Shown piece by piece: positions 1 through 64,000 of a DNA stretch of 64,000 nucleotides. Origin of the DNA: Arthrobacter sp. Marseille-P9274 (GTDB lineage Bacteria; Actinomycetota; Actinomycetes; Actinomycetales; Micrococcaceae); contig NZ_CAMPOV010000001.1 of the NCBI RefSeq assembly GCF_946892675.1, positions 532,033-596,032 of the forward strand. Reading direction: 5' to 3'. Numbering within the stretch: position 1 is the stretch's first letter; each line of letters opens with the position of its first letter. The notes under the pieces are model-generated. The model was not told the DNA's origin. It saw only the letters and a list, made by a program, of their open reading frames with translations, and did no database searches. Position numbers and translations under genes: made by a program.

Positions 1-1286
1 AGAAGCTGCCCGGTCGACCAGCCCGTCTCTGCCAGTCTTTCGCTGCCCTGGGCATCACCGCCCGCTGCCGGAGCGGCACTTGCGGCCACCAGCGAGCGAT
101 CGGCCGAGGCGGCAGCAACAACCGGAGCAACGCCCGAGCCGGCGGACGCAGTGCTCGAACCGGCGGACGCAGTGCCCGAACCGGCGGACGCAGCGCCCGC
201 ATCCCCGGCTACGGCGCTGATGCCCATAGTCGCTTCGCGGTCACTGTCACCGGACGGGGTTGCGCCCTCGGCAGCAGCACGGCCTTCTTCACCGAACTGC
301 GGGCCGCTGCCGGCCGGGGCTTCCCAGCCGGTCGTGCTTTCCTCGCCCGCGCCGTTTCCGCTGTCACCTCCGGTTGAACCGGCGCCGTCGCTTGCGGTGC
401 CGTCGCCCGCTGCAGCCCCGCCGCACCCGCTTGCCGAGGCGGATCCGCCCAGCGCGAGCGCGGCATCGAGGCAGATGTCGGCTGCGAGACCGAGCCCATC
501 GGCGGAGGACAGGCTGCCGTCACCGGCGCCCACCTCCGCTGCGACATCCGCAGCTAGTTCAGCCACAGTCTCCCCAGTTGCACCCGATGCGGCATCGGCA
601 TTGGGTGACACGTCGGCCGTGGCGTCAGTCACGGCGGCTTCGGTACCACTGAGAACCACGTCGACCTCCGCGGCAACGTCCGCCGCAACGCCTTCCGTGG
701 CGTCGGACGCCTCCTCCACGGATCCCAGGGCCACGTCGACGTCGGCCACGGCATCGGCCGCGCCGCCATCGACAGCAGATCCCTGGGCTCCCAAGGCGGC
801 GTCGGCATCTACCACTGCCTCGGCCGTAGCAGCCGTCGGATCTCCCGCACCGATCAACGTGACGTCAGCATCGGCCGCCGCGTCCGCGGCAGCCTCGGCC
901 ACCGGCTCGGCGGCAACAGCATGGCCGGCTCCACCCACCTTGACATCCGCATCGGCATCGACAACCACATCGGCTATCGGCTGCGTCTCCTCGGTCGGCG
1001 CGGGCTCGCCATCGGCCAGGACCTGCACTTCGATCGGGACGTCGGCCGTCGCATCAAGGCCGAGGACTTCGGCGTCGAGGTCGATGTAAGCGGTGGCATC
1101 CGCCACGGCGTCGGACGAGAGGACCTCGACGTCGGCGGCAGCGTCTGCCTCCACGGACACGGCATTGTCCGTCACTAGAATTTCGGGTGGTTCGGTTTCG
1201 GCGGCCGAAGCCGCGGCTGTTCCGAGGACCAACAGTCCTCCGCTCAGAGCGACGCCGCACAGCGTCGTCCGCATTATTGCTCGCAT
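1..1286 (-). CDS. Secreted Ala/Asp-rich surface protein with LAETG motif, 3' end outside window
   Basis: An uninterrupted reading frame enters from the left edge. The ATG at 1286 follows an AGGAGAAGG ribosome site by six bases. The 428 visible codons begin with a signal peptide (MRAIMRTTLCGVAL, a hydrophobic core, AAASA-AE). Then comes a long alanine-, aspartate- and valine-rich region built on repeats such as AADVDVALGS, and later a Ser/Gly/Ala-rich part. Just before the edge the frame reads ERLAETGW. LAxTG is the motif recognised by class E sortases of actinobacteria, so a cell-wall-anchored surface protein is likely, but the hydrophobic anchor and stop lie outside the window. The gene follows another secreted low-complexity gene on the same strand. 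Its function is unknown. The opposite strand is also open here, which is a composition artefact. Confidence 0.75.
   Translation of the reverse strand, partial: MRAIMRTTLCGVALSGGLLVLGTAAASAAETEPPEILVTDNAVSVEADAAADVEVLSSDAVADATAYIDLDAEVLGLDATADVPIEVQVLADGEPAPTEETQPIADVVVDADADVKVGGAGHAVAAEPVAEAAADAAADADVTLIGAGDPTAATAEAVVDADAALGAQGSAVDGGAADAVADVDVALGSVEEASDATEGVAADVAAEVDVVLSGTEAAVTDATADVSPNADAASGATGETVAELAADVAAEVGAGDGSLSSADGLGLAADICLDAALALGGSASASGCGGAAAGDGTASDGAGSTGGDSGNGAGEESTTGWEAPAGSGPQFGEEGRAAAEGATPSGDSDREATMGISAVAGDAGAASAGSGTASAGSSTASAGSGVAPVVAAASADRSLVAASAAPAAGGDAQGSERLAETGWSTGQL
136..198. repeat. Three tandem 21-bp repeats
   Basis: Three consecutive 21-base units (136-156, 157-177, 178-198) differ at only two or three positions and share the core CCGGCGGACGCAG. 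They lie inside the secreted surface protein and encode a seven-residue Ser/Ala/Gly/Thr unit near its presumed wall-spanning C-terminal region. The copy number is probably variable between strains; that is inference. Confidence 0.8.
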
Positions 1287-1342
1287 GATTGTCCTTCTCC
1301 TGATTGAGTCTGTGCCGGCTGTGTCAGCCGGCCGGTCCGCCC

Positions 1343-1362
1343 GCCGCTCACATGGGAGCGGC
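1343..1362 (-). terminator. Hairpin between the two secreted-protein genes
   Basis: GCCGCTC and GAGCGGC form a 7-bp stem with a six-base loop, just after the stop codon of the upstream secreted protein. There is no clear T tract, so it could be a weak terminator or an mRNA-processing stem between two co-oriented genes. Confidence 0.4.
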
Positions 1363-1372
1363 ACGGACGGCA

Positions 1373-2482
1373 TCAATCAGGTGAAGAACCGGGACTTTGC
1401 GAAGGAGAGGATGGCAGGGTCCAGCCACCAGTCGGCAGGACGTGGACGAGCAGCCGGGGGTCAAGCCCAGTGCCGGGCGCGATATCGGCAGGCGCAGAAC
1501 CGGACGCCGGCCCTGCTCCGGCCAGGGCTCCCGAAGGACCGGCGGCAGGCAGGGCGGGCTGCACCGGATGGGCAGGACGCTGGGACTCCGCGGGCGGAAC
1601 GGTCCCGGCGTTTGCAGCGGCATCACGCAGCACGCTTCCGCCCTCATAGACGGAGGCAACCGGCGAAACGATGCCTGGCCCTGCGACGTTAAATAGCGCG
1701 GTGGCAGACGCCTCGGGCGTTCCCTTCCCCAATTCCGGCGCGGCCGTGACGCTCAAATCAGCGGAAGCGGTCGGCCCCTTGGAAAGGACCTCGACAACCG
1801 GCTCCACCTGCTGCGGAGCGGGGCTGTCCGCTGAAGGGGCGGAGGCCGCTCCACCGGTTGCCGATTCAAGGGATTCTTCGATCGGGGCGACCGCGCGGTC
1901 GAGCTGCCCGGCCACCGACTCGACGCTGCCACCGGCAGACGCAAGGACGGGCCGGGCTGCCTCAAGAGCAGGCTGCGCGACGTCGGAAACCACTTCCGTG
2001 ACGGCTCCTGTTACGGGGCGGACGGCTTGGAGCACGGGTCGGGAGACCGCGTCCACCGGCTCGGCGAGCGCAGCAATGGTGGGTTGAGCCATTTGACCCA
2101 CCGGTTCGGCGACCGTGGCGGTGATGGGATGGGCCGTCTGGCCCGCGGGCTCGAACACGGCAGCCGCGGCCGGCACGGCAGACGCCGTTGCCTTATCCAG
2201 CAAGGGCTGGGCGGCCCCGGCTACAGGCACGGCCGCCTCCGCCACCGGCGACGCCGCGCGGTCAACCTCCTGCACCGGCTCGGCGGCATGCGCGCCGGCC
2301 TCGGAGGCCGGCACTTCCACAGCTTCGGTAACGGTCGCGATCGCTCCGCCGAGTCCGCCGGGTTCATCCCCAGCGGCCTGCGCCGCGGAAACACCCAGCA
2401 GCGCGAGCCCAACGGTTGCGCCGGAGATCAGCAGGGCACGGCGCATGAGGCAGCAAACCTGATCCAATGAGCCAAGGCCCAT
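1373..2482 (-). CDS. Secreted Ala/Pro/Val-rich low-complexity protein
   Basis: A protein of about 369 residues with an N-terminal signal sequence (MRRALLISG, a hydrophobic stretch, then SAAQA-AGDEP). The mature part is low-complexity, with roughly 11-residue repeats around AxPVxxAV, then Ser/Ala/Pro-rich sequence. The C-terminus contains LPTGG but no following membrane segment or basic tail, so it is not a convincing sortase substrate. The start is uncertain: ATG 2482 has a G-rich site (GGGGGTGG) five bases upstream, while ATG 2446 would give the most compact signal peptide. It precedes the LAETG protein on the same strand and resembles it in architecture. No enzymatic domain is recognisable, and the role is unknown. 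Confidence 0.65.
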   Translation of the reverse strand: MGLGSLDQVCCLMRRALLISGATVGLALLGVSAAQAAGDEPGGLGGAIATVTEAVEVPASEAGAHAAEPVQEVDRAASPVAEAAVPVAGAAQPLLDKATASAVPAAAAVFEPAGQTAHPITATVAEPVGQMAQPTIAALAEPVDAVSRPVLQAVRPVTGAVTEVVSDVAQPALEAARPVLASAGGSVESVAGQLDRAVAPIEESLESATGGAASAPSADSPAPQQVEPVVEVLSKGPTASADLSVTAAPELGKGTPEASATALFNVAGPGIVSPVASVYEGGSVLRDAAANAGTVPPAESQRPAHPVQPALPAAGPSGALAGAGPASGSAPADIAPGTGLDPRLLVHVLPTGGWTLPSSPSQSPGSSPD

Positions 2483-2630
2483 GGAAACCACCCCCGCGGT
2501 CTGCCGGATAAACGATCCATGAAACAGATTACGACCGTCAACACGGGGCGTCTACGGCAGGCCGCTGATTGCCCGCCCTCCCCATCTTCCAGTCGGCTCC
2601 CCTGTTCGCTCTGGGCAATCATCCGGACGC

Positions 2631-2656
2631 TTGGCACTCGCAGCGCGGAGTGCTAA
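2631..2656. promoter_or_regulatory. CIRCE-like operator upstream of hsp20
   Basis: TTGGCACTC, eight bases, then GAGTGCTAA. The HrcA-binding CIRCE consensus is TTAGCACTC-N9-GAGTGCTAA, so the right arm is exact and the left arm has one change. The spacer is one base shorter than usual. It covers the expected -35 region of the hsp20 promoter. Confidence 0.65.
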
Positions 2657-2658
2657 TT

Positions 2659-2664
2659 TAGAAT
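2659..2664 (+). promoter_or_regulatory. Putative -10 element of hsp20
   Basis: TAGAAT lies between the CIRCE-like and the HAIR-like dyads, about 75 bases before the hsp20 start. The spacing places the -35 region within the CIRCE-like element. This is inferred from sequence only. Confidence 0.4.
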
Positions 2665-2666
2665 TG

Positions 2667-2691
2667 TAGTTGAGTCAAAGACGCTCAACTA
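2667..2691. promoter_or_regulatory. HAIR-like (HspR-type) operator upstream of hsp20
   Basis: A perfect 8-9-8 inverted repeat, TAGTTGAG-N9-CTCAACTA. Read as TTGAGT-N7-GCTCAA, it closely matches the HspR-associated inverted repeat (CTTGAGT-N7-ACTCAAG). It sits at the likely transcription start, where a repressor would block initiation. Confidence 0.6.
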
Positions 2692-2740
2692 TCCTCATGG
2701 ATTAGCCCGCAAGGACAACGAACTACAGGAGTTGATAGTG

Positions 2741-3196
2741 ATGGCTGCTCGATTCGACCCGTTCCGCGAAATCGACCGCGTGGCCGGTGCCCTCTTCGAA
2801 AACCGCTCGGGCCTGCGCCTGATGCCGATGGATCTCTACCGCGACGGGGACCATTACGTCCTTAACGCAGACCTGCCCGGCATCGATCCGGGCTCGGTCG
2901 ACATCGACGTCGACGGACAGCTGCTGACCATCCGCGCCGAACGGACCCTGCGGGGTCCCGACAGCGGCGTCAAGTGGCTGACCAGGGAGCGCGAGGGCGG
3001 GTCCTTCCTCCGCCAGTTGAACCTCGGCCAGGGGATCGACATCGACGCGATCACGGCGCACTACGAGAACGGCGTGCTCTCCGTGACCATCCCGGTCAGC
3101 GAGCGGGCCAAGCCGCGCAAGATCGAGGTGGTCAGCGCGCCGGCCGACCGTGCTGTGGAAGCCGGCGGCGCCGAGCAGAAGCCGGCCGACGCCTAA
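2741..3196 (+). CDS. Hsp20/alpha-crystallin family small heat-shock protein
   Basis: A 151-residue ATP-independent holdase chaperone that keeps unfolding cytoplasmic proteins soluble. It begins MAARFDPFREIDR, the usual N-terminal arm. The alpha-crystallin domain spans about residues 28-125, with the conserved stretch YVLNADLPGIDPGSVDIDV, a later GSFLRQLNL strand and the diagnostic A-x-x-x-NGVLSVTIP. The tail contains a basic PRKIEV segment. ATG 2741 is chosen because AGGAG (2727-2731) lies nine bases upstream; GTG 2738 and TTG 2732 are alternatives. It is a single-gene unit between two heat-shock-type operators and a strong terminator. Confidence 0.93.
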   Translation: MAARFDPFREIDRVAGALFENRSGLRLMPMDLYRDGDHYVLNADLPGIDPGSVDIDVDGQLLTIRAERTLRGPDSGVKWLTREREGGSFLRQLNLGQGIDIDAITAHYENGVLSVTIPVSERAKPRKIEVVSAPADRAVEAGGAEQKPADA

Positions 3197-3224
3197 TCCG
3201 TCCAATCCGCTGACCGACCCGATA

Positions 3225-3272
3225 ACGACGACGGGGTGCGCCTTCCGCACGGAAGGCGCGTCCCGTCGTCGT
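3225..3272. terminator. Very strong 23-bp hairpin after hsp20
   Basis: Two 23-base arms pair completely (two G-T wobbles) around a two-base loop. It starts 28 bases after the hsp20 stop. No long T run follows, as is common in high-GC actinobacterial terminators. Confidence 0.7.
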
Positions 3273-3330
3273 ACGCGTCCTGATGCCACCTGTGCTGTAC
3301 AACGGCGGGACGCAGTGATTACCTTCAACC

Positions 3331-4812
3331 ATGGGCGCAGAAGTCAAGACCAAGACCTTCACCCGCGAACAAAGGACCCGCTACCGGGAGCGGCTGCTCG
3401 AGAACCTGGAAACCTTCGCCGACTACCTCTCCACAGGCACTTTCGCCCACACCGGCACGATCGGCCTGGAGCTGGAGCTGAACCTCACCAACGCTGACTG
3501 CTCCCCCGCCCTGCGCAATTCCGACGTGCTGGAAGCGATCGCCGACCCGTCCTTCCAGACCGAGATCGGCGCATTCAACATCGAAATGAACCACCCGGCG
3601 CTCTCGGTTTCCGGGGCCGGGCTCAAGGAACTCGAGGACGGGCTGCGCCGGCAGCTGAACCGCGCCGAGGAGCGGGCCGCGGCGGTCCGCGCACAGATCC
3701 TGATGATCGGCATCCTGCCCACGCTGAAGCAGGACCTGGTGGAGGACATGTCCTGGCTCAGCCCGGGCAAGCGCTATGCCGCCCTGAACACCTCCGTGCT
3801 GCAGGCCCGCGGCGAGGATGTGCTGATGGACCTGCGCGGCCTGGAGTCGGTGTCCTTCTACGCCAAGAACATCGCGCCGGAGGCCGCGTGCACCAGCGTG
3901 CAGCTGCACGTCCAGCTGGAGCCGGCGGAGTTCGCCCCGGTCTGGAACGCGGCGCAGGTCATCGCCGGCCCGCAGGTCGCGCTGGCGGCGAATTCGCCGA
4001 TCTTCATGGAGAAGCTGCTCTGGCACGAGACGCGGATCGAGGTATTCAAGCAGGCCATCGACACCCGGCCGCCCGAAATGCGCAACCAGGGCGTGCGGCC
4101 GCGGGTGTGGTTCGGGGAACGGTGGATCACCTCGATCTTCGATCTGTTCGAGGAGAACGTGCGGTACTTCCCGTCGCTGCTCCCCGAGCTCTCCCGCACA
4201 ACCGGCCGCCAGGCCCGCGGCGGGGCGCCGCTGCTGCCGGAGCTGCGGCTGCACAACGGGACGGTGTACCGCTGGAACCGCCCCATCTACGACCCGAGCG
4301 GGGACCTGCCGCACCTGCGGCTGGAGAACCGTCTGCTGCCGGCCGGCCCGACCGTGCTGGACACCGTGGCCAACGCGGCGTTCTTCTTCGGGCTGGTGCG
4401 CCGGCTCAGGACCGCCGACCGGCCGCTGTGGTCCCGGCTCGCGTTCAAGAGCGCCGAGGCCAACTTCCTGGCCTGCGCCCGCCACGGGCTCGAGGCCACC
4501 GTGTACTGGCCGGGCATCGGCGACCTGCCCGTCGTCGAGCTGATCATCCGTCACCTGCTGCCGCTCGCCGCCGAGGGCCTGGCCGACCTGGGCGTGGATG
4601 CCGACCTGATCGAGGAGTACCTTGGGGTGCTGCGGGACCGGGCGCAGTCGGAACAGAACGGCGCCAAGTGGCAGATCGAGACGCTGCAGCGGCTGGAGTC
4701 CGACGGCCTGGACCGCGGTGCGGCGCTGGCGCGGCTGACCAGCCTGTATGCCTCCAACATGCACAGCAACCTGCCGGTCCATACCTGGCCCGTCGCCGCT
4801 GTCATCGGCTGA
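3331..4812 (+). CDS. GCS2-family glutamate-cysteine ligase-like protein
   Basis: A 493-residue cytoplasmic protein of the glutamate-cysteine ligase type 2 family, which makes gamma-glutamyl amide bonds using ATP. The metal/substrate-binding motif TIGLELELNL is at residues 43-52, followed by the second conserved stretch EIGAFNIEMNHPAL. The length suits the longer actinobacterial form rather than EgtA-type enzymes. Actinobacteria of this group normally use mycothiol, so the true acceptor may not be cysteine. It stands alone between two hairpins. The ATG at 3331 has no strong ribosome site, and weak or leaderless initiation is possible. Confidence 0.85.
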   Translation: MGAEVKTKTFTREQRTRYRERLLENLETFADYLSTGTFAHTGTIGLELELNLTNADCSPALRNSDVLEAIADPSFQTEIGAFNIEMNHPALSVSGAGLKELEDGLRRQLNRAEERAAAVRAQILMIGILPTLKQDLVEDMSWLSPGKRYAALNTSVLQARGEDVLMDLRGLESVSFYAKNIAPEAACTSVQLHVQLEPAEFAPVWNAAQVIAGPQVALAANSPIFMEKLLWHETRIEVFKQAIDTRPPEMRNQGVRPRVWFGERWITSIFDLFEENVRYFPSLLPELSRTTGRQARGGAPLLPELRLHNGTVYRWNRPIYDPSGDLPHLRLENRLLPAGPTVLDTVANAAFFFGLVRRLRTADRPLWSRLAFKSAEANFLACARHGLEATVYWPGIGDLPVVELIIRHLLPLAAEGLADLGVDADLIEEYLGVLRDRAQSEQNGAKWQIETLQRLESDGLDRGAALARLTSLYASNMHSNLPVHTWPVAAVIG

Positions 4813-4823
4813 CCATTGACAGC

Positions 4824-4862
4824 GGCGGCCGGCACCTTTCCGTGTGAAAGGTGCCGGCCGCC
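4824..4862. terminator. 17-bp perfect bidirectional terminator (copy 1)
   Basis: The arms 4824-4840 and 4846-4862 pair perfectly around a five-base loop. It lies between two convergent genes and can serve both. The same stem sequence recurs at 5953-5991. Confidence 0.8.
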
Positions 4863-4880
4863 GTCGGACTGGTTCGCGGA

Positions 4881-5873
4881 CTACTTGCTGCTGCGCCGCC
4901 AGAAGGCCGCGACGATGGCGCCGGAGACGTTGTGCCAGACCGAGAACACGGCCCCGGGCAGCGCCGCCTCGGGTGCGAAGTAGGTCTTGGCCAGGCCGGC
5001 CGCCAGGCCCGAGTTCTGCATCCCGACCTCAACCGCCATCGTGCGGCACGACGGTACCGGCAGGCGGAAGAGCTTGGCGGCACCGTAGCCCAGCAGGTAG
5101 CCGCCTGCGTTGTGCAGCACCACGGCCAGCAGGATCAGCAGGCCGGCGCTGAAGATGGCCTCGGCACTGCCGGCCACGACCGCGATGACGACGAAGGTGA
5201 TGGCCAGGACGGAAACCCACGGCAGCGCGGGGATCACGCGGTCGACCAGGCCGGGGATGAACGTCCGGGCGGCGAGCCCCAGAACCACCGGAATCAGCAC
5301 GATCTGGACGATGCTCAGCGCCATCGCGCCGGCGTCGACCGGCATGTACTGTCCGGCAAGCCAGAGCGTCAGGAGCGGGGTGAAGACCGGAGCGAGCAGG
5401 GTCGAGACGCTCGTCATCGTCACGGAGAGCGCCACGTTGCCCTTGGCCAGGTAGGTCACGACGTTGGACGCCGTGCCGCCGGGCGCGCAGCCGACCAGGA
5501 TGACGCCGGCTGCGAGGGCCGGCGGCAGCTGGAGCAACAGCGAGACGCCGAGGCCGAGCAGGGGCATGATGACGTACTGCGCCACGACGCCGAGCAGCAC
5601 CGGCAGCGGCTGTCGGACCACGAGCGCGAAGTCCGGCAGGGTCAGGGTCAGGCCCATTCCGAACATGATCAGCATCAGGGCCGGGTTGATGAAGGCCGCC
5701 AGGCCGGTGAAGGGCGAGGGGAAGAACAGCGCCAGCGCGCCGCCGGCGAGGATCAAAAGGGGAAAGAGGGTCACCGCGACGCGTGCGCTGCGTTCTTCGG
5801 CGCTGGAGGCGGCCGCCGCGGCAGGATCGGCCGTCCGAACCGCCTGCGGGCGGGAGGAATAGTCAGTTGGCAT
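4881..5873 (-). CDS. Bile acid:sodium symporter (BASS) family transporter
   Basis: A 330-residue inner-membrane protein with about nine or ten hydrophobic segments. It carries the BASS hallmark GCAPGGTASN at residues 128-137 followed by VTYLAKGNVALSVTMT, the crossover helix that binds sodium. A second typical stretch is VEVGMQNSGLA near the C-terminus. Members import bile acids, pantoate, 2-keto acids or other organic anions with sodium; the substrate cannot be read here. The first 30 residues are hydrophilic and alanine-rich. It is monocistronic and enclosed by two copies of one terminator. Confidence 0.88.
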   Translation of the reverse strand: MPTDYSSRPQAVRTADPAAAAASSAEERSARVAVTLFPLLILAGGALALFFPSPFTGLAAFINPALMLIMFGMGLTLTLPDFALVVRQPLPVLLGVVAQYVIMPLLGLGVSLLLQLPPALAAGVILVGCAPGGTASNVVTYLAKGNVALSVTMTSVSTLLAPVFTPLLTLWLAGQYMPVDAGAMALSIVQIVLIPVVLGLAARTFIPGLVDRVIPALPWVSVLAITFVVIAVVAGSAEAIFSAGLLILLAVVLHNAGGYLLGYGAAKLFRLPVPSCRTMAVEVGMQNSGLAAGLAKTYFAPEAALPGAVFSVWHNVSGAIVAAFWRRSSK

Positions 5874-5952
5874 AACGAGTATCGTTCCAGCCGCATCGCC
5901 CGCGGCGTAAATTCATGACCTTGGGCATCGTCCGGTGCCCTCCGCGAACGAC

Positions 5953-5991
5953 GGCGGCCGGCACCTTTCGCGGGGAAAGGTACCGGCCGCC
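5953..5991. terminator. Terminator, near-identical second copy
   Basis: The left arm 5953-5969 is identical to that of the terminator at 4824. The right arm 5975-5991 differs by one base. Flanking AACGA/TCGTT extends the stem. It ends the icd transcript coming from the right. Confidence 0.75.
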
Positions 5992-6015
5992 TTCGTTATG
6001 GCCTGGCGCGGTCGG

Positions 6016-8265
<2,250 letters not shown>

Positions 8266-8314
8266 CTATTGGGGTCTCGATATTCAACTTACCCGAGGTG
8301 CGGGCGTTGATCTG

Positions 8315-9982
8315 TCAGTGGAAGAAGTGGCGGGCTCCCGTGAAGTACATGGTGATGCCGGCCGCGTTAGCCGCCGCGACGACTTCCTCGTCCCGCACGG
8401 AACCGCCGGGCTGCACCACAGCGCGGACGCCGGCGTCGATCAGGATCTGCAGTCCGTCCGCGAACGGGAAGAAGGCGTCCGAGGCGGCAACAGCACCGCG
8501 GGCCCGCTCCGGAGCACCGGCGCCCTCGACGTTGGCCGCGCCGCCGGCTGCGTCAGCGCCGCCGTCGACGGCCACACCCAGGGTGTTGGCCCGCTCCACG
8601 GCCAGCTTGCACGAGTCCAGCCGGTTGACCTGCCCCATGCCGATGCCGACGGCGGCGCCGTCATGGGCCAGCAGGATCGCGTTGGACTTGGCAGCCCGCA
8701 CGGACTTCCAGGCGAAGGCAAGGTCGGCCAGGGTCGACTCGTCCGCGGCCGGACCTGCCGCTAGCGTCCAGTTGGCCGGGGCGTCGCCGTCGGCCTCCAG
8801 CGTGTCCGAAACCTGGACCAGCACGCCGCCGGAGACCTGGCGGATTTCGGCCGGGTCGCGCCGGTAGCCTTCGGGCAGCGTCAGCAGCCGGATGTTCTTC
8901 TTCCGGGACAGGATCTCCACGGCCTCCGGCTCGAAGTCCGGCGCGATGACGACCTCCGTGAAGATGTCCTTGACCGTGTTGGCCATGCCGGCGGTGATCG
9001 TGCGGTTGGCGGCAATCACGCCGCCAAACGCGGAAACCGGATCGCAGGCATGGGCCTTGGCGTGCGCGTCAGCGATCGGGTCCTCGGCGCCCGGCGTCGC
9101 CACCGCCACGCCGCAGGGGTTGGCATGCTTGATGATCGCCACCGCGGAGTCGGCATGGTCGAAGGCGGCGCGCAGCGCGGCGTCCGCATCGACGAAGTTG
9201 TTGTAGCTCATCGGCTTGCCGTGCAGCTGGTCCGCCTGGGCGATGCCCGGGGTGGCACCGTGCTCGACGTAGAGCGCGGCCGCCTGGTGCGGGTTCTCGC
9301 CGTACCGCAGCACCTCGGAGCGCTCCAGCGCCAGGCCGGCGTACGGCGGCCAGGCCTTACCTTCCTCGGTACCGTCGCCGAACTGCGCCGCGGTCCAGCT
9401 GGCGACTGCGTTGTCGTACGCAGCGGTGTGCGCAAACGCGGAAGCCGCCAACCGCCGTCGTGCGTTAAGGTCAAAGCCGCCCTCCGCAGCCGCGGTGACA
9501 ACCTCCGCGTACCTCGAGGGATCAACGACGACGGCGACGCTCGGGTGGTTCTTGGCTGCGGCGCGGACCATCGACGGGCCGCCGATGTCGATCTGCTCGA
9601 CGACGTCGTCCTCGCCGGCGCCGGACTTCACGGTGTCCACGAACGGGTAGAGGTTCACGACCACGAGGTCGAAGGCCTCGACGCCGAGTTCCTTCAGCTG
9701 GGCCACGTGGTCGTCGCGGCGGCGGTCCGCCAGGATGCCGGCGTGGACGCGCGGGTGCAGCGTCTTCACCCGGCCGTCCAGGCACTCCTGGAAGCCGGTC
9801 ACCTCCGAGACCTCGGTGACGGGCACGCCCGCCTCGGCGATCCGCTTGGCGGTGGAGCCGGTGGACACGATGCTCACGCCGGCCTTGTGCAGACCCTGAG
9901 CGAGTTCCTCCAGCCCTGTCTTGTCGTAGACCGAGATCAGGGCCCGGTGGATGGGAACACGGTCAAGCTGCTTCAAGCTCAC
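8315..9982 (-). CDS. purH: Bifunctional AICAR transformylase / IMP cyclohydrolase
   Basis: A 555-residue enzyme for the last two steps of purine synthesis. The MGS-like IMP cyclohydrolase domain is at about residues 10-150 ([27 protein letters not shown]). The AICAR transformylase domain follows, with [24 protein letters not shown] and the C-terminal [12 protein letters not shown]...RHFFH. It is some 25-30 residues longer than most homologues because of an Ala/Gly-rich insertion between LAVERAN and the [12 protein letters not shown] block. The GTG start at 9982 follows GGAG by five bases. purN and perM, normally adjacent, lie 3.7 kb upstream. Confidence 0.97.
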
Positions 9983-10089
9983 GCAAACTCCAAAGGTTCT
10001 TCAGTAGGGGTTGCGTCCCAGTCTAGTTCACGCGCCCGGCCGCCCCGTGACTGTGAAGCCGGGCAGCCAGGCCGCGCGCAGACGGAGGG

Positions 10090-10488
10090 CTAGTCCGCCG
10101 TCGCCGCGCTGGGAGCTGAAGCGGCGCTCGGAGCCGAAACCGGGGACACCGGGCTCGGACCCGACGGTGCCGTTGCCGCCGTCGGTGCGGATGCCGGGCT
10201 GGGCGCCGATACCGGAGAAACCGCGGTCATCGCCGACGCCGGGGATGGGGCCGACGGCGAGGTCGCCGCCGATGCCGCCGTCTTCACCGGATGGTCGGAC
10301 AGGTCGACTCTTGCCGGGGACATGTTCGTCTCCGCCACGCTGGCCGTATCCAGAACGGCCGCCCGATCCGTGACACTGCCGCCCAGGTCCTCGGGCGCCT
10401 CCGGCCCGCCTGCGGCTACCGCTGCCCCGGCGCCGAACGCCAGGGCGGAGAGCGAACCTGTGGCAATCCAGAAACTACGCTTGTTCAT
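10090..10488 (-). CDS. Secreted Ala/Pro/Ser-repeat protein
   Basis: A 132-residue protein that starts MNKRSFWIATGSLSALAF and has a clear signal peptide ending near AAVAA-GG. The mature part has a short mixed segment (PEDLGGSVTDRA). It continues into about 75 residues composed almost only of Ala, Pro, Ser, Thr and Val in repeats like SAPSPASAPTAA. ATG 10488 is preceded by GAGGAAGG. It resembles the two low-complexity secreted proteins at the left end of the window. No domain is recognised, and it could be an extended wall-associated or glycosylated protein. It is the first gene of the block separating purH from purN. Confidence 0.6.
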   Translation of the reverse strand: MNKRSFWIATGSLSALAFGAGAAVAAGGPEAPEDLGGSVTDRAAVLDTASVAETNMSPARVDLSDHPVKTAASAATSPSAPSPASAMTAVSPVSAPSPASAPTAATAPSGPSPVSPVSAPSAASAPSAATAD

Positions 10489-10652
10489 GATGTCGAGCCT
10501 TCCTCGTGTGTGCGAAGTCCTACTGCACGGAAGTCTGCCGGGGGAAAGTGAGACAATGAGGAGAGGCACATGAGGGCCTTCTCATCATGCAAAAGGCCAA
10601 GCCACAGGCGCATTCGGCCTGACGTTCCGCTCCCCCTCCCCCGGAAGGCACC

Positions 10653-12005
10653 ATGACCGAGACCCAACGGCTTCCCACCGGCGACCAGATCGTGCAGGAG
10701 CTGCCGTGGCGCTGGAAGGTCCAGGGAAAGATCTTCCTCATCGGCGGCCTCGGCTTCATGTTCGATGCCTGGGACGTGACCCTCAACGGCGTACTCATCC
10801 CGCTGCTTTCGGACCACTGGGACCTTCAGCCGTCGCAGGCCGCCTGGATCGGCACCGCGAACCTGATCGGCATGGCCCTCGGCGCCTTCGTGTGGGGCTC
10901 CGTCGCCGACCTCATCGGCAGGAAGGTCGCCTTCACCGCCACCCTCCTGGTCTTCTCGATCTTCACCGTCTGCGGCGCGTTCGCCCCCGACATCGTCTGG
11001 TTCTGCATCTTCCGCTTCATCGCCGGTTTCGGCCTCGGCGGCTGCGTTCCCGTGGACTACGCCCTCGTCGGCGAATTCACCCCGCGCCGCCAACGCGGCC
11101 GGGTGCTGACGGCCATGGACGGCTGGTGGCCCGTCGGGGCAGCCCTGTGCGGCTTCGTCTCAGCCGCCATCATGGCGACCTTCGCCGACTGGCGGTACAC
11201 CATGCTCATCATGGTCCTGCCCGCCCTGCTCGTCTTCTGGATCCGGCGCTCCGTTCCGGAATCGCCGCTGTACCTGATCAGCAAGGGGCGCGGCGAGGAA
11301 GCCCGCAGCATTATCGACGAACTCGTCCGCAAGACCGGCGGCACGGCGACCAACTGGCGGCTGCCGGACCCGGCGGCGGCACCCAAGCTTTCCGTCGGCA
11401 ACGTCGCCGACCAGCTGCGCGCCGTCTGGCGCTTCAACTGGAAAATTACGACGGCGGCATGGGCCTTGTTCTTCTCCATCCTCCTCGTCTATTACCTGGC
11501 ATTGACGTGGATGCCCCGCATCCTCATCGAATCCGGCTTCGCCGAAGTCAGAGCCTTCATTACCACCGCAGGCATGGCCGCCGTCGGCCTGCTCGGCGTC
11601 ATCGTCGCGGCCTACTTCGTCGAAAAGACCGGCCGCAAATGGATCCTCGCCATCACCGGCCCGCTATCAGCACTCACCCTGGTCATCGTTGCCCTCAGTG
11701 TCGAAGTCCCGGCCGCAGTCGTTACCTGGCTGCTGATCTACGGCTTCATCGTCCAGATTGCGATCCCGGTTCTCTACGCCTACGTCTCCGAGCTCTATCC
11801 CACTGAACTCCGAGGCTCCGGCTTCGGCTGGGCCTCCACGTTCTCCCGCGTCGGCGCCGGCTTCGGGCCGCTCATCTTCGTCTCGGTCATGTGGCCCTAC
11901 CTCGGCCTCGCAACGTCCTTCGCCATCGCCGCAGCCTTGGTCGTCATCTCCGTCCTCTGGATGGCCAAGTTCGCGCCCGAAACTAAAGGCGCCGAACTCC
12001 ACTAA
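10653..12005 (+). CDS. MFS transporter, sugar/aromatic-acid porter type
   Basis: A 450-residue inner-membrane protein with twelve predicted transmembrane helices. Family signs are GSVADLIGRK between helices 2 and 3, RFIAGFGLGG, the mid-loop VPESPLYLI, VSELYPTELRG and the C-terminal PETKG. This fits the sugar porter/aromatic acid:H+ symporter branch. The DAWD in the first helix resembles the aromatic acid group, but the substrate cannot be assigned. ATG 10653 is chosen from the start of homology. It ends exactly where the convergent PKD gene ends, with no bases between the stop codons and no terminator. Confidence 0.88.
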   Translation: MTETQRLPTGDQIVQELPWRWKVQGKIFLIGGLGFMFDAWDVTLNGVLIPLLSDHWDLQPSQAAWIGTANLIGMALGAFVWGSVADLIGRKVAFTATLLVFSIFTVCGAFAPDIVWFCIFRFIAGFGLGGCVPVDYALVGEFTPRRQRGRVLTAMDGWWPVGAALCGFVSAAIMATFADWRYTMLIMVLPALLVFWIRRSVPESPLYLISKGRGEEARSIIDELVRKTGGTATNWRLPDPAAAPKLSVGNVADQLRAVWRFNWKITTAAWALFFSILLVYYLALTWMPRILIESGFAEVRAFITTAGMAAVGLLGVIVAAYFVEKTGRKWILAITGPLSALTLVIVALSVEVPAAVVTWLLIYGFIVQIAIPVLYAYVSELYPTELRGSGFGWASTFSRVGAGFGPLIFVSVMWPYLGLATSFAIAAALVVISVLWMAKFAPETKGAELH

Positions 12006-12896
12006 TCAGCATCCAGCCCCATTCGGATTCTCCAGGCAGTTATCCGCATAGTTGTTGACGACCGACCGCCACACGCTGATCGTGACAGGGGCAGCTGTGA
12101 AAGTGCCGGTGCCAGGAATCGGTATTGCCGGGCCGCCATTCACGCTGTACGTTCCGCTAAACGTCGTCGTTAACGAGACGGCGTAGTCTCCAGTGGATTC
12201 ATAAACGTGACTAGTTGGAGTCGCTTCGCCCCAACGTTCGCGGGGCAAGGGGCCGCCCGGTATCGCCAGGGCTACAGCCGACGAGCCGTCGTCGTAGTCC
12301 CACCGATACTCTACGGGTGTCGCCTCGATCTCGATGTCTTGTCCGAGCAGCTCAGTTTCTAGGGTCTGCGACTCGACCGAAGCGTAAACATTCGTGTTAG
12401 CACCAATGAGCGTGTGGGGACTCGGTTGAATTTCGATGTCGCCTGCATGTATGGGCAGATTCCGGAACTCGGACAAGATCCGATCGGCGATGTCCTCTAA
12501 GACGTCATTTGGATTGGTTGCGTAAACGCACCCGAATTCGTCGTAGGGCGTCCAGCTGTCAATCCCGAGCGATTCACTACGCCAAAGCCACTGGACTGGC
12601 CTACCGTCTTCCCCCGCGTCGCATTCGGGCGCCATGGGCAGGCAGTCGATGGCAATGTCTTCGTCTTCTAGGCAGGCAGCCTCAAACTTCCACTGTCGAT
12701 CATCGGTCAATCCGCCACCCGGAATAAGCGCCCATTGATCGGTGCCCTCGACTAGTTCGTAGTCTTCAATACCAACTCCAGATTCTTGCCAGCGAGGAGG
12801 TTTACCCGATTCGACAGCCGTGGCTTGAGACGGCAGCGAGGTGAGACAACTCAACAGAGCCACTGCGATGCCGCTCTTTAGTGAACGCCTCATCAT
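12006..12896 (-). CDS. Secreted PKD-domain protein of unknown function
   Basis: A 296-residue protein starting MMRRSLKSGIAVALLSCL with a signal peptide ending near SQATA. The C-terminal half has a PKD-like fold signature: YRWDYDDGSS, then TSHVYESTGDYAVSLT, about residues 195-260. Several cysteines (CLEDEDIAIDC, CDAG, CLENPNGAGC) suggest disulfides. ATG 12896 overlaps the stop of the preceding lipoprotein gene (ATGA), so the two are translationally coupled. By eye the GC content is clearly below that of the neighbours and codon use is less biased, a sign of recent acquisition. The PKD pattern suggests extracellular binding or adhesion. Confidence 0.75.
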   Translation of the reverse strand: MMRRSLKSGIAVALLSCLTSLPSQATAVESGKPPRWQESGVGIEDYELVEGTDQWALIPGGGLTDDRQWKFEAACLEDEDIAIDCLPMAPECDAGEDGRPVQWLWRSESLGIDSWTPYDEFGCVYATNPNDVLEDIADRILSEFRNLPIHAGDIEIQPSPHTLIGANTNVYASVESQTLETELLGQDIEIEATPVEYRWDYDDGSSAVALAIPGGPLPRERWGEATPTSHVYESTGDYAVSLTTTFSGTYSVNGGPAIPIPGTGTFTAAPVTISVWRSVVNNYADNCLENPNGAGC

Positions 12897-13549
12897 GACT
12901 CTGGACGTACGACACCGATATCTTCTACCTTCCAACCGGCCCGAACGTGCTTAGCCATCAGCAAATCAATGGATGCAGCTGTGGCCGGGTCATTTGAAAC
13001 CTTTGTGCCGCCTTCATAGTTGACCGCAGCGCTGTGGCGGATCTGCACAGGGAGTTGATAAATCTCTGAGGAGTTCGCAGTGAAATTGGTGCTTACTTCC
13101 AGAACTTCGACCCTACCGCCCACTGTCCAACTCTTGGCCATGTTCCAGTCCTCAATTCCTTTGAAGACTTCCTCACATCTGGCGCATTTTGCTGATGTGA
13201 TGGCACGGATTGGCTCAACATCGCCAGACTCATAGGCGTAGTTCAGAAGGGCATACCAATGGCGAGCAAAGGACTCTAGCCCGGCATGAGTCTTTTCTTT
13301 GGCGTCCTTAGGCATCTTGGGGAGGGGCACGTTTTCGGCGGGCCCGTCGGCGGAGGCGGGTTTGTAGCTAGGTGTTGCTGTCGGCGTAGGAGCGGGAGTC
13401 TCGGCAGCGGCCGAGGGTGCAGGAGATGCCGTGGGGTCCGGCTGGCCTTCGGCGTCCCCGCCACAGGCCGTGAGGGCGAGCGCTGCCGCGGCCAGCAAGG
13501 CGCTGGCGGCGAGGCGGCGGGCACGCGGGCGTGCGTCGGTAAGGAACAT
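12893..13549 (-). CDS. DUF6318-family lipoprotein
   Basis: A 218-residue predicted lipoprotein with an Arg-rich start, a hydrophobic segment and the lipobox LTAC (lipidated Cys 29). A Pro/Thr/Ser/Ala linker (about 35-75) leads to a domain with FARHWYALLNYAYESGD and a CARC pair, then a beta-rich part. That pattern matches the DUF6318 family common in Micrococcaceae, whose function is unknown. The 5' part is high-GC but the domain part has lower GC. It is coupled by a 4-base overlap to the PKD protein gene, so the two products probably act together at the cell surface. Confidence 0.8.
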   Translation of the reverse strand: MFLTDARPRARRLAASALLAAAALALTACGGDAEGQPDPTASPAPSAAAETPAPTPTATPSYKPASADGPAENVPLPKMPKDAKEKTHAGLESFARHWYALLNYAYESGDVEPIRAITSAKCARCEEVFKGIEDWNMAKSWTVGGRVEVLEVSTNFTANSSEIYQLPVQIRHSAAVNYEGGTKVSNDPATAASIDLLMAKHVRAGWKVEDIGVVRPES

Positions 13550-13684
13550 GTGGCTCAGACCCCCGTTGGTCGGCTGATGAGTCGGTGTTGCCGCCAGTGT
13601 AGTCAGACGTTTAAGCGGGCGTGAACCTTATCCACAGGCCTTTGGGGGTCCCGAGGCCAAAATAATTGGAGCTTCGCCCTGGCG

Positions 13685-14254
13685 TCAGCCGATGCTGGCG
13701 CTGAGACTGGCGAGGGTCTCGACGAGGAGTCTGCGCTCTTCGGTCTTGATGCGCTCGTGCAGGGTCTCTTGGGTGTCGTTCTGGAGGACGGGCACTGCGG
13801 CCTGGGCCAGGATGGGCCCGGTGTCGACTCCGGAGTCGACGAGATGAACGGTAACGCCGGTGATTTTGACTCCGTGGGCGAGGGCATCGCGGACGCCGTG
13901 GGCCCCAGGGAAGGAAGGGAGCAGGGCCGGGTGGGTGTTGACCATGCGTCCTTCGAAGGCGGCCACGAACTCGGCGTCGAGGATCCGCATGAAGCCTGCG
14001 AGGAGGACCAGGTCGGGGGCGTAGTCCGTGATGCGGGACTGCAGGGCTCGGTTCCATTCTGCGCGGCTGGCAAAGTCGCCTGGGGCAGCGGTGAAGGTCG
14101 CGATGCCGGCCTTCTCCGCCCGCTCGAGTCCGAGGCAGCCCGGCACGTCCGATCCGACGGCGAGGATCTCGGCGTCGAGCTCGCCGCCCTTGACTGCATC
14201 GATGACGGCTTGGAGATTGGTGCCGGAACCGGAGACGAGTACCACTATGCGCAT
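13685..14254 (-). CDS. purN: Phosphoribosylglycinamide formyltransferase
   Basis: A 189-residue enzyme that transfers a formyl group from 10-formyl-THF to GAR in purine synthesis. The N-terminal substrate loop SGSGTNLQ is at residues 8-15. Catalytic residues are Asn106 and His108 (in MVNTHPALLPSFPG) and Asp144 (in SGVDTGPI), the same numbering as in the E. coli enzyme. ATG 14254 is the only sensible start. Neighbours are perM on one side and the interposed lipoprotein block before purH on the other. Confidence 0.97.
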   Translation of the reverse strand: MRIVVLVSGSGTNLQAVIDAVKGGELDAEILAVGSDVPGCLGLERAEKAGIATFTAAPGDFASRAEWNRALQSRITDYAPDLVLLAGFMRILDAEFVAAFEGRMVNTHPALLPSFPGAHGVRDALAHGVKITGVTVHLVDSGVDTGPILAQAAVPVLQNDTQETLHERIKTEERRLLVETLASLSASIG

Positions 14255-14295
14255 GCGGTCAACTTTATGCTCCGGGCTCGCCTAGGCTTAAACCC

Positions 14296-14712
14296 ATGCA
14301 ACAGCAGACGCGGCCGAGGCCGACCGATGAACAGCTCAAGACGTCCAGCCTCTATCTGCGGATTGTCCTGCTGCTCATGCTGGCCACCTTGCTGGCGTCG
14401 TCGCTTCCGCTGCCGTGGAAGGCGGCGGCTGCAGCCATCGCCCTGGTGACGGCGGTCGTTTCGATCGTGGGCCTCGTCAAGGTGGTCCGGGCCGGCCTGC
14501 CGGGAACGTTCCGGATCACCTTCGTGCTGGGCCTGATCGCCGCGGGCTTCTTCCTGCTCACCAGCCTGGCCCAGATCGTGTTCTGGCCGGTGACCGCCGA
14601 CTTCGAGGCCTGCACCAGCGCGGCAGTCACACAGTCGGCGCAGGAGGCCTGCACCAAGGACTATTCAGACCGGCTGATGCAGTACAACAAGATGTTCAAT
14701 CCGCAGGACTGA
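14296..14712 (+). CDS. Conserved small membrane protein
   Basis: A 138-residue protein with three hydrophobic segments at about 22-42, 46-66 and 76-98, and a hydrophilic C-terminus with two cysteines (FEACTSAAVTQSAQEAC). It is transcribed away from purN and runs into perM tail to tail, six bases apart. This looks like the conserved actinobacterial membrane protein often found in this position. The function is unknown; the cysteine pair faces outside if the topology is N-in. Confidence 0.75.
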   Translation: MQQQTRPRPTDEQLKTSSLYLRIVLLLMLATLLASSLPLPWKAAAAAIALVTAVVSIVGLVKVVRAGLPGTFRITFVLGLIAAGFFLLTSLAQIVFWPVTADFEACTSAAVTQSAQEACTKDYSDRLMQYNKMFNPQD

Positions 14713-14718
14713 AGCCGG

Positions 14719-16038
14719 TTACTTCTTCTGCGCGGAGGCTTTCGCACGGCGCGGTTCGCGCTCCAGCCACGGTCCCAGGGCATGGCCAATAACGACGCCG
14801 AGCGCGACTTCTCCGGCGATCCATAGTCCGGCCCACAGCGGGTTCGGGCCGAGGTCCACCAGGCGGCCGACGCCGAGCGAGCCGCGAGTGAGCCAGAGCA
14901 GGCCTGCGGCTGCAGCGCCGGCCACGAGGCCGATGAGCAGCCCGAGCACCACGGTGGACGCCGACGCGGTGAACCAGCGGGAGCGCATCTTGATGGACAG
15001 CCACTCGTCGAGGTGGTTCTCCCCCTCGCGCAGGAACCACCAGCCGGCCAGCACCCCGGCCAGCACGGGCAGGGCCAGCGCCACCAGGCCGTAGGTGAGC
15101 TCGCCGGTGGGCAGCGCGCCGAGCAGCGGGAACGCCGGCATCGGGCCGACGGTGGTGGCCATCGGGGTGACGGAGCTGCCCGTCCCGACGGCGAAACCTG
15201 CACCGCTGGACCAGGCGAGGGTCCAGCCCACGAAGTTCGGCAGGAGGCCCAGTTGGGCCACCGTGAGGACGACACCGCCAATGATGCCGGGGCTCAGCTC
15301 CTGGTAGATCTCGAGAACCTCCGCCCAGTGCAGGGCGATGTCCGTGGCCAGCAGCGCCGCGGAGAGGCAGACGGCGGCGGTTGTCGCAAGCAGCCCGGCG
15401 CGGATGGCGGCCCAGACGTAGGACCCGGCCCAGCGCGAATGCTGGCTGGTCTTGGCCACCCATGCCGCCGCATCCACGCCGATCAGCCGGCCCCAGGATT
15501 TGGCCTCGCGATAGGCGCCGATGATCAGGCCGGCGCCCGCGGGAAGGAGCGGAATCAGGGCGCCGGCGACCAGCGAGATCCGCACCTCGTCGGTCTGCAC
15601 CAGGTAGGCGGTGGCGCCGCCGACGAACGCGTAGATGCCGAGCGCGCCAAGGAACGCCTGCCAGAGCTGGTCCGTATAGGACGCGCGGGCCAGCCGCCTC
15701 CCCGCGCGCCAGCACAGGAAGAACGGCAGCAGGGAGAGCCCCAGCGGGATGAGCGAGAGCGTGCCGTGCTGCGTGTCAGCCGAGCTGGCGCCCATCATGA
15801 CCTCAAGCTGCAGCGGCACCCCGTGGATCAGCAGCCAGGCCTGGCCGCCCAAGCGCGCCAGGGAATCGAAGCTGCGGTCCTCAAACCCGTCGGCGAACCA
15901 GACGCCCACCAGCGGCAGCAGCACCACGATCGCGGAGAGCAGCGCGCTTTGGAAGAGTTCGAAGGCCCCCTGGAGCCAAAGGGGCATGGGCAGTCCGCTC
16001 TGGCCGCCCGGTCGCCATGTCAGTTTCATTGCTTCCAT
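14719..16038 (-). CDS. perM: DUF6350 / PerM-like multi-pass membrane protein
   Basis: A 439-residue membrane protein with about nine or ten hydrophobic segments. It matches the DUF6350 family that includes mycobacterial PerM (Rv0955), which helps stabilise the divisome. Telling stretches are WFADGFEDRSFDSLARLGG near residue 60 and QHGTLSLIPLGLSLLPFF near 95. In mycobacteria perM, purN and purH are neighbours; here perM and purN keep that adjacency. The start could be ATG 16038 or ATG 16029. The name rests on family and synteny. Confidence 0.75.
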   Translation of the reverse strand: MEAMKLTWRPGGQSGLPMPLWLQGAFELFQSALLSAIVVLLPLVGVWFADGFEDRSFDSLARLGGQAWLLIHGVPLQLEVMMGASSADTQHGTLSLIPLGLSLLPFFLCWRAGRRLARASYTDQLWQAFLGALGIYAFVGGATAYLVQTDEVRISLVAGALIPLLPAGAGLIIGAYREAKSWGRLIGVDAAAWVAKTSQHSRWAGSYVWAAIRAGLLATTAAVCLSAALLATDIALHWAEVLEIYQELSPGIIGGVVLTVAQLGLLPNFVGWTLAWSSGAGFAVGTGSSVTPMATTVGPMPAFPLLGALPTGELTYGLVALALPVLAGVLAGWWFLREGENHLDEWLSIKMRSRWFTASASTVVLGLLIGLVAGAAAAGLLWLTRGSLGVGRLVDLGPNPLWAGLWIAGEVALGVVIGHALGPWLEREPRRAKASAQKK

Positions 16039-16103
16039 GGTGCCAGTTCCCGGCGCCGCCGCCGCTCAGCGACGCGGGCCGGAGCCCATTCCGACCAAGA
16101 CGG

Positions 16104-17282
16104 CTAAGGCTGGAGCACCACCTTGATGCAGCCGTCTTCCTTCTTCTGGAAGATCTCGTACATCTCCGGCGCGCGGTCCAGGGGCACACGATGGGTGACC
16201 AGATCGGACAAAGCCAGCGGATCGGCGTCGTCCTCCACGAGAGGAAGCAGGTCGCTGATCCAGCGCCGCACGTTGCACTGTCCCATGCGCAGCTGGATCT
16301 GCTTGTCGAACATCTTCAGCATCGGCATCGGATCCGCTTCGCCGCCGTAGACGCCGGACAGGGACACCGTGCCGCCGCGGCGCACGGCGTCGATGGCCGC
16401 ATGCAGCGCGGCCAGCCGGTCCACGCCGGCGTGGCTCATCGCTAGCTTCGCCACCGGGTGCGGCAGGACCCCCACGGCGGCCTGCGCCGCCGCGGCCACG
16501 GGTGAGCCGTGCGACTCCATTCCGACGGCGTCGATCACCGCGTCCGGACCGCGGCCCGAGGTCACCTCGCGCAGGTCATCGGCGCAGCTCTTGCTCCAGT
16601 CCAGCGTGGCGATCCCGTGCCGTTCCGCCATCGCCCGGCGCTCCGGAATCCGCTCGACTGCGATCACCCGGTAGCCGAGGTGCCGGCCGATCCGGCTCGC
16701 CAGCTGCCCGACCGGTCCCAGTCCGAACACCGCCAGCGTGCCGCCGTCGGGCACGTCCGCATAGTCGACCGCCTGCCACGCAGTGGGCAGGATGTCGGAC
16801 AGGAACAGATAGTGTTCGTCCGGAATCCCGGTGTCGCCGACCTTGATCGGACCGTAGTTGGCAAAGGGCACGCGCAGATATTCCGCCTGCCCGCCGGGTA
16901 CCGACCCGTAGAGCTCGGTGTAGCCGAACAGCGCGGCGCCCGATCCGGTCTCGCGGACCTGCGTGGTTTCGCACTGCGACTGCAGGCCGAGGTTGCACAT
17001 GAAGCAGTCGCCGCAGGCAATGTTGAACGGGACCACCACCTTGTCGCCGCGCTTGATGTTCGTGACGGCGCTGCCGACCTCCTCCACGATTCCCATCGGC
17101 TCGTGCCCGAGGATGTCGCCGCGGTGCAGGTAGGGGCCCATGAGCTCATACAGATGCAGGTCCGAGCCGCAGATCGCCGTCGAGGTGATCCGGATGATCG
17201 CGTCCGTCGGCTCCTGGATCGTGGGGTCGGGAACCTCCTCGACGCTCAACTGCCGCTTACCTTGCCAGGTCAGTGCTTTCAT
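16104..17282 (-). CDS. Zinc-dependent alcohol dehydrogenase
   Basis: A 392-residue medium-chain dehydrogenase of the threonine/formaldehyde dehydrogenase-like branch. The catalytic zinc is bound by Cys38 (ICGSD) and the His60-Glu61 pair (GHE). The structural zinc site is Cys90, 93, 96 and 104. The Rossmann motif is GLGPVGQLASRIG. MKALTWQGK at 17282 is the standard N-terminus of this group; the longer upstream frame is not conserved-looking. The insertion between the two domains resembles glutathione-independent formaldehyde dehydrogenases. The substrate is uncertain. Confidence 0.9.
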   Translation of the reverse strand: MKALTWQGKRQLSVEEVPDPTIQEPTDAIIRITSTAICGSDLHLYELMGPYLHRGDILGHEPMGIVEEVGSAVTNIKRGDKVVVPFNIACGDCFMCNLGLQSQCETTQVRETGSGAALFGYTELYGSVPGGQAEYLRVPFANYGPIKVGDTGIPDEHYLFLSDILPTAWQAVDYADVPDGGTLAVFGLGPVGQLASRIGRHLGYRVIAVERIPERRAMAERHGIATLDWSKSCADDLREVTSGRGPDAVIDAVGMESHGSPVAAAAQAAVGVLPHPVAKLAMSHAGVDRLAALHAAIDAVRRGGTVSLSGVYGGEADPMPMLKMFDKQIQLRMGQCNVRRWISDLLPLVEDDADPLALSDLVTHRVPLDRAPEMYEIFQKKEDGCIKVVLQP

Positions 17283-17725
17283 CCCAGGAGCTCCTGTCGC
17301 TGATCCGCGGGCCGCGCGGGGCCCTTTACCGGCGGGTTTTGTCCCACGGTACGCGCCCGGCTGGAGCCGGGCTAGGGGAACGTACGACGCCGGTGCCTCC
17401 TCTTTTCCGCCTGTCCGGATCAGCCTGCGACAGGTTCCGCGGCCGCCGGCAGGATGTTCTGGTTGCCGTGGAAGACGTTCTCCGGACCGTAGTCCCGCCC
17501 CGGCCGGTTCGCCCGGCGCCACATTCATGCCGCTGCGAAAATAACGGCGGGAATTGGAAAGGGCGGCTGGTTTCCACAAAAGAAAACCAGCCGCCCCTGT
17601 CAGGCGGATAAACCTCTCCGGCAAATCGACGCAAACCTCATTGTCCGCGGAAGGCAACGGAGATCCTCCGCCCGCTTATTGTTCGGGCCGCAATTCCCTA
17701 AGGCGGCTGCAGCCCGGCATCCGGA
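17283..17725. other. Intergenic stretch without a supported gene
   Basis: About 440 bases lie between the alcohol dehydrogenase start and the end of the small basic gene. The part near 17283-17400 probably holds the dehydrogenase promoter. A terminator hairpin is at 17561-17596. Reading frames crossing it on both strands run through the hairpin and show no coding character. Confidence 0.6.
17561..17596. terminator. GGGCGGCTGGTTTT-type hairpin
   Basis: GGGCGGCTGGTTT and AAACCAGCCGCCC (the latter flanked by AA) pair as a 13-bp stem with a ten-base A-rich loop, followed by CTGTC. It lies between the small basic gene and the dehydrogenase promoter and would end the transcript from the right. Confidence 0.7.
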
Positions 17726-17857
17726 CTAGCGGGCGTCCTTGCGGCGCTTCGGGAGGAATTCCTCGGTGGCCGCCTTGGCACGCTTCTCGGCGCGCTTTTC
17801 CTTAACGGATTTTCCCTGTTTTTTATTATTCGCGCCGCGTGGGGATTTTTCTGACAT
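17726..17857 (-). CDS. Small basic Lys/Arg-rich protein, 43 residues
   Basis: Reads MSEKSPRGANNKKQGK, then SVKEKRAEKRAKAATEE, then FLPKRRKDAR and a TAG. AAGGAG lies six bases before the ATG, and an A/T-rich upstream region (17858-17940) looks like a promoter. Nearly half of the residues are Lys, Arg or Glu, suggesting a charged helix. It resembles the short basic proteins common in Arthrobacter relatives. The function is unknown; nucleic-acid or ribosome binding is a guess from charge. The Shine-Dalgarno site and codon usage support a real gene despite its size. Confidence 0.7.
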   Translation of the reverse strand: MSEKSPRGANNKKQGKSVKEKRAEKRAKAATEEFLPKRRKDAR

Positions 17858-18015
17858 TCCAGCTCCTTCAAGCAGAAATACAATCGGTAAATCCACACCA
17901 TACCCGATAAAAAAATAAAAGCCAGCGGCTTAAAGAAAGGCCCACGTCGGAAGCTTTCCCAGCCCCGGGGCCCATGAGGAGCCAGCGGGTCAGCCACGCC
18001 GGCTACAGGATGCCG

Positions 18016-18768
18016 CTACGCGTTCAGGTCCAGCACGCCCTTGACCATCGCCGCGGCGGCGCCGACAAAGGCGATCACGATGACGCCGGTCCGGGCATGG
18101 TGGTCCTTGATGTGCCGCATAAGCTTCTCCCCCGCCCAGATCCCGGCGACGATCATGCCGGCGAGCGCGGCCCACATCCACCACCGCAACTGCGGGACAT
18201 CGTTCGGATCAAGCCAGGTCCGCACACCGACGGTTGCCAGGCAGAGCAGCAGGAAGTAGGGCTGCAGCGTGGCGGCGAATTCGCGCTGCGGCCAGCGGGC
18301 CAGGACAGCGTAAGCGCTCACCGTGGGGCCGCCCACCCCGGCCAGCGCGTTGGTCAGTCCGGAGCCCAATCCGGCGAGCGCCTTGGGCGGGTTGCCGTTG
18401 ACTGTCACGGAGGCCCGGTTCAGGAGGACGGACAGCGCCAGCGCGGCGATCACTACCGCCCCGACGGCGATGACCAGCGGGGCGGCAGGAAGTTTGACCG
18501 CCAGCATCGATCCGCCCACTGTGCCGGCCAAAGCCGGAACGCTCAGCCAGCGGAACATGCTCCAGTCGATGTGGGACCACACGCGGGGAACAATCAGCCC
18601 GCAGGAGACGACGCTGCAGATGTTGATCATCATGATGCCGGTGTGGGCTCCCAGCAGCATGACCAGGACCGGGGAGAGCAGCAGAGCAAAGCCCACACCG
18701 GCGATCCGCTGGGCCACCGAGCCCATGAAGATCGCCACCAGAATCACGCCGAGCAGTCCAATAGTCAC
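18016..18768 (-). CDS. TSUP (TauE/SafE) family permease
   Basis: A 250-residue membrane protein with eight predicted helices in two repeats. Typical features are the N-terminal GVGFALLLSPVLV and the mid-protein GLTNALAGVGGPTVSAYAVL, with its Gly-Gly-Pro motif. The family moves small organic or sulfur anions such as sulfite or sulfonates. No sulfur gene is adjacent, so the substrate is open. It is divergent from the glycosyltransferase with a 160-base gap. Confidence 0.87.
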   Translation of the reverse strand: MTIGLLGVILVAIFMGSVAQRIAGVGFALLLSPVLVMLLGAHTGIMMINICSVVSCGLIVPRVWSHIDWSMFRWLSVPALAGTVGGSMLAVKLPAAPLVIAVGAVVIAALALSVLLNRASVTVNGNPPKALAGLGSGLTNALAGVGGPTVSAYAVLARWPQREFAATLQPYFLLLCLATVGVRTWLDPNDVPQLRWWMWAALAGMIVAGIWAGEKLMRHIKDHHARTGVIVIAFVGAAAAMVKGVLDLNA

Positions 18769-18929
18769 CGACCCACCTTAGACGCTATGTCCCGTGCCAC
18801 AGCCACCACAGCATGCCGCCGCGTGCCCGCCCAGGCGAGGCGCCGCCGTCGTCAGGCTTTGGCTTGGTGTTCACCGTCACGTCACGTCCCGCTCCCCCGC
18901 CGTCCTACCGCGGCGTCCACGCTGGCTGT

Positions 18930-20090
18930 GTGAGGATAGCCATTGTTGCTGAATCGTTCCTGCCGCATATGAACGGCGTCACCCACTCGCTCCTCCAAGT
19001 GATTGCGCATCTGCGCCGCCGCGGAGACGACGCCCTGATCATCGCGCCGGCCTCGTCGTGGCTCGATGACGAGGCGCCCGCCGAGGTCCAGGGCTACCCG
19101 GTGCACCGCCTGCCGTCCATCCCGCTGCACGGCTATCCGAACGTCCGCGTGGCCGCCGGGACCGTCACCCGGATCCGGCGGATCCTGGCCGATTTCGCGC
19201 CGGACGTGGTGCACGTGGCCTCGCCGTTCGTGCTCGGCTGGCGTGCGGTCCAGGCGGCGCACCAGCTCGGCCTGCCCGCGGTCTCCATCTACCAGACCGA
19301 AGTGCCCGCCTACGCGGCCCGCTACGGGGCTCCCTGGCTCGAGCAGCTGCTGTGGCAGCACGTGGAGAACATCCACGAGCTTTCCACCGTCACGCTGGCC
19401 CCGTCGAGCTTCGCGATGAACCAGCTGCATTCACACTCGGTGCCGCGGGTGCATCTGTGGCGGCGGGGCGTGGACAGCGCGCGCTTCAATCCGGAGAAGT
19501 ACGACGCCGGGTGGCGGGCTTCCGTGGCGCCGAACGGTGAGCGGATCATCGGGTTTGTGGGCCGCCTCGCCGCCGAGAAGCAGGTCGAGGATCTGGCCGT
19601 GCTGTCCGACATTCCGGGCACGCGGCTGGTCATTGTTGGTTCGGGTCCGTTGAAGGACACTCTCCGGCAGAAGCTCCCCGGGGCCTACTTCGCCGGCTTC
19701 CAGGGCGGCGAGGACCTGGCGCGGATGGTGTCCAGCTTCGACCTGTTCGTCCATCCGGGTGAGTCCGAAACGTTCTGCCAGACGATCCAGGAGGCGCAGG
19801 CCGCCGGCGTTGCCGTGGTGGCCGTGGGCCGGGGCGGGCCGCTGGATCTGGTGAATCCCTCGCGCACGGGCTGGCTGTACACGCCGGGCCGGCTGGATGA
19901 GCTGCGCGGCTACGTCATGGATCTGGTGGGCGACGACATCAAGCGCCGCGCCTTCGGCCGGGCCGCCCGGGACGCCGTCCGCGGCCGGACCTGGCCGGTG
20001 CTCTGCGAGCAGCTGGTGGGCTACTACACGAAGGCCATCGAGGTGAAGCGGCGCACGCTCAACCTCGAAGCCAAGGCCTTCTTGGCCTGA
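18930..20090 (+). CDS. GT4-family glycosyltransferase (alpha-mannosyltransferase-like)
   Basis: A 386-residue GT-B enzyme. GTG 18930 is chosen because the protein then begins VRIAIVAESFLPHMNGV, the usual first strand and glycine loop. The C-terminal domain holds GRLAAEKQVEDL (about 211-222) and the nucleotide-sugar EX7E motif HPGESETFCQTIQEA (Glu280, Glu288). It resembles the actinobacterial MgtA/PimB-type mannosyltransferases acting on phosphatidylinositol or glycolipid acceptors; this is an inference from similarity. The gene is monocistronic, with no clear ribosome site, and a long inverted repeat follows the stop. Confidence 0.85.
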   Translation: MRIAIVAESFLPHMNGVTHSLLQVIAHLRRRGDDALIIAPASSWLDDEAPAEVQGYPVHRLPSIPLHGYPNVRVAAGTVTRIRRILADFAPDVVHVASPFVLGWRAVQAAHQLGLPAVSIYQTEVPAYAARYGAPWLEQLLWQHVENIHELSTVTLAPSSFAMNQLHSHSVPRVHLWRRGVDSARFNPEKYDAGWRASVAPNGERIIGFVGRLAAEKQVEDLAVLSDIPGTRLVIVGSGPLKDTLRQKLPGAYFAGFQGGEDLARMVSSFDLFVHPGESETFCQTIQEAQAAGVAVVAVGRGGPLDLVNPSRTGWLYTPGRLDELRGYVMDLVGDDIKRRAFGRAARDAVRGRTWPVLCEQLVGYYTKAIEVKRRTLNLEAKAFLA

Positions 20091-20129
20091 CCAGGCGGCT
20101 GGACCGGCGCGGGCCAGGCCCTACGGACG

Positions 20130-20192
20130 CATTCATTTGGCCTTTAGTGGCTGGATTCAGCGGCCATTCCAGCCACTAAAGGCCAATGAATG
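20130..20192. repeat. 25-bp near-perfect inverted repeat
   Basis: The left arm 20130-20155 and right arm 20168-20192 pair over 25 bases with one bulged T. The loop is twelve bases, and CATTCATT and AATGAATG close the base. The stem is unusually AT-rich for this genome (core GGCCTTTAGTGGCTGG). It may be the terminator of the glycosyltransferase gene, but its length and composition also suit a dispersed palindromic repeat. Confidence 0.75.
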
Positions 20193-20245
20193 TGGAACCG
20201 GGGCGGCCCGCCTCTGCGCACGGATCACCCCGGTTCCTGGCGGGC

Positions 20246-21064
20246 TCAGTAGCTGGCGGGGGTGCCGGCGGGGGCGTCCTGGGGTGCCTGGATGAACTTG
20301 GCGGCGAGGGCCTCCGTGCCGCGGGCCAGCAGGGCGACGTCCGCGCCGACGTTGACGAAGTCCGCGCCGGCGTCGATGTAGCGCCGGGCGGAGGCTTCGA
20401 CGAAGGCGTTGACCCCCACGAATTTGCCCGCGGCCTTGACCTCGCGGATGCTCTGCAGCACGGCCTCGACCACGTCCGGGTGCTCCTGCTGCCCGAGGAC
20501 GCCCATCGAGGCGGCCAGGTCAGAAGGACCGATGAAGACGCCGTCGACGCCGTCCACGCCGGCGATGGCCGCGCCGTTCTGCACGGCCTCCGCCGCTTCG
20601 ATCTGCACGATGAGCGTCAGGGTGTCCCCGGCCCGGTTCAGGTAGTCCGGGATCCGGTTCCAGCGCGCGGAACGGGCCAGCGCCGAGCCGACGCCGCGGA
20701 TGCCGCGGGGCGGATAGTGCATGGCGGCGACGGCGGCTTCGGCCTGCTCGGCGTTGTTGACCATGGGCACGATCAGGGTCTGGGCACCGAGGTCCAGGTA
20801 CTGCTTGATCAGCACCGCGTCATTGAACGGCACGCGGACCACCGAAAGGCATGGGTAGCCTGCGACGGCGCGCAGCTGGGCCAGGATCGACTCCAGGCCC
20901 ATGGGTCCGTGCTCGCCGTCGATCAGCAGGTAGTCCAGCCCGGACCCGGCGCAGATCTCCGCGACGCCCGCGTCGCCGGAGCAGACGAACATGCCGGCGA
21001 CGGTGCGGTCGGTGGAGCGGATGAGGTCCTTGAAGGACGGCGCGGCTTCTACTCGAAACGGCAT
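20246..21064 (-). CDS. hpaI: HpcH/HpaI aldolase family protein
   Basis: A 272-residue class II pyruvate aldolase, cleaving 4-hydroxy-2-oxoheptanedioate to pyruvate and succinate semialdehyde in the homoprotocatechuate pathway. Motifs: LLIDGEHGPM (about 45-55), LIVQIEAAEAV with metal-binding Glu, and GVFIGPSDLAASMG with metal-binding Asp. The start overlaps the end of the hydratase gene by 16 bases, so both are translated from one mRNA. Related aldolases act on other 2-keto-hydroxy acids, so the pathway is inferred from the hydratase neighbour. Confidence 0.88.
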   Translation of the reverse strand: MPFRVEAAPSFKDLIRSTDRTVAGMFVCSGDAGVAEICAGSGLDYLLIDGEHGPMGLESILAQLRAVAGYPCLSVVRVPFNDAVLIKQYLDLGAQTLIVPMVNNAEQAEAAVAAMHYPPRGIRGVGSALARSARWNRIPDYLNRAGDTLTLIVQIEAAEAVQNGAAIAGVDGVDGVFIGPSDLAASMGVLGQQEHPDVVEAVLQSIREVKAAGKFVGVNAFVEASARRYIDAGADFVNVGADVALLARGTEALAAKFIQAPQDAPAGTPASY

Positions 21065-21834
21065 GTGATGGTTCCCAGCTTTCCGTAGTCGGCGAAGACG
21101 GTGTCACCCTCGTAGACCCACATGGGCCGGGTGAAGGAACCGGCGAGGATGGTTTCGCCGGCCTTGAGGTGGTCGCCATGGGGTGCGATCTTGTTGGCCA
21201 GCCAGTAGACCCCGGCGGCCGGGTGGTTCAGCACGCCGGCGGCGACGCCGGTTTCCTCCACCGTCTGGTTCTTGTAGAGGATGGCGGAGATCCAGCGCAG
21301 GTCCACGTCCTGCGGCCGGACCGGGTTTCCTCCGATGACCATCGCGCCCATGGCCGCGTTGTCCGAGATGGTGTCGACGATGGTGCGTCCCTCCATCTCG
21401 ATCCGGGAGTCGAGGATCTCCAGCGCCGGGACGACGTACTCGGTGGCGTTCAGCACGTCGAAGATCGTCGCGTTGGGGCCCTTGACGTCGCGGTTCAGCA
21501 CGAAGGCCAGTTCCACTTCGATGCGCGGGTGCGTGTACTGGTCCCACTTCACCGTGCAGCCGTTTTCGAGGATCATGTCGTCGAAGATGATGCCGTAGTC
21601 CGGCTCGGAGATGCCGGTGGCGTACTGCATGGCCTTGGAGGTCAGGCCGATCTTGCGCCCGGCCAGCTTCCGGCCGTTGGCCTCGCTGCGCTCCCGCCAG
21701 AGGTTCTGCACCGCGTAGGAATCCTCCACGGTCATCTCCGGGTAGCGCGCGGTCAGCCGCGGCACCGGCTGGCGGTTCCGGCCGGCGTCCACCAGTTCAT
21801 CGGCAATTTTTTCAATGGTCGTCTGATCAAGCAC
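21049..21834 (-). CDS. hpaH: 2-oxo-hept-4-ene-1,7-dioate hydratase
   Basis: A 261-residue member of the FAH-like hydratase family (2-keto-4-pentenoate hydratase/HpaH). The product would be the substrate of the aldolase encoded next. The key stretch HPRIEVELAFV supplies metal-binding acids, and KIGLTSKAMQ and LEILDSRIE are also typical. GTG 21834 with GGAG eight bases upstream gives the family's usual length; the longer upstream frame is Ala/Gly/Pro-rich and not homologous. Earlier steps of hydroxyphenylacetate degradation are not present in the window. Confidence 0.87.
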   Translation of the reverse strand: MLDQTTIEKIADELVDAGRNRQPVPRLTARYPEMTVEDSYAVQNLWRERSEANGRKLAGRKIGLTSKAMQYATGISEPDYGIIFDDMILENGCTVKWDQYTHPRIEVELAFVLNRDVKGPNATIFDVLNATEYVVPALEILDSRIEMEGRTIVDTISDNAAMGAMVIGGNPVRPQDVDLRWISAILYKNQTVEETGVAAGVLNHPAAGVYWLANKIAPHGDHLKAGETILAGSFTRPMWVYEGDTVFADYGKLGTITCRFE

Positions 21835-22159
21835 GCGACAGGCTCCAGTTCGAGAATCTTCGGCTGCGGGCAGCACCGGCGGCGGTCCTGCCCGTGCTGT
21901 TGGACCGGCACTGGCTGCTCCGCCGGCCGGTCCAGCACCATAGTACGGTTCCGCCGGGCCGAATGAGACTTCGGTTACAGCCGGCCGCGCTTGTGGTCCT
22001 CCACAGGCTGCAGAACCGCCGGATTCGCCCACATCACAGGCCCGCGGCATACACCCGGGGCATCCGCTGGCCTAGCATTGATGGGTGCAGGTCTTACCCA
22101 GCAGGGCCCTGCCGCGGGTGCGCAGCCGCCGCCCGCCGATAAGTTGAGGAAGTTGCCCA
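21835..22159. other. Divergent intergenic region, hpaH / oligopeptide ABC operon
   Basis: The 325 bases must hold promoters for both directions. A dyad GGACCGGC...GCCGGTCC (about 21900-21935) is followed by TACTAT read on the minus strand, a plausible -10 for hpaH. On the plus strand GAGGAAG precedes the binding-protein ATG. No additional gene is supported. Confidence 0.5.
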
Positions 22160-23818
22160 ATGTCGTTTCCCTTCCGTACCCCCGTCCGGGGTGTGCCTGC
22201 CGCGGTAGGTGCCGTGGCCGCCGTCGTACTTCTGGCCGGATGCAGCGGGGGCGGCAGTTCCCCCGACGACGGCGGGGAGCCGGTCAGCGGGGGCAATCTG
22301 GTCTACGCGACGGGCGACGCAGAGCCCACCTGCCTGGACCCGCATGTCGGCGGCAACTACCCGCAGGCGCTGATCTCCAGCCAGTACCTTGAGCCGCTGG
22401 TGTCGAAGAATTCCGACGGCGCGATCATCCCGTGGCTGGCCAGTAGCTGGGAGCAGAGCGAGGACGGCCTGAGCTGGACCTTCACGCTCCGCGAGGGCGT
22501 GAAGTTCACGGACGGCACGCCGCTGGACGCCGAGGCCGTGAAGGCCAACATCGAACACGTGCAGGACCCCGCGACGGCATCCTCGACCGGCTACCTGGCG
22601 CTGGGCAAGATCAAGAGCGCCGAGGCGGTCGACGCGCAGACCCTGAAGCTGACGCTGAGCTCGCCGGACAGCGCGCTGCTCGAGTCCTTCACCATGCCGT
22701 GGGTGGCGATCCAGTCCCCGAAGGCCCTGGAGCGCAGCCAGGAGGAGAACTGCGCCGCCCCGGTGGGCACCGGGCCGTTCATCGTGGACAAGTGGGTCAA
22801 GCAGGAATCCGTCACGATGGTGCGCAACGAGGACTACTCGGCTCCGCCCGCGGAAGGCTGGCATGAGGGCCCGGCCTACCTGGACTCCATCACCTGGCGG
22901 TTCATTCCGGAATCCGCCACCCGGTACGCGGCGCTGCAGGCCGGCGAGGTACAGGTCATCGACAACGCGCAGCCGGACACCATCAAGGCGGCCGAGGGCA
23001 GCGACGTCATCAAGCACCTGGACGCCCCGCGGCCCGGCGCGTCCAACCGCCTGGAGCTGAACAGCAGCAAGGCGCCGTTCAATGACCCGAAGGTCCGGGA
23101 GGCGTTTGTCCGTTCCGTGAACGTGAACGACGGCGTGTCCACCCTCTTCTTCGACACCGCCGAGAGGTCCTACTCACCGCTGTCCAGCGTGGAACCGCTG
23201 GCCTATTCGGACCAGTCCCTGTTCGGGTACGACCCGGAGGAAGCCAACCGGCTCCTGGACGAGGCCGGCTGGACGGAGCGGGATTCGGACGGCTACCGGG
23301 TCAAGGACGGCAAGCGGCTGACGCTGCAGTTCCCGGTCAGCACCAACCAGTCGATTCCGGCGGAACAGTCGCTGTTCGAGCAGTTCCAGGCCACGGCGAA
23401 GGAGGCCGGGTTCGAGGTCAAGCTGAACCTGCTGGACCTCTCCAGCTGGTACGGCGCGCTGGCCGACAACAACTACAACCTGGTCAGCGCCCCCTATACC
23501 AAGGTCGGGCCGGATGTCCTGCGGATCCTGTACCACTCGGACAGCACCAAGCCCGCACCCAGCGGCTACTTCGCCAACCTGTCGCAGGTGAAGTCCGATG
23601 AGCTGGACGAGCTGCTGACGAAGGCCAGCGAAACTTCGGAGCCGACGGAGCGCGAGAAGCTCTACGATGAGGCGCAGAAGATCGTGCTCGAGGGCTATTA
23701 CATCCTGCCGCTCTACGACCAGCAGAACCACTTCCTCAACCGCTCCGAGGTCTCCGGCGTGAAGGCGCTGCCCACCGTTTCCACGCCGACCTTCCACGAT
23801 GCGTGGCTGACCAACTGA
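22160..23818 (+). CDS. ABC transporter substrate-binding lipoprotein (peptide type)
   Basis: A 552-residue family 5 solute-binding lipoprotein, with signal and lipobox LLAGC (Cys28). The mature part begins with a Gly/Ser linker and the conserved GNLVYATGDAEPTCLDPH, then QYLEPLV, FTLREGVKFTDGTPLDAEAV and GTGPFIVDKW. These define the oligopeptide/dipeptide/nickel class. It captures ligand outside the membrane for the two permeases encoded next. GAGGAAG lies eight bases upstream of ATG 22160. The ligand is unknown. Confidence 0.92.
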   Translation: MSFPFRTPVRGVPAAVGAVAAVVLLAGCSGGGSSPDDGGEPVSGGNLVYATGDAEPTCLDPHVGGNYPQALISSQYLEPLVSKNSDGAIIPWLASSWEQSEDGLSWTFTLREGVKFTDGTPLDAEAVKANIEHVQDPATASSTGYLALGKIKSAEAVDAQTLKLTLSSPDSALLESFTMPWVAIQSPKALERSQEENCAAPVGTGPFIVDKWVKQESVTMVRNEDYSAPPAEGWHEGPAYLDSITWRFIPESATRYAALQAGEVQVIDNAQPDTIKAAEGSDVIKHLDAPRPGASNRLELNSSKAPFNDPKVREAFVRSVNVNDGVSTLFFDTAERSYSPLSSVEPLAYSDQSLFGYDPEEANRLLDEAGWTERDSDGYRVKDGKRLTLQFPVSTNQSIPAEQSLFEQFQATAKEAGFEVKLNLLDLSSWYGALADNNYNLVSAPYTKVGPDVLRILYHSDSTKPAPSGYFANLSQVKSDELDELLTKASETSEPTEREKLYDEAQKIVLEGYYILPLYDQQNHFLNRSEVSGVKALPTVSTPTFHDAWLTN

Positions 23819-24747
23819 AGCCCGTCCGCTGGGTGCTGGCCAAGGTCCTGGGCGCGGTCTTCGTGCTCTGGGCCGTGGCCACGCTCATCTTCTTCGGCAT
23901 CCGGCTGATTCCCGGGGACCCCGCCGAAGCGATCCTGGGCGGACCGGGTTCGCAGGCCTCGCCGGAGGCCCTCGAGCAGGTCCGCCGGGACTATGGCCTG
24001 GACCAGCCGCTCCTGGTGCAGTACGCGGCGCAGCTGGCTCGGCTCTTCCGGGGCGATTTGGGCGATTCCTACTCGCTGCGGATGCCGGTGGCGGACCTGA
24101 TCGCCAACCAGCTGCCGGGCACGCTGCTGCTGGCGGCGCTGTCCCTGCTGGTGGCCTGGCTGCTGGCCCTCGGCCTCGCCGGCTGGTCCACGCTCAACGG
24201 CAGGGCCGCTGCCGTCGTCGCCTCCGGGCTTGAGATCGCCGCAGCAGCGGTGCCGCACTTCTGGCTGGCGAGCGTGCTGATCCTGCTGTTCAGCAACTCG
24301 CTCGGCTGGCTGCCTCCGGTGAACACCGGTTCCGCCGACGGGCTCATCTTGCCGGTCGTCACGCTGGCGCTGCCGCTGGCCGGCTTCCTCGGGCAGGTCA
24401 TGCGCGAGTCGATGCTCGCCGCCATGTCCAGCCCGTTCGCGCTTTCGGCCCGGGCCCGCGGCGAGGGCGAGTCCGGGGTGCTCTTCCGCCATGCCCTGCG
24501 GCACGCAGCGCTGCCGGGCATCGCGCTTTCCGGCTGGGCCTTCGGGAATCTGCTCAGCGGCGCCGTCGTGGTGGAATCGATCTTCGCCCGGCCGGGGCTG
24601 GGCCGGACGCTGCTGAACGCCGTGACGCTGCGGGACATCCCTCTCGTGACCGGCGTCGCCCTGGTTTCCGCGCTGGCCTACGTGCTGGTCATGGCGGCCA
24701 GCGACGTCGCCGAACGGGCGGCGGATCCGAGGCTGCGGACGGCATGA
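23803..24747 (+). CDS. ABC transporter permease, DppB type
   Basis: A 314-residue membrane permease with six helices. GTG 23803 overlaps the binding-protein gene by 16 bases. The N-terminal block RLIPGDPAEAILGG and DYGLDQPLLVQY are classic DppB/OppB features. The cytoplasmic EAA-like loop is at SARARGEGESGVLFRHALRH. It forms the translocation pore with the next protein. Confidence 0.92.
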   Translation: MADQLKPVRWVLAKVLGAVFVLWAVATLIFFGIRLIPGDPAEAILGGPGSQASPEALEQVRRDYGLDQPLLVQYAAQLARLFRGDLGDSYSLRMPVADLIANQLPGTLLLAALSLLVAWLLALGLAGWSTLNGRAAAVVASGLEIAAAAVPHFWLASVLILLFSNSLGWLPPVNTGSADGLILPVVTLALPLAGFLGQVMRESMLAAMSSPFALSARARGEGESGVLFRHALRHAALPGIALSGWAFGNLLSGAVVVESIFARPGLGRTLLNAVTLRDIPLVTGVALVSALAYVLVMAASDVAERAADPRLRTA

Positions 24748-25597
24748 GCATCTTCTCCAGCAGGCGCACCCACCGGGATCCGGCGCTGGCCGCGCATTTC
24801 CCGGGCCTGCGCGGCCTGGAAATCGCCGCGGCCGCCGTAGCGCTCTTCCTGGTCTTCGCCGCCTGCTTCCCGACCCTGCTGGCCCCGTTCGACCCGCTGG
24901 CCATCAACCCGAGCGACGCGTTCCAGGGCCCCTCCGCCGAGCACTGGTTCGGCACCGACGAATCGGGCCGGGACATCTTCTCCCGCGTGGTCCACGGAGC
25001 CCGGCCCTCGCTGCTGATCGGCGCCGCCGCCACAGCCATCGGCCTGGGGCTGGCGCTGCTGCTCGGCACCGCCGCCGGGCTGGGCGGCCGCTGGCTGGAC
25101 TTCGGCATCGGCAGGATCCTAGAGGTTCTGTTCGCGCTGCCCGGGCTCCTGCTCGCGTTGGTCTTCATCGCGATCGCGGGTCCCGGCATCACCACATCGG
25201 TCGTCGCCGTCGGCCTGTCCACCGCACCGGGCTACGCCCGCATCATCCGCGGCCAGATCGTGCAGGTGCGTTCCTCGCCGATGGTGGAGGCCGCCGTCGT
25301 CCTGGGCCGCAGCCCGGCCCAGGTGCTGACGCGGCACATCCTGCCCAACGCCCTCTCCCCCGTGTTTGTGCTTGGCACCCTCGGCTTGGGCCAGGCGGTG
25401 GTATGGGCGTCGTCCCTGAGCTTCCTTGGCCTCGGGGCGCCGCCGCCGGCCGCCGAATGGGGCGCGATGCTCGCCGCCGGCCGGACCTATCTGGGCACGG
25501 CGTGGTGGATGACGCTCTTCCCCGGCCTGGCCATCGTGCTGGCGGCCGCGTCCTCGACGGTACTCGGGCGTGCCCTGCAGCGGCGGGCGGTGTCGCG

Positions 25598-25601
<4 letters not shown>
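24744..25601 (+). CDS. ABC transporter permease, DppC type
   Basis: A 285-residue partner permease that overlaps the previous gene by ATGA. The N-terminal HWFGTDESGRDIFSRVVHGA is the DppC/OppC hallmark. The EAA-type loop MVEAAVVLGRSPAQVLTRHI contacts the ATPase. Six membrane segments are visible. It is coupled to the following ATPase gene through a GTGA overlap. Confidence 0.93.
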
Positions 25602-27343
<1,742 letters not shown>

Positions 27344-27404
27344 CGGGACGGCCGCAGCGCCGCTGGGCTTACTATGGAGGGAATCCGCTACATCTGCCCT
27401 GCCC

Positions 27405-29033
27405 ATGAAAGAGGATCCTTCCATCACGGACTCGCTTGCCCCAACTGACATTGCCGGCGCCTACTTCGGTGCGCCGGAGCCGGAGGAGACCCAGCGCGAC
27501 GTCGTCGAGGTCACTTCACCCGCCGCCGTCGCACGCCTGGAAGACCGCGCCGACGTCGTCAAGGTCAAGCGGCGCTACGCCCTCGTCAACCGGGATCGCA
27601 CGCCGCACGAGGCCATGGTCGAGGACCTGCTCTTCATCCGCCGCGTGCTCGACGACGCGGGCCTGCGCTATCTGCTGGTCCGCGGCAACGACGCGCGCCC
27701 GGTGATCGCCGTCAATTGGGAAGACCGCAAGGCACTGCAGTCGGCGCTGGCCGAAGCCTGCCGCAACGAGCCCTTCTACTCGATGACCGTGGACGCGAAG
27801 AAGAAGACCGCGCTGCTGGTCGGCGACGGCCTCCTCGCCGAGGGCAACAAGGCCCGCATCTTCCGGCTCTACCGCCCGCGCATCGAGCCCAACGGCGGCC
27901 TCGTCTACGGGCAGTCCGCCGGCGTGCAGATCGAACTCTGGCGCTGGGAAGGCGACCATGTGGTCCTGCCGATCGAGAATTCGCTGACCCGCCGCTCGCT
28001 TCCCGCCGCCGAAGCCGTCCGGGGCACCGTCTTCCGCTACGGCCTGGAGTGGCCCACGATCGAGAACATGTTCGCGGACCACGCCACGGACATCGACTTC
28101 GAGATCGACATCGTCTTCTCCTGGGTGGACGGCAACGATCCGGCCTACCAGGCTGCCCGCCGCAAGCGCCAGGAAGGCGTCGCCCTCGGCGAAGGCGACG
28201 AGGCGGATGCCCGCTTCCGCCAAATCAACGAGCTCAAATATGCGCTGCGCTCCGTGCACATGTTCGCTCCCTGGATCCGGCACATCTTCATCGCCACGGA
28301 CTCCCCCGTTCCGGAATGGCTGGATGCGGAGCACGCAGCGATCACCATCGTGCGCAGCGAGGAGCACTTCAAAGACCCCTCCGTGCTGCCCACCCACAAT
28401 TCGCAGGCCGTGGAGGCCCAGCTCCAGCACATCGAGGGCCTGAGCGAACACTTCCTCTACTCCAACGACGACATGTTCTTCGGCCGCCCCGTCGGCCCGG
28501 ATGTCTTCTTCTCCCCCGGCGGCATCACCAAGTTCATCGAGGCCAGCACCCGGATCGGCCTCGGCGACAACCATCTGGACCGCTCCGGCTTCGAGAACGC
28601 CGCCCGGGTCAACCGAAAGCTGCTCTACGAACGCTTCGGCCGGATCACCACCCGCCATCTCGAGCACTGCGCCGCGCCCCTGCGCAAGAGCGTACTGTTC
28701 GAAATGGAGGACGTCTTCGCCGAGCAGTTCACCGCCACCGCCGCCAGCCGCTTCCGCGCCAAGGACAACATTTCGGTCACCAACTCGCTGTACCACTACT
28801 ACGCCCTGCTCACCGGCCGCGCCGTCACGCAGACCCAGGCCAAGGTGAAGTACGTCGACACCACCATGTACTCCGGCCTGAGGCAGCTGGCCCGGCTGCT
28901 CAAGAAGCGCAACCATGACTTCTTCTGCCTCAACGACGGCAGCTTCCCGGAGGTCCCGGCGGACGAACGGCAGAATGTCGTGACGGACTTCCTCGAGAAG
29001 TACTTCCCGGTCCCCGCGCCCTGGGAGAAGTGA
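27405..29033 (+). CDS. Stealth-family polysaccharide phosphotransferase
   Basis: A 542-residue cytosolic enzyme of the Stealth (CR1-CR4) family, which transfers hexose-1-phosphate to build capsule or wall phosphoglycans. CR1 is IDIVFSWVDGNDP (about 235-247) and CR2 is RSVHMFAPWIRHIFIATD. CR3 is HNSQAVEAQLQHIEGL with LYSNDDMFFG. The CR4-like block CAAPLRKSV follows. The first 230 residues are the variable N-terminal domain seen in actinobacterial CpsY-like members. ATG 27405 is the first start after the ABC operon stop (61 bases). No ribosome site is evident, so initiation may be leaderless. Confidence 0.9.
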   Translation: MKEDPSITDSLAPTDIAGAYFGAPEPEETQRDVVEVTSPAAVARLEDRADVVKVKRRYALVNRDRTPHEAMVEDLLFIRRVLDDAGLRYLLVRGNDARPVIAVNWEDRKALQSALAEACRNEPFYSMTVDAKKKTALLVGDGLLAEGNKARIFRLYRPRIEPNGGLVYGQSAGVQIELWRWEGDHVVLPIENSLTRRSLPAAEAVRGTVFRYGLEWPTIENMFADHATDIDFEIDIVFSWVDGNDPAYQAARRKRQEGVALGEGDEADARFRQINELKYALRSVHMFAPWIRHIFIATDSPVPEWLDAEHAAITIVRSEEHFKDPSVLPTHNSQAVEAQLQHIEGLSEHFLYSNDDMFFGRPVGPDVFFSPGGITKFIEASTRIGLGDNHLDRSGFENAARVNRKLLYERFGRITTRHLEHCAAPLRKSVLFEMEDVFAEQFTATAASRFRAKDNISVTNSLYHYYALLTGRAVTQTQAKVKYVDTTMYSGLRQLARLLKKRNHDFFCLNDGSFPEVPADERQNVVTDFLEKYFPVPAPWEK

Positions 29034-29135
29034 CCCCGGAGGCGTTAGGGCACCGCTGGCCGACGCCCGCTTCCCGCCCGCCGCGCGGGCCCTTTGCTAC
29101 TTCCCGCCCGGTCCGCCGGCATCTAGGCTGGCAGC

Positions 29136-29495
29136 ATGTCCAACGACTCCTCAACGGCTGCCCCGGGCGAACGGCGCAGCATCCTGTCCATGCTCTCCGA
29201 GGACTTCAAGTCCTTTGCCTGGCGCCGCTCCTTCGGCGATCCCGTGCAGGTGGGCGACCAGCAGGTCATTCCCGTGGCGCTGGTTAAGGTCGGTTTCGGC
29301 GGCGGCGGAACCGGGAACGACGGCGGCGGGGGCGGGGGCGGCGCGGTGCTTCCGGTCGGCATCCTGGCCGCGGACGAGAACGGCCGGGCAAGCTTCATTC
29401 CGAACCCGATCGCCGTGCTCGCCGTCATGATTCCGCTGGTCTGGGTCAGCGGACAGGCGGTCGCCCGGATTGTCTCCGCCGCGCGGAACCGCTGA
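29136..29495 (+). CDS. GerW/YtfJ-family protein
   Basis: A 119-residue protein resembling the Bacillus GerW (YtfJ) sporulation protein family. The N-terminal part has the pattern FGDPVQVGDQQVIPVALVKVGFGGGG, and a glycine run follows. After it comes GILAADENG, and a hydrophobic C-terminal segment (about 90-110) suggests membrane attachment. In Bacillus it is needed for germination, but non-sporulating actinobacteria carry homologues of unknown role. The gene lies 100 bases after the Stealth gene in the same direction. Confidence 0.78.
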   Translation: MSNDSSTAAPGERRSILSMLSEDFKSFAWRRSFGDPVQVGDQQVIPVALVKVGFGGGGTGNDGGGGGGGAVLPVGILAADENGRASFIPNPIAVLAVMIPLVWVSGQAVARIVSAARNR

Positions 29496-29549
29496 AGCGG
29501 TCCCAGCTGAACCGGTCCCAGGGGATGCCTCTGTAACCGGCAGCTCCTG

Positions 29550-30458
29550 CTAGACCCGGCTGAGCTCCCGGCTGCCGTCCGGGATCCGGATCTTGGCGGC
29601 CTCCAGCCGGCGCTGCGTCTCCTCGGCGTCCACGTACTGCCCGACGGTCGGGTGCTCGCCGACCGGCACGACGGAGTGGACGATCGTCTCGTCGTAGACA
29701 TGCACCAGGTTGTAGGCCTGCGCGCCGTCCCGGCCGCGGGTGCCTCCCACGGGCACGTTCAGGTCCTGGGTGTAGCAGGTGGCGGAGGCGACGGAGACGG
29801 GGACGCCGGCGAAGGTCGCCGTCGTCGAATAGTGCAGGTGGCCGGCCAGGATGGAGCGCACGTCGCTGCCGCGCACCACGTCCGCCAGCCGGCGCTGGTC
29901 CCGCAGCTCCACCAGCACGGACAAGTCCAGCACGCTGGGGACCGGCGGGTGGTGCAGGGCCAGGATGGTCCCGTCCGGCGCGGGGACGGCCAGTTCGTCC
30001 TCGAGCCACTGCAGCTGCTGGTCGCTGACCTCGCCGTGATGGAAGCCGGGGACGGTGGAGTCCAGCGTCACGATGCGCAGGCCGCCGACGTCGTAGCTCT
30101 TGTCCAGCGGCGCCATGTCCGCCGGCAAGTCCATCAGCCCGGCGCGCAGGTTCGCCCGGTCGTCATGGTTGCCCATCACCCAGATCACCTCGGCCCCGAG
30201 GCGCCGGGCGGATGGCTCGACGATCGCGCGCAGCTTCTCGTACGCCTCTGGCTCCCCCTTGTCCGCGAGGTCGCCGGTGAAAACGATCGCTTCCGGCTGC
30301 GATCCCGACGACTCGAGGCCGTCGAAGACCTCGCGCAGCCGTGCCTCGCTGTCGACGCTTCCATAGAGGGGATCCGAGCCGCCCACCAGATGGGTGTCGC
30401 TCATGTGCAGTATGAAATGGTTCGGCCTGGGATGCTCGGCCTGGATGTAATCCATCAT
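29550..30458 (-). CDS. Calcineurin-like metallophosphoesterase (CpdA type)
   Basis: A 302-residue phosphodiesterase-like enzyme. The five metal-binding motifs are complete: SDTHL, GDLADKG, MGNHDDR, LALHHPP and AGHLHY. This order and spacing fit class III cyclic nucleotide phosphodiesterases (CpdA), which hydrolyse 3',5'-cAMP, though many relatives act on other phosphodiesters. ATG 30458 is preferred over a TTG at 30533 because it lacks the non-conserved extension; neither has a strong ribosome site. It ends 54 bases from the convergent GerW gene. Confidence 0.87.
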
Positions 30459-30637
30459 TTGCTTTCTGCTGGTTGAACCGGGTTTAACGGTTCTTACTAC
30501 AATCCATCCAAGCAGACGGGGCTCAAACTTCAAGTTAACAGGCCGTCGAACTACGGATTATTGCGCTCTGGCGGCACGCGCCGCAGGGACGTAGGCTCTA
30601 AAACGTCGACCGTATTCCGGCGTACGAGAGGACCATC

Positions 30638-31063
30638 ATGAAGCTCAGCCATATCCCGCTCCGCCTCGCCACCGGCGGATTCATCCTCAATTCCGGCCTC
30701 GGCAAGACGGGCCTGGACAGGGACAGCGCGGCCGGCATCCAGGCCATGGCCGCCAACATTTTCCCGCAGGTCAAGCAGATGGAACCCGAGCAGTTCGGCA
30801 AGTTCGTCAGCTACGGGGAGATCGCCGTCGGCAGCATGCTGCTGGCGCCCTTCATCCCGAGCCGGCTCGCCGGGCTGGCCCTGGCCGTCTTCTCCGGTTC
30901 GCTGGTCGGCATGTACCTCAAGACTCCGGGCATGACGCAGGAAGGCAGCGTCCGCCCGACCACCGAGGGCACCGCCCTGGCCAAGGACGTCTGGATGCTC
31001 GGCATCGCGCTGTCGCTGATCCTGGACCCGAAGAATCCGCGCCGTTCCCTCACTGCCACGTAA
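30638..31063 (+). CDS. DoxX-like small membrane protein
   Basis: A 141-residue protein with hydrophobic segments near 8-20, 65-80, 82-100 and 118-132. It resembles DoxX-type proteins (RLATGGFILNSGLGK near the start, SYGEIAVGSMLLAPFIPSR in the middle, VGMYLKTPGMTQEG). Relatives take part in redox or detoxification complexes at the membrane, but the function is not defined. GAGAGGACC lies just before the ATG. It is transcribed alone. Confidence 0.72.
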   Translation: MKLSHIPLRLATGGFILNSGLGKTGLDRDSAAGIQAMAANIFPQVKQMEPEQFGKFVSYGEIAVGSMLLAPFIPSRLAGLALAVFSGSLVGMYLKTPGMTQEGSVRPTTEGTALAKDVWMLGIALSLILDPKNPRRSLTAT

Positions 31064-31117
31064 TCCGGAGCGAGTAGCCCGGCAGACCCGTTTCGACGAA
31101 CAACGGCGGTGCGCGCC

Positions 31118-31123
31118 TAAAAT
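31118..31123 (+). promoter_or_regulatory. -10 element of a probable leaderless transcript
   Basis: TAAAAT is followed after seven bases by GTG 31131. Transcription would start at or next to the start codon, giving a leaderless acetyltransferase mRNA. Confidence 0.45.
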
Positions 31124-31130
31124 GGTGCGC

Positions 31131-31721
31131 GTGAGTAACGTGACCCCTCCCGCCGCGGAGGCACCGCCGTCGTCAAGCATCCGCGCCGCCCTCCCGGGCG
31201 AGGGCACCGCACTTGCCGAGTGCGCGGCCGCCACCTTCCCCATGGCCTGCCCGCCCGAGATGACGGCCGAGGACATCTCCGGCTACGTGGCGGCCAACCT
31301 TGGCGCACAGCATTTCGAGCAGTACCTGGCCGATCCGCGCCGCAGCCTGCTGGTGGTCGAGGACGATGCGGAGGTTTCGCCGGTCCTGGCGGGCTACAGC
31401 ATGCTCATCCACACCCCGCCCGCGGATGAAGAGGTGCGGGCGGCGCTCACCGTCCAGCCGGCGTCCATGCTGAGCAAGTTCTACGTCCGCGCCGACGCCC
31501 ACGGCAGCGGGCTGGCGCAACGACTGATGGCCGCGACCCTCGACACCGCGCGGCGCGCCGGCGCCCATGCCGTGTGGCTCTCCGTCAACGAACACAATCT
31601 GCGCGCGCAGAAGTTCTACGCCAAGAACGGCTTCCGCACGGTCGGCGGCATGGACTTTCCCACCGCCCGGCTGGTCCTGCGCGACCACGTACTGGAGCGC
31701 CGGCTCCAGGCAGAACCCTAA
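31131..31721 (+). CDS. GNAT-family N-acetyltransferase
   Basis: A 196-residue acetyl-CoA-dependent acetyltransferase. The acetyl-CoA loop is at SGLAQRLMAATLD, preceded by the strand MLSKFYVRADAHG. The C-terminal WLSVNEHNLRAQKFYAKNGF is diagnostic of the RimI-like group. GTG 31131 fits the -10 box eight bases upstream; ATG 31122 is an alternative. The target (protein N-terminus or small amine) is unknown. It is convergent with the degenerate ABC gene. Confidence 0.85.
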   Translation: MSNVTPPAAEAPPSSSIRAALPGEGTALAECAAATFPMACPPEMTAEDISGYVAANLGAQHFEQYLADPRRSLLVVEDDAEVSPVLAGYSMLIHTPPADEEVRAALTVQPASMLSKFYVRADAHGSGLAQRLMAATLDTARRAGAHAVWLSVNEHNLRAQKFYAKNGFRTVGGMDFPTARLVLRDHVLERRLQAEP

Positions 31722-31779
31722 GCCGGCGCCAGGACGCTTCACCGCTCGACGACCACGTGCTCGTTCGGAACTGTGCGGG

Positions 31780-33468
31780 TCAGATGCTGGCCCGGTCGCC
31801 CTTCCAGCTGTAGGACGCCCACACCAGGTCCAGCCCGGCGTGCGGGCAGTCGACGTTCCACTCGGTGTACTCCCCCGCCACGGAGCCGGGGTGGTCCGAG
31901 GCGAACAGGACCACGCCCGGATAGTCCCGGACCAGGCCTGCCAGCACCGCCATTCCCGCGTGGTCCAGGTCGGCGTCGATCCGGTTCAGGACCAGCAGCG
32001 GCGGGTCGCCGAGCGCGGCCCTGGCCAGCAGCAGCCGTGCCCGCTCCGACGTCGACAGCGGCTCCCCGCCGCGCTTCAGCTGGGTCTGCTCGCCGCGGGA
32101 CAGCCGGGCGATCCGCTCGGCAAGCCCCACCCGTTCCAGCGCCGAGGTTCCGGCCGCCGGATCCAGATCGGGCATCCGGTAGCGGACGCTGCGCGCGATC
32201 GAACCGCGCTCAAGGTACGTCCCCGCGGCCACATAGCCCAGCAGCTCCCGCCGCGTCCGGCCCCCGCTGTCCAGCAGGGACTTCCCGTCGATCTGCGTGT
32301 AGGCATCCGGTTCGCTGCGCACGCCGATCAGCTTCTCCAGCACGCGTGTCTCCGTGGCCGGGTCCGCCGACCGGATCCGCACCCGGTCCCCCGGGCCGGC
32401 GTGCAGGTCAGGCACCGCACAGTTGCGGCACTCGGAGAGGCCGGTGACCAGCACCGAACCCGGCAGGTCCCCGCCGTCCATTCCCGCCGCCGCGCCGGCA
32501 CCGGACGGGACCGCCCCGGGGCCGCGGCGCCGTCGTTCTTCCCTGGCTTCTGCCGCCACGGCCAGCGCCGGCGCGAGGATGCGCCGGGCGGCCTTGAAGT
32601 TCTGCCGGTACTCGACCACCCGGCCCGAGTCCGCCACCGGTGCGGCGATCATGCCCACGATCGTCAGCCCCGCCGCAATGGTAGGCGTCGGAACCGCCTG
32701 CCACACGCCGACGGCGGCGACCGCGGCGCTGCCCAGGGCGGCGCCGGCCGCTGCGGACCCGCGGATCCAGCCGGCGATCGCCGCGCGGTGGACGGCGGCA
32801 TCGACGACCTTGCGGCCGGCCTTGTCCACCTGCCTGACCTCGCGGGCCTCGCCGCCGGCGGCCCGGATGGTGCCCGCGGCGATCACGGTGTCGGCCAGCC
32901 GCGCCGCCAGCCGTCCGCGCTGCCGGCGGAGCGTCCGGGCGCGGTGGAAGGCCGGACGGGCGAGCAGAGCCAGTCCGCCGGTGAGCACCACCAGGGGAAC
33001 GACGACGGCGGCGGAGAGTGCGGGTGAAAGGAACCACAGCGCCACGGCTGTTCCAAGGATCAGCGGGATGCCCACGGCCAGCGGCGCAATTCCCAGCGCG
33101 ATCCAGTTCCGCACGCTGGAGAGGTCGTTGGTGTTGCGGGCGATCGTCACGCCCGGCGACGGCCCCCGGTCGGTGGCCAGCGCCGATTTCACCAGGCCCT
33201 TGCGGATCTCATGGATGTAGTCCTGGCCCAGCTTTTCGGCCAGCACGCGCTCCAGTGCACGCAGCGCGCCGACACCCAGCGCGGCGGCGGCGAGTCCGGC
33301 GACCGCCGGCCCCGTGCTGCCGGCCGCTGGGCCGCCGTCCAGCAGCCGCGTCATCAGCAGCGCGCTCGCGCCCGCCAGGGCGGCCATGGCCAGACCGGTC
33401 CCGATCAGCAGGGCCATCAGCCCCCGGCGCCGGCCGGCGAGCAGCTTAGGCAGGGAGTTATCCGTCAT
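31780..33468 (-). CDS. ABC exporter-like protein with inactivated ATPase domain
   Basis: A 562-residue protein with an N-terminal ABC type 1 membrane domain (about 15-300, six helices) and a C-terminal nucleotide-binding-like domain (about 335-540). Every ATPase motif is altered. The Walker A position reads RSADPATET (about 367-374) instead of GxxGxGKST. The signature is LSTSE instead of LSGGQ, and Walker B is LLVLNRID with Asp and Glu replaced. Only the ARAALGDPP helix, a D-loop-like ADLD and His525 remain recognisable. ATG 33468 follows the P-loop gene stop by 11 bases. It cannot be a normal pump; it may need a partner ATPase, act as a regulator, or be decaying, though the frame is intact. 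Confidence 0.8.
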   Translation of the reverse strand: MTDNSLPKLLAGRRRGLMALLIGTGLAMAALAGASALLMTRLLDGGPAAGSTGPAVAGLAAAALGVGALRALERVLAEKLGQDYIHEIRKGLVKSALATDRGPSPGVTIARNTNDLSSVRNWIALGIAPLAVGIPLILGTAVALWFLSPALSAAVVVPLVVLTGGLALLARPAFHRARTLRRQRGRLAARLADTVIAAGTIRAAGGEAREVRQVDKAGRKVVDAAVHRAAIAGWIRGSAAAGAALGSAAVAAVGVWQAVPTPTIAAGLTIVGMIAAPVADSGRVVEYRQNFKAARRILAPALAVAAEAREERRRRGPGAVPSGAGAAAGMDGGDLPGSVLVTGLSECRNCAVPDLHAGPGDRVRIRSADPATETRVLEKLIGVRSEPDAYTQIDGKSLLDSGGRTRRELLGYVAAGTYLERGSIARSVRYRMPDLDPAAGTSALERVGLAERIARLSRGEQTQLKRGGEPLSTSERARLLLARAALGDPPLLVLNRIDADLDHAGMAVLAGLVRDYPGVVLFASDHPGSVAGEYTEWNVDCPHAGLDLVWASYSWKGDRASI

Positions 33469-33479
33469 GGTGCGGCGGC

Positions 33480-34571
33480 CTACTTGCGCGCCGGCAGCAG
33501 CTTCACGGCCGTCGACGGGTTGCACAGCTCGTAGGTGTCGATGACGGGTGCGTCGATGACGCCGGACGCTTCCCGGGCGGCCAGCGGCGACGCCGTCAGC
33601 AGGCCCGACACGGCGGCCAGGGCCACGCCGGCCTGGCGCAGGACCTCCACGCCCGCCGCGGCGCCGAGGGCATCGGCGGCCGCGAAGACCACTCGGTCCA
33701 CCGCGCTGTGGAACACCGGATCGCGCAGCAGCCGCGCTGTCTCCCCCTGGTAGACGCCGTCCGCGATTTCCACCACGACGACGTCGGTCTCCGCCGTGGT
33801 CAGCGCGTCGATCATGCTGGTCAGCAGGCCGCGGACCGTCGGGTAGTCAAGCAGGTAGGTGGTCGGGAAGCCGAAGTCCGTGAAGTCCAGCACGCGCTTG
33901 GCCCCGGCGTCGGTAAAGAGACGCGGATCGTTGCCGGCGCCGGTGCCGGTCGCCTTCCCCGCGGACACCGTCAGCCCGGCCCGGCCCAGGCCGTTGACCA
34001 GGCAGCCCAACGTGGTCGATTTGCCCGAGTTCATGGAGGTGCCCAGCACCGCGATGACCTGCGGCCGGCCGGGCAGCGCCGTCACAGAGCTGACCCGGTG
34101 CGGGGCGGAGTCCTGCAGGTTGACCACCACGCCATTCCTGGCGAGCAACCCGAGCGGCTCGATGGAGGTGGCCCGGATGATGTCGGCGTGCTGCTCGACG
34201 ACCGTGGCGGCCAGTCCGCCGCCGGCCACCAGCGAGCACGGGCCAAGGTCTGCGGGAACCACGGCGCGGAACTGGTCAGGTGCGTAGCGGTTGCCGTATG
34301 CGACCAGGATCTCGTCGCCCACGAACATGCTCTGCCGGCGGGAGGCCGGGCTTTCCAGGCGCTTGTGGTGCCCGATGTCCGTCACGCGGGCCAGGACGAC
34401 GTCGCCGGCCGAGGGAGTGGCATCCCACAGTTCATAACCGCTGGCGTCCAGGGTTAGCGCATCGGCCAGGAAACGCGTGGTGTAGGCCTTCTTGGCGCGG
34501 CGCAGCCGTTCCGGATCAACGTGCGAGTCCGCCATCGAGGGGAAATCGCTGGGGTGGATTACGAGGCTCAT
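33480..34571 (-). CDS. P-loop NTPase of unknown function (DUF1611/DTBS-like)
   Basis: A 363-residue protein. The first 165 residues are not recognised, with a beta-rich part GDVVLARVTDIGHHKRLES and FVGDEILVAYGNRY. Residues from about 170 form a SIMIBI-like P-loop domain with Walker A GTSMNSGKST (177-186) and a later switch-like region DVVVVEIADGVYQGE. This resembles DUF1611 and dethiobiotin-synthase-like folds. ATG 34571 has AAGGAG seven bases upstream. The gene precedes the degenerate ABC protein with an 11-base gap, so they are co-expressed. The function is unknown; it may supply the nucleotide-driven step that its partner lacks. Confidence 0.7.
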   Translation of the reverse strand: MSLVIHPSDFPSMADSHVDPERLRRAKKAYTTRFLADALTLDASGYELWDATPSAGDVVLARVTDIGHHKRLESPASRRQSMFVGDEILVAYGNRYAPDQFRAVVPADLGPCSLVAGGGLAATVVEQHADIIRATSIEPLGLLARNGVVVNLQDSAPHRVSSVTALPGRPQVIAVLGTSMNSGKSTTLGCLVNGLGRAGLTVSAGKATGTGAGNDPRLFTDAGAKRVLDFTDFGFPTTYLLDYPTVRGLLTSMIDALTTAETDVVVVEIADGVYQGETARLLRDPVFHSAVDRVVFAAADALGAAAGVEVLRQAGVALAAVSGLLTASPLAAREASGVIDAPVIDTYELCNPSTAVKLLPARK

Positions 34572-34622
34572 TTGCTTGCTCCTTGGTGCGGGTTCCGTTG
34601 ACATCCACTAGTGAACCGAGCC

Positions 34623-34672
34623 TTCATGAAACGAGAATGATTCCTTGATGAGAGCCCCCTCATGAATCGTTT
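34623..34672. promoter_or_regulatory. Cluster of dyads in divergent promoter region
   Basis: TTCATGAA (34623-34630), GAAT-G-ATTC (34635-34643), ATGAG-N6-CTCAT (34648-34663) and an outer AAACGA...TCGTTT pair (34629-34634, 34667-34672) are nested within 50 bases. They lie between the divergent P-loop and histidine-phosphatase genes and probably form a regulator-binding site. The regulator is unknown. Confidence 0.4.
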
Positions 34673-34771
34673 ACCCGCCGTTCACCAGGCCCTACCAACC
34701 CTGGGCCCGCGTTTCCGATCCACTGGACGTTAGGGCAGGATGGAGAGGGACCGAAATGAGGAGGCCTAAGG

Positions 34772-35314
34772 GTGCTGGCACTGGTGCGACATGGCGAAAC
34801 GGATTGGAATTCCGCGGGACGCCTGCAGGGACGGACTGACATTCCGCTGAATGACCTGGGCCGGAGGCAGGCGAACGACGCTGGCGCCGCCCTCGCCGCA
34901 CAGGATTGGGACCTGCTCGTATCCTCCCCGCTGCGGCGCGCGGTCGAAACCGCAGAAATCATCGGCAGCCACGTCGGCCTCGACCTCTCACTCACCGTTC
35001 CCGACCTGATCGAACGCGACTTCCGCGGGGCCGAGGGCTCCGTCCTGCTCGGCATGGAGCGCGAGGACATCGACAAGCTGCTGCTGGTTTCCGAGTCCGA
35101 GGCCGACGTCGCGGCGCGCAGCGTGGAGGCACTGCAGCAGCTCGTCCGGGAAAATGCGGGCCGCCGGATCATCGCCGTTGCCCACGGCACGCTCATCCGG
35201 GTCACGATGGGCCTGCTTCGCGGCGAGCCGCACGCGCACGTGCTCAACTGCGAGACCATCGAGCTTGAGCCCGAGCTGCTGATGGGCTTCGAGCCCGAGG
35301 CCGCAGTCCGCTAG
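34772..35314 (+). CDS. Histidine phosphatase superfamily protein
   Basis: A 180-residue phosphoglycerate-mutase-like phosphatase. The catalytic RHG is in LVRHGETDWN at residues 4-13. A second basic site is SSPLRRAVETAE (about 51-62), the acid is in ERDFRGAEG and the second histidine is in AVAHGTLIR. GTG 34772 follows GAGGAGG by seven bases. The short length suits small-molecule phosphatases such as cobalamin or fructose bisphosphate types. The substrate is undefined. Confidence 0.88.
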   Translation: MLALVRHGETDWNSAGRLQGRTDIPLNDLGRRQANDAGAALAAQDWDLLVSSPLRRAVETAEIIGSHVGLDLSLTVPDLIERDFRGAEGSVLLGMEREDIDKLLLVSESEADVAARSVEALQQLVRENAGRRIIAVAHGTLIRVTMGLLRGEPHAHVLNCETIELEPELLMGFEPEAAVR

Positions 35315-35443
35315 CCGGCCCACACAGGGGGCCATCGGATTCCCTGCCGAAAGACCCAAGACACGCCGGCGGAGCGCGTCCTATGCTGAAGATGATCTGC
35401 GTGCGGCAACGGAGCCGCGCATCGGAGAGCCAAAGGACACGGA

Positions 35444-35779
35444 ATGCAGGATTTCCAGTACTCAGCCACCACGAAGACGAACAGCAAGCACCCGTACGAC
35501 TGGGGCAGGGCGATGGCCCTCGCGGTTGCCCATCTCACGGCCCAGGCCGAAAGCGAAGGCCTCGGACGGCGTCGTGATCTCTACGACGAAGACCTGACGC
35601 TGCGGATCAGTGAACTCGCAGACGGCATGCAAATTACGTTGTCATGGACGCCCGGGGCCGAAGAGGAGACGATGGCGCCCGCGCATCGGGCCCGCGAGGC
35701 GGCCTCCGTAATCCGCGAGGCCGTGCCCGGCGCGGCCTCGGTAGCCGAGGAAGCGTTCCGCGCAGCGCCGTCCTCCTGA
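35444..35779 (+). CDS. Hypothetical protein
   Basis: A 111-residue soluble protein of no recognised family. ATG 35444 has AAAGGA six bases before it, and third-position GC is high, both supporting a real gene. The N-terminal part includes YDWGRAMALAVAHLTAQAESEG, likely a helix. The middle (LTLRISELADGMQITLSW) is predicted beta strands, and the tail is an Ala-rich helix. It stands between a phosphatase gene and a convergent zinc-ribbon gene. Confidence 0.6.
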   Translation: MQDFQYSATTKTNSKHPYDWGRAMALAVAHLTAQAESEGLGRRRDLYDEDLTLRISELADGMQITLSWTPGAEEETMAPAHRAREAASVIREAVPGAASVAEEAFRAAPSS

Positions 35780-35823
35780 CACGGCCCGCCGGCGGGCCCG
35801 CCTTCTCCGCATCGTCGTCCGCG

Positions 35824-36276
35824 TCAGTTGCCCTCGGACGACGCTTCCGCGGGCACTTCCATCCGGAAGCCGCACGCACAGCTCAGCAGCACCGTTTCCA
35901 GTTGGACCAGCGGCAGGACCGGGCCCTCCATCGGACCATCATTGGACACCGGATCGTAGATTGGGCGCAGCCCGGCCTCGACCGGCTGCATCGGCTCGCC
36001 GCAGTGGACGTACCCAGCGTCGTCGGCGACGAGCCGGCTCAGGCTGTCCTCCAGCCCCGGCAACGGCCTGCGGGTCAGGTGCCCATAGAAGCTTTCGCAT
36101 TCGGAACACGAGTAGCTGATGTTCCAGAGCGGGCGGCCGGAAGGATCAGCGCCGACGGCCGGCTCCAGGTCCTCGACAATCAGATACTCGTCCGTGCCGC
36201 ATTCGGTGCACCACGGGTCGGCGGCGCCGTCGTCCCCGTCCATTGCCCAGTACTGCGGAGCGCTTTCCGCGGTCAT
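35824..36276 (-). CDS. Putative zinc-ribbon protein
   Basis: A 150-residue cytoplasmic protein with spaced cysteine pairs: CTEC near 23, CSEC near 56, then C near 93 and CAC near 138. These could bind one or two zinc ions. The aromatic stretch PLWNISYSCSECESFYGHL is distinctive. ATG 36276 is chosen because AAGGAG lies eight bases upstream; a longer frame to 36465 would run through the promoter region. No enzyme domain was recognised. It is divergent from the MarR gene. Confidence 0.65.
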   Translation of the reverse strand: MTAESAPQYWAMDGDDGAADPWCTECGTDEYLIVEDLEPAVGADPSGRPLWNISYSCSECESFYGHLTRRPLPGLEDSLSRLVADDAGYVHCGEPMQPVEAGLRPIYDPVSNDGPMEGPVLPLVQLETVLLSCACGFRMEVPAEASSEGN

Positions 36277-36459
36277 CCTTAGAACTCCTTCCAGCGAGCC
36301 GGAAGCATCACGGCTCCCCTGATGACCCCCAGTATAGCCAGTCATAAGCATGCTTAGTGCAGAATCCGGCTCTCCGTTTGCAGGCCGTCGAACATGCGGT
36401 TCCGGTCCAGTCGAAGCACCCCTCAGTGAGCTTGCCCACAATGCCCATTTGGTTGGGCG

Positions 36460-36476
36460 AATCAAACAGTTTGATT
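36460..36476. promoter_or_regulatory. Perfect palindromic MarR-type operator
   Basis: AATCAAAC-A-GTTTGATT is a perfect 8-1-8 palindrome. A third half-site AATCAAAC follows at 36482-36489. It covers the expected -35 region of the marR promoter, which suggests autorepression. Confidence 0.7.
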
Positions 36477-36499
36477 GGCCAAATCAAACTAAAACGGAC

Positions 36500-36505
36500 T
36501 AGAAT
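36500..36505 (+). promoter_or_regulatory. -10 element of a leaderless marR transcript
   Basis: TAGAAT ends six bases before the ATG at 36512. Transcription would begin at the start codon, so the message is probably leaderless. Confidence 0.5.
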
Positions 36506-36511
36506 CGAGGC

Positions 36512-37009
36512 ATGCAGGAAGCCTCCGCAGATCCCCCATCAGACGAATCCCCAACACCTGGGGACCTCGTCCGCGCCGGCGTCACGCAGCTCATGCGCTG
36601 GACCGCCAGGTCCCAGGGCCGCAAGGAACTTTTCGGCCCCGCGGCGGAGGATATGTCCGCGAACGACGTCGTCCTGCTCGATTTCATCCACAACTTCGGA
36701 CCGGTCAGGCTCTCGGAATTGGCCAGCCACCATGGCGTGGACAAGTCGACCATGACACCCCAGGTCAATAGGCTGGACAGCAAGGGCCTCATCGAACGGC
36801 ACAACGACCCGGATGACGCCCGTGCCACCCTGGTCAGCACGTCGCCGGAAGGCCGCGAACTGCAGCGCCGGATCGGCGCCGCAGGAGCGGAGCTTTTCGA
36901 CGAACTGCTCGCCGGCTGGTCCAAGAAGGACCGGCAGGCGCTGGCCACCCTCCTCGACCGCTTTGTCCGCGAACTCGTCGCCTCGCACCCGGGCGACTCC
37001 ACAACCTAA
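36512..37009 (+). CDS. MarR-family transcriptional regulator
   Basis: A 165-residue dimeric DNA-binding protein. The winged helix spans about 45-115: VRLSELASHHGVDKSTMTPQ is the recognition helix region, and the wing has LIERHNDPDDARATLVSTS. The C-terminal helices serve dimerisation. It is followed after 15 bases by a membrane-protein gene and preceded by a palindromic site. It likely represses its own two-gene operon and releases on binding a phenolic or lipophilic ligand; the ligand is not known. Confidence 0.92.
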   Translation: MQEASADPPSDESPTPGDLVRAGVTQLMRWTARSQGRKELFGPAAEDMSANDVVLLDFIHNFGPVRLSELASHHGVDKSTMTPQVNRLDSKGLIERHNDPDDARATLVSTSPEGRELQRRIGAAGAELFDELLAGWSKKDRQALATLLDRFVRELVASHPGDSTT

Positions 37010-37024
37010 GGAAAGGAGCACCAA

Positions 37025-37797
37025 GTGACTTCCCCGTCTCCCAGCAAAACCTCAGAGCAGCGCCGGACAACACCCGCGAGCCGCCTGATGGACGGCTGGC
37101 ACCACGCCGTAGAGCGGATTCGGGAAACAGGCATCGGTGTTCCCCTTGCCGTCCTGGCCGTCATTGCCGTGTTCTGGGTTGCCCTGAGGCTCGCGAATTA
37201 CGCTCAGCAGAACGCGATTTCGCCCGTCGAGGCCCTCGTGCGGATCTACGGCACCGGCGCCGCCGTGCTGCTGACCCTGGTCATCGCCGCCGCATCGGTC
37301 TGGACGATCATTGAACGGCTCGGCCACACGGACAAGTTCTTCGGCCCGAGTCCGCGGGGCGCCGCCCGGACGCCAACAGGCCGCAGCCGGTCTTCCTGGA
37401 AGCCTCCGGCACGGCGACCGTTCCGCAATCCCGCCGCCCGGCGGCTTCCGCCCGCCCGCTCCAGCGCCCCAGGCGACGCGTCCCCATTGGCCGTCCCTGA
37501 GCATGCCGTGGGTGCCGGTGGTATCAATAACGACGGCGGCGTTCCCGCCGTAGCAGCGCCGGCCACCCCGCCGCCCTCGCCAGGCGGAACGCACCGGCCC
37601 GTCCGGACGTCGCGGCGTCCGCCCCGGCCCGCCCCAAGGCAGCACCGGCCCGTCCGGCAGCGCAGCCGGCCGCGGCCGAAAAAACTGCTTCATCCGGCAA
37701 GCCCGCGGCGGCCGGGAAACCGGCCAAGAGCAACCTTCTCGCCAAGGGCAAGGGCACCAAGTCCAAGTCGGGCAAGCCCCGGGGACGAAGCGCCTGA
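37025..37797 (+). CDS. Membrane protein with apparently frameshifted low-complexity tail
   Basis: GTG 37025 has AAAGGAG six bases upstream. The first ~110 residues are coherent: a basic N-terminus, transmembrane segments near 38-58 and 78-98, and then HTDKFFGPSPRG. From about 37355 the coding signal (third-position GC) moves to another frame up to a TGA at 37500. It returns for about 60 bases, and then shifts again to a frame ending at TGA 37797 with a Lys/Ala/Pro-rich tail (GKGTKSKSGKPRGRSA). The unshifted frame would run to 38011, through a terminator and into an antisense gene. Sequencing error in GC runs and true decay both remain possible. It forms an operon with marR. Confidence 0.5.
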
Positions 37798-37829
37798 GGC
37801 ACTGTGCCGATCCGCCCCGCTGCGAGCCA

Positions 37830-37858
37830 GGGCCCTGCCTTCCGTGAAGGCAGGGCCC
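37830..37858 (+). terminator. Rho-independent terminator after the marR operon
   Basis: GGGCCCTGCCTTC and GAAGGCAGGGCCC pair perfectly over 13 bases with a three-base loop, followed by TTCTTTG. It starts 33 bases after the TGA at 37797, supporting that stop as the real end of the preceding gene. Confidence 0.85.
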
Positions 37859-37910
37859 TTCTTTGCTGCTCTCGCCGGTTCTTTCGGCTGCGTAGCGCTC
37901 GGCGCGCCCG

Positions 37911-38813
37911 TCACTCCTCCGGGTCGAGTTGGGCGGCCGCCGCTGCCCAGTGGTCCGGGTCGCCGGTCGCCAGCGCGTACGCGCCGTAGCCGATCGGCCC
38001 GGCTGCCATGATTTCGGCACACTGCTCCGCCAGCCGCCCGGGAATGCGGCCGCCTTCACCGACATAGGTCCGGACCGTCAGTTCGAAGGCCTCCGGCGTG
38101 GACATGCTGTGGTGGAACATGAAGTCGACCGCGGGGTCGCCCACCTTCGCCGTGGTCCAGTCCAGCACCGAGACGATTTCGGCGTCGTCGTCCAGCAGCA
38201 GGTGGGCGGGATAGAGCTCGCCGTGGGTAAAGACCGTGAAATCGGGCCAGTAGCTGTCCTCGTCCAGCCAGGCGTTCCACCGGTCAAGCAGGCGCTCGGC
38301 GATGCTGAATTCCGCGCCGACCTTGGCCAGGTTGGTGCGCCACTCCTCGCGGACCTCGGCCGGAGTAAGGGTCGGGATTCTGGCTGCCTGGGCCGCCTCG
38401 GCATCGACCCGGTGCAGCTGGGCAATAAGCCGGCCCAGGGACCGGCAGTAGGCCGGCGAGTCCCGGTCGAAATGCCAGGCCACTTCGCCGTCCTCCAAGG
38501 TGAGCCCCGGATGCCCGGGCAGCGCGGGATAGGCCACCAGGGTCCTGCTCCGGATGCGCCAGTCGGGAACGGCCACCGAGAGCCGGCCCCTGACCAGCTT
38601 GAGGATGCGGGCCTCGTCGGCGATCTTGCCGGAGACATCGGGCCGCCGCGGAATCCGCAGGACCCAGGCCTTGCCGTCCTTCGCGGTTGCGAATGCCACC
38701 AGATAGTCCAGGCCCGCTTCGTTGAAGTCCACGCTGGCGGGAATGAGCTCGAGGCCGTGCTCCTGGGCCAGATCTGCCACGTAGGCGGGGGTGTAATCAG
38801 TGCCCTCAGTCAT
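37911..38813 (-). CDS. mph: Macrolide 2'-phosphotransferase-like kinase
   Basis: A 300-residue APH-fold kinase that matches the Mph group, which phosphorylates the desosamine 2'-hydroxyl of macrolides with GTP or ATP. Visible stretches are AWVLRIPRRPDVSGKIADEA (nucleotide lobe), the catalytic loop FTHGELYPAHLLLD (195-208) and the metal site VSVLDWTTAKVGDPAVDF. The catalytic loop has Glu199 where APH kinases usually have the catalytic Asp. The start at 38813 has GGGAGG upstream. It lies 55 bases downstream of the amine oxidase gene and could be intrinsic rather than acquired, as in other soil actinobacteria. Confidence 0.8.
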   Translation of the reverse strand: MTEGTDYTPAYVADLAQEHGLELIPASVDFNEAGLDYLVAFATAKDGKAWVLRIPRRPDVSGKIADEARILKLVRGRLSVAVPDWRIRSRTLVAYPALPGHPGLTLEDGEVAWHFDRDSPAYCRSLGRLIAQLHRVDAEAAQAARIPTLTPAEVREEWRTNLAKVGAEFSIAERLLDRWNAWLDEDSYWPDFTVFTHGELYPAHLLLDDDAEIVSVLDWTTAKVGDPAVDFMFHHSMSTPEAFELTVRTYVGEGGRIPGRLAEQCAEIMAAGPIGYGAYALATGDPDHWAAAAAQLDPEE

Positions 38814-38841
38814 CTGCGTCCTCCCTGACGATGCTGCCACT

Positions 38842-38863
38842 GTACCGCCGCGGGCCGCGGTAC
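38842..38863. terminator. Small hairpin between amine oxidase and mph genes
   Basis: GTACCGC and GCGGTAC form a 7-bp stem with an eight-base GC loop, six bases beyond the amine oxidase stop. It may attenuate read-through into the mph gene. Confidence 0.4.
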
Positions 38864-38868
38864 GTCCG

Positions 38869-40260
38869 TCAGCGGGGCACGGCCGACGATGCCCGGTCGG
38901 CGGCGAGGATACGATCCGCCGTCTGCCGGCCCATCCGAATGGCGCCGTCGACGTGCTGGTACCCCTCGGCGGCCAGGTCGGAACACGACCAGTAGATGGG
39001 GCCCACTGGCTTGAGCTGGTCCGGCCCATAGCGGTGCAGGCCGCCCAGGTCGTAGCTGGCGGCGTAGGCGCCGCGCGTCCATTCCTCGGAGCCCCAGTCG
39101 GATTCGTAGTAGACCTCGGGGTTCAACGCCTCCGGGCCGAGGTAGCCGGCGATGGATTCGAGGATGCGCTGCCGGCGTTCGTCGGCGGCCAGCTCGAACA
39201 CCGCGTCCGCCTTCTCGTCCGAAACGAAACCCACCAGCGTACCGCGGTCGTCGCCGTCGTTGGTGTTGTCGTAGACCTCCTGCACCAGGGCGCCGGGACC
39301 GAAGCAGGTGCCCGACAGTCCGTCCTTCCGCCAGAACGGCGTGCCGTACACGGCGTGGACCTTGATGACCAGGCCGAGCGACTGGTGCTGGTGCATCTGG
39401 TGCTGCCGGCGCGGCAACGGGGGTTCGAAGGACACGCGTGAATAGAGGTTCGGCGGAACCGCCATGATGGCGTAGCGCGCCTGCACCGTCACGAGGTCCG
39501 AGACGGCGGTTACTCCCGTGCCTTCGCCGTTTTCGCCGCCCCAATGAAGCGTCCGTACGGGACTGTTGAGTACGACATCGTTCCCCAGCTGTTCGGCGAG
39601 GCGTTCGGACACCTGCTGCATGCCTCCCACAACGCGGCGGTCGAGGATGAAGTTGTCGTCGACAAGATTGCTGAAGGAACCCGCGGACGCCGCCATCAGC
39701 ACGGCCTGCAAGGCGGAGAAGGAGTGGGCGGGCTTGGTGAGCATTCCCCCGGCGATAAAGAGTCCGATGTTGTTGCAGGCTTCCTCATCGGAGGACTGCC
39801 GGCGGAGCCAGTGGTGGAAGGAGATGGTGTCCAGCTCGCGGGCCAGCGGATGCGTCCAGGGCGCCAGGGGGCCGGCCTCGGCCGCGAGGGTGTCCAGCAG
39901 GGCGATCAGCCGTTCCATCTCGGCCTGGGTCTGCGCGCTGACCGGGAACATCTCGCCGGTGTAGCGGGTGCGGGTGCCGTCCGCGGCGAGATACACGGAG
40001 TCACCCTCGCGGTAGCGCTGGAAGGTCTCCAGGCCCAGTTCCTCCAGCGTTTCCAGCAGCGCCGTCTGGTCCGGGGATACCCATTGGCCGCCGATTTCCA
40101 GCATGGCGCCGTCGATGGTTTGGGTCCACGTACGGCCGCCCACCCGGTCCCGGGCCTCGAGGACGGCCACGGAGAGCCCCTCCTGCTGCAAACGGCGGGC
40201 TGCGCTCAGGCCGGATGGTCCTGCCCCGATAACGACGACGTCACGTTCCATGTTGGTCAT
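38869..40260 (-). CDS. Flavin monoamine oxidase, putrescine oxidase-like
   Basis: A 463-residue FAD enzyme. The dinucleotide fold is VVVIGAGPSGLSAARRL with GxGxxG at 12-17, then EARDRVGGRTWT (36-46). The C-terminal FAD loop is WSCSDLAAEGYQHVDGAIRMG. This resembles actinobacterial putrescine oxidases, which convert putrescine to 4-aminobutanal, ammonia and H2O2; tyramine- or other amine-specific relatives cannot be excluded. ATG 40260 has AGGAG upstream. A palindrome overlaps the presumed promoter, and the divergent gene encodes TetR. The polyamine uptake operon lies just beyond. Confidence 0.88.
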   Translation of the reverse strand: MTNMERDVVVIGAGPSGLSAARRLQQEGLSVAVLEARDRVGGRTWTQTIDGAMLEIGGQWVSPDQTALLETLEELGLETFQRYREGDSVYLAADGTRTRYTGEMFPVSAQTQAEMERLIALLDTLAAEAGPLAPWTHPLARELDTISFHHWLRRQSSDEEACNNIGLFIAGGMLTKPAHSFSALQAVLMAASAGSFSNLVDDNFILDRRVVGGMQQVSERLAEQLGNDVVLNSPVRTLHWGGENGEGTGVTAVSDLVTVQARYAIMAVPPNLYSRVSFEPPLPRRQHQMHQHQSLGLVIKVHAVYGTPFWRKDGLSGTCFGPGALVQEVYDNTNDGDDRGTLVGFVSDEKADAVFELAADERRQRILESIAGYLGPEALNPEVYYESDWGSEEWTRGAYAASYDLGGLHRYGPDQLKPVGPIYWSCSDLAAEGYQHVDGAIRMGRQTADRILAADRASSAVPR

Positions 40261-40283
40261 GGTCTCCACTCCTGCGGGTCTCA

Positions 40284-40304
40284 TAAATGAATGATGTTCA
40301 TTTA
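40284..40304. promoter_or_regulatory. Perfect TetR-type operator, amine oxidase/tetR region
   Basis: TAAATGAA-TGATG-TTCATTTA is a perfect 8-5-8 palindrome 24 bases upstream of the amine oxidase start. Variants with the same 5-base spacer occur at 58427 and twice before the agmatine operon, pointing to one regulator. Confidence 0.75.
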
Positions 40305-40418
40305 CATCCATGGTAGCGGCACCGACGGCCCATGTGAAGACAGAACGTAGGATGAAGTCCGGGCCCCGAGCCGGCGCCCGGAGATCCGTACGCGTAGCCA
40401 ATGGAGGAAGCCGCAGGT

Positions 40419-41096
40419 ATGGCAGTCGAGGCAGCATCCGGGGCGCACCGCCCGGCGGGAAGGCCAACGCAGAAGGTCCTGTCCAAGGAGCGCATCACGG
40501 CGGCGGCGCTGAAGCTCATCGAGGCCGGCGGCTACGAACGGCTGACGATGTCCGCCCTGGCCAAGTCGCTCCAGGTTGCCCCATCCGCCCTGTACAACCA
40601 TGTGGCCTCCAAACAGGATGTGCTGGTGCTGGTGCAGGACGACATCATCACCAGCATTGACGTCTCCGCCTTCGGGACCGAGCCGTGGGAGGCCGCAATC
40701 CGCCGCTGGGCCTGGTCGTACCGGGACGTCTTCACCCGGCACACGCCGCTGATCCCGGTGATCGCGGTGCTGCCGGTCACCGGCGCGGGGCAGACCCTGC
40801 GGATGTACGAGACGTTGACCGCAGCCTTCCTGGACGACGGCTGGCCGGAGCCGCTGATCGTGCCCGCCATCGTGGCGCTGGAGTCCTTCATCTTCGGTTC
40901 CGCCTTCGACGTCACGGCGCCGGAGGACATCTTCGAGTCCGGCGAACTCGCCGAGGCGAACCCGAAGTTCACGTCCGCCGTCCGCAGCCAGGACCTCGGC
41001 ACCGGCGGATCGGCCGCGGATGCGGCCTTCCGGCTCGGGCTGGAGGGGCTGATCGGCGGGCTGCAGGCGCAGCGCGACACCTGGGCTGCGCGCTGA
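40419..41096 (+). CDS. TetR-family regulator, presumed polyamine regulon repressor
   Basis: A 225-residue TetR/AcrR regulator. The helix-turn-helix is at about 28-70: ITAAALKLIEAGGYERLTMSAL and then VAPSALYNHVASKQ. The C-terminal ligand domain matches the TetR_C group with a long middle helix. ATG 40419 is preferred to ATG 40401 because GGAGGAA precedes it. It is divergent from the amine oxidase, with the palindrome between them, so autorepression and control of amine oxidase are likely. The inducer is probably an amine or aminoaldehyde. Confidence 0.88.
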   Translation: MAVEAASGAHRPAGRPTQKVLSKERITAAALKLIEAGGYERLTMSALAKSLQVAPSALYNHVASKQDVLVLVQDDIITSIDVSAFGTEPWEAAIRRWAWSYRDVFTRHTPLIPVIAVLPVTGAGQTLRMYETLTAAFLDDGWPEPLIVPAIVALESFIFGSAFDVTAPEDIFESGELAEANPKFTSAVRSQDLGTGGSAADAAFRLGLEGLIGGLQAQRDTWAAR

Positions 41097-41129
41097 CCAT
41101 ACCCATCGGTCGGCCGGCGGCCCGGCCGG

Positions 41130-41927
41130 CTAGCGGGCTGCGAGCAGCTTGGCCCGGCGGTTGGCCAGGACCTGTCCGCCGATGACCACCAGCAGGGCGG
41201 CGATGAACATGGCCGAGCCGATGACGTTGGCCTGCGCGGGGATGCCCCTGGTCGCCGCGACGTAGATGAACTTCGGGAACGTGTCCACGTTGCCGGAGTT
41301 GAAGTTCGTGATGATGAAGTCGTCGAAGCTCATGGCGAAGGCGAGCAGCGCGGCGGCGACGATGCCGGGCAGCAGCAGCGGGAAGGTGACCCGCCAGAAG
41401 GCCTGTATCGGCGAGGCATAGAGGTCGGCGGCGGCCTCCTCGAGCTTGGGATCCAGGCTGGCCACGCGCGCCTTGACGGTCACCACGACGAACGAGATGC
41501 AGAACATCGTGTGCGCGATGATGATCGTGCCAATGCCCAAGTCGGCGCCGATGTTCAGGAACTGCGCCAGCAGCGACGCGCCCAGCACCACTTCCGGCGT
41601 GGCCAGCGGCAGGAAGATCAGCAGGTTCGCCGTGGCGTTGAACCTGAAGCGGTACCGCACCAGCCCGATGGCGATGGCCGTTCCGAGGATCGTCGCCAGC
41701 AGGGTCGCGGTGGCGCCGATCTGCAGGCTGTTGCCGAGTGCCTGGCAGACAGCCGGGGCGCCGCAGGGGTTCTGCCAGTTCTCCAGCGTGAAGCCGCGCC
41801 ACGACAGGTTGGTCCGTCCGGCGTCGTTGAAGGAGAACGCGAACACGTACGCGATGGGGACCAGCAGGAACAGGAAGGCGAGCCCGCCGATGACCGGGAC
41901 CAGCCAGCGTCCGATGGTTTGCCGCAT
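41130..41927 (-). CDS. potC: Polyamine ABC transporter permease, PotC type
   Basis: A 265-residue inner-membrane permease with six helices. The cytoplasmic EAA loop is EEAAADLYASPIQAFWRVTFP, which contacts the ATPase. FDDFIITNFNSG is the characteristic PotC segment. It is the last gene of the potDABC operon, 19 bases after potB, and converges on the tetR gene. It forms the pore for spermidine/putrescine uptake together with PotB. Confidence 0.9.
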   Translation of the reverse strand: MRQTIGRWLVPVIGGLAFLFLLVPIAYVFAFSFNDAGRTNLSWRGFTLENWQNPCGAPAVCQALGNSLQIGATATLLATILGTAIAIGLVRYRFRFNATANLLIFLPLATPEVVLGASLLAQFLNIGADLGIGTIIIAHTMFCISFVVVTVKARVASLDPKLEEAAADLYASPIQAFWRVTFPLLLPGIVAAALLAFAMSFDDFIITNFNSGNVDTFPKFIYVAATRGIPAQANVIGSAMFIAALLVVIGGQVLANRRAKLLAAR

Positions 41928-41946
41928 GCCGCCTGACCTCCTTATC

Positions 41947-42921
41947 TCAAAGTAGTTCTTTGGTGCCGAAGCGCCGGACGTAGAGGATGACCAGGGCGAG
42001 GATCGCCAGCATCAGCACGAAGGACAGCGCGGAGGCGCCGGGATAATCCACCACGCGGAAGAACCTGGAGTCGATGACCTGGCCGATCATGGTGGTGTCC
42101 TGGTTATTGCCCAGCAGGGCCGCGTTGATGTAGTCGCCGGACGCCGGGATGAAGGTCAGCAGGGTTCCGGCCATCACGCCGGGCATGGACAGCGGCAGCG
42201 TGACCGTCCGGAAGGTCTGGAACGGACTGGCGTACAGGTCGTTGCCGGCCTCGATCAGCCGGGTATCCAGCCGCTCCAGGTTGGCATAGATCGGCAGCGT
42301 CATGAAGGGCAGGAAGTTGTAGGTCAGGCCGCAGACCACAGCGAAGGCCGTGGCGGTCAGCCGACCGTCCTCGGGCAGCAGGGACAGTGCGCGCAGCACG
42401 GCCACCACCGGGCCTTCGTCGGCCAGGATCTGCTTCCAGGCCTGGGTCCGCAGGATGAAGCTGGTGAAGAACGGCGCGATGATCAGCACCAGCAGGATGC
42501 CCTGCAGCAGCTTCCGCCCGCGCAGCCGGACCGCCACCAGGTAGGCCATCGGGTAGCCGATCAGCAGCGCCGCGATCGTGGCGACGAGGGCGAAGGCGAA
42601 GGAGCGCAGCAGCTCCTGCCAGTAGGCGCCGAGCACGTCGGCGTAGTTGCTGAACTGCAGCGCCGGCACGAACTGGCCGACGTCGGCGCCCGGCGGCTTG
42701 GTGTAGAGCGAGGTGGCCAGCAGCGAGAACACCGGCAGCACGAAGAACAGCAGCATAAACGCGAAGCCGGGCAGGATCAGCCAGTAGCCCGTCCGGCCGC
42801 GGCGGCGGTCGGCTCCGATTTCGCCGGCGCTGCGGGGGTCCTTCCGGCCGCGCCGGGCGGCATTGCCGGGCAGGTCCTGTGCGTCCGGAATGTTGCCGTG
42901 GTTGCGGGCCAGCAGGCTCAT
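41947..42921 (-). CDS. potB: Polyamine ABC transporter permease, PotB type
   Basis: A 324-residue permease. After a hydrophilic 60-residue N-terminus, YWLILPGFAFMLLFFVLPV begins the first helix. The conserved block NFLPFMTLPIYANLERLD and the EAA loop EAGNDLYASPFQTFRTVTLP are typical. FIPASGDYINAALLG matches PotB-type proteins. ATG 42921 overlaps the end of potA by ATGA, so translation is coupled; a longer frame to 43185 is only potA antiphase. It pairs with PotC. Confidence 0.9.
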   Translation of the reverse strand: MSLLARNHGNIPDAQDLPGNAARRGRKDPRSAGEIGADRRRGRTGYWLILPGFAFMLLFFVLPVFSLLATSLYTKPPGADVGQFVPALQFSNYADVLGAYWQELLRSFAFALVATIAALLIGYPMAYLVAVRLRGRKLLQGILLVLIIAPFFTSFILRTQAWKQILADEGPVVAVLRALSLLPEDGRLTATAFAVVCGLTYNFLPFMTLPIYANLERLDTRLIEAGNDLYASPFQTFRTVTLPLSMPGVMAGTLLTFIPASGDYINAALLGNNQDTTMIGQVIDSRFFRVVDYPGASALSFVLMLAILALVILYVRRFGTKELL

Positions 42922-44096
42922 GGCGCCGCGGCTCCCGCGGCCTCGGCCGCGCCGGCGCTGGAGTCCTCGCGGCCGTCCAGTCCGAAGGCGTGCGCTGTGT
43001 CCCAGCAGAGCACGACCTCGTCCCCCGGCCGGGCCAGCTGCTGTCCGTGGTTCTGCGAGAACACGCCGAGCCGCCCCACTCCGGCGACGTCCACCAGGTA
43101 GTCGGTGCTGACGCCGGTGAACGACGTATCCGCCACGCGGCCGTGCAGCATGTTGTCCGGGTCCCCCACGGCGTCCTGCGGCCACATCATCTTCAGCTTC
43201 TCCGGCCGGATGCCCACCAGCACCCGCCCGTGGTGCATGGCGGCCCGTTCCTTGAGCACGGTGAGCCGGTTGTCCCGGGCATTAACGACGACGGCGTCCC
43301 CGCGGTCCTCGACCACCTCACCGGGGACGAGATTGGACTTTCCCAGGAAGTTCGCCACGAAGGCGGTGCGCGGAAGCTCGTAGAGTTCCCGCGGTGCGCC
43401 CATCTGCTCCACCCGGCCGGCGTTCATCACGGCGACCGTGTCCGCCATCGTCATGGCCTCTTCCTGGTCGTGCGTGACGTGCACGAAGGTCAGGCCGACC
43501 TCCAGCTGGATGTTCTTCAGCTCCACCTGCATCTGCCGGCGGAGCTTCATGTCCAGGGCGCCGAGCGGCTCGTCCAGCAGGAGCACGGCCGGCCGGTTGA
43601 CGATGGCGCGGGCCAGGGCCACGCGCTGCTGCTGCCCGCCCGAGAGCTGGGCCGGACGTCGGGCGGCCAGGTGGCCGAGCTCCACCAGCTCCAGGGCGGT
43701 CCTGGCCTGGGCCTCGGCGCCGCGGACCTTGCGGCGCTTCAGGCCGAAGGCCACGTTGTCCAGCACGCTCATGTGCGGGAACAGCGCGTAGTTCTGGAAC
43801 ACGGTGTTGACCGGCCGCTCGTGCGCGCCGGTGCGGGTGATGTCCCGGCCGCCGATGCGCAGCGCGCCGGAGGTGGGCTGCTCCAGCCCCGCCACCATGC
43901 GCAGCGTGGTGGTCTTGCCGCAGCCGGAGGGCCCGAGCAGCGCGAAGAACGAGCCCGCCGGTATGGTCAGGTCCAGCTCGTCCACGGCGACGAAGTCGGC
44001 GAACCGCTTCGTGACCGAATCCAGGACGAGGTCCGCTCCCCCGCTGTCCCGGCCCGCCGCCGTCGTTGTTTCCTCCGCAAGGTGTTCCTGGACCAT
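42918..44096 (-). CDS. potA: Polyamine ABC transporter ATPase, PotA type
   Basis: A 392-residue ATPase. Walker A is GPSGCGKTT at 55-63, the signature LSGGQQQR lies near 148, and Walker B is [12 protein letters not shown]. All are intact. The C-terminal TOBE domain (about 280-370, with [10 protein letters not shown]) fits PotA-like importers. ATG 44096 overlaps the potD stop by one base. A longer frame running to 44750 is noise from the potD gene. It energises PotB-PotC. Confidence 0.93.
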
Positions 44097-45310
44097 CAAT
44101 TGCCGATCGCTTTCTGGAACCGGTCGCTGAAGTCCGTCTCCTCTTCCGCGGACAGGGTGCGCAGCACGTGGGCGTTGGCGAGGAAGTCCTCCGTGGGGAA
44201 GATCAGCGGGTTCTCCACCAGCTCCGGATCGATGGCCTCCATGGCCTCGCGGGCGCCCTCGACCGGGCAGATGTAGTTTACGTACGCGGCCACGGTGGCG
44301 GCGTTCTCCGGATCGTAGTAGTAGTCCATCAGGGCTTCCGCGTTGGCCTTGTGCGGGGAGCCGATCGGCACCATCAGGTTGTCCGACCAGAGCGTGCCGC
44401 CGGCGTCCGGCAGGGCGAACTCCCACTTGTCGCCCTCTTCGAAGTTCAGCTGCGTGATGTCTCCGGACCAGGCGATGACGGCGAGCGCGTCGCCGGAGAT
44501 CAGGTCCTCCTTGTAGGAGTTGCCCTTGACCTGCCGGATCTGGCCGTCCGCGATCTGCTTGCTGAGGACGTCCAGCGCGCTGTCGAATTCGCCAGTGCCC
44601 CACTCGCCGGAGATGTCCACGCCGTTGTCCAGCATTAGCAGGCCCATCGTGTCGCGCATTTCGTCCAGCACCTCCACGCGGCCCTTGAGCTCCGGCTTCC
44701 ACAGGTCCGCCACGGTACGCAGGCCGCCGGGGACGGCCTGCTTGTTCCACGCGATCCCGGCGAACCCGGACTGCCAGGTCAGCGAGTGCTTCCGGCCGGG
44801 ATCGAAGTCCACGTTCCGGAGGGTCTCCAGCAGGTTCTTGGAGTTGGGGATGTTGCCGAGGTCCAGCTCCTGCGTGTAGCCGAGGCGGATCAGCCGGGCG
44901 GCCATCCAGTCCGTCAGCGTGATGATGTCCTGGCCGATGTCCTGGCCGGCGGCGAGCTGCGCCTGCACCTTGCCGAAGTAGGTGTCGTTACCGTCGATGT
45001 CTTCGGAGTAGTTGGCCTGGATGCCGCGGGACTTGGAGAAGGCCTCCAGCGACGGGTACGCCTGCGCCTTGTCGTCGTAGTCCAGGTAGAGGGTCCAGTT
45101 GGCCCAGTTGACCACCCTGTCGGCATCCGACCGGTCCGCGGCTGCGGTCGGGCTCCCGTCCGCGGCCGACGTGCCGGAGCCGCCCGTTCCGCAGGCCGCC
45201 AGCAGCCCGGCCAACGTCAAGGCGCCGGTGCCCATGAGCATGTTGCGGCGCGAGAGCTGGGCGGATACCAGGCGGCGCAGGCGGGGGTCGTCGGGTAGGC
45301 GCTGTGGCAT
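44096..45310 (-). CDS. potD: Polyamine-binding lipoprotein, PotD type
   Basis: A 404-residue solute-binding protein. The N-terminus has a twin-arginine motif SRRNML (20-25) followed by a hydrophobic core and lipobox LAAC (Cys40), so it is probably a Tat-exported lipoprotein. The mature part has NWANWTLYLDYDDK, YSEDIDGNDTYFGKVQAQL, VIAWSGDITQ and PIGSPHKANAEALMDYYYDP, which match PotD/PotF. Aromatic and acidic residues in these blocks bind polyamines. AGGAG precedes ATG 45310. It leads the four-gene uptake operon. Confidence 0.92.
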   Translation of the reverse strand: MPQRLPDDPRLRRLVSAQLSRRNMLMGTGALTLAGLLAACGTGGSGTSAADGSPTAAADRSDADRVVNWANWTLYLDYDDKAQAYPSLEAFSKSRGIQANYSEDIDGNDTYFGKVQAQLAAGQDIGQDIITLTDWMAARLIRLGYTQELDLGNIPNSKNLLETLRNVDFDPGRKHSLTWQSGFAGIAWNKQAVPGGLRTVADLWKPELKGRVEVLDEMRDTMGLLMLDNGVDISGEWGTGEFDSALDVLSKQIADGQIRQVKGNSYKEDLISGDALAVIAWSGDITQLNFEEGDKWEFALPDAGGTLWSDNLMVPIGSPHKANAEALMDYYYDPENAATVAAYVNYICPVEGAREAMEAIDPELVENPLIFPTEDFLANAHVLRTLSAEEETDFSDRFQKAIGN

Positions 45311-45383
45311 GTGGGCTCCTGGTCAGAGGCGGATGCTGTTGTGCCGTCGATACTGGCAGACCCCCAACACGCAGACAAGGTTT

Positions 45384-45413
45384 TCAGTTGTAAATTTTTT
45401 GTTACTCAACTGA
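45384..45413. promoter_or_regulatory. AT-rich dyad in the potD / lrp divergent promoter
   Basis: TCAGTTG-N16-CAACTGA, a perfect 7-bp inverted repeat around an A/T-rich centre (TAAATTTTTTGTTACT), lies between the divergent potD and lrp genes. Lrp/AsnC proteins favour such sites, so the neighbouring regulator may control both directions. The rest of the 222-base gap shows no gene. Confidence 0.5.
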
Positions 45414-45532
45414 TCTCATCGTCGGATTGGCGATTTTCCACTGGTTCCGCAGCCTAAGGGTCTTGCGCACGCCGCCGCCAACGACTTCAATAGCAGCATT
45501 CCCACGAAGCCTTCGAAGGAGGTGGAACTCCC

Positions 45533-46018
45533 TTGAGCACCCAGCACGGCAGCGGCGCCGTTCCCGGGACGAACGGCCCGATCGACGACGTCTCCAAGGC
45601 GATCATCGAGCAGTTGCAGGAAGACGGCAGGCGGTCCTACGCGAACATCGGCAAGGCCGTCGGGCTCTCCGAGGCGGCCGTGCGGCAGCGGGTCCAGAAA
45701 CTCACGGACGGCGGCGTGATGCAGATCGTCGCCGTGACGGACCCCCTGCAGCTCGGCTTCTCGCGCCAGGCCATGCTGGGAATCAAGGCCGACGACGATC
45801 TGGTGGCCGTTGGCGACAGGATCGCGGCGCTGGACCAGGTGGACTACTGCCTGGTCACCGCCGGTTCCTTCGACATCCTGGCCGAAGTGATCTGCGAGAA
45901 CGACCATGACCTGCTGCGGCTCATCACCGAGATCCGCGGCATCGACGGCGTTCTCAGCACGGAAACGTTCATGTACCTCTCCCTGCGGAAGCAGGAATAC
46001 AACTGGGGAACCCGATGA
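45533..46018 (+). CDS. Lrp/AsnC-family transcriptional regulator
   Basis: A 161-residue regulator with an N-terminal helix-turn-helix (about 20-65: DDVSKAIIEQLQEDGRRSY, VGLSEAAVRQRVQKL). The C-terminal RAM/AsnC ligand domain covers about 80-155. TTG 45533 is chosen because GGAGGTGG precedes it. It overlaps the following aminotransferase gene by ATGA, so the pair is co-translated, and it is divergent from potD. It likely senses an amino acid or amine of this pathway. Confidence 0.9.
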   Translation: MSTQHGSGAVPGTNGPIDDVSKAIIEQLQEDGRRSYANIGKAVGLSEAAVRQRVQKLTDGGVMQIVAVTDPLQLGFSRQAMLGIKADDDLVAVGDRIAALDQVDYCLVTAGSFDILAEVICENDHDLLRLITEIRGIDGVLSTETFMYLSLRKQEYNWGTR

Positions 46019-47418
46019 CTCAAACCAGCACCGAACGAACCTACAGCACGCCGCGCGGCACCGACCGCCAGCAGGCGGCCCGCGACCACTTGTGGATGCA
46101 CATGGCCCGCCACTCCAACCTGGCCGGCGGCGGCACCGTGCCCGTCATTACCCGCGGCGAGGGCCACCTGATCTACGACGACCAGGGTCGCGAATACATC
46201 GACGGCCTGGCCGGGCTCTTCGTGGTCCAGGTGGGCCACGGGCGCGAGGAGCTCGCGCAGGCTGCGGCCCGGCAGGCCCGGGAGCTGGCATTCATGCCGC
46301 TCTGGTCCTACGCCCACCCGGCCGCCATCGACCTGTCCGAGCGGTTGGCGCACCACGCCCCCGGCGACCTGAACCGCGTCTTCTTCACCACCGGCGGCGG
46401 CGAGGCGGTGGAGACGGCGTGGAAGCTGGCCAAGCAGTACTTCAAGCTGCAGGGCAAGCCGAACAAGACCAAGGTCATCTCCCGTGCGGTGGCCTATCAC
46501 GGCACCCCGCAGGGGGCGCTGTCCATCACCGGGATCCCGGACATGAAGGCCCCGTTCGAACCGCTCGTGCCCGGCGCCTTCCGGGTCCCGAACACCAACC
46601 AGTACCGCGCACCGGAGGGGCTCGAAGACCCGGAGGCATTCGGCCGCTGGGCCGCGGACCGCATTGGCGAGGCCATCGAGTTCGAGGGACCCGACACCGT
46701 CGCCGCCGTGTTCCTGGAGCCGGTGCAGAACTCCGGCGGCTGCTTCCCGCCGCCGCCCGGCTACTTCCAGCGCGTCCGGGAGATCTGCGACGAGTACGAC
46801 GTCCTGCTGGTCTCGGACGAAGTGATCTGCGCGTTCGGCCGGATCGGCTCCATGTTCGCCAGCGACGACTTCGGCTACATCCCGGACATGATCACCTGCG
46901 CCAAGGGCATGACCAGCGGCTACTCCCCCATCGGCGCCATGATCGCGTCGGACCGGCTGTTCGAGCCGTTCAAGCACGGGGACACGACGTTCTACCACGG
47001 CTACACGTTTGGCGGCCACCCGGTCTCCGCCGCCGTCGCCATGGAAAACCTGGACATTTTCGAGCGCGAGGGCCTCAATAACCACGTGAAGCAGAACGCG
47101 CCCCTGTTCCGCGCCTCGCTGGAGAAGCTGCTGGACCTGCCGATTGTCGGAGACGTGCGCGGCGAAGGCTACTTCTACGGCATCGAACTGGTCAAGGACA
47201 AGGCCACCAAGGAGACCTTCACGGATGATGAATCCGAGCGGCTGCTCCGGGGCTACCTCTCCAACGCGCTGTTCGACGCCGGTCTCTACTGCCGCGCCGA
47301 CGACCGCGGTGACCCCGTGGTCCAGCTCGCTCCCCCGCTGACGATCGGCCCGCGGGAATTCGACCAGATCGAGCAGATCCTTCGCTCCGTCCTGACGGAG
47401 GGCCTGAACCACCTGTAG
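46015..47418 (+). CDS. Class III aminotransferase, putrescine/amine-pyruvate type
   Basis: A 467-residue PLP enzyme. PLP-binding features are TTGGGEAVETAWKLA, AVAYHGTPQGALS, LVSDEVICAFGRIG and the Schiff-base lysine in ITCAKGMTSGYSPIGA. The N-terminal MHMARHSNL is typical of the omega-amino acid:pyruvate group that includes SpuC. With the uptake operon and Lrp gene adjacent, amine transfer from putrescine or a similar diamine to pyruvate is likely. The alternatives, GABA or beta-alanine, cannot be ruled out. Confidence 0.88.
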   Translation: MTQTSTERTYSTPRGTDRQQAARDHLWMHMARHSNLAGGGTVPVITRGEGHLIYDDQGREYIDGLAGLFVVQVGHGREELAQAAARQARELAFMPLWSYAHPAAIDLSERLAHHAPGDLNRVFFTTGGGEAVETAWKLAKQYFKLQGKPNKTKVISRAVAYHGTPQGALSITGIPDMKAPFEPLVPGAFRVPNTNQYRAPEGLEDPEAFGRWAADRIGEAIEFEGPDTVAAVFLEPVQNSGGCFPPPPGYFQRVREICDEYDVLLVSDEVICAFGRIGSMFASDDFGYIPDMITCAKGMTSGYSPIGAMIASDRLFEPFKHGDTTFYHGYTFGGHPVSAAVAMENLDIFEREGLNNHVKQNAPLFRASLEKLLDLPIVGDVRGEGYFYGIELVKDKATKETFTDDESERLLRGYLSNALFDAGLYCRADDRGDPVVQLAPPLTIGPREFDQIEQILRSVLTEGLNHL

Positions 47419-47441
47419 CAGTCCCTTCCCGTTCCCGCGTC

Positions 47442-47488
47442 CGACGCCGGGTGGCCGGCTAAGCAATAAAGCCGGCCACCCGGCGTCG
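47442..47488. terminator. 19-bp perfect terminator stem
   Basis: The arms 47442-47460 and 47470-47488 pair perfectly around the nine-base loop AAGCAATAA. It ends the lrp-aminotransferase operon, 24 bases after the stop. Confidence 0.85.
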
Positions 47489-47607
47489 TACTTCTCTGCT
47501 TCCCCGCGGCGGCACCGGCACAAAGTGAACGGAAAGTAAACAAGGCTTTTGCAAGGTTCCCGGGTGACCATCGTGCCTGACTAACGCCAAAGGGGGAGGC
47601 GAAGGCC

Positions 47608-48297
47608 ATGTCGCATTTTGATGAGGATGACGACGGGAAAGATCGGGGCTTGGGCGGAACGGTGCTCAGCCGGCGGCAGCTCGGGCTGCTGTTCGGCGGC
47701 GGCGCCGCCGTCATCATCGGCGGCGCCGGCTTCGGCGTCGTCGCGAAGACGGTCCAGCACGCCCAGGTCCAGGCCGGAACGGCGTTCGGCTCGGTGCGGC
47801 TGCTGCGTGCCGCGCGGCTGGCCCGGCTCTCGGCCGACGGTTCGCGCTCGCCGCTGGTCGGGCGGCTGGCGCTGGCCAGGCTGTCGGGCGACAGCGTCCC
47901 AATCGCCGGGGCCGGCGTCGGGATCGCGGTGCCGGCGGCTACCGGCCACGGTCACGGCGGCGCAATTCCGGGCCTGCGGTGGCCGCAACCGGAGAACCAC
48001 ACCTGGGGCGATATCGTCCTGCTCGAGCTCGAAGTGGCCAATACCGGGAGCGCGCCCATGCCGTTCTCGCCGGGCCAGCTGCGGCTGCGGCCGGCCGGAA
48101 ACGCCATGAGCACCAGCCTGCAGGACTCGGGCCGGGATGCGGGTCCGCTGGCACCGGGAGCCGTTGAGCACGTATGGGTCAGCTTCCTGGCGCCCGAGAC
48201 GGCCGGGCGGTTCATCGTCGAATTCACCGATCCGCTGCAGGACAGCGTGGCGGAACTGCGCGTGCCCGAACTCGTCACCGTGATGGAGCGATCATGA
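47608..48297 (+). CDS. Tat-signal protein, partner of the multicopper oxidase
   Basis: A 229-residue protein of no recognised family. The acidic N-terminus is followed by SRRQLG (21-26) and a glycine-rich hydrophobic segment to about 48, a twin-arginine signal or anchor. The outside part has a His/Gly cluster GHGHGG (113-118) and a beta-rich C-terminal half (LLELEVANTGSAPMPFS) reminiscent of copper-chaperone or cupredoxin-like folds. GGGGGAGG lies upstream of ATG 47608. It overlaps the oxidase gene by ATGA. It could guide and load the oxidase, which has no signal of its own; that is inference. Confidence 0.7.
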   Translation: MSHFDEDDDGKDRGLGGTVLSRRQLGLLFGGGAAVIIGGAGFGVVAKTVQHAQVQAGTAFGSVRLLRAARLARLSADGSRSPLVGRLALARLSGDSVPIAGAGVGIAVPAATGHGHGGAIPGLRWPQPENHTWGDIVLLELEVANTGSAPMPFSPGQLRLRPAGNAMSTSLQDSGRDAGPLAPGAVEHVWVSFLAPETAGRFIVEFTDPLQDSVAELRVPELVTVMERS

Positions 48298-50726
48298 GCG
48301 CCCTGGACATCCACATCAATGACGGCTACCTGCCGATGGTCGACGGCTCGCTGGTCTACCATCGCGGCTACGGCGAACGCCACACCGCCACAACCGATCC
48401 TGAACCGGCGTTGGCCCTGGGCCCGCACGTGTTCACCCGGGACGGCGGCGTGGTGGAGACCCGCCACTACCCGCTGGACGCCGAGCTCCCGCCGCTCGGC
48501 CGGCCCGAGCCGGCCTACAAGGATCCGTTCAATCCCGGCGAGTACCTGGTCCGGCGGGCATTCTGGGCCAGCTTCTACCCGAAGCGCGCGCTCATCGCCG
48601 AAACCGGCAGCACCATCCGGCTCCGGGTGCGGAACAACCTCGCCCAGCCGCAGGCCCTGCAGTTCCTCGACGTCGACGGACCCGGCACCCATGTTGGAAC
48701 CGGGAGCATCGCTCCCGGCGACGATGCGGAGCTGGAGTTCGAGGCGCCTGCCCCGGGCACCTACGTCTACTGCGATCCCGGCCGCGACGAAGACGACCCG
48801 ACGGCCGATCCGGTGCAGCGCATCCTCGGCCTGTACGGAGCGCTGCTGGTCACGGACCCCGACGAGCCGTGGCGCCTGCAGCCGGAGGGGCCGGAGTTCG
48901 AGCGGCAGTGGCTGTGGATCCTGCACAACGTGGATCCGGAGTGGGCCCGCCAGGCCTCGCGCGGCGTGGAGGTGGACCCGGACAAGACGCCGGCGTTCCC
49001 GCGCTACTTCACGCTGAACGGCCGCGCTGGCTTCCAGTCACTGGGCATCAGCACCGACGAAGCGCTCAACGAAGAGCGCGAAGAGGACTCGCTGATGTCC
49101 GGCTCCGCCCGCTCCATCGACGTGCGGAACTTCAGCCAGCGCGCCACGGATGACACAGTGCGGACCGGCCAGCTGATGCGCTTCGTGAATGCCGGCGTGG
49201 TCCACCACCAGCTGCACTTCCACGGAAACCACATCTGGACCGTCCGCCGCAACGGGACGTTCTTCCCGCGCAGCGGCGGCTTCGTCGACGACGAGAACCA
49301 CGTGGTGCTGCAGCAGTGGGAGGATGTGGTGGAGGTCCATCCGCTGGACCGCAAGGACTCCGTCCTGCCCGTGCGCCGCCCGCCCGAGGCTACCGACCAG
49401 ATCTGGGACGCCAGATCCGGCGACTGGCACTATCCGATGCACTGCCACGCGGAACCGTCGCAGGTTGCCCGAGGCGGCATGTATCCCGGCGGGCTGGTGG
49501 GCCACTGGACCGTGGCCGAACCCGCGGATGTGCCGGTGCCTCCGGAGGGGGCGCTTCCGCCGCCCGGGCCTAATGCCGAACCGCCGCGTGCCCTGACCGC
49601 AAAACCGGGCACTGCCATCAAGCCCCCGGACCACAAGCGCTACCGCACCCAGGTGGATTTCAGCTCGGACCAGATCCACGAGGGCAGCCCGAAGACCGAG
49701 TTCCCGCTCAAGGCGGACCGCAAGGAAGAGTTCGATTTCTTTAGCCGCAAAATGAAGTTCGACGACGGCGGCCGCTTCGAGATGTGGACCTTTGAGACGG
49801 AGAACTCAGGCCGGATCTTCCCCGCGCCGCTGCTGCGGCTCACCGAAGGCCAGCTCTTCCAAGGCACTGTTAAGCCCAGCAAGAAGGTCCACACCATCCA
49901 CTGGCACGGCATCGAACCCGATCCGCGCAATGACGGCGTCGGCCACACCTCCTTCGAGGTGTCCGGACACTACACCTACCAGTGGCGGCCGGAGCGCGGC
50001 CGCCCGGGCAACCCGAACTTCGGCTCCTCGGGAACCTACTTCTACCATTGCCACGTCAACACTCCGCTTCATGTGCAGATGGGTATGTTCGGCCCGCTGA
50101 TCATCGACCCGTACGTGCATCCCGACTATCCGGTTAGCCCGGGCGCCCGTCGGGCTTTCGTGGACGGACCTGAATATGACATTGCTACGGAGACTCTATT
50201 GGTCGCCTATGCCGTCGACCCGCGGTGGCACGAAATGAACCATGCAGAAGGCCTGTCCGGCGAGGACGCCCGCCTGGACAAGTTCGATCCCAAGCATTTC
50301 TACCTGCTCGGCGGCGAACTGGCCAAGCGGCCCCGGAAGGAGGGCCCGCTGATTCTGTCTTCCATGCGGGCCAATGTGGCAGGCAACGGCCGGAAACCGA
50401 CGCTGCTACGGCTGCTCAACGGCGAGTTCTTTCCGGTCAACGCCTACTTCACCGACATGGCCGGCAACCCCGTACGCATGGCCGAGCTGATTTCGCACGA
50501 CGGCCGGGCCTTCCGCGACACCTCGGACCCGGTCGGCCCTGCGCTGCCCGTGGGCGAGACGGACGGCCCGCTCACGGCCTCGGCACTGAACTTCGGAGCC
50601 GCCGAACGCTACGACATGCTGCTGCGCCCGCCGGTGCCGGGAAAGTACAAGCTGACCGTCGAGCTCACGCATTGGATCACGACGGCGGTGCTCGCCAAGC
50701 GGGAAATCATCGTCACCGCGAGCTAG
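48294..50726 (+). CDS. Large multicopper oxidase
   Basis: An 810-residue multicopper oxidase, larger than the usual 450-550 residue laccases because it contains two sets of cupredoxin motifs. The first set has HHQLHFHG (304-311) and HYPMHCHAE (379-386). The second has IHWHG (535-539) and YHCH (584-587) with a following Met (about 596-598), completing a type 1 site. It begins MSALDIHIND with no signal peptide, so export would depend on the Tat partner encoded upstream, which overlaps it by ATGA. It probably oxidises phenols or metal ions outside the cell. A longer upstream frame is only antiphase of the partner gene. Confidence 0.88.
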   Translation: MSALDIHINDGYLPMVDGSLVYHRGYGERHTATTDPEPALALGPHVFTRDGGVVETRHYPLDAELPPLGRPEPAYKDPFNPGEYLVRRAFWASFYPKRALIAETGSTIRLRVRNNLAQPQALQFLDVDGPGTHVGTGSIAPGDDAELEFEAPAPGTYVYCDPGRDEDDPTADPVQRILGLYGALLVTDPDEPWRLQPEGPEFERQWLWILHNVDPEWARQASRGVEVDPDKTPAFPRYFTLNGRAGFQSLGISTDEALNEEREEDSLMSGSARSIDVRNFSQRATDDTVRTGQLMRFVNAGVVHHQLHFHGNHIWTVRRNGTFFPRSGGFVDDENHVVLQQWEDVVEVHPLDRKDSVLPVRRPPEATDQIWDARSGDWHYPMHCHAEPSQVARGGMYPGGLVGHWTVAEPADVPVPPEGALPPPGPNAEPPRALTAKPGTAIKPPDHKRYRTQVDFSSDQIHEGSPKTEFPLKADRKEEFDFFSRKMKFDDGGRFEMWTFETENSGRIFPAPLLRLTEGQLFQGTVKPSKKVHTIHWHGIEPDPRNDGVGHTSFEVSGHYTYQWRPERGRPGNPNFGSSGTYFYHCHVNTPLHVQMGMFGPLIIDPYVHPDYPVSPGARRAFVDGPEYDIATETLLVAYAVDPRWHEMNHAEGLSGEDARLDKFDPKHFYLLGGELAKRPRKEGPLILSSMRANVAGNGRKPTLLRLLNGEFFPVNAYFTDMAGNPVRMAELISHDGRAFRDTSDPVGPALPVGETDGPLTASALNFGAAERYDMLLRPPVPGKYKLTVELTHWITTAVLAKREIIVTAS

Positions 50727-50826
50727 CGGTACTCCTGTACCCTGGGGCCCGGAGGCGGCATAAAGGCGCCTAAGCCATCCTCGCCCCGCTGGCCGCGCCC
50801 ACTACCAGCGGGCAAGGACAGTTCCG

Positions 50827-52437
50827 CTAGAGTCCCTGCAGCCTGTGGACCAGCAGCGCCACGTGCAGGGATGTCCGCGATTCGGCGTCGTCGAGGCGCA
50901 CCCCCAGCCGCTGCTCCAGCCGGGCCAGCCGGGCGTACAGCGTGGGCCGGCTCAGGTACCCGCTGCGGGCCAGTTCCGACTTGTTGCCGCCGCTCTCGAG
51001 GTACCGCTGCAGCAGGTCCAGATCCCCGCCGTCGTTCCCGGACTCCAGCACGCCGGCCAGCTCGGCCTCCACGAAGGTCTGCACGCGCGGATCGTGCCGC
51101 AGCAGAGTGAGCAGGCCGCGCAGCCGGACGTCGGTGGAGCGGTAGAAGCGTTTGGCGCCGGCGGGCAGCGTGCTCGCGGTCTCGGCGACCTGGCCGGCTT
51201 CATCCAGCCCGGCGGCCGCCTGCAGCAGCCGGGCATGCGGGCGGCCCACTCCGGCGGTCCAGCGGAGATCCTCGGCGGCGCCGGCGGACCGGTCGGCCAG
51301 CTCGCCGCAGATGCGTTCCAGCACGGAGTCCTCCAGCTGCCGTGCGGGCAGGGCCAGCAGCACGGCGACGGAGCCGGTCTGCAGGCTGGCGGCGAGCGCC
51401 GAGTTCCGCGAGGCGGCCAGCACCCGGTTGACCAGTTCCAGCAGGGCGCGCTCGCGGCGCTGCAGGGCGATGGGTTCCGAGGCGGAGGCGTGGTCCAGGC
51501 GCAGCACCACCGGCACGTAGAGCGGGGCCGGCGGCAGCCCGAGGGCGGCGGCGCGCGTCAGCGCCTCCGCCTCGTCCAGTGAACGCGGCTGGCGCAGCTC
51601 GTGCAGGAGGCCGGCCTGCGCCTGGTGGCCGAGTTCGCGCTGGTCCCGCTCCGCCATCCGGTTGATGGTCAGCGCCTGCCCGGCCCGCTCCAGCACCATC
51701 GCCGCCTCCGCCTCATCGCCGGGCAGGCCCGGCACCACGAGCCGGCCCCAGCGCTGGCCGCGCAGTCCCACCGGTGTCTGCAGCCAGCCCTCGTCGCCGG
51801 TGCGCGCGGTCTCCTCGCGGAAGTGGGCGGCCCGGGACCGGCGCTTCCAGTCCGCCAGCAGGTCCCCCGGCGCGGTGCCGGCGGGGTCGAAGGCGAGGAC
51901 CAGGTGGGCGACGTCCTCGAGCACGACGGCGGTTTGGATCAGCTCTGCAGTGCGCGCGACGATCTCCTCCGGCGAGGCGCTTTCGAGGCTGAGCATGGTG
52001 AAGACCTCGTGCACCTCGCGGGCCTTCTCCACCCGTTCCAGCTGGGCGGCGACGATCAGCCGGTGCACTACCTCTGTCACTTCCACGAACCTGACCCGCC
52101 GCGTCACCACCACCACAGGCAGCGCTGCACCGCCAGCGGCCTGCCGCAGTGCGGCTTCGGCCTCGGGGCGGTCCGCGGTGATTTCGACGACGACGCCGGC
52201 GGCCCCCAGCGCGGCCAGCTCACCCAGGTAGCGGGCGGCTTCGGCGGCCGAGGTGCCGAAGCCCAGGCCGGTGGTCAGGACGAGCTCGCCGCCTTCCAGC
52301 AGACCCGCGAGGCTCTTCAGCTCAGCGACGTGGACCCAGCGGACCGGCTCCTGCAGCCGGCCGGTCCCGGACAGCACCTCCGGGCGGCCGGAAGCCAGCG
52401 GTGGCAGCCGCAGGATGCGCTCGAGCGTGACATGCAT
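50827..52437 (-). CDS. PucR-family transcriptional regulator
   Basis: A 536-residue regulator. The N-terminal PucR domain (about 5-125) includes the LVLTTGLGFG stretch. A GGDEF-like middle follows, and a C-terminal helix-turn-helix is at YLESGGNKSELARSGYLSRP and QRLGVRLDDAESR, with the tail VALLVHRLQ. ATG 52437 (MHVTLERIL) fits family starts. It is divergent from mmsA, 132 bases apart, and probably activates the mmsA-aminotransferase operon in response to a beta-alanine-like effector. Confidence 0.9.
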   Translation of the reverse strand: MHVTLERILRLPPLASGRPEVLSGTGRLQEPVRWVHVAELKSLAGLLEGGELVLTTGLGFGTSAAEAARYLGELAALGAAGVVVEITADRPEAEAALRQAAGGAALPVVVVTRRVRFVEVTEVVHRLIVAAQLERVEKAREVHEVFTMLSLESASPEEIVARTAELIQTAVVLEDVAHLVLAFDPAGTAPGDLLADWKRRSRAAHFREETARTGDEGWLQTPVGLRGQRWGRLVVPGLPGDEAEAAMVLERAGQALTINRMAERDQRELGHQAQAGLLHELRQPRSLDEAEALTRAAALGLPPAPLYVPVVLRLDHASASEPIALQRRERALLELVNRVLAASRNSALAASLQTGSVAVLLALPARQLEDSVLERICGELADRSAGAAEDLRWTAGVGRPHARLLQAAAGLDEAGQVAETASTLPAGAKRFYRSTDVRLRGLLTLLRHDPRVQTFVEAELAGVLESGNDGGDLDLLQRYLESGGNKSELARSGYLSRPTLYARLARLEQRLGVRLDDAESRTSLHVALLVHRLQGL

Positions 52438-52569
52438 TGACACAGTGTAAACCAGACCGCCGTTCTCCTGACAGTCTGGCAATGGTGCGTGCGGGTCCGA
52501 AAGGCGCAGGATGGTGTCAGCGGCAGACCACCGGCCAGTTTCACCAGCGAACCATCAGGAGTTTCCTTC

Positions 52570-54060
52570 ATGCAGACCATCCAGCACTGGATCAACGGCG
52601 CCTATGCCTCCCCCGCCGACAGCCGCCACGCGGACGTCACCAACCCCGCCACCGGCAAAGTCTCCGGCCGCGTCGCGCTGGCGAGCGCCGCCGTCGTCAA
52701 CGAGGCAGTGGCCGCGGCCGCGGGTGCCTTCCCGGCCTGGCGCGACACCTCGCTCGCCCGGCGGGTCCAGATCCTGTTCAACTTCCGCGAGCTGCTCAAC
52801 GCCCGCAAGGGCGAGCTCGCCGCCATCATCACCGCCGAGCACGGCAAGGTCCTCGACGACGCCCTCGGCGAAGTCAGCCGCGGCCAGGAAGTCGTGGAAT
52901 TCGCCTGCGGCATCCCGCACCTGCTCAAGGGCGGCTACACGGAGAACGCGTCGACGAAGGTGGACGTGCACTCGATCCGCCAGCCGGTGGGTCCGGTGGC
53001 GATCATCAGCCCGTTCAACTTCCCGGCCATGGTCCCGATGTGGTTCTTCCCGGTCGCCATCGCCACCGGCAACACCGTGGTGGTCAAGCCCAGCGAGAAG
53101 GACCCGACGGCCGTGAACTGGGTCGCCGAGCTCTGGAAGGAAGCCGGCCTGCCGGACGGCGTCTTCAACGTGGTGCACGGCGACAAGGAGGCCGTCGACA
53201 CGCTGCTGGATCACCCGGAGATCAAGTCGGTCTCCTTCGTCGGCTCCACCCCGATCGCGAAGTACGTCTACGAGAAGGGCACGGCCGCAGGCAAGCGCGT
53301 ACAGGCCCTGGGCGGCGCGAAGAACCACATGATCGTGCTGCCGGACGCCGACCTTGACCTGGCCGCGGACGCCGCCGTCAGCGCCGGCTACGGCTCCGCG
53401 GGCGAACGCTGCATGGCCATCTCGGCGCTGGTCGCCGTCGGCGGGATCGCCGACGAGCTGGTCGCCAAGATCGCCGAGCGCACCCGGACGCTGCGGATCG
53501 GCGACGGCCTGCGCGGCACCGACATGGGCCCGCTGGTCACGAAGGCGCACCGGGAGAAGGTGGCCGGCTACATCGAGGCCGGCGAGGCCTCGGGCGCCAC
53601 CGTGGTGCTGGACGGCCGGCAGGTGAAGGCGGACGCGGAAGGCGACGGCTTCTTCCTCGGCCCGACCCTGTTCGACAACGTCACGCCGGACATGTCCGTC
53701 TACACCGACGAGATCTTCGGCCCGGTCCTCTCCGTGGTCCGCACCGAGACCTACGACGATGCGCTGGCCCTGATCAACGCCAACCCCTACGGCAACGGCA
53801 CGGCGATTTTCACCAACGACGGCGGTGCCGCCCGGCGCTTCGAGAACGAGGTCGAGGTGGGTATGGTGGGCATCAACGTGCCGATCCCGGTGCCGATGGC
53901 GTACTACTCGTTCGGCGGCTGGAAGAACTCGCTCTTCGGCGACAGCCACGCGCACGGCGCCGAGGGCGTGCACTTCTTCACCCGCGGCAAGGTCGTGACC
54001 ACGCGCTGGCTGGACCCGAGCCATGGCGGGCTGAACCTCGGGTTCCCGCAGAACGCCTGA
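52570..54060 (+). CDS. mmsA: CoA-acylating (methyl)malonate-semialdehyde dehydrogenase
   Basis: A 496-residue aldehyde dehydrogenase. The catalytic Cys281 is in GSAGERCMAIS, the oxyanion Asn150 in SPFNFPAMVPMW, and the conserved FFPVAIATGNTVVVKPSE precedes the cofactor site. The C-terminal GGWKNSLFGDSHAHG is diagnostic of MmsA enzymes, which convert malonate or methylmalonate semialdehyde plus CoA to acetyl- or propionyl-CoA. ATG 52570 has AGGAG upstream. It forms an operon with the next aminotransferase, so malonate semialdehyde from beta-alanine is the expected substrate. Confidence 0.93.
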   Translation: MQTIQHWINGAYASPADSRHADVTNPATGKVSGRVALASAAVVNEAVAAAAGAFPAWRDTSLARRVQILFNFRELLNARKGELAAIITAEHGKVLDDALGEVSRGQEVVEFACGIPHLLKGGYTENASTKVDVHSIRQPVGPVAIISPFNFPAMVPMWFFPVAIATGNTVVVKPSEKDPTAVNWVAELWKEAGLPDGVFNVVHGDKEAVDTLLDHPEIKSVSFVGSTPIAKYVYEKGTAAGKRVQALGGAKNHMIVLPDADLDLAADAAVSAGYGSAGERCMAISALVAVGGIADELVAKIAERTRTLRIGDGLRGTDMGPLVTKAHREKVAGYIEAGEASGATVVLDGRQVKADAEGDGFFLGPTLFDNVTPDMSVYTDEIFGPVLSVVRTETYDDALALINANPYGNGTAIFTNDGGAARRFENEVEVGMVGINVPIPVPMAYYSFGGWKNSLFGDSHAHGAEGVHFFTRGKVVTTRWLDPSHGGLNLGFPQNA

Positions 54061-54111
54061 GGCAGCGCGCCCAGCCCACCGCCGTCGTCGTTGTTAGAAA
54101 AGGAGACCTGA

Positions 54112-55491
54112 ATGACCACCACCGCAGCGCACACCGGCGCCGAGGTCAGCGAGGCCGAGCTCGAGGCCGGCCGGCGCGCCTACGAGCTGGACCGCAAGCA
54201 CGTATTCCACTCCTGGTCCGCCCAGGAGCAGATCAAGCCCATGACCATCACCCGCGCCGAGGGCTCCTATGTCTGGGACGGCGAGGGCAGCAAGCTGCTG
54301 GACTTCTCCTCGCAGCTGGTCAACACCAACATCGGCCACCAGCATCCGAAGGTCGTCGCGGCGATCCAGGAGCAGGCAGGCAAGCTGTGCACGGTCGCCC
54401 CGCAGCACGTCAATGACGCGCGGTCCGAGGCGGCGCGGCTGATCGCCGAGCTGACGCCGGGCGAACTGGACAAGATCTTCTTCACCAACGGCGGCGCGGA
54501 CGCGGTGGAGCACGCCATCCGGATGGCACGGCTGCACACCGGCCGCTACAAGGTGCTCTCGGCCTACCGCTCCTACCACGGCGGCACCGCGCTCGCCGTC
54601 AACGTGACCGGGGACCCGCGCCGCATCCCCAACGACTACGGCAACGCCGGCACGGTGCATTTCCACGCGCCGTTCCTGTACCGCTCGCAGTTCCACGCCT
54701 CCACCGAGGCCGAGGAAACCCAGCGCGCACTGGAGCACCTGGAAACGACCATCCAGCTCGAGGGCGCCGACCGTTTCGCCGCGATCATCCTGGAGTCCAT
54801 CCCGGGCACCGCCGGCATCATGGTCCCGCCGCCGGGCTACATCCAGGGCGTGCGCGAGCTGGCCACCAAGTACGGGATAATGTTCATCGCGGACGAGGTC
54901 ATGGCCGGTTTCGGCCGCTCCGGCAAGTGGTTCGCGATCAACCACTTCGACGTGGTGCCGGACCTGTTGACCTTCGCCAAGGGCGTGAACTCGGGCTACG
55001 TCCCGCTCGGCGGCGTGGCCATGTCCCCGGAGATCTACGCGACCTTCGCCGACCGGGCCTACCCGGGCGGGCTGACCTACTCGGGCCACCCGCTGGCCTG
55101 CGCGGCCGCCGTCGCAACCATCAACGCGATGCGGGACGAGCAGATGGTGGAGCATGCCGCTGACCTGGGCGAAACCGTCTTCGGGCCGGGGCTAGCCGAG
55201 CTATCCGCCAAACACCCTTCCATCGGCGAGGTCCGCGGCGTCGGCGCCTTCTGGGCGATCGAGCTGGTCAAGAACCAGCAGACCCGGGAGCCGCTCGCGG
55301 CCTACGGCGGTTCCAGCCCCGCGATGAATGAGCTGATCGGCGCCTGCAAGTCCCGCGGGCTCCTGCCGTTCGCCAACTTCAACCGCATCCATGTGGTCCC
55401 GCCGCTGAACATTTCGGCGGAAGACGCCCGGGCCGGCCTGGCCATCCTGGACGCGGCCCTGGAAACGGCGGACAAGCACGCCGAAGGCTGA
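54112..55491 (+). CDS. Class III aminotransferase, beta-alanine-pyruvate type
   Basis: A 459-residue PLP enzyme. Motifs are TNGGADAVEHAIRMAR, YRSYHGGTALAV, IADEVMAGFGRSG and the lysine in LLTFAKGVNSGYVPLG. It follows mmsA at 51 bases with AAAAGGAG before the ATG. Making malonate semialdehyde for MmsA is the best fit, but taurine or GABA relatives have similar motifs. The N-terminal FHSWSAQEQIKPM is shared with this beta-alanine/taurine group. It is followed by a GC-rich hairpin region and a decayed gene on the other strand. Confidence 0.87.
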   Translation: MTTTAAHTGAEVSEAELEAGRRAYELDRKHVFHSWSAQEQIKPMTITRAEGSYVWDGEGSKLLDFSSQLVNTNIGHQHPKVVAAIQEQAGKLCTVAPQHVNDARSEAARLIAELTPGELDKIFFTNGGADAVEHAIRMARLHTGRYKVLSAYRSYHGGTALAVNVTGDPRRIPNDYGNAGTVHFHAPFLYRSQFHASTEAEETQRALEHLETTIQLEGADRFAAIILESIPGTAGIMVPPPGYIQGVRELATKYGIMFIADEVMAGFGRSGKWFAINHFDVVPDLLTFAKGVNSGYVPLGGVAMSPEIYATFADRAYPGGLTYSGHPLACAAAVATINAMRDEQMVEHAADLGETVFGPGLAELSAKHPSIGEVRGVGAFWAIELVKNQQTREPLAAYGGSSPAMNELIGACKSRGLLPFANFNRIHVVPPLNISAEDARAGLAILDAALETADKHAEG

Positions 55492-55564
55492 CGCGCGGTC
55501 CTATACCAACTTCGGCGGGGCCGGCGGGGGTTCTTCCGCCCGCCCCCCCCTATTCCGCCGCTTA

Positions 55565-56330
55565 CTACGGCCCGTCCCACCACCGCAGCACGCGGGCTGC
55601 CCGCAGCGTCGCCCAGCGGCTCGGCCCGGGCGGTTCCAGCTCGAACCAGTACCTCCCCGGGTAGGGATTGTGCCGGTGCCAGGTGCCGTCCCGTTTCCGG
55701 CCCCGCCGCACCACGTCGACGGCCTCTTCCCGCCGCGCGTCGCGCACGTTCCAGGTCCGGAAGTGCTCCAGCCCGCGCATGACGTCGAAGTGCCACTGCG
55801 GCGGGAACGGGTACCGCTGGAACGCGGGCTTCGCGGGCTCCCCCGTCCGGTGCGAACGGTAGAGCCGGTGCGCCAGGAAGAACTCCTGCCCGCGGACGAC
55901 GGCGGCGTCCACCTCCTGCTGCCCGCCCGCGTTCCGGTATTCGGTGAGTGCGTCCAGGGCCGAGATGCTGGTATGGAAGGACCCGTGGCGCGAACCGGCG
56001 CGCCGCGCCTCGCAGTTCCACCCGCCGTCGTCCAGCTGCTCCCCCAGCAGCCACTGAACCGCCCGTTCGATCTGCGGCTCCCCGCCCAGATACCCCAACC
56101 CGGCGGAGAGCAGGACCGCCATGCCTGCCTCGCAGGTTTCCGGCTCGCCGCCGCGCGGGGTCGGCCGCCACCCGGGCACGCTCCGCCTCGACCTCGGCGG
56201 CGGGAGCGTCCGCGAGGTCCCGCAGCACTTGCCAGCGGATCGACGGATCACCGTCCCTGAGCCAGTCCAGCGCCGCGGGCGACAGCACGTTCGCCGCCGC
56301 GGACCGGTGGGCCTCGCCGAGAGGTGTCAT
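55565..56330 (-). pseudogene. Decayed squalene-cyclase-like (terpenoid cyclase repeat) gene
   Basis: Two frames share one gene. The N-terminus in one frame reads LDWLRDGDPSIRWQVLRDL and breaks near residue 60 (56160). A different frame then carries LGEQLDDGGWNCEARRAG, HTSISALDALTEY and the C-terminal RWATLRAARVLRWWDGP. Compared with intact family members (about 310-330 residues), roughly 60-70 residues around the junction are missing, so there is an internal deletion plus a frameshift. The total span of 766 bases is not divisible by three. The intact protein would be a soluble alpha-alpha toroid of unknown role. Confidence 0.75.
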
Positions 56331-56383
56331 GCCCCGATTGTTGCACTACGGTGCCGCGGAGCCAGCGCGAGCCAGGCCAATGT

Positions 56384-57061
56384 TCAGGAACGGAGCAGGC
56401 GGGCCTCGATGCCATCGAGCAGCAGGTCCAGGGCGAAAGCGAAGTTGTCCTCGTCGCTGATCCCGGCCATCGCGGCGGCGGAGGCCGAGGCATTCGGGAA
56501 GCGTTCCGCTGGTGCTTCGGCATAAGCCTTCGCCCAGGCGCGGTTATCCGCCTCCGACTTCTCCCCCAGCGACTTCAACGCCGCACCGAATCCTGTCCAT
56601 GCGAGCATGAAGTCGCCGCAGGCCCGGTACATCCGCACCGCCTCCTCCGGGCCGAATCCGGCACGGCGGAAAGTGGCCAGCATGGTCTCGATGAACTGCA
56701 TTTCGGATTCCTGCCGCGTCACCCGCACCGCGGCCAGCGCCGCCACCTGCGGGTGGGCCAAGTATGCCCGCCGGCCCCGTACCATCAGATCCTTAATGGT
56801 GGCCCGCCATGACCCCTCCCGCTCCAAGTCCTTCAGTGCCTCGCCGATCAGCCGGTCCGCGAGCGCCAGCAGCAGCTCGTCCTTGTCCTTGAAGTGGCGG
56901 TAGAGGGCCGTCGGATCGGCACCCAACAGCTGCCCAATGCGGCGGAAGGTCAGCGCCGAACTGCCGGACTCGTCGGCCAACTGCAGGCAGGCATCGATGA
57001 TGACCTCGCGCGAGAGGCCCTTGGCCCTCTGCCGCTGGGTGCTGGTTCCGGTTGCTGCCAT
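56384..57061 (-). CDS. TetR-family regulator
   Basis: A 225-residue regulator. The helix-turn-helix is at about 18-64: REVIIDACLQLADESG, then LTFRRIGQLLGADPTALYRHFKDKDEL. The C-terminal domain is of the common TetR type with LLDGIEARLLRS at the end. The gene lies 74 bases from the MFS gene, on the same strand. It is a candidate binder of the paired GTCAAC-N3-GTTGAC sites in front of the MFS and amidohydrolase genes. Confidence 0.9.
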   Translation of the reverse strand: MAATGTSTQRQRAKGLSREVIIDACLQLADESGSSALTFRRIGQLLGADPTALYRHFKDKDELLLALADRLIGEALKDLEREGSWRATIKDLMVRGRRAYLAHPQVAALAAVRVTRQESEMQFIETMLATFRRAGFGPEEAVRMYRACGDFMLAWTGFGAALKSLGEKSEADNRAWAKAYAEAPAERFPNASASAAAMAGISDEDNFAFALDLLLDGIEARLLRS

Positions 57062-57135
57062 CGCTTGCCTCCTGTCCGCCGAGCAGTCATCCTACTGTAG
57101 CCGCGCACGTCATCCGCGGCCGGTGCCGGCGGCGG

Positions 57136-58341
57136 TCACCCGGCCAAGGTCGGCTGGCCCTCGCGGCCTTCGGCTGCCACGGCCAGTTCGCCGCCGCGTT
57201 CCGAGACGCCGCTGCGGCGGGAAATCCAGAAGAGCAGCGCTCCCAGGACCAGGCTCGGGATGCCGATCGCCAACCCGAGCGCCTGGGCGCTGATCAGCCC
57301 GATGAGGTTGCCGCCGATGACGGGTCCCAGGGCCACGCCGACAATGTAGACGCCCATGACCAGGGTTCCGACCCGGCCGGACAGGTCCATGCGGGCGGCC
57401 AGGCCGAAGACCAGGGCCAGCACAGCGCCGTACATGGTGCCGGCCAGCACGATTCCTACCGACAGGACGGCGGCCGAGCCCGCGGTAAGGACGGCGTACT
57501 TGCAAAGGGAGCCGATGGTGATGATGGCGACGACGGCCACCGACCGGCCGAGCAGCTTCAGCGCAAGCGGCGAGGCGAGGGCGCCCAGCAACCCGCCCAC
57601 GACGCTGAGCGAGATAACGAAGGAGACGCTGTCCAGGCTCATGCCGGCGCTCTCCATCCCGATCACGCCGGAGATGGCATAGACCAGGTCCTCGGTCATG
57701 CTCCAGACCCCGAAAACCACTGCGAGGATGACGGCCTTGGACCCGAACCGCCGCTCGGTGGCCGGCTTCTGCGCAGCCTCGATGGGCAGGTTCGGCAATC
57801 CACCGGCTGCCAGCAGCCCGGCAAGGCCCAGCGCGGCCAGGATCATCAGGATGTTCCGCAGGTCGCTGCCGAGGAACGGAACGATAGCCAGCAGTGCCGC
57901 AGCAGCCAACCGGTTGACGATCATCACGGTGTTGACCGTCTTATCCGGGTCCCGGGTGGCGGCGGAGGCGGCGGTCGCCGTCGCCACCACCACTCCCGCC
58001 CCGATGCCGCCAAGAACCACGCCGATGACCACAGCAGGCTCCGCCAAGATCACCGCGCCTGCACCGAAGCCCAATGCCATGACCACCAGGCCGACCCTGG
58101 CAATCCTCGGCCGGTCGCCGTGGGCAACGAACTTATTGGTGGCGAAGATGCCGGTGGCGGTACCGAGGGACATCGCCGTCGCCAAGGTGGAGGCCGCACC
58201 GACCGACATGCCGAGGTCGGCCACCAGGGCGCCGATCAGGACGGGAACCAGGTTGGCGGCCAGCAGCGCCAAAACCCAGGTTCCCAGGAAACCGGTAACG
58301 ACTTTAGGCGTGAGAGCCGTCAGGGACGAGGTGCGGGACAT
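57136..58341 (-). CDS. MFS transporter
   Basis: A 401-residue membrane protein with twelve predicted helices. Helices 1 and 2 start GTWVLALLAANLVPVLIGAL, and the cytoplasmic loop has THE-type basic residues. The C-terminal tail is hydrophilic. ATG 58341 with GGAAGGAAGG before it is chosen over a longer frame to 58443 that crosses the operators. It is divergent from the amidohydrolase and adjacent to TetR, which suggests import or efflux of a compound handled by that operon. Confidence 0.85.
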   Translation of the reverse strand: MSRTSSLTALTPKVVTGFLGTWVLALLAANLVPVLIGALVADLGMSVGAASTLATAMSLGTATGIFATNKFVAHGDRPRIARVGLVVMALGFGAGAVILAEPAVVIGVVLGGIGAGVVVATATAASAATRDPDKTVNTVMIVNRLAAAALLAIVPFLGSDLRNILMILAALGLAGLLAAGGLPNLPIEAAQKPATERRFGSKAVILAVVFGVWSMTEDLVYAISGVIGMESAGMSLDSVSFVISLSVVGGLLGALASPLALKLLGRSVAVVAIITIGSLCKYAVLTAGSAAVLSVGIVLAGTMYGAVLALVFGLAARMDLSGRVGTLVMGVYIVGVALGPVIGGNLIGLISAQALGLAIGIPSLVLGALLFWISRRSGVSERGGELAVAAEGREGQPTLAG

Positions 58342-58373
58342 GGTGGTCCTTCCTTCCGATGGAGTCAACAGCA

Positions 58374-58392
58374 CTGTCAACAACGTTGACAG
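58374..58392. promoter_or_regulatory. Palindromic operator CTGTCAAC-N3-GTTGACAG
   Basis: A perfect 8-3-8 palindrome in the MFS/amidohydrolase intergenic region. A second, shorter copy occurs 83 bases further on. Confidence 0.7.
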
Positions 58393-58426
58393 AACACTTC
58401 CACAGCCCGCGTTGGGCGACAACTCA

Positions 58427-58445
58427 TAATGAATGTGATTCATCT
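58427..58445. promoter_or_regulatory. Degenerate copy of the TAAATGAA-N5-TTCATTTA operator
   Basis: TAATGAA-TGTGA-TTCATCT has the same five-base spacer and perfect inner arms ATGAA/TTCAT as the site at 40284. Twelve of fourteen arm bases match. It sits between the two GTCAAC palindromes. Confidence 0.5.
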
Positions 58446-58460
58446 CACAACCCTGGGGGA

Positions 58461-58475
58461 GTCAACACCGTTGAC
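58461..58475. promoter_or_regulatory. Palindromic operator GTCAAC-N3-GTTGAC over a -35 box
   Basis: The right arm contains TTGACA (58471-58476), a consensus -35. A -10-like TTCGAT follows after 17 bases (58494-58499), 45 bases before the amidohydrolase start. A bound repressor would block this promoter. Confidence 0.6.
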
Positions 58476-58544
58476 AATCAAAGCGGCTTTCAGTTCGATA
58501 AGACTCACTCAATCGACGCCACCGCATCGGGAAAGCAGGACATT

Positions 58545-60260
58545 GTGAGTGCAGACTGGATCTTCCACTCCGGCCGGATCTTCGACGGATTGCAGCTCCA
58601 TCCAACAGCCACGGCCGTGGCCGTCACGGACGGCCGGATCACCGCCGTCGGCAGCGACGCCGAGGTCCGGGCCGCTGCCGGGACCGCTGCGGAAGCCGTG
58701 GACCTCGGCGGCCGGCTCCTCACTCCCGGCTTCACGGACGCCCACGTCCACGCGGTCTACGGCGGCGTGGAGCGCCTCGGCTGCGATCTCTCCGAAGTGT
58801 CAGGGCTGGACGCCGTACTGGAGCGCATCCGCAGCTGCGCCGCGTCGACGGACAAGCCCTGGATCACCGGCGGCGGCTGGCACAAGGCGGACTTCCCCAC
58901 CGGCTACCCCACCCGCGACCTGCTCGACGTCGTCGTGCCGGACCGCCCGGTCTACCTGATCAACGCGGACCACCACAGCGCCTGGGTCAATACCCGCGCG
59001 CTCGAGCTCGCCGGACTGGACGCCGTCACACCGGATCCCGCAGACGGCCGGATGGACCGGGACGCCGACGGGTTTCCGTCCGGCACCCTGCACGAAGGCG
59101 CCATGGACCTGGTCGGCCGCTGCCTGCCGCCGCTGACCGACGCGGATCTCTGCGCCGGGCTGCTCGAGGCACAGCGCTACCTGCATTCGGTGGGCGTCAC
59201 CGGCTGGCAGGAGGCGATCCTCGGGGACTATGCAGGCTATCCGGACGCCAGCAGCGCCTACCGCAGCCTGGCCGCTCGCGGCCAGCTGACCGGGCGGGCC
59301 ACCGGCGCGCTCTGGGTCCCGCGCAGCACCACGGCGGACAATACCGCCGAGCTGGTCGCAAACTTCGAGGAGCGGCGGCGGATAAACCGCGAGGCAGGTT
59401 TCGCCAGCACGAGCGCCAAGATCATGGTGGACGGGGTCCCGGAAAACCGCACCGCCGCCATGCTCGATCCCTACCTGCGCCCCTGCCGCTGCGAGCATGC
59501 GGAAGGACCCGGCGGCCGCGCACCGGCGCAGGACGAGGACAGCCGCGGCCTGCTGTACCTGCCCGAGGAGGTGCTCACGAAGGTCTCCGCGGCGCTGGAC
59601 GCAGCCGGCTTCGACCTGCACATGCATGTGATCGGCGACCGGGCCGTGCGCCAGGGCTTGGGCGCCATCGAACATCTCCGGGCCGGCAATCCGCGCACGC
59701 CCGGCGGCTTCCGCGGCCGGCACCACATGGCCCACCTGCAGATCATCCACCCGCAGGACATTGCCCGCTTCGCCGCCCTTGAGGTGACCGTCAACGCCCA
59801 GGCGCTGTGGGCCTGCAACGACGACCAGATGCTGCAGATGACGCTGCCGCTGATCGGCGCCGAACGGGCCGGCTGGCAGTATCCGTTCCACTCGCTGCTG
59901 GCCGGCGGCGCCCGGATGGCGATGGGGTCCGACTGGCCGGTCTCCACGCCGGATCCGTGGCAGGCCATCCACGTAGCGGTCAACCGCACGCACCCGGCCT
60001 ACCCGGACGCGCCGCCGCTGGTGCCCGCCGAGGCTGTCACGCTGCAGACCGCGCTTTCGGCCTACACGGCGGGTTCAGCCTGGCTGAACCGCCATGACGA
60101 CGGCGGTGCCATCCTCCCAGGGAAGGCCGCCGACCTGGTGGTACTGGATCGCAATCCGTTCGGACTGGACCCGGGCGACCTGCACACCGTCGGCACGGCC
60201 CTGAGCATGGTCGGCGGCCGCATCGTGCACAGCCGCGAACGGTCGGGGGCGGCGGCATGA
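58545..60260 (+). CDS. YtcJ-like amidohydrolase
   Basis: A 571-residue metal-dependent hydrolase of the amidohydrolase family 3 (YtcJ) branch. The metal site begins with TDAHVHAV (His67, His69). Later motifs are HMHVIGDRAV, the histidine cluster RGRHHMAHLQIIH, and the metal Asp in MGSDWPVSTPDP. The last 60 residues close the beta sandwich (ILPGKAADLVVLD). GTG 58545 follows AGGA. It overlaps the next gene by ATGA, so both steps are linked. The amide or formamide substrate is unknown; it may release an amine for the oxidase. Confidence 0.82.
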   Translation: MSADWIFHSGRIFDGLQLHPTATAVAVTDGRITAVGSDAEVRAAAGTAAEAVDLGGRLLTPGFTDAHVHAVYGGVERLGCDLSEVSGLDAVLERIRSCAASTDKPWITGGGWHKADFPTGYPTRDLLDVVVPDRPVYLINADHHSAWVNTRALELAGLDAVTPDPADGRMDRDADGFPSGTLHEGAMDLVGRCLPPLTDADLCAGLLEAQRYLHSVGVTGWQEAILGDYAGYPDASSAYRSLAARGQLTGRATGALWVPRSTTADNTAELVANFEERRRINREAGFASTSAKIMVDGVPENRTAAMLDPYLRPCRCEHAEGPGGRAPAQDEDSRGLLYLPEEVLTKVSAALDAAGFDLHMHVIGDRAVRQGLGAIEHLRAGNPRTPGGFRGRHHMAHLQIIHPQDIARFAALEVTVNAQALWACNDDQMLQMTLPLIGAERAGWQYPFHSLLAGGARMAMGSDWPVSTPDPWQAIHVAVNRTHPAYPDAPPLVPAEAVTLQTALSAYTAGSAWLNRHDDGGAILPGKAADLVVLDRNPFGLDPGDLHTVGTALSMVGGRIVHSRERSGAAA

Positions 60261-61714
60261 GCACGGCCGGCCGCGCCAACTGCACCACCTACGAGCAGGC
60301 CGAACGGCTGGTCCCGCGCGCGCAGACGGCGGCCGCCCTGGCCGGGGCCTCCGCCGGGCCGTTCTGGCTGGACGATCCGGCGCGCCCCGAGCCGCTGCCG
60401 CCGCTGGCCGGCAACGCCCGCACCGATCTGGCAGTAGTGGGCGGCGGCTACTCCGGGCTCTGGACCGCGCTCATGGCCAAGGAGCGGGACCCGGGCCGCC
60501 GGGTGGTGCTGCTGGAAGGCCGGCGGATCGGCTGGGCCGCCTCCGGCCGCAACGGCGGCTTCTGCGAAGCCAGCCTCACGCACGGCGACGCGAACGGAGA
60601 GAAGCACCTGCCGCAGGAGGCGGCGCGGCTGCGCGGACTCGGCCGGGAGAACCTGCAGCAGATCGCGGACACCGTGGCCCGGTACGGGATCGACTGCGGC
60701 TTCGAGTGGACCGGCACGCTCTCCGTGGCGACGGCGGACCACCACGTCGGCTGGCTCAAGGAGGAGGGCGGCGCAGGCCCGGATGTGGTCTTCCTGGACC
60801 GGGAGGCCGTGCACAAGGAAGTCGCGTCCCCGCTCTTCCGTGCCGGTCTGTGGGACAGGAAGGGCACGGCGATGCTCAATCCGGCCCGGCTCGCCTGGGG
60901 ACTGCAGCGCGCGTGCCTGGAAACCGGCGTCGAAATTTTCGAACACACCCCGGTGCGGAGCCTGCGGAGGGCAGGCAACGCCGTCGAACTGGCCACCGAC
61001 CACGGGACGGTCACGGCCAGCCAGGCGGCGCTGGGCACCAATGTCTTCCCGTCGCTGCTCAAGCGCACCCGGCTGCACATCGTGCCGGTCTACGACTACG
61101 CCCTGATGACCGAACCGCTCTCCGATGCGCAGCTGCGGGCCATCGGCTGGCAGAACCGGCAGGGCCTTGCGGACCTGGACAACCGCTTCCACTACTACCG
61201 GCTGGCCACCGACCCCGCCGGCGGCACGCGCATCCTGTTTGGCGGCTACGACGCGGTCTACCGCTTCGGCCGCACCATGAAGCCCGAGTACGAGCACCGG
61301 CCGGAGACCTTCCGGCGGCTGGCGGCGCACTTCTTTGCCACCTTCCCGCAGCTCGGCGACGTGAAGTTCAGCCACCAGTGGGGCGGGGCGATCGACACCT
61401 GCAGCCGCTTCTTCCCGTTCTTCAGCACGGCCCAAAGCGGGCGGGTTGCCTTTGCCGCGGGCTACACCGGGCTCGGCGTCGGAGCCACCCGCTTCGGTGC
61501 GAACGTCATGCTGGACCTGCTCGGCGGCACGCCGACCGAACGCACCGAACTGGCCATGGTGCGCCGCAAGCCGCTGCCCTTCCCGCCCGAGCCGCTCGCG
61601 TGGCTGGGCGTCAAGGCAACGACGGCGGCCCTCGTCCGGGCGGACCAAAACCAGGGCCGGCGCGGGCTGTGGCTGAAGGCGATGGACGCCATCGGCATGG
61701 GCTTCGATTCCTGA
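60257..61714 (+). CDS. FAD-dependent oxidoreductase, PuuB-like
   Basis: A 485-residue DAO-family flavoprotein. The FAD fold is TDLAVVGGGYSGLWTALMA (about 55-73), with WAASGRNGGFCEA and the C-terminal GYTGLGVGATRFGAN. This arrangement matches gamma-glutamylputrescine oxidase and related amine oxidoreductases. There is no PuuA-like ligase in the window, so the substrate may be the amine freed by the amidohydrolase, or an agmatine/putrescine derivative. Its ATG overlaps the preceding stop. Confidence 0.85.
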   Translation: MSTAGRANCTTYEQAERLVPRAQTAAALAGASAGPFWLDDPARPEPLPPLAGNARTDLAVVGGGYSGLWTALMAKERDPGRRVVLLEGRRIGWAASGRNGGFCEASLTHGDANGEKHLPQEAARLRGLGRENLQQIADTVARYGIDCGFEWTGTLSVATADHHVGWLKEEGGAGPDVVFLDREAVHKEVASPLFRAGLWDRKGTAMLNPARLAWGLQRACLETGVEIFEHTPVRSLRRAGNAVELATDHGTVTASQAALGTNVFPSLLKRTRLHIVPVYDYALMTEPLSDAQLRAIGWQNRQGLADLDNRFHYYRLATDPAGGTRILFGGYDAVYRFGRTMKPEYEHRPETFRRLAAHFFATFPQLGDVKFSHQWGGAIDTCSRFFPFFSTAQSGRVAFAAGYTGLGVGATRFGANVMLDLLGGTPTERTELAMVRRKPLPFPPEPLAWLGVKATTAALVRADQNQGRRGLWLKAMDAIGMGFDS

Positions 61715-61789
61715 CCGACCAGCGAACGCGAAGCTACCCATGTCCCGCCCTGAGCCGGATCACCGGTCGGACCAGCGGGAGCTTCGGAG

Positions 61790-61808
61790 AAAAGAACGTC
61801 ATTCATTT
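61790..61808. promoter_or_regulatory. Second TetR operator copy upstream of the agmatine operon
   Basis: AAAAGAA-CGTCA-TTCATTT keeps the five-base spacer, with one change from the perfect arm. It lies immediately upstream of the -35 box, 50 bases (about five helical turns) from the main site at 61839. Confidence 0.5.
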
Positions 61809-61813
61809 ACCTA

Positions 61814-61842
61814 TTGTGCTGCGGCCCACAGCCCTGTATAAA
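61814..61842 (+). promoter_or_regulatory. Promoter of the agmatine operon
   Basis: TTGTGC (-35, 61814-61819), a 17-base spacer and TATAAA (-10, 61837-61842). The -10 is inside the operator starting at 61839. The start codon lies 45 bases further on. Confidence 0.55.
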
Positions 61843-61858
61843 TGAATCTTGTTCATTT
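61839..61858. promoter_or_regulatory. TetR operator over the agmatine-operon -10
   Basis: TAAATGAA-TCTTG-TTCATTT matches the perfect operator at 40284 in 15 of 16 arm positions. It overlaps the TATAAA box, so a bound repressor would occlude RNA polymerase. Confidence 0.7.
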
Positions 61859-61886
61859 GTGATCTGCGTCCCATGGAGAACTCGCC

Positions 61887-62882
61887 ATGCTAGAACTGTC
61901 CCGGCTGGATCCGCCCGCCTCCCCCGCCCGCACCGAGGCCAGCGGCCGGCCGCCGCTGCGGGTGGGCCTCGTCCAGCACCGCTGGCATCCCGACCCCGCC
62001 GATACGATAGCCGAACTGAACGAAGGCATCGCCCGCGCCGCTGCGCTGGGCGCCGCCGTCGTTTTCCTCCCCGAACTAACGCTCTCCCGCTACCCGGCGG
62101 ACACCCTCCCCCGGGGACGGGCTGCGGACCTGGCCGAGGACCTGCTGACCGGGCCGACGTTCGCGTTCGCAGCCGAGGCGGCCCGCGCCAACAACGTCTG
62201 CGTGCACGCCTCGCTCTACCAGCGGGCCGACAGCACCGAGGACGAGCTCGGCCTGAACACGGCCATCCTCGTCTCCCCGTCCGGCGAACTGGTGGCCCGC
62301 ACGCACAAGCTGCACATTCCGGTGACCGCCGGCTACTACGAGGACCAGTACTTCCGCCAGGGCCCGGCCGACGCGGACGCCTACCAGGTCCACACCCCGG
62401 CCGAACTCGGCGGCGCGAGGCTCGGCCTGCCCACCTGCTGGGACGAATGGTTCCCCGAGGTCGCCCGAATGTACTCGCTTGGCGGGGCCGAACTGCTGGT
62501 GTACCCGACGGCGATCGGCTCCGAGCCGGACCACCCGGACTTCGACACCCGGCCGCTGTGGCAGCAGGTCATCGTCGGCAACGGCATCGCCAACGGCCTC
62601 TTTATGGTCGCGCCGAACCGCTGGGGCAACGAGGGCACCAACACCTTCTACGGCTCGTCCTTCATCTCCGATCCGTACGGGCGCATCCTCGTGCAGGCCC
62701 CGCGGGACGAATCCGCCGTGCTGGTCGCGGACCTGGACCTCGACCAGCGGCGGGACTGGCTGGCGCTCTTCCCGTTCCTGGCCACCCGCCGCCCGGACAC
62801 CTACGCCCGGCTCGCCGAACCGGTCCGGCGCGATGAGCCCTTCGGTACGCCCGCCGCGGCCCCGGTCCAGGCGGGAGCCTGA
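61887..62882 (+). CDS. aguB: N-carbamoylputrescine amidase (nitrilase family)
   Basis: A 331-residue hydrolase that releases putrescine, CO2 and ammonia from N-carbamoylputrescine. The catalytic triad is Glu63 (FLPELTLS), Lys141 (ARTHKLHIP) and Cys184 (LPTCWDEWFPE). Following stretches such as YPTAIGSEP and NRWGNEG fit the AguB subgroup. The first 24 residues are an extra hydrophilic extension. ATG 61887 follows GGAGAA. The next gene encodes agmatine deiminase, making the agmatine-to-putrescine pair, two bases apart. Confidence 0.92.
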   Translation: MLELSRLDPPASPARTEASGRPPLRVGLVQHRWHPDPADTIAELNEGIARAAALGAAVVFLPELTLSRYPADTLPRGRAADLAEDLLTGPTFAFAAEAARANNVCVHASLYQRADSTEDELGLNTAILVSPSGELVARTHKLHIPVTAGYYEDQYFRQGPADADAYQVHTPAELGGARLGLPTCWDEWFPEVARMYSLGGAELLVYPTAIGSEPDHPDFDTRPLWQQVIVGNGIANGLFMVAPNRWGNEGTNTFYGSSFISDPYGRILVQAPRDESAVLVADLDLDQRRDWLALFPFLATRRPDTYARLAEPVRRDEPFGTPAAAPVQAGA

Positions 62883-62884
62883 CC

Positions 62885-63928
62885 ATGGGCTGGACGATGC
62901 CCGCCGAGACCGCGGAGCAGGAACGGATCTGGATGGCCTTCCCGCCCGGCGGCTACACGCTCGGCGAAACCGCAGAGCAGGCCCACGCCGCGCGGTCCAC
63001 CTGGGCCGCCGTCGCCAATGCCATCGCGCGGTTCCAGCCGGTCACCATGCTGGTGGAGCCGAAGGACGCGGACACCGCGCGCACCTACCTGTCCCCCGCC
63101 GTCGAGCTGGAGCAGGCCCCGCTGGACGACGCCTGGATGCGGGACATCGGGCCCACCTTCGTCCTCAACAACTTCGACGGCGGGCGGCTGGGTGCCGTGG
63201 ACTGGGTCTTCAACGGGTGGGGGCAGCAGGACTGGGCCCGCTGGGACAAGGACGCAATGATCGGTGCCCGGATCGCCGGGCTCGCCGGCGCGGAGCGGAT
63301 CGGTTCCTTCCTGGTCAACGAGGGCGGCGGCATCCAGGTGGACGGCGAAGGCACCGTGCTGGTGACCGAGACCGTCCAGCTGGATCCGTTCCGCAATCCC
63401 GGCCTCAGCAAGGCCGAGGTGGAGGCCGAGCTGGCCCGCACCCTGGGCGCCACCAAGGCCATCTGGCTGCCGCGAGGACTGACCCGCGACTCCGAGCGCT
63501 ACGGCACCCGCGGCCACGTTGACATCGTCGCGGCGATCGCCTCCCCCGGAACCGTGCTGGTCCACATGCAGGACAACCCCGAGCACCCCGACTACGAGGT
63601 CAGCCGAGAGATCGTCGCATGCCTCGCCGGCACCACCGATGCCGCGGGGCGGGACTGGAACATCATCGAAGTGCCGGCGCCGCACACCTTGCGCGACGCC
63701 GAGGGCTTCGTCGACTACAGCTACATCAACCACCTGGTCATCAACGGCGCGGTCATCGCCTGCACCTTCGACGACCCGGCAGACGAAAAGGCTCTCGCCA
63801 TCCTGGCCGGCGCCTATCCCGGCCGCGAGGTCGTCGGCGTCGATGCCCGCGAACTGTTCGCCCGCGGCGGCGGCATCCACTGCATCACGCAGCAGCAGCC
63901 GCGCCCGTCCCGAAAGGCCCGCCCATGA
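62885..63928 (+). CDS. aguA: Agmatine deiminase
   Basis: A 347-residue hydrolase that turns agmatine into N-carbamoylputrescine and ammonia. PAD-like motifs are DDAWMRDIGPTFV (about 80-92), VNEGGGI, the GHVD catalytic pair (RGHVDIVA) and the active-site Cys333 in GGGIHCITQQQP. The protein begins MGWTMPAETAEQERIWMAFP, standard for the family. It precedes the permease gene by an ATGA overlap. Together with AguB it feeds the putrescine catabolic genes of this island. Confidence 0.95.
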   Translation: MGWTMPAETAEQERIWMAFPPGGYTLGETAEQAHAARSTWAAVANAIARFQPVTMLVEPKDADTARTYLSPAVELEQAPLDDAWMRDIGPTFVLNNFDGGRLGAVDWVFNGWGQQDWARWDKDAMIGARIAGLAGAERIGSFLVNEGGGIQVDGEGTVLVTETVQLDPFRNPGLSKAEVEAELARTLGATKAIWLPRGLTRDSERYGTRGHVDIVAAIASPGTVLVHMQDNPEHPDYEVSREIVACLAGTTDAAGRDWNIIEVPAPHTLRDAEGFVDYSYINHLVINGAVIACTFDDPADEKALAILAGAYPGREVVGVDARELFARGGGIHCITQQQPRPSRKARP

Positions 63929-64000
63929 GCACCACCCACACCCCCTCCGAAGCGCCGCCGAACCGGCAGCGCGGAAAGGGCCTCGCGGCCGGGCAGCTGG
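63925..64000 (+). CDS. N-terminus of a probable APC-family amine/amino-acid permease (cut by window end)
   Basis: ATG 63925 overlaps the deiminase stop. The visible 25 codons read MSTTHTPSEAPPNRQRG and then KGLAAGQL. The KGLxAGQL pattern is the usual start of APC superfamily permeases before the first helix. A permease for agmatine or putrescine would fit the operon, but only the tip is visible. Confidence 0.5.
   Translation, partial: MSTTHTPSEAPPNRQRGKGLAAGQL

What the first reader, a model, noticed from the sequence alone, without database searches (positions are those of the whole stretch)
47608..50726. Possible Tat hitchhiker system: signal-bearing partner plus signal-less multicopper oxidase
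The oxidase has no export signal but copper enzymes of this type act outside. The overlapping upstream gene has an SRRQLG Tat-like signal and a His/Gly cluster. This resembles the Streptomyces MelC1-MelC2 tyrosinase arrangement, where the signal-bearing caddie exports and loads the enzyme, but with a much larger oxidase and an unrelated partner.
Basis: partly seen in the sequence, partly recalled or inferred. Interest (0 to 1): 0.75.

Follow-up and report, generated by a model that had tools for sequence, protein, structure and literature searches.

The report
Copper oxidase riding its partner's signal
A soil bacterium makes a large copper enzyme that has no export address of its own, encoded beside a small partner that carries one; comparison with relatives suggests the enzyme lost its own address and now leaves the cell on the partner's, though nobody has tested this in the laboratory.

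Summary
Partner 47608-48297 (229 aa) has a twin-arginine N-terminus and a His/Gly linker; by ATGA it overlaps a signal-less multicopper oxidase, 48294-50726 (810 aa, all trinuclear-site histidines present). In 395 sampled family genomes the oxidase occurs in 39 and the partner in 40; all 39 have both, and the exception keeps an oxidase remnant. Twin arginines were read in 62 of 63 distinct partners; 0 of 38 distinct fused oxidases has a signal-like segment. Three-gene relatives carry a Tat-like signal on the oxidase N-half, with the arginine pair intact in 5 of 34 and absent in 28; 0 of 33 scored C-halves has one. In four genomes the only partner found stands without an oxidase within 1.5 kb while signal-less oxidases lie elsewhere. 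I read this as a Tat hitchhiker whose partner has taken over export; it works like MelC1-MelC2 but with unrelated proteins. Export, complex formation and copper loading are untested; generic Tat models barely hit the partner, its RRQLG misses the TatP pattern, and the oxidase model is poor. New variant of a known kind.

The parts
47608..48297 (+). Partner gene: twin-arginine N-terminus, His/Gly linker, beta-sandwich; 229 aa
   Evidence: relatives aligned; fold model
47608..47745 (+). Tat-type N-terminus of the partner (residues 1-46); RR codons 47671-47676. No AxA cleavage site evident after the core
   Evidence: RR read in 62 of 63 distinct partners; generic Tat models do not hit the window protein
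47947..47955 (+). HGH of the His/Gly linker (residues 114-116)
   Evidence: two close His in 59 of 59 scored partners; H116 nearly invariant
48007..48267 (+). C-terminal beta-sandwich of the partner (residues 134-220), DUF4352-like
   Evidence: PF11611 at 17.5 bits, below cut-off; model and Foldseek
48294..48297 (+). ATGA overlap of partner stop and oxidase start
   Evidence: same overlap in 18 of 38 distinct fused oxidases
48294..50726 (+). Signal-less multicopper oxidase, 810 aa
   Evidence: PF07732 at 53.8 bits, cut-off 21; no signal-like segment
48294..49538 (+). N-half (residues 1-415), a separate gene in relatives
49206..49223 (+). HQLHFH (H305, H308, H310): copper ligands of the N-half
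   Evidence: invariant in 29 of 29 aligned fused oxidases; role inferred from motif
49440..49448 (+). HCH (383-385): copper ligands of the N-half; type 1 site there incomplete
   Evidence: invariant in 29 of 29; role inferred from motif
49614..50723 (+). C-half (residues 441-810), a separate signal-less gene in relatives
49890..49907 (+). HTIHWH (H533, H536, H538): copper ligands of the C-half
   Evidence: invariant in 29 of 29; PDB matches cover this domain
50046..50087 (+). HCHVNTPLHVQMGM (H585, C586, H587, H593, M598): trinuclear and complete type 1 site
   Evidence: invariant in 29 of 29

Best explanation
A Tat hitchhiker. The partner binds the folded oxidase in the cytoplasm and its twin-arginine N-terminus takes the complex through the Tat translocase; the partner may then stay as a membrane anchor, since no clear cleavage site follows its core. 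The enzyme probably began as two chains, an N-half with its own Tat signal and a C-half without one, which must meet to build the trinuclear copper site. In most three-gene forms the N-half signal lost its arginine pair; in the window's group the signal vanished and the halves fused, so all targeting now rests on the partner. The partner's flexible His motif may hand over copper. Shown: overlapping genes, genome co-occurrence, conserved RR on the partner, no signal on fused oxidases, the pattern of arginine loss, conserved copper ligands. Inferred: complex, export, copper transfer, anchoring, direction of change.
For: Co-occurrence: oxidase in 39 and partner in 40 of 395 family genomes, all 39 shared, same seven genera; in 396 phylum genomes the same 2 have both. 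RR in 62 of 63 distinct partners. No signal-like segment in 38 of 38 fused oxidases nor in 33 of 33 scored C-halves. N-half signals in split relatives: RR 5, KR 1, no pair 28, of 34. Partner adjacent in three orientations: 18 overlapping upstream, 3 convergent, 1 divergent, of 38. Partner kept without adjacent oxidase in four genomes that hold unlinked signal-less oxidases. TatC in the genome. Signal loss with fusion in two clades.
Against: No experiment. Generic Tat models hit only 1 (TIGR01409), 1 (PF10518) and 2 (TIGR02811) of 33 partners and not the window's. RRQLG, like the RRQFG and RRVFG of most relatives, misses the last position of the TatP pattern quoted in PMC2758597. 16 of 38 fused oxidases have no partner in the stretch examined, and for 1 of the 16 (L062, a 3.1-Mb MAG) none was found in the genome; the MAG of L076, a split form with RR on its N-half, also gave none. 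No complex could be modelled; the oxidase model is poor (mean pLDDT 57). Co-occurrence counts related genomes and scores only the top candidates per genome (2 for the oxidase, 7 for the partner). Tree root is a midpoint and the outgroup branches are long.
Confidence: 0.72

Rival explanations
1. The partner is a Tat-exported or anchored accessory (copper supplier, electron partner or surface anchor) that meets the oxidase outside; the oxidase leaves by another, unrecognised route.
For: Co-occurrence and the His linker fit any accessory role; partners also occur unlinked.
Against: No signal of any recognised kind on 38 fused oxidases or 33 C-halves; the relatives' N-half signals look Tat-like, not of another route (TIGR01409 at 15.2 and 14.7 bits on L074 and L079, just under its cut-off of 16.7).
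Confidence: 0.17
2. The oxidase works in the cytoplasm, and the partner helps it load copper or has a separate role at the membrane.
For: The oxidase is signal-less; the MelC1-like helper MelD1 of Streptomyces coelicolor goes with an intracellular oxidase (passages of PMC2758597).
Against: In that case the helper has no Tat motif, whereas RR was read in 62 of 63 partners here. Split relatives carry Tat-like signals on the N-half, and in the distant pair L096 both chains start with a signal-like sequence.
Confidence: 0.08
3. The twin-arginine N-terminus is an ordinary uncleaved membrane anchor not recognised by Tat, and the pairing reflects operon inheritance.
For: Generic Tat models nearly silent; basic residues rather than an AxA site follow the core in many relatives.
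Against: RR in 62 of 63 over a Gly-rich, weakly hydrophobic core (mean hydropathy 1.55, 33% Gly), and independent re-pairing in other orientations and loci.
Confidence: 0.03

Closest known systems
Streptomyces MelC1-MelC2 (tyrosinase and its helper)
   Same: Small upstream protein with a Tat-type signal, His-containing, followed by a signal-less copper oxidase; helper needed for copper and Tat export there (passages of PMC2758597).
   Different: Partner is not MelC1 (no NF047833 match in 33 partners at E up to 10) and has a DUF4352-like sandwich; the enzyme is a multicopper oxidase, not a type 3 tyrosinase; helper function here untested.
PaoABC and HybOC of E. coli (Tat hitchhikers)
   Same: One signal-bearing subunit, signal-less partner chains; PaoABC is a three-chain case (abstract and passages of PMC4273604).
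   Different: Unrelated proteins and cofactors; there export was shown by experiment.
Two-domain multicopper oxidases and copper nitrite reductases
   Same: Third cupredoxin region, and more weakly the first, match them in the PDB.
   Different: Four cupredoxin-like regions by my reading, two half-enzymes in relatives; curated models matched far under their cut-offs.
DUF4352 proteins such as YjhA (3cfu)
   Same: Predicted sandwich (Foldseek E 7.9e-4); 14 of 33 partners match PF11611 at E up to 0.01.
   Different: Window protein under the Pfam cut-off (17.5 against 25.9 bits).

Membership tests
Tat hitchhiker complexes (mechanism class) | One chain with a twin-arginine signal | tested here: met
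   RR in 62 of 63 partners; met by motif and core only: generic Tat models barely hit and the TatP pattern is missed at one position
Tat hitchhiker complexes (mechanism class) | Enzyme chain without any signal | tested here: met
   0 of 38 distinct fused oxidases has a signal-like segment
Tat hitchhiker complexes (mechanism class) | Complex forms before export and export of the enzyme needs the signal-bearing chain and Tat | not testable with these tools
   needs experiment; TatC present, TatA and TatB not searched
MelC1 (NF047833) | Match to the curated MelC1 model | tested here: not met
   no match in 33 partners at E up to 10; one N-half, L075, matches its first 36 positions at 12.7 of 120 bits, over the signal
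Multicopper oxidase superfamily | Eight trinuclear-site His and a type 1 site | tested here: met
   motifs invariant in 29 of 29; PF07732 at 53.8 bits over cut-off 21
CopA (TIGR01480), CueO (NF008205), copper nitrite reductase (TIGR02376) | Score over the curated cut-off | tested here: not met
   52, 31.1 and 41.1 bits against 478.95, 525 and 296.3
DUF4352 (PF11611) | Score over the curated cut-off | tested here: not met
   17.5 against 25.9 bits for the window protein; fold resemblance only

The most novel reading that the evidence does not exclude
A family of export escorts unrelated to MelC1 that repeatedly relieved its enzyme of its own Tat signal: the twin arginines decayed on the oxidase while staying fixed on the escort; a copper site built from two separately encoded half-enzymes is assembled in the cytoplasm before Tat export, fed with copper by the escort's His linker; and one escort serves several unlinked oxidase paralogues in trans.
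Probability: 0.4. Interest if true: 0.75.

Novelty: new variant of a known kind. Interest (0 to 1): 0.6.

Why it matters
Tat hitchhiking has been shown for few enzymes, and how an enzyme comes to depend on another protein's signal is hardly documented (my recollection, not searched as such). Here living relatives appear to show the steps: signal intact on the enzyme, arginine pair broken, signal gone and halves fused, the last in two clades, with the partner's twin arginines kept throughout. It also suggests a second, unrelated kind of escort for copper oxidases, and that these oxidases should be expressed with their partner if active enzyme is wanted.

Tried and rejected
MelC1 homology of the partner: no match. 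A hidden upstream start with a signal for the window oxidase: none. Oxidase as CopA, CueO or nitrite reductase: far under curated cut-offs. Structure of the oxidase: model too poor to use, with residues 195-283 and 291-469 under pLDDT 50, so the second cupredoxin region is assigned from motifs alone. Comparing profiles of the halves gave no convincing internal duplication (second against third region, probability 16). Generic Tat models as proof of Tat: nearly silent. A substrate from the neighbourhood: the window neighbours are an ABC importer, Lrp/AsnC and PucR regulators, two class III aminotransferases and an aldehyde dehydrogenase; the other loci I looked at have different ones, so none is proposed. 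Literature searches listed no description of this pair; subscription journals and preprints are not held, and searches list only 15 of 712 and 10 of 16 papers. PMC9436591 on an Arthrobacter oxidase was seen in passages only; they do not mention a partner.

Rows dropped or unscored: the tree used 74 of 76 distinct N-half rows, without the frame-broken L072 and L146. Linker His were scored in 59 of 63 partners. In one search the alignment left 7 of 63 partners unread at the RR columns; five (L121, L124, L125, L126, L128) show RR, one (L093) in the upstream frame printed; the last, L074, has a broken frame. In one search, 33 of 35 C-halves were scored (L090 start not located, L149 cut by a contig end), and a few rows are near-copies (L112 of L073, L124 of L139). 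Distinct means not identical over a fixed stretch, so close relatives still weigh more than once.

Full report
What is there. The window lies in a 4.78-Mb genome whose nearest named relatives are Arthrobacter. Two genes overlap by ATGA: 47608-48297 (229 aa) and 48294-50726 (810 aa). The first has a charged start, then LSRRQLGLLFGGGAAVIIGGAGFGVVA, a flexible stretch with HGHGG, and a beta-sandwich. In its model the confident parts are about residues 51-70 and 131-220 (mean pLDDT 70.5); they resemble a Listeria protein (4eae) and YjhA (3cfu), with modest TM-scores of 0.41 and 0.32, and DUF4352 weakly (14 of 33 relatives at E up to 0.01). The second is a multicopper oxidase: PF07732 at 53.8 bits, with PDB profile matches to copper nitrite reductases and two-domain oxidases over its third and, more weakly, its first cupredoxin region. 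Two HxxHxH and two HCH motifs are invariant in 29 of 29 aligned fused relatives, with a complete type 1 site in the C-half and an incomplete one in the N-half. That the trinuclear cluster forms between the halves is inference from motifs; the model failed there (mean pLDDT 57).

Is the pair conserved? In 395 family genomes the oxidase profile (E up to 1e-60) hits 39 and the partner profile (E up to 1e-8) 40; all 39 oxidase genomes have the partner, and the seven genera are the same. Only the best 2 oxidase and 7 partner candidates per genome were scored, so copy numbers there are lower bounds. The one partner-only genome, G030, has a 48-residue piece matching the oxidase C-terminus beside the partner. 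In 396 genomes of the phylum the same 2 have both. With the loose threshold (E up to 0.001) 18 of 59 relatives match, some only through short weak matches, so I count with the strict profiles. A scan of named genomes gave 36 loci, mostly Arthrobacter, with Zafaria, Herbiconiux, Cryobacterium and several MAGs.

Arrangement. Of 38 distinct fused oxidases, 18 follow the partner with the 4-nt overlap, 3 face it tail to tail (L078, L098, L099), 1 is divergent from it (L068), and 16 have none in the stretch examined. For 15 of those 16 the genome has a partner elsewhere (L060, L061, L066 and L077 are placed in a genome by their record titles); the exception is L062, from a 3.1-Mb MAG. In some of the 15 that partner sits next to another oxidase copy. 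In four genomes (those of L049, L054, L056, L059) the only partner found is intact with no oxidase within the 1.5 kb held on either side (L106, L105, L108, L102). These four share flanking genes with the paired locus L045: a glutamyl-tRNA-reductase-like gene before or a MoeB-like gene after (names recalled). The simplest reading is that the adjacent oxidase was lost and the partner kept for oxidases elsewhere.

Signals. The arginine pair was read in 62 of 63 distinct partners; the exception, L074, has a broken frame. In the 59 scored, the core is Gly-rich and weakly hydrophobic (mean hydropathy 1.55, 33% Gly) and two linker histidines lie close together. Against this, generic Tat models hit one or two of 33 partners and not the window's, and RRQLG deviates at its last position from the TatP pattern quoted in PMC2758597. 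Of the 38 fused oxidases none has a signal-like segment: the highest 16-residue hydropathy before the enzyme domain is 0.99, against 1.19-2.19 in signal-bearing N-halves. Of 38 rows counted as split, 34 have a Tat-like N-terminus on the N-half: RR in 5, KR in 1, no pair in 28 (SRWSFVKYGAAAG and the like). The other four are L071 and L073 (no signal), L080 (N-half alone, no signal) and L072 (a broken copy). Of 35 C-half rows 33 could be scored from the start next to the N-half stop: none is signal-like (highest 0.94); many begin with long basic or Pro/Thr-rich stretches, and some contain RR without a hydrophobic core.

History. In a tree of 74 N-halves the RR-bearing split forms from three MAGs (Solirubrobacterales, unplaced Actinomycetota, Nocardioidaceae) branch first, and fused signal-less forms lie in two supported clades (100/95 and 99/94); the window's has the split signal-less L071 and L073 as nearest rows, whose own grouping is weak (84/18). 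The root is a midpoint and these outgroup branches are long, so the order of change is likely rather than proven. A more distant pair in another family (L096) has a C-half-like chain with an RR N-terminus and an N-half-like chain with a Sec-like one (by eye).

How it most likely works. The partner escorts the folded oxidase through Tat (TatC found; TatA and TatB not searched). The closest parallel is MelC1-MelC2, where the helper loads copper and carries a signal-less tyrosinase by Tat; in the related MelD pair of S. coelicolor the helper has no Tat motif and the enzyme stays inside (PMC2758597, passages). PaoABC is a three-chain precedent (PMC4273604, abstract and passages). The partner is not a MelC1. 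So it works like a known system without being a member of that family; export, complex and copper transfer are inferred.

Novelty. Eight searches listed no paper on this pair. The two papers holding 'multicopper oxidase', 'twin-arginine' and 'hitchhiker' were seen as a listing; passages of one, PMC3578206, use hitchhiker for nitrite oxidoreductase, not for the oxidase. I rate the finding a new variant of a known kind.

Noticed in passing
L098:3538-7415 and L099:3489-7310 (G000 C3 and C1): The same genome holds two further fused oxidases that face a partner tail to tail about 0.5 kb away, plus a three-gene split system (L100), so four systems in one genome.
   Followed up: partly
L102, L105, L106, L108: Partner gene standing alone between genes that flank the partner-oxidase pair in L045: a natural deletion of the oxidase with the partner kept.
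   Followed up: partly
L082:4281-5948, L085, L086, L152, L153 and similar C-half genes: Split C-halves start with long Lys/Ala/Glu- or Arg-rich stretches and Pro/Thr-rich linkers before the oxidase domain; purpose unknown.
   Followed up: no
L096:3801-6384: Distant pair of adjacent two-domain oxidase chains in reverse order (C-half-like first), each with a signal-like start; a third related ORF follows at 6394-9447.
   Followed up: partly
L070, L072, L146: Oxidase copies interrupted by frame breaks, in genomes that have other oxidase copies (L070, L072) or where no other was checked (L146).
   Followed up: no
window 42918-47418 and 50827-55491: The pair sits among amine or amino acid catabolism-type genes (ABC importer, Lrp/AsnC and PucR regulators, two class III aminotransferases, aldehyde dehydrogenase).
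   Followed up: partly
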